Assembly: GCA_016932965.1 (NCBI GenBank)
Contig: JAFGBW010000029.1
Span: 1 to 16,510 of the forward strand
Length of the DNA: 16,510 nucleotides
Reading direction: 5' to 3'
Source: Candidatus Auribacterota bacterium
Lineage (GTDB): Bacteria > Auribacterota > JAFGBW01
Notes under the pieces: model-generated
What the model was told of the DNA's origin: nothing
The model's input: the letters and a program-made list of their open reading frames with translations, nothing else
Database searches by the model: none
Part shown: positions 1 to 16,510 of the stretch, in pieces
Layout of the letters: each line of letters opens with the position of its first letter
How positions within the stretch are numbered: the first letter of the stretch is position 1
Translations under genes and position numbers: made by a program

Positions 1-88
1 AATTTGAGATTTGAAATTTGTCATCTGAGATTCATCATGCCTTAAAGGCATGATGACAAACTCCGTGTCATCCGTGGTGAAATAAATA
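1..88. repeat. Structured dispersed repeat, copy A
   Basis: This segment recurs at 894-978 with only scattered differences; both copies begin AATTTGAGATTTGAAAT and run through a shared TCATCTGAGATTCATCATGCC. Copy A contains a perfect 10-bp hairpin (32-41 with 47-56, loop TTAAA). An alternative pairing exists between TTTGTCATC (17-25) and GATGACAAA (52-60). It looks like a non-coding dispersed repeat. The true left end is outside the window. Confidence 0.75.
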
Positions 89-101
89 TTTTTTCTGTTT
101 T

Positions 102-128
102 TTATTCGTGTTATTCGTGTTATTCGTG
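102..128. repeat. Tandem 9-mer TTATTCGTG, three perfect units
   Basis: Three back-to-back copies of TTATTCGTG lie at 102-110, 111-119 and 120-128, followed by GTTTCAAATT. Related CGTG-type words recur at 65-79 and, more degenerate, at 7076-7093; an inverted version sits at 1770-1796. They look like members of a dispersed intergenic repeat family. No function is visible. Confidence 0.7.
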
Positions 129-202
129 GTTTCAAATTGTTTATCCCTGGAATATGTTTCAGGGAACCGGGCATTATATTGGAAGTAAGGAGAAAACAGC
201 TA

Positions 203-769
203 ATGGAAATGAAGATAGAATCAACTCATTTGGGTGATGTGGTTGTGCTGCAGCCGGAGGTGTTTGAAGACGAGAGAGGGTTCTTCATGGAATCGTTCAG
301 GGAGGACCAGTTTAAATCTCTGGGACTGCCCTGGCTTTTTCCCCAGGACAACCATTCCCGTTCGGAAAAGGGGGTTGTCCGCGGACTGCATTTTCAATGG
401 GCCCCTCCCATGGGGAAGCTGATGCGCGTCACATACGGCTCTGCCTTTGTGGTGGCGGTGGATATCCGCAAAGATTCCCCGACACTCGGCAAATGGTTCG
501 GCATGGAAATTTCTGCAAAAGACAAAAAACTCGTCTGGGCCCCGGCTGGTTTCGCGAGGGGATTCTGCGTGCTGTCTGATTTTGCCGAAGTGCAGTATAA
601 ATGCACCGGTATTTATAATCCCAAGGCCGAATCCGGCATTTTATGGAACGACCCCTGTATTGGCATTGACTGGCCGGTAAAGAATCCCACCCTTTCCAAA
701 AAGGATGAGTCTGCACAGACGCTCGAGCAATGGCTCAAACGGGCCGACTCCGAGCATTTCAAAATCTGA
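203..769 (+). CDS. rfbC: dTDP-4-dehydrorhamnose 3,5-epimerase
   Basis: Predicted to epimerise C3 and C5 of dTDP-4-dehydro-6-deoxyglucose in dTDP-L-rhamnose synthesis, a cytosolic supply step for surface polysaccharides. The product is 188 residues, the usual size for this cupin-fold family. The start at 203 is preferred over the upstream ATG at 137 because TAAGGAG at 186-192 sits about 10 bases before it and the protein then begins where the family does. Visible motifs are FEDERGFF (21-28), QDNHSRS (48-54), RGLHFQ with the catalytic His63, and VQYKCT with the expected catalytic Tyr131. The family's common GFAHGF reads GFARGF here (115-120), a known-looking variant that should not by itself abolish activity. 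No other rhamnose genes (rfbA, rfbB, rfbD) are in the window, so the pathway partners must lie elsewhere. A related 3- or 3,5-epimerase acting on another dTDP-sugar cannot be excluded. Confidence 0.92.
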   Translation: MEMKIESTHLGDVVVLQPEVFEDERGFFMESFREDQFKSLGLPWLFPQDNHSRSEKGVVRGLHFQWAPPMGKLMRVTYGSAFVVAVDIRKDSPTLGKWFGMEISAKDKKLVWAPAGFARGFCVLSDFAEVQYKCTGIYNPKAESGILWNDPCIGIDWPVKNPTLSKKDESAQTLEQWLKRADSEHFKI

Positions 770-877
770 AGATCATCCTGATAATTAATCCGGTAAATCT
801 TCGGCAAAGCCTTTCGACAACCAGAGTTTGTCAATTCCGAAACTTTCTAAAAGAATTTGTTCCGCCACTACCGAAAG

Positions 878-892
878 CAGGCGAAACGCCTG
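878..892. other. Small perfect hairpin downstream of rfbC
   Basis: CAGGCG-AAA-CGCCTG forms a 6-bp stem with a 3-base loop. No T-run follows, so it is not a good intrinsic terminator. It directly abuts repeat copy B at 894 and may be part of that element. Confidence 0.5.
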
Positions 893-893
893 T

Positions 894-978
894 AATTTGA
901 GATTTGAAATCTGTCATCTGAGATTCATCATGCCATCAAGTCATGGTGACAAACCCGTGTCCTGCGTGGTGAAAAAAA
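894..978. repeat. Structured dispersed repeat, copy B
   Basis: Second copy of the element at 1-88. The first 45 bases are nearly identical to copy A. The hairpin arms have diverged (TCATCATG with CATGGTGA, including a T-G pair) but still pair over 8 bp, so the fold is kept while the loop changes. The shared CGTG...CGTGGTGAAA tail is also present. The stretch 770-893 before it shows no gene. Confidence 0.75.
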
Positions 979-992
979 GATTTAATGATAAT

Positions 993-1024
993 AAAAAAAG
1001 GGAGCTTCTTTCGAAGCTCCCTTT
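993..1024 (-). terminator. Rho-independent terminator of the exported-protein gene
   Basis: A perfect 12-bp stem (997-1008 with 1013-1024, loop TTTC) encloses GGGAGCTTC/GAAGCTCCC. Read on the minus strand, the stem is followed by a run of seven Ts. It therefore fits as the terminator for the minus-strand gene ending at 1094. The plus-strand side has only a short T-run inside the stem, so it is a weaker stop for rfbC readthrough. Confidence 0.85.
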
Positions 1025-1093
1025 CAATGAATCGCGGACATAGCCCCGAGAAAGAAAAAGGGGGGAAGGGAACTACATCCGCGAAAGAATATG

Positions 1094-1684
1094 TTATGTT
1101 AATTTTGTATAATCTATATCTTCGGCAAAACTCTTTAAAATGTCAAGAGAAACTTGCGTGCCGCTGACGGTCACCAGATACCGGTTGGCAACCACGATAT
1201 TGATATCGCCGGATTGGACCTCTGCGATGTATTTAATGATGGCCTGCTGATTTTTAATTTTGGTTAATTTGCCGCCGTCGGAAGCGGCCATTGCCGGATT
1301 GGTCATCATCATCATCATGGTTGGAAGATACGGTGAATCTGTCATGATCTTGACGGAGACGCTGGAAGTGTCCTTGGTGTATTGTCTTTCCGCGGAAGAA
1401 CCTCCCCCGAACATGGCGACTTCCATGGCCATGGTGGCCGCGTCGTTTGAGGTCCATCCGTCAGGGGCCTTGGGAAGGAACGCTTTTAACTGCTCTGCTT
1501 TTTTCTGGCGGATCAGCTGGGCCGCGTAATCCAGCATTCCGGCTGCCCCGGAATAATCGCCCTGATCATATTTCTGAAGCGCATCATTGATGGAATCTTT
1601 TATTTCATCGGCCAGGAGAATAGACAAGGGAATCAGCAGAATGGCGGTCAGTGTTATCATCAGGCAAGAATTTACTTTTTTCAT
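1094..1684 (-). CDS. Small exported protein of unknown function
   Basis: A 196-residue protein that I cannot assign to a named family. The N-terminus (KK, then a hydrophobic stretch to about residue 25 ending SILLA before DE) is a clear signal peptide, so the mature protein is probably periplasmic. Residues 27-65 are charged and helical, resembling one TPR-like pair. A segment FLPKAPDGW (about 69-77) follows, then a Gly/Ser-rich patch GGGSSAE and an alternating beta-type region to the end. Residues 123-127 are five consecutive Met encoded by an ATG trinucleotide run (1304-1318). The start is supported by AAGGTGA on the minus strand (1689-1695), with good spacing. It is a single-gene unit with its own terminator at 993-1024. 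There are no enzymatic motifs, Cys pairs or lipobox. Confidence 0.85.
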   Translation of the reverse strand: MKKVNSCLMITLTAILLIPLSILLADEIKDSINDALQKYDQGDYSGAAGMLDYAAQLIRQKKAEQLKAFLPKAPDGWTSNDAATMAMEVAMFGGGSSAERQYTKDTSSVSVKIMTDSPYLPTMMMMMTNPAMAASDGGKLTKIKNQQAIIKYIAEVQSGDINIVVANRYLVTVSGTQVSLDILKSFAEDIDYTKLT

Positions 1685-1769
1685 GTTTTCACCTTTGGTA
1701 TGGATAATGGGTAATGATTTACCATTTTTAAGAAAAATGACTAATAAATAATTATTAATATTTTTTTAT

Positions 1770-1796
1770 CACGAATAACACAAATTACATGAATAA
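1770..1796 (-). repeat. Degenerate CGTG-type repeat in inverse orientation
   Basis: CACGAATAACACAAATTACA read on the minus strand resembles the TTATTCGTG-type words at 102-128. It is probably a decayed member of the same dispersed family, upstream of the exported-protein gene. Confidence 0.45.
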
Positions 1797-1806
1797 ATAA
1801 TATTTT

Positions 1807-1878
1807 TCAGACAGGATCAACAGGATTGACGGGATTTAATTTCGCATTGATGCGAATTTTTATACTTATCCTGTCTGA
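1807..1878. repeat. Nested inverted repeat of the ACAGGAT type
   Basis: TCAGACAGGAT (1807-1817) and ATCCTGTCTGA (1868-1878) are perfect 11-bp inverted arms. Between them, TTCGCA (1841-1846) and TGCGAA (1851-1856) form a second hairpin with loop TTGA. The left arm is followed by a second ACAGGAT word and then ACGGGAT, giving a small tandem series. It looks like a folded dispersed repeat, 44 bases before the start of the fusion gene. No plausible open frame covers 1685-1922. Confidence 0.65.
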
Positions 1879-1922
1879 ATCCCTTTTTGGATTAAAGGGT
1901 AAATTATATAGAAGCTCCATGA

Positions 1923-3992
1923 ATGCAAAATAAAGCAACAGATTTTCTTCTCAAACGTAACTTTTTGATTCCGGATTTTCCTGAACGGATCATGTTCCAG
2001 ACGATCTCAAAGTGTAACGCCTCCTGCGGATTCTGCCCCTATCCATCCGTTTCGCCGGATTTGCCTCACGGAAGGATGGAGGAGGATTTGTTTTTAAAAA
2101 TACTGGATGACTGCCAGCCGTATCAGGAGCATCTCATCAATCTCATTCCCGGTCTCATGAATGAGCCGCTTCTGGATAAACAGCTCATCCAAAAGATCAC
2201 GATCATGAAAAGGAGATTTCCCAGAGCATGCGTTCATTTTCTGACCAACGGGTCGCTGATCGATGAAAAATGCGGCGACGAAATCCTGGATTCGCCTTTA
2301 GACTGGATCGGCATTTCTTTTTTCGGGCACACAAAAGCCAGTTACGAATCCAGCATGGGGCTGCCCTATGAGAAAGTCCGGAAGTATGTGGAGGCGTTTG
2401 TAAAAAAGGCCGTTGCCGTCCGTGGCCCTGAATTCGTGATGATCACGTTTTTCAAATGGAACCTGTTTACCGAACAGGAGGTCAAAGACGAAGTCGCTTT
2501 CTGGAAAGACCTGGGTGTCATGCGCATTTCCAATCATGAAGGGGGGATCAGCCGGGCAGGGAACGTTCCTTCGATCCCGGCTCCGGTCAATCAAAGGATG
2601 AACAGCTGCCATTCCATCTGGAGCCGGAAGATGATGCACATTCTCCATAACGGGGACGTGGTTTTATGCTGCATGGACTGGAGGAGGCGTCATGTGCTGG
2701 GCAATGTGAGGGAAAAAAGCATCCATGAAATCTGGCATTCCGCTGACTATGAGAAAATAAGAAATGTCATCCGGGGTGAAAGCCCTCTTCAGCCCGAGCA
2801 CCTCTGCAGCCGCTGTGAAATGGCTGTGGAGACAAAATATTACAAAATCGTCATGATTCATCCCCATGACATTTTCAGCCACAAGGAACCCTGGACCATA
2901 CGCATTAAAACCCTTGGAAGGGAGCTGGCAAAGATGGGGCATGACGTGACGCTCGTGACATTCACCCTGGATTCTTTTCCGCAGGAGCCTTTTGTCCAGG
3001 ACGGGATGAAAATCGTTTCTTTGTCGAGGAAACTCTCGCTTGTTTATTTTTTTAAAAAGATCCGGATATTAAGACAACTGATCAAAGACGCGGACATCGT
3101 GCATTTTCAGAAAGCGTTTTATTACTGTTCTGTTCCTTCTGTCATTTCCGCGTGGCTTGAGAAAAAATGGATCCATTACGACTGGGATGACAACGAGACA
3201 GCCATTTATTTTTCAGGAAAAAAAACGTCTTCCTACTGGACAGGGTACCTGCTGGGGGCGCTTGAATGGATTCTGCCGCGTGTTTGTGATTCGGTTTCGG
3301 TTTCATCGGATGTTCTCATGAACAAGGTTTTATCGTACGGGATCGAAAAAGACAGGGTCGTTAAAATTCCCGTGGGAGCGGATCCGGTTGAGGTGTCTTT
3401 GGACGACGTCAGGCAGATCAAAGAACGTTATCATTTAAACGGGGACACCCAGATTTACATCGGCCAGCTTCACGGGGCGCAATATGCAGAATTGCTCTTA
3501 CATGCCTGCAGGAAATTAAAGGAAAATGGGAAACGGATCAAAACGCTGATTGTGGGTGATGGCTATGACAGGAGAAGGCTGGAATCCCTGAAAGACTCGC
3601 TGGGACTGGAGGAGGAGGTCATTTTCACCGGAGCGGTTCCGCATGAAAGCATTCCCATCTGGCTGGAAGCCGCCTCCGTTGCCATCGCCTGTTTTGAAAA
3701 AACGAAGGTGACGGAGTGCAAATCCCCTTTGAAGATAGCGGAATATCTTTGTGCCGGAAAGGCGATCGTGGCGCATGCCGTGGGGGAGGTCCCGTTCATG
3801 ATCGGCGAGGCGGGGATCTGCATTGATCCGGACGATCCGGATTCCCTGTGGAAGGCGTTAATGTCCCTTCATGAAAATAAAGACACGATAAAAAAACTCC
3901 AGGCCAAGGCACGCATCCAGGCCAGGCAGTTCACCTGGCTGAGCGGTGCGGAAAAATTGGACCGTCTGTTCCAGAAGATAACGCTCAAATGA
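1923..3992 (+). CDS. Radical SAM/SPASM enzyme fused to a GT4-type glycosyltransferase
   Basis: A 689-residue two-domain protein. Residues about 23-225 are a radical SAM domain with the [4Fe-4S] motif CNASCGFC (C31-x3-C35-x2-C38). Residues about 229-300 look like a reduced SPASM auxiliary-cluster region: C229, C249/C250, the typical LGNVREKSIHEIWHS stretch, then C295 and C298. After a linker of fewer than ten residues, a glycosyltransferase of GT-B fold begins (IVMIHPHDIFS at about 309), with a Rossmann half, then IYIGQLHG, LIVGDGYDR and a C-terminal donor-binding region KSPLKIAEYLCAGKAIVA (E607 region) typical of GT4. No ribosome-binding site or good start lies at the junction, so this is a true fusion. 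The RBS at 1923 is weak; Met24 at 1992 would cut close to the radical SAM motif and is less likely. The substrate is unknown; cell-surface glycan modification is an inference. Confidence 0.88.
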   Translation: MQNKATDFLLKRNFLIPDFPERIMFQTISKCNASCGFCPYPSVSPDLPHGRMEEDLFLKILDDCQPYQEHLINLIPGLMNEPLLDKQLIQKITIMKRRFPRACVHFLTNGSLIDEKCGDEILDSPLDWIGISFFGHTKASYESSMGLPYEKVRKYVEAFVKKAVAVRGPEFVMITFFKWNLFTEQEVKDEVAFWKDLGVMRISNHEGGISRAGNVPSIPAPVNQRMNSCHSIWSRKMMHILHNGDVVLCCMDWRRRHVLGNVREKSIHEIWHSADYEKIRNVIRGESPLQPEHLCSRCEMAVETKYYKIVMIHPHDIFSHKEPWTIRIKTLGRELAKMGHDVTLVTFTLDSFPQEPFVQDGMKIVSLSRKLSLVYFFKKIRILRQLIKDADIVHFQKAFYYCSVPSVISAWLEKKWIHYDWDDNETAIYFSGKKTSSYWTGYLLGALEWILPRVCDSVSVSSDVLMNKVLSYGIEKDRVVKIPVGADPVEVSLDDVRQIKERYHLNGDTQIYIGQLHGAQYAELLLHACRKLKENGKRIKTLIVGDGYDRRRLESLKDSLGLEEEVIFTGAVPHESIPIWLEAASVAIACFEKTKVTECKSPLKIAEYLCAGKAIVAHAVGEVPFMIGEAGICIDPDDPDSLWKALMSLHENKDTIKKLQAKARIQARQFTWLSGAEKLDRLFQKITLK

Positions 3993-4093
3993 CTACTACG
4001 TCTGTATTGCCATCAGAACTGAAGAAAGTGTTCAAGTAATTAGAATTTACTTTGGCCGGACGGGCAGCAAGAAGGTTCAAAAAGTATCAGCAA

Positions 4094-4222
4094 AATAGAC
4101 AGATCCATTTTGTTGATCACATGATTTAAGGTTGCCTCAAAGCTTCCGGGTAAAATCTGTTTTTCAAACATTACAGCGGTCATCATGCACTGTTCATAAG
4201 AATTTTCCTGCGAGAAAAATTG
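4094..4222 (-). pseudogene. Transposase N-terminal remnant (IS1182/DUF772-like)
   Basis: Read on the minus strand, an open stretch between stops (4237 down to 4040) encodes SYEQCMMTAVMFEKQILPGS, then FEATLNHVINKMDLSI. This strongly resembles the N-terminus of DUF772-type transposases, which have a KQILPGTFE...L..LID...DLS signature. The match stops at 4094; the conserved continuation (FD.RY.NDETG) is absent and the frame has no proper start. It is thus a short decayed fragment and encodes nothing functional. Insertion-sequence ends could not be defined. The family assignment rests on remembered signatures. Confidence 0.6.
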
Positions 4223-4357
4223 ATTATTTCGATTTTTTTATAAAGAAAATGAAGGTGAAGGGAACTTGTTCGACAGCTTAACATGTTTAATCAATAGACT
4301 TCTCTCTAACTTATTCTGAATTCTTAACTTTAATTCAAGGGATTGAGTTATCCAAAT

Positions 4358-4376
4358 CTTATCTTGACAAGATAAG
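4358..4376. promoter_or_regulatory. Perfect 9+1+9 palindrome, candidate operator
   Basis: CTTATCTTGACAAGATAAG is an uninterrupted perfect inverted repeat (9-bp arms, one central base). The putative -35 hexamer TTGACA (4364-4369) lies at its centre, so a dimeric repressor bound here would block RNA polymerase at the receptor promoter. I cannot match it confidently to Fur, a MarR-type or any other regulator. Confidence 0.6.
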
Positions 4377-4395
4377 GATATTCTGTAGGTATAAC
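4364..4395 (+). promoter_or_regulatory. Putative sigma-70-type promoter of the TonB-dependent receptor
   Basis: A perfect TTGACA (4364-4369) is followed by AGGTAT at 17-bp spacing (4387-4392) or TATAAC at 20-bp spacing (4390-4395); neither -10 is ideal. Transcription from here would give a leader of about 130 bases. That leader contains an SD-like AGGAGGT (4440-4446) with no usable start behind it, and the real ribosome-binding site AAGAGGAGAA (4515-4524). No known riboswitch consensus was recognised in the leader. Confidence 0.4.
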
Positions 4396-4532
4396 AAATT
4401 ATATGTATAAATATCATTTTTTGTAACCTTGATCATGACAGGAGGTGTATCTATTTTTATATCAATTCATACTTTTATCGATCGGACAATGACATCATAT
4501 GAACAAAATTGAATAAGAGGAGAATCTCTACT

Positions 4533-6689
4533 ATGTGTAAAACGATTAAAACCTTTTTTATTATTTCATTATTTTCTTTTTTAGTCATCCCGGCTTTTTC
4601 TTTAGGCGGAGATACTACGGAAGAAGGTCTGGAGTATTTATTGTTTGAAGAAATCCCAGAAATAATTACAGCTTCAAAAACCTCGCAGTCTGTCAATAGG
4701 GCAACGTCTGTAGTGACCGTTATTACGGAAAAAGATATGGCCCGTTCAGGTGCAAGAACCCTTTACGAAGTCTTAAAAAGGGTGCCGGGATTTTTCCCGT
4801 CAGTTCAGGCTTCCTGGACGCAGATGACGAGCCGCGGAATCAGTGCTGACAGCACGGATCATCTTCTTCTGTTAATTGACGGTCATCAGCAGAACAGTAT
4901 CCTCGGTCAGGGCTATCAGCAGCAGGATATGTTGCCCACCCTTGATAAAGTCAAACAAATTGAAATCATTCGTGGCCCTGGTTCAGTGCTTTGGGGTTCT
5001 TCAGCAGTATGGGGAATCATCAATATTATCACAAAAGATGGCGCTACTGACAGGATGCAAAAAGCAAGTGTTGCCTATGGTGACGGCGATGGGATGGAAA
5101 GTTACAGTTATCTGACCACCTTTGGCATTGAGGAAAAAACAAATGCTATGGTTTCTTTCACCTATTGGAAATCAAAAGGTTATGATCGTCCTGATAAAAC
5201 CGGTCCCGGCAATGCCTGGTCAAAAGCTGATGCTCAAAATATTGAAGGAAATATAGAATTTCCATGGGGTGAAATCGGCGATTGGCCGCCTATTGATCAG
5301 CACAGGGAAGGCTATGAATTGTATGGGAAAGTCAACATGGGAGAAAACAAATTAATTGGCCGTGTTGTTGAAAGTAACGTTACCTATCCTTGGGATACAT
5401 GGATGGAATCTGCTGGTTCTGATCTCATGATGAGAAAAGCTTATTTGGAATATAAAAATACTCATCCTTTCAGTGACACGATCACTCTTGAAAGCACTGT
5501 TTACGGTGATTATCTGCTGCAGAACCGTTTTCCGACTGAAGGAACGTTCTTTAAACCCAATACAAGCAAAACCATAATGCAGGATCAAACGAATGAAGAG
5601 ATGGCTTTTGGATTAGAATTCCTCGGAACCTTTAAACTCTCTGATACGCAAAATTTGAGGGCAGGTCTCAAAGGCGTCAGAACAAAAATCGGGCCTAACA
5701 GAGATGCCCGTTTTGATATTTATCAAAACTATCCTTATGATGCCGATCCGAGTTCAGGAGCAGGGCTTCCTTACCTGGGTGTTGAATCCGGTTATGACAA
5801 TAACTATGCGGTTTATTCTGAATGGCTTGGATCATTTGATAAATTCGACCTCTTTTTAGGCGGACGCTATGATAAGAATGACTTCCGTGAAGATAAGGGG
5901 ATTGTTCTCCCACGCGGCGGCGTCATCTTTAATATTACCGAAGATTTGACGTTAAAGGGCGTTTATAACACGGGTTATTTAAGGCCTGCAGCCGTTTATT
6001 CTAAAACTGTCGGTAAAATTGTGGATACAACCCGCGGACCAACCCAGGATATTTTACGTGTTACCGATTCTGAAAAAATATCTTCTATAGACGTTCAGTT
6101 GTTCTGGAAAAAGGAAAAGAACCATTTTGCAGTTAATCTTTATATCATGAACATCGAAGACTACATTTCCTTTGATGCCAATAACACTCCGCAGGGATAT
6201 AAAAACCTGGGTGAGGTTACAACCAAAGGCGTTGAATTGGAAGCGAGAACACAACTGGGTAGTAAATTCTCTGTTTACGGCAACTATTCCTATGCCCTTG
6301 GCAAGTTGGATGAAAGCAGACATCAGGGTGCCATCACTAATGATTCTGATGAAACGCTCAACTATCCAAAGCATATTCTCAATTTAGGTATAGATTGCTT
6401 GTTTACAGACACCACCTCGCTGAATGTCAATTTGAATGCCTGGAGAGATATGAATGTTGTTTTACCGTTAGGTGAAGCAAATACCTATGGGGAATTCGAC
6501 AAGCTGGACGGCGAACAATATATCGATATCAATCTCACCGCCAACCAGGTTTTCGGTTCTCCTTGTGATTTATCGCTGTTTTGCTTCAATATATTGGACA
6601 ATACAGAACCCATTGGTCTGGTTGTCAATAATGGATTCTATCATCCAAGAGGCAGAAATCTGGGCGCAAAGATTAGCCTTTACTGGTAA
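4533..6689 (+). CDS. TonB-dependent outer-membrane receptor
   Basis: A 718-residue receptor for energy-coupled import across the outer membrane. The ATG at 4533 is chosen because AAGAGGAGAA (4515-4524) precedes it with correct spacing and the product then opens with a signal peptide (residues 1 to about 24). A TTG at 4509 would lie upstream of the ribosome-binding site. A TonB-box-like IPEIITASK (41-49) is followed by a plug domain (about 50-165) with SVVTVITEKD, RGISADSTDHLLLLIDG, the IEIIRGPGSVLWG motif and GIINIITKDG. The remainder is a beta barrel that ends with a C-terminal Trp, as expected for BAM-assembled proteins. The plug resembles the colicin-I/vitamin B12-receptor branch, but the substrate (siderophore, heme, cobalamin or another ligand) cannot be read. 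No TonB/ExbBD or ABC genes are adjacent. It is monocistronic, with a palindromic operator upstream and a strong terminator downstream. It is visibly more A+T-rich than the giant gene. Confidence 0.93.
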   Translation: MCKTIKTFFIISLFSFLVIPAFSLGGDTTEEGLEYLLFEEIPEIITASKTSQSVNRATSVVTVITEKDMARSGARTLYEVLKRVPGFFPSVQASWTQMTSRGISADSTDHLLLLIDGHQQNSILGQGYQQQDMLPTLDKVKQIEIIRGPGSVLWGSSAVWGIINIITKDGATDRMQKASVAYGDGDGMESYSYLTTFGIEEKTNAMVSFTYWKSKGYDRPDKTGPGNAWSKADAQNIEGNIEFPWGEIGDWPPIDQHREGYELYGKVNMGENKLIGRVVESNVTYPWDTWMESAGSDLMMRKAYLEYKNTHPFSDTITLESTVYGDYLLQNRFPTEGTFFKPNTSKTIMQDQTNEEMAFGLEFLGTFKLSDTQNLRAGLKGVRTKIGPNRDARFDIYQNYPYDADPSSGAGLPYLGVESGYDNNYAVYSEWLGSFDKFDLFLGGRYDKNDFREDKGIVLPRGGVIFNITEDLTLKGVYNTGYLRPAAVYSKTVGKIVDTTRGPTQDILRVTDSEKISSIDVQLFWKKEKNHFAVNLYIMNIEDYISFDANNTPQGYKNLGEVTTKGVELEARTQLGSKFSVYGNYSYALGKLDESRHQGAITNDSDETLNYPKHILNLGIDCLFTDTTSLNVNLNAWRDMNVVLPLGEANTYGEFDKLDGEQYIDINLTANQVFGSPCDLSLFCFNILDNTEPIGLVVNNGFYHPRGRNLGAKISLYW

Positions 6690-6704
6690 TTTTTTTAACC
6701 CGGC

Positions 6705-6749
6705 TATCGAAAAAAAACCTCCCTGGTTAGGGAGGTTTTTTTTTCGATA
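6705..6749. terminator. Strong bidirectional intrinsic terminator after the receptor gene
   Basis: CCTCCC (6718-6723) pairs with GGGAGG (6730-6735) around loop TGGTTA. The stem extends through an A8/T9 tract and TATCG/CGATA, giving a long stem with one unpaired T. A T-run follows the GC core on both strands. It starts 16 bases after the receptor stop codon. Confidence 0.9.
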
Positions 6750-7146
6750 AATCATTCCCGCGGGACGTAGCCCCTATAATTGCACGGAATTGTCCATCTG
6801 AATGATAAAGAACTAGTTAATCATGAATGACATGATTTGAATCAGGATGGTGAAGAGGGACAGCATGTTTGAGGGTGAACAGGAACATAATTTTTTTATT
6901 TTGATTTTTTAGAGTGCGCGGGAAAGCCCCGCGTTTTCAAAGCAGAAGTAAGTTTTCGCATTCCAGATTTATTTACGGAAATCTTAAAAAATTTGAAGTT
7001 TTCAGACAGCCTCTCAAGGGATGTCCGTGGGCCAATAACACGAATGGAAGATATCATGTTATTAAGGGAAAAATCATTCGTGCTATCCGTGAATTAAAAA
7101 CAATAAAAAGATAACCGATCACTTCAGCCATCCGGTGCAGGTGCGG
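6750..7146. other. Intergenic stretch with repeat remnants and a weak hairpin, no convincing gene
   Basis: No supported coding region. A GC-rich hairpin CGCGGG/CCCGCG (6917-6922 with 6928-6933) is followed by TTTT; it is terminator-like for plus-strand transcription, although no gene precedes it. ATAACACGAAT (7035-7045) and ATTCGTGCTAT (7076-7086) are near-perfect inverted arms of the CGTG-type repeat. A GTG-started 66-codon frame here (6914-7114) overlaps these structures and has no ribosome-binding site or recognisable protein character. Confidence 0.6.
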
Positions 7147-7917
7147 TCAGGATTTGACCCCGATAATGGCCGTGTAATCCACCCGGTTCATGAACATGGC
7201 GATGTTGTTTTCCCTGAAGTATTCATCGACTGCTTTCCTGGCGCCTAAAAAGTGGCCGTAATCATCAACAATGAGAATACCTCCTTTTGCCAGGCGGGGA
7301 AACAGGTGGATCAATTCATGTTTAGTGGATGAGTAAAAGTCCGTATCCAGACGCAAAAGCGCGATTTCAGAGTTGGCTTTTTCCGGAAGCGTTTCCTCCA
7401 CCCTGCCCTGGATGAAACGAAACTGCTGCAGGGTGTTGCCGATTTTCGCCAGATTACTGCGGACTTCCTCCAGGGAGGATGCGTTCCATGCGGCTCCGCT
7501 TCCGGCATGGACATACTGGTCGCTTTTTTCGCGGTACCATTTCTCGTCATTGCCGTCCAGATCGATGTCCAGGTCACATCCCGGCGGCATTCCTGTGAAG
7601 GTGTCAAACAAGCATATCTCCCTGTGGTACTTCAATTGATCGAGCATCATGGCCATGGCCATGGCGGAACCGCCTTTCCAGACCCCGCATTCGACAAAAA
7701 CTCCGGGAATATTGTTCCGAACGATGTATTTGACAGCGCGTATCAGGGCAAACATGGTTTCAGGTGTGGTCTGGGTATAAGGCCGGCAGATTTGCATGAT
7801 GTGCTTCTCCTCTTCCCCGGCATAGGGAATGCGCCTTAAGAAATTATGTTCATCGATGATTTTTTTCGGCACCAGATCATAGCCGAAAGCATGAAGGATT
7901 TTTCTGATTATATTCAT
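7147..7917 (-). CDS. TylF/MycF-family SAM-dependent O-methyltransferase
   Basis: A 256-residue class I methyltransferase of the TylF (macrocin O-methyltransferase) family, whose characterised members methylate sugar hydroxyls using S-adenosylmethionine and a divalent metal. The SAM-binding motif VECGVWKGG is at 75-83, LFDTFTGMPP at 103-112, LRLDTDFYSSTKHE at 188-201 (D191, D193) and LIVDDYGHF at 215-223 (D218, D219). The last two supply the acidic residues expected for metal and substrate binding. The length is typical and complete. The minus-strand GGTGA (7924-7928) precedes the start. In non-antibiotic producers this family usually acts on glycans or sugar nucleotides, so modification of a surface polysaccharide is a reasonable inference. 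The gene stands alone, divergent from the giant gene at 8166, and no clear terminator was found beyond 7147. Confidence 0.9.
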   Translation of the reverse strand: MNIIRKILHAFGYDLVPKKIIDEHNFLRRIPYAGEEEKHIMQICRPYTQTTPETMFALIRAVKYIVRNNIPGVFVECGVWKGGSAMAMAMMLDQLKYHREICLFDTFTGMPPGCDLDIDLDGNDEKWYREKSDQYVHAGSGAAWNASSLEEVRSNLAKIGNTLQQFRFIQGRVEETLPEKANSEIALLRLDTDFYSSTKHELIHLFPRLAKGGILIVDDYGHFLGARKAVDEYFRENNIAMFMNRVDYTAIIGVKS

Positions 7918-7984
7918 GGATATTCACCATACGGCTGAATCATAACCTATTTTTTAAATTTCAGGTACTTTTTTCAGACTCAAT

Positions 7985-8016
7985 AAACCTTCTCCGCTTG
8001 TGGGAGAGGAAGGGTT
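7985..8016. repeat. Imperfect REP-like inverted repeat
   Basis: AAACC.TTC.TCC and GGGAGAGGAAGGGTTT are imperfect inverted arms around GCTTGT. The pattern resembles degenerate CTCTCCC...GGGAGAGG palindromes scattered in many genomes. It lies in the divergent intergenic region between the methyltransferase and the giant gene. Confidence 0.4.
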
Positions 8017-8020
8017 TGAA

Positions 8021-8054
8021 TTGATCGTGATCATAGAAAATGGAATGTGATCAT
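8021..8054. promoter_or_regulatory. Candidate regulator sites: FNR/CRP-like box and paired GTGATCAT
   Basis: TTGATCGTGATCAT (8021-8034) fits TTGAT-N4-ATCAA with one mismatch, the FNR/CRP-superfamily pattern. The word GTGATCAT occurs at 8027-8034 and 8047-8054, exactly 20 bp apart (two helical turns), just upstream of the putative -35 at 8060. The arrangement suggests an activator or repressor site for the giant gene, the divergent methyltransferase or both. Confidence 0.35.
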
Positions 8055-8059
8055 GGGTA

Positions 8060-8092
8060 TTGACTTAAATGAAATTATCAGGTAAATATAAC
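8060..8092 (+). promoter_or_regulatory. Putative promoter of the giant gene
   Basis: TTGACT (8060-8065) with TAAATA at 17-bp spacing (8083-8088), or TATAAC at 21-bp spacing (8087-8092). The layout (TTGAC, about 20 bases, TATAAC) resembles the one before the TonB-dependent receptor. The only purine-rich tract before the start, AAGTGAAGGAAAAG (about 8134-8146), is some 20 bases from the ATG, so no normal ribosome-binding site is present. Confidence 0.35.
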
Positions 8093-8165
8093 AATGCAAA
8101 AAGTGTATGTATTTATTACAGCGTTGATTAATGAAGTGAAGGAAAAGTTTTTTTAACATTTCTTT

Positions 8166-11100
8166 ATGAAAAGAGTTCTGACAGGTTTTTTCATCGCAGC
8201 GGCCGTGTTATTTTTTGCCTGGGCAAAAGACACGGATTCTTTATCTCCTTCTTCTTTTTTAAAGGATATCCCTCCGTCTGAACCTGAAGAGGCATTGGTT
8301 TATCAAGCCAGGGAAAATCTGCTTCGCTCTGTTGTAGAAAGTGCTCATCCAAGGAGTCTCGAGGATTTTGATGAATCGGATATAACCAAATCCCTTCAGA
8401 CTGTTGCAAAAAATCTCTCCGGTGTTTTTGAATCCGGTTTTCTTCAGTTGTCTGCGTTTGACCGGGCCATTCCCATTCAGGAGGCGGTTGCCAAATTTTT
8501 GTCCGGCAGGCCTGAGCTTGGTGTAAAGGATGTCAGTGAACTTTCCGCTGTATTATCCGCTGCAGCAGCAAAGGCATGGAAAATCGAATCCAGGGCTCCG
8601 CAGGACAACTGGATGAATTTTGCAGGAAAAGAGGGAAATCTTTTTGCGGAAAGTCCGGTTTTCCTGGAAGAGGTGGCTCCCGGCGGAGTGCGGGTGATTG
8701 TCTCGGAGCCCATGTGGAAAACGCTGACACCGGGAGAGCGGATTTCACTCATCCTCGGCGCGTATCTGAAAAATCATTTCCGGCAGACACCTCATGACGC
8801 AGAGGCCATATCCCAGATAATAAAACCTGCCCTGGAAGCGGCATTTGACGCAAAGTGGAATGAAGCTCCCTTAATTTCAGAACTCAAAGAATACGGAAAC
8901 ATGAAATGGAACCTTTTAAAAGCCGGATTCAAAGGCGACATGGAGGCTTACCGGCAGGCGAGAACGGCTCTTTTGAATCAGATCCAAGCGCTTCATGAAC
9001 AGACGAAAGCCTTGTCTTCAGGGACCCTGACCATGCTGTTTGAGCAGGCCAGGATGGAACTCGTTAAAGAGATCGGAACCGACCCGGATATTCCTGAGAT
9101 GGTCAAAAAAATACGGTTCCCCGGAATGGAAAAAATGCAGCCTGAAAACCTGTTTTTTCTGTGTCTCCCCAATCCGATGGAAATCAGGCAGCAAGTGGGT
9201 TTTTCATTTTCCGCCGGGCAGTTGAAAGTCATCAAGGAGGTGACGGGTGAGACGGCCCGGGATTTATACAGCTCCGAAGGCGAGGTAAAAGTCGCGGATA
9301 AGCAAAAAGAATTCATGGACGATGTGTTGTCCTGGAATCTGGCCAGTTTTCTTCCTGAAGAACCTGATCCGGCTTCCCTGCAGGAGGTTGTCTTCGGAGG
9401 TTTATTCAATTTATCCAGGATGGAACATGCGGGCGGGTACTTTCATCCGGGCACCCGGAAGCTTTATTTTCCGGATTTAAAAAATCTTTTGAATTTGCGG
9501 ATTTTTCTCAAGCATGAGCTGGTGCATTACCTGGCTTTTAAGAAAATTTTGAAGTTTGATTTCAGGTTTGAATGGACCACCACGGCGATTCATGTTCTGG
9601 AGGCTGTAGAATACGCCGGGGAGGACAAACTGGGATTATTGCGTTCCTCCATGGGGCCTTTGGTGGATTCTCTTTTTGAAAAGGGAAAAGAGGCCGCAAG
9701 AAAAGGCGCTCCTGGACTTTTATTTGCCCAGACAGCCCAGGGTCCTGTCATCAGCCTGGAATATTTAAAAAGTCTCGTTGAAAAAGTGTATCATGAAAAT
9801 GGATACCCTACTGAAGGACTCTCTGTTGAAGACGGCTGGGACAGGGAAATCGGTGTGGTTCTGGCAGGCATCATGTACGCGAGGCGTCATGATCAGGAGG
9901 ACCAGGAGCCTTATCTTATTGTGCTCAAGAAATTTTTTGACGTGATTCATGAGACCATGCGTCCGCCGACTCCGGAGGAGCAGCAATGGGTGGATAAAAC
10001 TCTTATTCCAAAATTAAAGGCGTACGCGGATTTTACACTGGATGGAAAAACAGTCTTTGCACCCATTGATCCGAAAGATCCGGTGCGCCAGTGGAAGGTG
10101 GAGGTACAGGGCCAGAAAAAAATTGTCCGCTACGTTCCTGAAGAAATCTGGCCAAGGGATTATTACGGAGCTGATCCGGAGGCTCGTCAGCAGAGGGCGG
10201 AGGACAACGCTTTTGCGGCCTTGTCGGAAACGCTTTTCCGGCATAAGCATTCCAGGCTTGACCAGGCCATGCCCCAGGCAGTGGCAAAAGGGATTTCCGA
10301 TGAGAATAAAAGTTTGTTTGAAACGTTATGGAAAAACCTGGAAACGATTGAAATCCTTCGTGAAGGATTGTCCATGTACAGGGGGCTCGAGGCAGCCGGG
10401 GATGATTTAAAAAGCGCCGGCACTCCGGGATTTTCCGGTTTTACTTCTACGAACCTGGGACGTCAGATCTATAATACCTGGAAGGAACGGTTTTCCATAC
10501 GGAATGCGGATGTGGCGGAAACCTTACTGGCAGGGCTCCCCTATCCGATCCAGTTTTTGAACAGCATATTATACAGGATGGTCATGGGTGAGGCCAATGA
10601 TCCCCGGCTCAAGAATAAAAAAGTTCTAGACGCCATAGACAGGACGCGCGAACACTGGCAGGCGCTCATGAATGGCACAGCCTGGTCTGAAAACGCTGAA
10701 GCTGAATTTGAAAAAATCTGGGATAAAATCTGGCCTGAGTTTCTGGAACTGCACAAACTGGCATTGAAGGAGGAGGAGGAGAGAAGAGTCTACGACCGTT
10801 TAAGACGGGACAATTTAAAAGGCGACGAGCCTTCCTGGGATGATTTGTCGGACGAGGACAAGGAGGCGTTGAGGGAATTCATCGAACGCGCATTGGATCA
10901 GATGACCCCGGAAGAAAGGGAGGCATTAAAGGAAGCCGCGAGGGATGCGTTGGAGCAGGAATATCAGGATGCAGGAGAGATGGCAGGGCAAGCCTGTGCA
11001 CAGCCTGCTCCGGGTCCGGCTGGGGCTCAAGCTGGCGGTCAGGTTTCTCCGGAAGGAGGAGAAGGAGCCGCACAGCCTGGTATGGAAGGCGGCGCACAAA

Positions 11101-14100
11101 GACAGCCTGAAACAGCCCCTGGTCAGGCGGTTCAGCCTGCTCCGGGTCCGGATCTGACATCATTGAACCCGGATCAGTTGAAAGAGTATCTGGAGGATTT
11201 GAAAGGAGAAGTGGCAAGGCTGGAAGGCGCGCTGTCTGACATGCAAAGTAAAATCAGCGAGCTGGGAAATCAGACAGGAGAAGTGTCGAGAGGAACGGAA
11301 GGAGTGACAGGCGCGGTCAGCGATGAAAATGCAGGAAAAGCAGGAGAAATTGCCGACGCATCCGGCAACCTGGAAAACAAGGCTGGGGAACTGGACAACA
11401 AGGCAAAGGGGTTGGCAAAAGACGCGGGACAGGTGAGAGGAGGTGTTGAACGTACTGGCAAGGATGCTCCAAGTCCTGAACTCGCGGACAAGGCAAACCG
11501 TTCAGCTAAAAATATGGAGGGAGAAGCAGGCAATTTGTCAAAGGAAACCGAAGAACTGCTTCGTCAGATCAGGGAGGCGGCGGGCCAGGCCAGGGACCTC
11601 AAGGCAAAAATTGATGAAAAAGCGGCCGGAAGCACGGTGAGACAGCATCTGGACAAACTCAAGGAGAACCTGGAAAAGGCACGGGGGAAGATTGACCAGG
11701 TGGCAGCACAGGCGGCAAAAACCTCCGGTGCAGCCGGAGAACTTGGAAAAGACCTTCAAAACAGGGACAACTCAAAGCCCCTCCGCATGGACAATCTTCC
11801 ATCGAACAAGGGGAAGAAAGGTCAAGGCAAGGCAGAACCACAAACCTCACCTGGTCAGGCAGACCAGACATTTGAACCAGCGGAACCCGGAGAACCCGGA
11901 AAAGAAGAGAAAGCCGAGGCCAGCCCACCGTCCTTTGAGCAGATTTTAAGTTCAGTGGGGGCAAAAGAACCGGAAGCTTCAACGGATGAAGAGAATGTTC
12001 CCGAATTCCCGGTTTTTTCTGATCCTCCCTCAGAGATGCCTTCTTTTTCCGAAGCAGGGGAAACAGCGCCTACACCCGGAACCGAGGATCTGCCGGAAGG
12101 ATGGCGGGAGAATTTAAGGGAATTCAGTGCAGCAGTGCAGATGGACGCGGATCCTTTGATCCGCAATATAAACCGGATTTTAAATCCTGATGCCAGGGTC
12201 GGTGCGATACCCGGGTTTTTGGAAGGGGATCTTGATGAACTCGTGGATATGAAAGTTAATGGAACAGGCTTCACCCAGCCTGGTGATGAAAAGCCGGAAG
12301 ACATGGTGGTCTCTCTTTACCTGGATCTGTCAGGCAGCATGATAATTGAAGGAAGAATCGGGCAGGCCCAGTACGCGGCATTTATTTTAACCAAGGCCCT
12401 TTTTGAATTGAAGAACAAGTATAAGCTTTTTGACGTGAACATTCGTTTTGAGGTTTGGGGATTCACGGACATGCAGGAACCCCTTATTTCCTTTGAACAC
12501 AGCGACAAGGTTCAGCCCAGCCAGGTGGAGGCGGAGATTTACCGGATGCTCATGAAAATCCAGCCCGGAGGAGAAAACGATGACGTGACAGCGCTCCAGA
12601 GGCAGTGGGACAGCCTGAAACGGCAGGGCTCCAGCGGAACCAAACGAATTGGTTTTTTTGTTTCGGATTCCACCTCCAATGAAGGTGAAAATGCCTCCAG
12701 GATGAATCAAATTGTAAAAGATGCGAAGAACAAGGACAATATTCTGCTTTTCGGGCTGGGGGTGGGAAGCCAGATGTGTCAGCGTCTTGTGGGTTCGATT
12801 TTTGAGGATCATGCGGTTCCTGTGGGAGGAAAACCGGGGAGCCTGGGAAGCGCGATCATCAGGAAATTGTTCCAATTAGCAGGTGTCAAAGTGGCGGATT
12901 ATTCCTGGATGGAGCTGGTGAAGAGGGTGTTTTCTCCTGTTGAACAACTGTTCATTCAGGCCGGACTGGTCATCGGCAGGCAGGTGCTTTTAATGACGCA
13001 GGCGGTCATCAATGCCATGCGGGAGGAGGACATTCCGGGTTACGAGGAATACGGGTTCAAATACCGTCATGAAAAAGGCATCAAGTACCTGGTGCATTAT
13101 CCCAAAGACACCAGCGGAAACCGGTCAAAAACGTTTGATTATAAAAAGCGCATCGGGCATGAAGGAGACTTCAAACCCAGTTATCTGCCGTATTCAGAAT
13201 CAAATGAAGCGGTGCTGATCGATATGCTCAAACGATCAGACAAGGGATCTGACACCAATGCCAAGCTGGATTACCGGTCTTCCATGACGCACCCGATGGT
13301 GTCTGAAGACGGCGAGCGTTTCATCCGCGGCGTATCCACGGGAGCCTTAGAATTATGGAACCAGAAGACCCGGTCGTTGATCGTGCGTCTGGATAAGCAG
13401 GCGGATTTTGTGCCTCAGCCGGACTGGCCAAAAGTGGAGGAAACGGTCTGGAACGGAACCGTCCGGGACGGAAAGCTGTATCTTTTGACCGCCACGAAAC
13501 AGGGCGGGCTTGCCATGAAAACCTATGAACAACAGGCAGGACAATGGGTTCTGGCTGAGAATCTGTTCTGGGATGATGAAAGTCCGAACGGGAGGCTGGT
13601 GAACCTCATGGGGGAATCCGGCACAGGGAAAGGGGAATTATTAAAAGCCGCGGCGCATCTATGTCAGAAACGGCTTGTGTTTGTCTCCTGTCACAAGGAC
13701 ATGGGCAGGGGAGATTTTGTGTATTACGCGACCTACGGCGAGGAAGAGGAAGGCAAGACCGGCAAGAAATATTCGCATTTGAACGAAGCGGCGCAGTGGG
13801 GAGACTGGGTGGTTCTGGACGAATTCAACAAGGTGGAGACGAACGTCCGGAAGGAACTCCAGACTTCTTTCCAGGAACGGACCTATGAACGTGATATCGA
13901 GGAGACCGTTGCGGGTGGGTCCACAGCCATCCGCCCGATTTCCTACCGCTGGCACCCGGACACCCGGGTGTTTCTGACAGGCAATCCGTTTGACAACGGC
14001 AGGCTGTACAAGGTGAACGAATACGACGATGCGGAAAAACGCCGCATGGAAACCATACCCGTCAGGTGGCAGACCCCGTCTGAAGAAGTGGAAATGCTCA

Positions 14101-16510
14101 TGAAGCTGGCCTTCCCTCCGGGAACGAAAAATTCGGAAAAGGAAAAATGGAGGAAACGGTTTAAATTCTTCGTGAACTGGTCCATGAAAACCAGGCTCAT
14201 GTACCTGGGGTACTCGGAAGCGGACAGCGACAGGATGATCCGGGAGGAAGCGGTTTACAGGAATCCTGAAGATTACAACATCAAACCCAAACCCAATTCC
14301 AAGGGATTGCAGATCGGCCGGCCGGTGTCCACCCGCGTATTGATTGCGCTGGCAAAGGGAATGGTCCGGTTCCCCCTTCTTTTTGAAAACAGGACAGTCA
14401 GTTTTGTGAGCCGTTATTTCAATTACGCGGCGGATGACCCGTCCGTCTGCACGCGCGAACAGTATGCAAATATCATGAGACCCATCAAAGGCTGGAAGGA
14501 TGATTTAAAGGATAAAAGCGGGAAAGAGGTGAAACCGGTCATCACAGTCAACGACGTGAAAGTGGTGAAAGAGCACGGGGTGCTGTTTTTGAAGGTGACA
14601 CCGCCGCCGACGGAGTATGAAGACGCCGAAGGTAAAAAGACAGCCCGATGGGAAGCCCTGAGCATCGAATTGGGGACAAAGGTGGACCAGGCGTTTGCTG
14701 AAAAGCAGATCAAAACCCTGTTTTCGAACCAGTCGAATGCGTTCATGACCTATCAGATTCTGGTGCAGTATCAATTGGGGACACCCATTGTTTTTGTGGG
14801 ATTTCCCGGAACCGGAAAAAGTTATTTCAGCGAAAACACCGGAAAACTGGTTGACGGCCCGGAATTGCTCTCCAAGACTTTTGCCCGGGGAACCAAGTAC
14901 CAGGACGTGGTGGAATCCCGCGAACTGGGCCAGCAGAAAAAAGGGGCGACAGGCTGGATTCGGCAGGCCCTGGTCTGGGCCATGGGGGACAGGAGAAAAT
15001 CAGAAACAGACAGGAGTCAAAGGGGACAGATATACAGGGCCGAGGAATTGAGTCAGGGACCGGCCGCTTTGCTCGCGCTTTTCAACGACATCATGCAGAA
15101 CGGCCGGTTGTTGTTACGGGACGGGACGGAAGTGGAATCCGGGGACGGATGCAGGGTATGGATCACCATGAACCCGCCCGGCGCCAAGACGAAAGTGACG
15201 CCTCTTTCCGGGGAACTCCTGGACCGGTGCGTGTTTTTTGAAACAACGGACATGGAACCGGTATATGAAGTCGCGGAATACAAGTCGATCTGCCAGCATA
15301 AACTGGATGAGGATTTTCTCGGCGTTTTGAACAAGCAGGAGGTTCCTGTCAGGGGGCTGATCAAGGCCGTCACGGATTTGAGGGTGGCTTATGACCGGGA
15401 TCCATCCTGTCTGCCTGTGAGGCCGTCCTTGGGGGATATGGATGCCTTTTTGAAAGAACTCGTGATGGAGTATGAATTTTTTCCTGAAGCGGACAGGGGC
15501 AGGGAAATTTTCAAACGGTTCATGATCAACATTCATGCGGACCCGGAACAATACCCGGACCGTGCTGACGCCATCCGGGCATTGGTCAGAAAAGCACTTG
15601 TGGATGCCGGAATTTTAAAAAGCATTACTGGTAAACCTGAAGACAATCTGACTGTTTTATTGGAAGGAAGGCCTCTAATCAAGGAGGAGCTGGAACTGAT
15701 TGAAAAAGCCGACACGGGTGATCCGGATCTCAACAAAGATCTGGACAATCTGCAGACTGCGGTCATTTCGGCCCGTACAGAATGGGCAAAAAGGATTCAG
15801 CAGAAAATAGGCGTAGCGATTCAGACCTGGAATACGGGCGATTCATGGGATGCCCGAAAAGATGCCCTGCTTCTGATGATCCAGACGGACAGAATTTTGA
15901 AACTCATTGAGGAGCAGAGGGAACACCGGTCAGAAATTGCGGATGTTTTATCAGTCGTGAGAAATGACATCAGGAATGTGGTCACGACATTCGGACTCGG
16001 TGAGGATTTTCTGACCATTGAGACTGGATATTTTAAAAATCAAAAGATATCCCAATGGAATCAGGGCGATAAGTCAATGCTTGACCGATGGTTCAGAATC
16101 CAGCTTCTGGGGGCAGGCCAGAAGTGGAACCGATCTGCTGAAGAGATGAATACTTTGATGAGAGAATTGAAGGAATCGGTTGAGACAAGCAATCTGTTGC
16201 ATGAGAAGATGGTGGATTTATGGAGGCTGGAGTTTTGTGTGCTTCTCCTCAAGGATTCTGATGATTTTAAATTAAAGAAAATGGCGGAAGCCGGGGACCA
16301 GGAAATACAGAGTCTTTGTCAGGAAACGGAACAAATGCTGGCGGAATATGACATAAAAAAGATGAACCTGCCCCAGGAGCAGGTCATGGCCGTATTTAGC
16401 ATGATATCTAAGAAATTGTCTCCGGATTCAGCCTGGACGCCAGAACTCATGCTTCTAACGGAAGGCTTTACGGATGAGATTGAAAAAATCCCCGGAGGTT
16501 TTGTTTCAGC
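8166..16510 (+). CDS. Giant exported HExxH / VWA / tandem MoxR-type AAA+ protein (3' end beyond window)
   Basis: One uninterrupted frame of at least 2,781 codons with no stop before the window end. Residues 1-20 are a signal peptide (KR, hydrophobic core, A18-W-A20 cleavage site). Residues 25-440 are mostly helical. H450-E-L-V-H454 is a zinc-peptidase motif, with E479 or E482 as possible third ligand. Residues 520-940 are helical and charged. About 943-995 is a Pro/Gly/Ala/Gln linker, about 1000-1202 is coiled coil, and 1205-1300 is acidic and Pro-rich. The VWA domain starts near 1380, with MIDAS residues D1387-x-S1389-x-S1391, T1475 and D1501. AAA+ module 1 has Walker A GESGTGKG (1816-1823), Walker B VVLDEF (D1885, E1886), sensor-1 N1940 and probable sensor-2 R2057. 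AAA+ module 2 has GFPGTGKS (2212-2219), EE at 2293-2294 in the Walker B position, N2336 (TMNPPG) and R2354 (LLDRC). The closest conceptual relatives are MoxR/CobS/NorQ ATPases with VWA partners. Its function is unknown; ATP-driven remodelling is an inference. Confidence 0.9.
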   Translation, partial: MKRVLTGFFIAAAVLFFAWAKDTDSLSPSSFLKDIPPSEPEEALVYQARENLLRSVVESAHPRSLEDFDESDITKSLQTVAKNLSGVFESGFLQLSAFDRAIPIQEAVAKFLSGRPELGVKDVSELSAVLSAAAAKAWKIESRAPQDNWMNFAGKEGNLFAESPVFLEEVAPGGVRVIVSEPMWKTLTPGERISLILGAYLKNHFRQTPHDAEAISQIIKPALEAAFDAKWNEAPLISELKEYGNMKWNLLKAGFKGDMEAYRQARTALLNQIQALHEQTKALSSGTLTMLFEQARMELVKEIGTDPDIPEMVKKIRFPGMEKMQPENLFFLCLPNPMEIRQQVGFSFSAGQLKVIKEVTGETARDLYSSEGEVKVADKQKEFMDDVLSWNLASFLPEEPDPASLQEVVFGGLFNLSRMEHAGGYFHPGTRKLYFPDLKNLLNLRIFLKHELVHYLAFKKILKFDFRFEWTTTAIHVLEAVEYAGEDKLGLLRSSMGPLVDSLFEKGKEAARKGAPGLLFAQTAQGPVISLEYLKSLVEKVYHENGYPTEGLSVEDGWDREIGVVLAGIMYARRHDQEDQEPYLIVLKKFFDVIHETMRPPTPEEQQWVDKTLIPKLKAYADFTLDGKTVFAPIDPKDPVRQWKVEVQGQKKIVRYVPEEIWPRDYYGADPEARQQRAEDNAFAALSETLFRHKHSRLDQAMPQAVAKGISDENKSLFETLWKNLETIEILREGLSMYRGLEAAGDDLKSAGTPGFSGFTSTNLGRQIYNTWKERFSIRNADVAETLLAGLPYPIQFLNSILYRMVMGEANDPRLKNKKVLDAIDRTREHWQALMNGTAWSENAEAEFEKIWDKIWPEFLELHKLALKEEEERRVYDRLRRDNLKGDEPSWDDLSDEDKEALREFIERALDQMTPEEREALKEAARDALEQEYQDAGEMAGQACAQPAPGPAGAQAGGQVSPEGGEGAAQPGMEGGAQRQPETAPGQAVQPAPGPDLTSLNPDQLKEYLEDLKGEVARLEGALSDMQSKISELGNQTGEVSRGTEGVTGAVSDENAGKAGEIADASGNLENKAGELDNKAKGLAKDAGQVRGGVERTGKDAPSPELADKANRSAKNMEGEAGNLSKETEELLRQIREAAGQARDLKAKIDEKAAGSTVRQHLDKLKENLEKARGKIDQVAAQAAKTSGAAGELGKDLQNRDNSKPLRMDNLPSNKGKKGQGKAEPQTSPGQADQTFEPAEPGEPGKEEKAEASPPSFEQILSSVGAKEPEASTDEENVPEFPVFSDPPSEMPSFSEAGETAPTPGTEDLPEGWRENLREFSAAVQMDADPLIRNINRILNPDARVGAIPGFLEGDLDELVDMKVNGTGFTQPGDEKPEDMVVSLYLDLSGSMIIEGRIGQAQYAAFILTKALFELKNKYKLFDVNIRFEVWGFTDMQEPLISFEHSDKVQPSQVEAEIYRMLMKIQPGGENDDVTALQRQWDSLKRQGSSGTKRIGFFVSDSTSNEGENASRMNQIVKDAKNKDNILLFGLGVGSQMCQRLVGSIFEDHAVPVGGKPGSLGSAIIRKLFQLAGVKVADYSWMELVKRVFSPVEQLFIQAGLVIGRQVLLMTQAVINAMREEDIPGYEEYGFKYRHEKGIKYLVHYPKDTSGNRSKTFDYKKRIGHEGDFKPSYLPYSESNEAVLIDMLKRSDKGSDTNAKLDYRSSMTHPMVSEDGERFIRGVSTGALELWNQKTRSLIVRLDKQADFVPQPDWPKVEETVWNGTVRDGKLYLLTATKQGGLAMKTYEQQAGQWVLAENLFWDDESPNGRLVNLMGESGTGKGELLKAAAHLCQKRLVFVSCHKDMGRGDFVYYATYGEEEEGKTGKKYSHLNEAAQWGDWVVLDEFNKVETNVRKELQTSFQERTYERDIEETVAGGSTAIRPISYRWHPDTRVFLTGNPFDNGRLYKVNEYDDAEKRRMETIPVRWQTPSEEVEMLMKLAFPPGTKNSEKEKWRKRFKFFVNWSMKTRLMYLGYSEADSDRMIREEAVYRNPEDYNIKPKPNSKGLQIGRPVSTRVLIALAKGMVRFPLLFENRTVSFVSRYFNYAADDPSVCTREQYANIMRPIKGWKDDLKDKSGKEVKPVITVNDVKVVKEHGVLFLKVTPPPTEYEDAEGKKTARWEALSIELGTKVDQAFAEKQIKTLFSNQSNAFMTYQILVQYQLGTPIVFVGFPGTGKSYFSENTGKLVDGPELLSKTFARGTKYQDVVESRELGQQKKGATGWIRQALVWAMGDRRKSETDRSQRGQIYRAEELSQGPAALLALFNDIMQNGRLLLRDGTEVESGDGCRVWITMNPPGAKTKVTPLSGELLDRCVFFETTDMEPVYEVAEYKSICQHKLDEDFLGVLNKQEVPVRGLIKAVTDLRVAYDRDPSCLPVRPSLGDMDAFLKELVMEYEFFPEADRGREIFKRFMINIHADPEQYPDRADAIRALVRKALVDAGILKSITGKPEDNLTVLLEGRPLIKEELELIEKADTGDPDLNKDLDNLQTAVISARTEWAKRIQQKIGVAIQTWNTGDSWDARKDALLLMIQTDRILKLIEEQREHRSEIADVLSVVRNDIRNVVTTFGLGEDFLTIETGYFKNQKISQWNQGDKSMLDRWFRIQLLGAGQKWNRSAEEMNTLMRELKESVETSNLLHEKMVDLWRLEFCVLLLKDSDDFKLKKMAEAGDQEIQSLCQETEQMLAEYDIKKMNLPQEQVMAVFSMISKKLSPDSAWTPELMLLTEGFTDEIEKIPGGFVS
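11001..11151 (+). repeat. Pair of perfect 19-bp direct repeats inside the giant gene
   Basis: CAGCCTGCTCCGGGTCCGG occurs at 11001-11019 and 11133-11151, in the same reading frame. It encodes QPAPGP twice in the low-complexity linker (residues 946 and 990 onward). The linker probably grew by duplication and could expand or contract by slippage or recombination. Confidence 0.8.

Follow-up and report, generated by a model that had tools for sequence, protein, structure and literature searches.

MoxR ATPases and VWA proteins are usually separate subunits, and how they are coupled is only now being solved, for NorQD. A 16,510-nucleotide stretch of DNA from Candidatus Auribacterota (contig JAFGBW010000029.1; the window below) raises the question of whether a whole MoxR-VWA-metallopeptidase system can reside in one polypeptide, as a preliminary description of this DNA had proposed for the giant frame that ends it.

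A giant frame and its colinear homologue

The frame (8166-16508, + strand) is open from its ATG to the contig end over at least 2,781 codons, and its 3′ end is lost because the contig stops at 16,510 bp. From base composition, 2,781 codons would stay open with a log10 probability of about -70. A single pattern of GC by codon position is kept along the whole frame, which thus gives no sign of a frameshift. The gene stands alone, preceded on the opposite strand by a gene for a TylF-like methyltransferase and with a TonB-receptor-like frame as its other neighbor (both named by eye). Elsewhere in the window (1923-3992, + strand), a 689-aa frame looks by eye like a fusion of a radical SAM protein and a glycosyltransferase. 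The features of the giant gene and the evidence for each are as follows.

8166..16508, + strand: giant ORF, at least 2,781 aa, 3′ end missing (ORF, colinear homologue, codon-position GC)
8166..8228, + strand: signal-peptide-like N terminus MKRVLTGFFIAAAVLFFAWAK, then SLSPSS (hydropathy)
9363..9845, + strand: HExxH region, H450-E451-x-x-H454, candidate third ligand E479 (conservation in four giants; no Pfam match)
9846..10955, + strand: helical region conserved with the homologue, outside known families (alignment, Pfam)
10968..12125, + strand: low-complexity linker, A/G/Q-rich and coiled-coil-like, then P/E-rich (composition, weak SMC-like coiled-coil matches)
12291..12884, + strand: VWA domain with complete MIDAS, D1387, S1389, S1391, T1475, D1501 (structure match; Pfam in the homologue)
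12963..13535, + strand: beta-rich stretch between VWA and AAA1, weakly WD40-like (Pfam E 0.2, low-confidence model)
13605..14048, + strand: AAA+ module 1 (AAA1), Walker A GESGTGKG, Walker B VVLDEF, sensor-1 N1940, R1959/R1960 (AAA_5, 5.6e-16)
14787..15230, + strand: AAA+ module 2 (AAA2), Walker A GFPGTGKS, Walker B EE, sensor-1 N2336, R2354 (AAA_5, 3.7e-13)
15849..16508, + strand: C-terminal stretch, open at the contig end, without alignment to the homologue (alignment, Pfam)

A search of 98 genomes returned one full relative, on contig JAKLEM010000028.1 (G013 C21) of a MAG labelled Candidatus Auribacterota bacterium RA.bin133. Its frame spans 4,670 aa or more and is likewise cut by a contig end. 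Residues 239-2561 of the giant are colinear with residues 262-2605 of the homologue at 25-28% identity (E values of 2e-65 and 7e-64), and the HExxH, the MIDAS, both Walker A Lys, the catalytic Glu, both sensor-1 Asn and the Arg residues are invariant between the two. The G013 linker has a layout like that of the window protein, and HEAT repeats come after the AAA modules in the homologue. By these alignments, a second and distant genome of Ca. Auribacterota has kept the architecture.

That an assembly or annotation artefact, a chimera or a frameshift, had joined separate genes was a concern, as the giant gene runs into a contig end and so do the genes of its relatives. Two independent assemblies with one order over 2,300 residues exclude a chimera for residues 239-2561, and the codon-position pattern is constant. 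We therefore dropped this explanation, which is refuted for that region and extremely unlikely altogether. Thus, the single uninterrupted frame of the preliminary description stands on the ORF list, a composition chance of about 10^-70 and the constant codon-position GC, and neither a frameshift nor an assembly join was found across residues 239-2561. The missing 3′ end, whose recovery had been advised, was sought by searching the giant's own genome with the C-terminal half of the homologue, which gave no match.

The full architecture occurs in 2 of the 44 genomes of the phylum. In a survey of 384 genomes across bacteria, which extended the suggested search for the same domain order, genomes outside the phylum matched single modules only, and no further full copy was found. 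A scan of genome contigs found the known homologue and nothing further, a plasmid scan gave no match, and a viral scan returned CobT-like VWA proteins only.

VWA, AAA+ and HExxH modules

The MIDAS of the VWA domain is complete, as first described (D1387-x-S-x-S1391, T1475 and D1501). The window domain itself scores poorly in Pfam, but that of the homologue matches the VWA family at 4.8e-10, and the modelled domain matches NorD of the NorQD complex (Z 13.8, rmsd 3.1, 166 aligned residues, 20% identity), which together support the VWA fold. The model, built from VWA to AAA2 with a two-row alignment, has a mean pLDDT of 40.7, and its VWA part, mostly at 50-65, is the sole usable part. The VIA-align structure list was filled by VWA matches, so that missing AAA+ matches there carry no meaning.

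Each taken alone, the two AAA+ modules pass the Pfam AAA_5 cut-off of 22 with 59.2 and 50.1 bits, which supports the two MoxR-like modules read initially from motifs. The two sensor-1 Asn are also in place (N1940 and N2336). Both Walker A motifs are present (residues 1816-1823 and 2212-2219), but the first ends in GKG and not in GK[S/T]; the second Walker B, initially taken as D-E, reads E-E. Both departures are common to the window protein and its homologue. Since AAA1 is without the Walker A Ser/Thr and AAA2 without the Walker B Asp, one or both modules may hydrolyse ATP poorly. The spacing from strand 2 to Walker B would allow a helix-2 insert hairpin, a region where the models are poor.

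A profile of AAA1 and its homologue counterpart had CbbQ/NorQ as its best single-domain match in the PDB (1.1e-4 with A1, 4.5e-5 with A4). Midasin reached a larger total by repetition only, its best single domain having an E value of 0.0035. Among the ORFs fetched, AAA1 was nearest to stand-alone ATPases of about 300-470 aa, the size of CbbQ/NorQ, and AAA2, which is very divergent, had its closest but weak matches among the AAA modules of other giants. Judging from these differing nearest relatives, AAA1 and AAA2 are not recent duplicates.

The HELVH sequence noted earlier is present at residues 450-454 (0.035 expected by composition). KHExxH is invariant across four giant proteins of the phylum, those of the window and G013 and two further frames in which the region recurs (G005 C23 and G012 C17). 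At residue 479, 29 positions after the first His, the window protein and G013 have Glu, and G005 and G012 have Asp. The G005 C23 and G012 C17 contigs end right after the HExxH region. In two related genomes (3′ ends of L009 and L010), the contigs break at the same point within the giant frame, just after this region, which suggests a repeated or hard-to-assemble stretch.

The HExxH region matched nothing in Pfam up to E 5 and nothing credible in a PDB profile search, gave one marginal match outside the phylum among the 384 genomes, and yielded an unusable model from a two-row alignment (mean pLDDT 39). By these comparisons it defines a family of its own. Neither DUF2201, with its peptidase-like and VWA-like parts, nor any peptidase family was matched in Pfam up to E 5, and the proposed link to DUF2201 was therefore dropped. 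The region is a plausible candidate metallopeptidase, no more; of the HExxH and downstream Glu ligand that mark gluzincins, the HExxH is kept in all four proteins and the Glu in two. Thus, the profile and structure checks advised for these segments upheld the AAA_5 and VWA assignments, but gave a pLDDT of 39 for the HExxH region and no confident AAA folds.

A signal-peptide-like start and the other giants of the phylum

The N-terminal segment, absent from the preliminary description, is by hydropathy the only strongly hydrophobic segment of the window protein. The giant starts with MKRVLTGFFIAAAVLFFAWAKD and the homologue with MKKHTFLVKLISLLLCAAFITQTALAVP, the latter a signal-peptide-like start of its own followed by LAPSS. 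Charge and hydropathy, the sole basis of these calls, fit a signal peptide in both proteins. Other giants whose start is visible are also signal-peptide-like there (G005 C23, G012 C17, G012 C54 and G005 C36). The pattern [LM][AS]P[PSAR]S after the signal peptide was considered as a genome-wide rule and rejected, with 1 match in 57 signal-bearing ORFs on the sampled contigs.

These starts bear on a reading in which the giant is a cytoplasmic MoxR-VWA chaperone, its N terminus being a membrane anchor or a misread start and its HExxH region a CobT-like metal-handling domain that would aid metal insertion into a target enzyme. MoxR/CobS/NorQ systems do load metals, an HExxH ahead of an acidic linker and a VWA domain is found in CobT-like proteins too, and a CobT on a viral contig has, by eye, a Glu 29 residues past the first His, like the window protein. 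However, there are two independent signal-peptide-like starts with an N-in/C-out charge pattern, the HExxH region has no sequence match to CobT, and no metalloenzyme partner gene adjoins the giant, whose neighbors are by eye those named above. We thus consider a cytoplasmic chaperone unlikely.

A signal-peptide-like start on every giant whose start is visible would also suit a protein for adhesion or predation, at the surface or secreted, of the Omnitrophota/Auribacterota type, with AAA+ and HExxH as scaffold remnants and only the ligand-binding VWA and the repeats of importance. In Omnitrophota and related candidate phyla there are giant, very long ORFs, some with signal peptides, which have been proposed to serve adhesion or predation (PMC10066038, PMC12057145). 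In the parts of these papers considered here, they are described as adhesin-like or sugar-degrading, and AAA+ machines are unmentioned (PMC10066038, PMC12057145). The slightly eroded Walker motifs and the HEAT repeats after the AAA modules of the homologue are consistent with such a role. In contrast, the Walker A Lys, catalytic Glu, sensor-1 Asn and Arg are kept in both AAA modules at about 27% identity, which argues for working ATPases, and a search for adhesin-type domains in the giant found none. An adhesin or predation protein is thus rather doubtful.

Several other giants of the phylum combine the same kinds of modules. One of them, G012 C54:24458-45112 (L080, L081), encodes 6,885 aa and lies wholly within an 82-kb contig, with neighbors that read as bacterial enzymes. 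Its signal-peptide-like start is followed by six tandem Walker A/AAA_5 modules, then by HESMH and a MIDAS-like VWA. For part of this protein, eukaryotic midasin gives a match of E 2.1e-85 over seven stretches, much stronger than that of any bacterial ATPase in the PDB (NorQ, 2.7e-8). An in-frame peptide is repeated at several places in this giant, around SLTLPTRGRELFG, and recurs elsewhere in the genome, which looks like the entry of a short repeat into the gene. A related frame, G020 C82 (L018:2-11320, + strand; 3,773 aa, open at both ends), has at least two midasin-like tandem AAA modules, along with repeated domains of no assigned family.

The 5,976-aa frame of G012 C21 (L099:1-17928, - strand) fills its contig and carries three AAA_5 modules, HExxH sites and a VWA (7.5e-7). 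The frame of G005 C36 (L082, - strand) exceeds 5,300 aa and has a signal-peptide-like start and a ClpB-like double AAA; it also holds an HExxH of M50-like look (by eye). Outside the phylum, a 1,418-aa frame (G302 C7:914-2167, L122) matches the tandem AAA of the G012 giant at E 1.6e-26. The presence of the same three module types in one chain in differing orders supports a functional link between them. The usual two-gene form was also seen, as a CobT-like gene with HExxH and VWA adjoining a CobS-like gene.

A cis-fused machine compared with known systems

The pairs of a MoxR ATPase and a VWA partner (NorQ-NorD, CbbQ-CbbO, CobS-CobT and RavA-ViaA) share with the giant AAA_5-type ATPase modules, a MIDAS VWA, for which NorD is the best-identity structural match of the giant's, and a linker between the N-terminal domain and the VWA. 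They are, however, encoded by separate genes, whereas the giant is one frame of at least 2,781 aa with two unlike AAA modules, the VWA ahead of them, a new HExxH region and a signal-peptide-like start. Midasin (Mdn1/Rea1) is, like the giant, a huge single chain of tandem AAA_5 modules and a MIDAS VWA. In contrast, its AAA modules number six, whereas the giant and its 4,670-aa homologue show two, both chains being truncated; its VWA is C-terminal, whereas that of the giant is N-terminal to the AAA modules; and the giant has a signal-peptide-like start. Single AAA modules of the giant match midasin no more strongly than they match CbbQ/NorQ.

The D subunit of magnesium chelatase (ChlD/BchD) also combines an AAA module, an acidic linker and a VWA in one chain, but it has one AAA module, the opposite order, no HExxH and no export signal, and is much smaller than the giant. 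The MoxR class and its conflict-system relatives have been described (PMC7159879). Among them, ternary MoxR-vWA-beta-propeller systems use separate genes (PMC7159879). The giant also has a helical region, then a VWA followed by a beta-rich part, a stretch missing from the initial domain map, whose propeller-like reading is weak (E 0.2).

As far as sequence comparison goes, the giant resembles MoxR/CbbQ-VWA systems and, in design, midasin, and its domain order fits neither. AAA and VWA in one chain are already known from midasin, as are HExxH and VWA from CobT-like proteins. What is new here is the combination of three module types with two AAA, in the giant's order and with a signal-peptide-like start, for which we found no matching family or paper.

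In MoxR-VWA systems, the VWA protein grips the target and the ATPase ring moves the linker (PMC13036017). In NorQD, the pore of the ring holds a VWA finger, and the NorD linker is twisted and stretched as ATP turns over (PMC13036017). The giant, in which a signal-peptide-like start is followed by HExxH, helical region, flexible charged linker, MIDAS VWA and two AAA+ modules, seems best explained as a cis-fused MoxR-type AAA+/VWA remodelling machine, a proposal to which we give an even chance. The tandem AAA+ modules would form a ring, for example of three chains and six modules, on which the VWA of the same chain would dock, gripping a substrate through its metal site. ATP hydrolysis would twist or pull the linker, as in NorQD, and the HExxH region at its far end would act on the presented substrate by cleaving it, binding metal or merely holding it.

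This proposal is supported by the open frame and the colinear homologue with all modules, by the AAA_5 scores and the CbbQ/NorQ match, by the VWA match to NorD (Z 13.8), by the flexible linker between the N-terminal region and the VWA, by the permuted orders of other giants (AAA x6, HExxH, VWA and AAA x3, HExxH, VWA), by the CobT-like/CobS-like gene pair as the usual two-gene form, and by the NorQD precedent (PMC13036017). Against it are the failure to obtain a fold for the HExxH region (pLDDT 39) or a confident one for the AAA modules (40.7), the altered Walker motifs, the missing 3′ end, and the number of full copies, two. A signal peptide would, moreover, remove the ATPases from cytoplasmic ATP. 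Thus, of the whole MoxR-VWA-metallopeptidase system first envisaged in one chain, the VWA, the two AAA_5 modules and the upstream HExxH hold and are kept in the homologue, but the peptidase (model pLDDT 39) and the self-containment of the system are putative.

The signal-peptide-like start suggests that the giant would work at the membrane or outside the cytoplasm, which raises the question of its ATP supply; as ATP is cytoplasmic, exported AAA+ machines are unexpected. Only tentatively do we suggest that an ATP-driven AAA+/VWA/metallopeptidase machine is exported as one giant chain, to the surface, the periplasm, or a host or prey cell, and belongs to a set of giant fused AAA+ machines spread across the phylum, among them a genuine midasin counterpart in bacteria. 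Such an exported machine, if true, would break the expectation that AAA+ ATPases stay near ATP. The six-AAA protein of the phylum bears on the origin of eukaryotic midasin, the ribosome-assembly motor. As a natural fusion, the giant fixes the stoichiometry and order of MoxR and VWA modules and could make their coupling directly testable.
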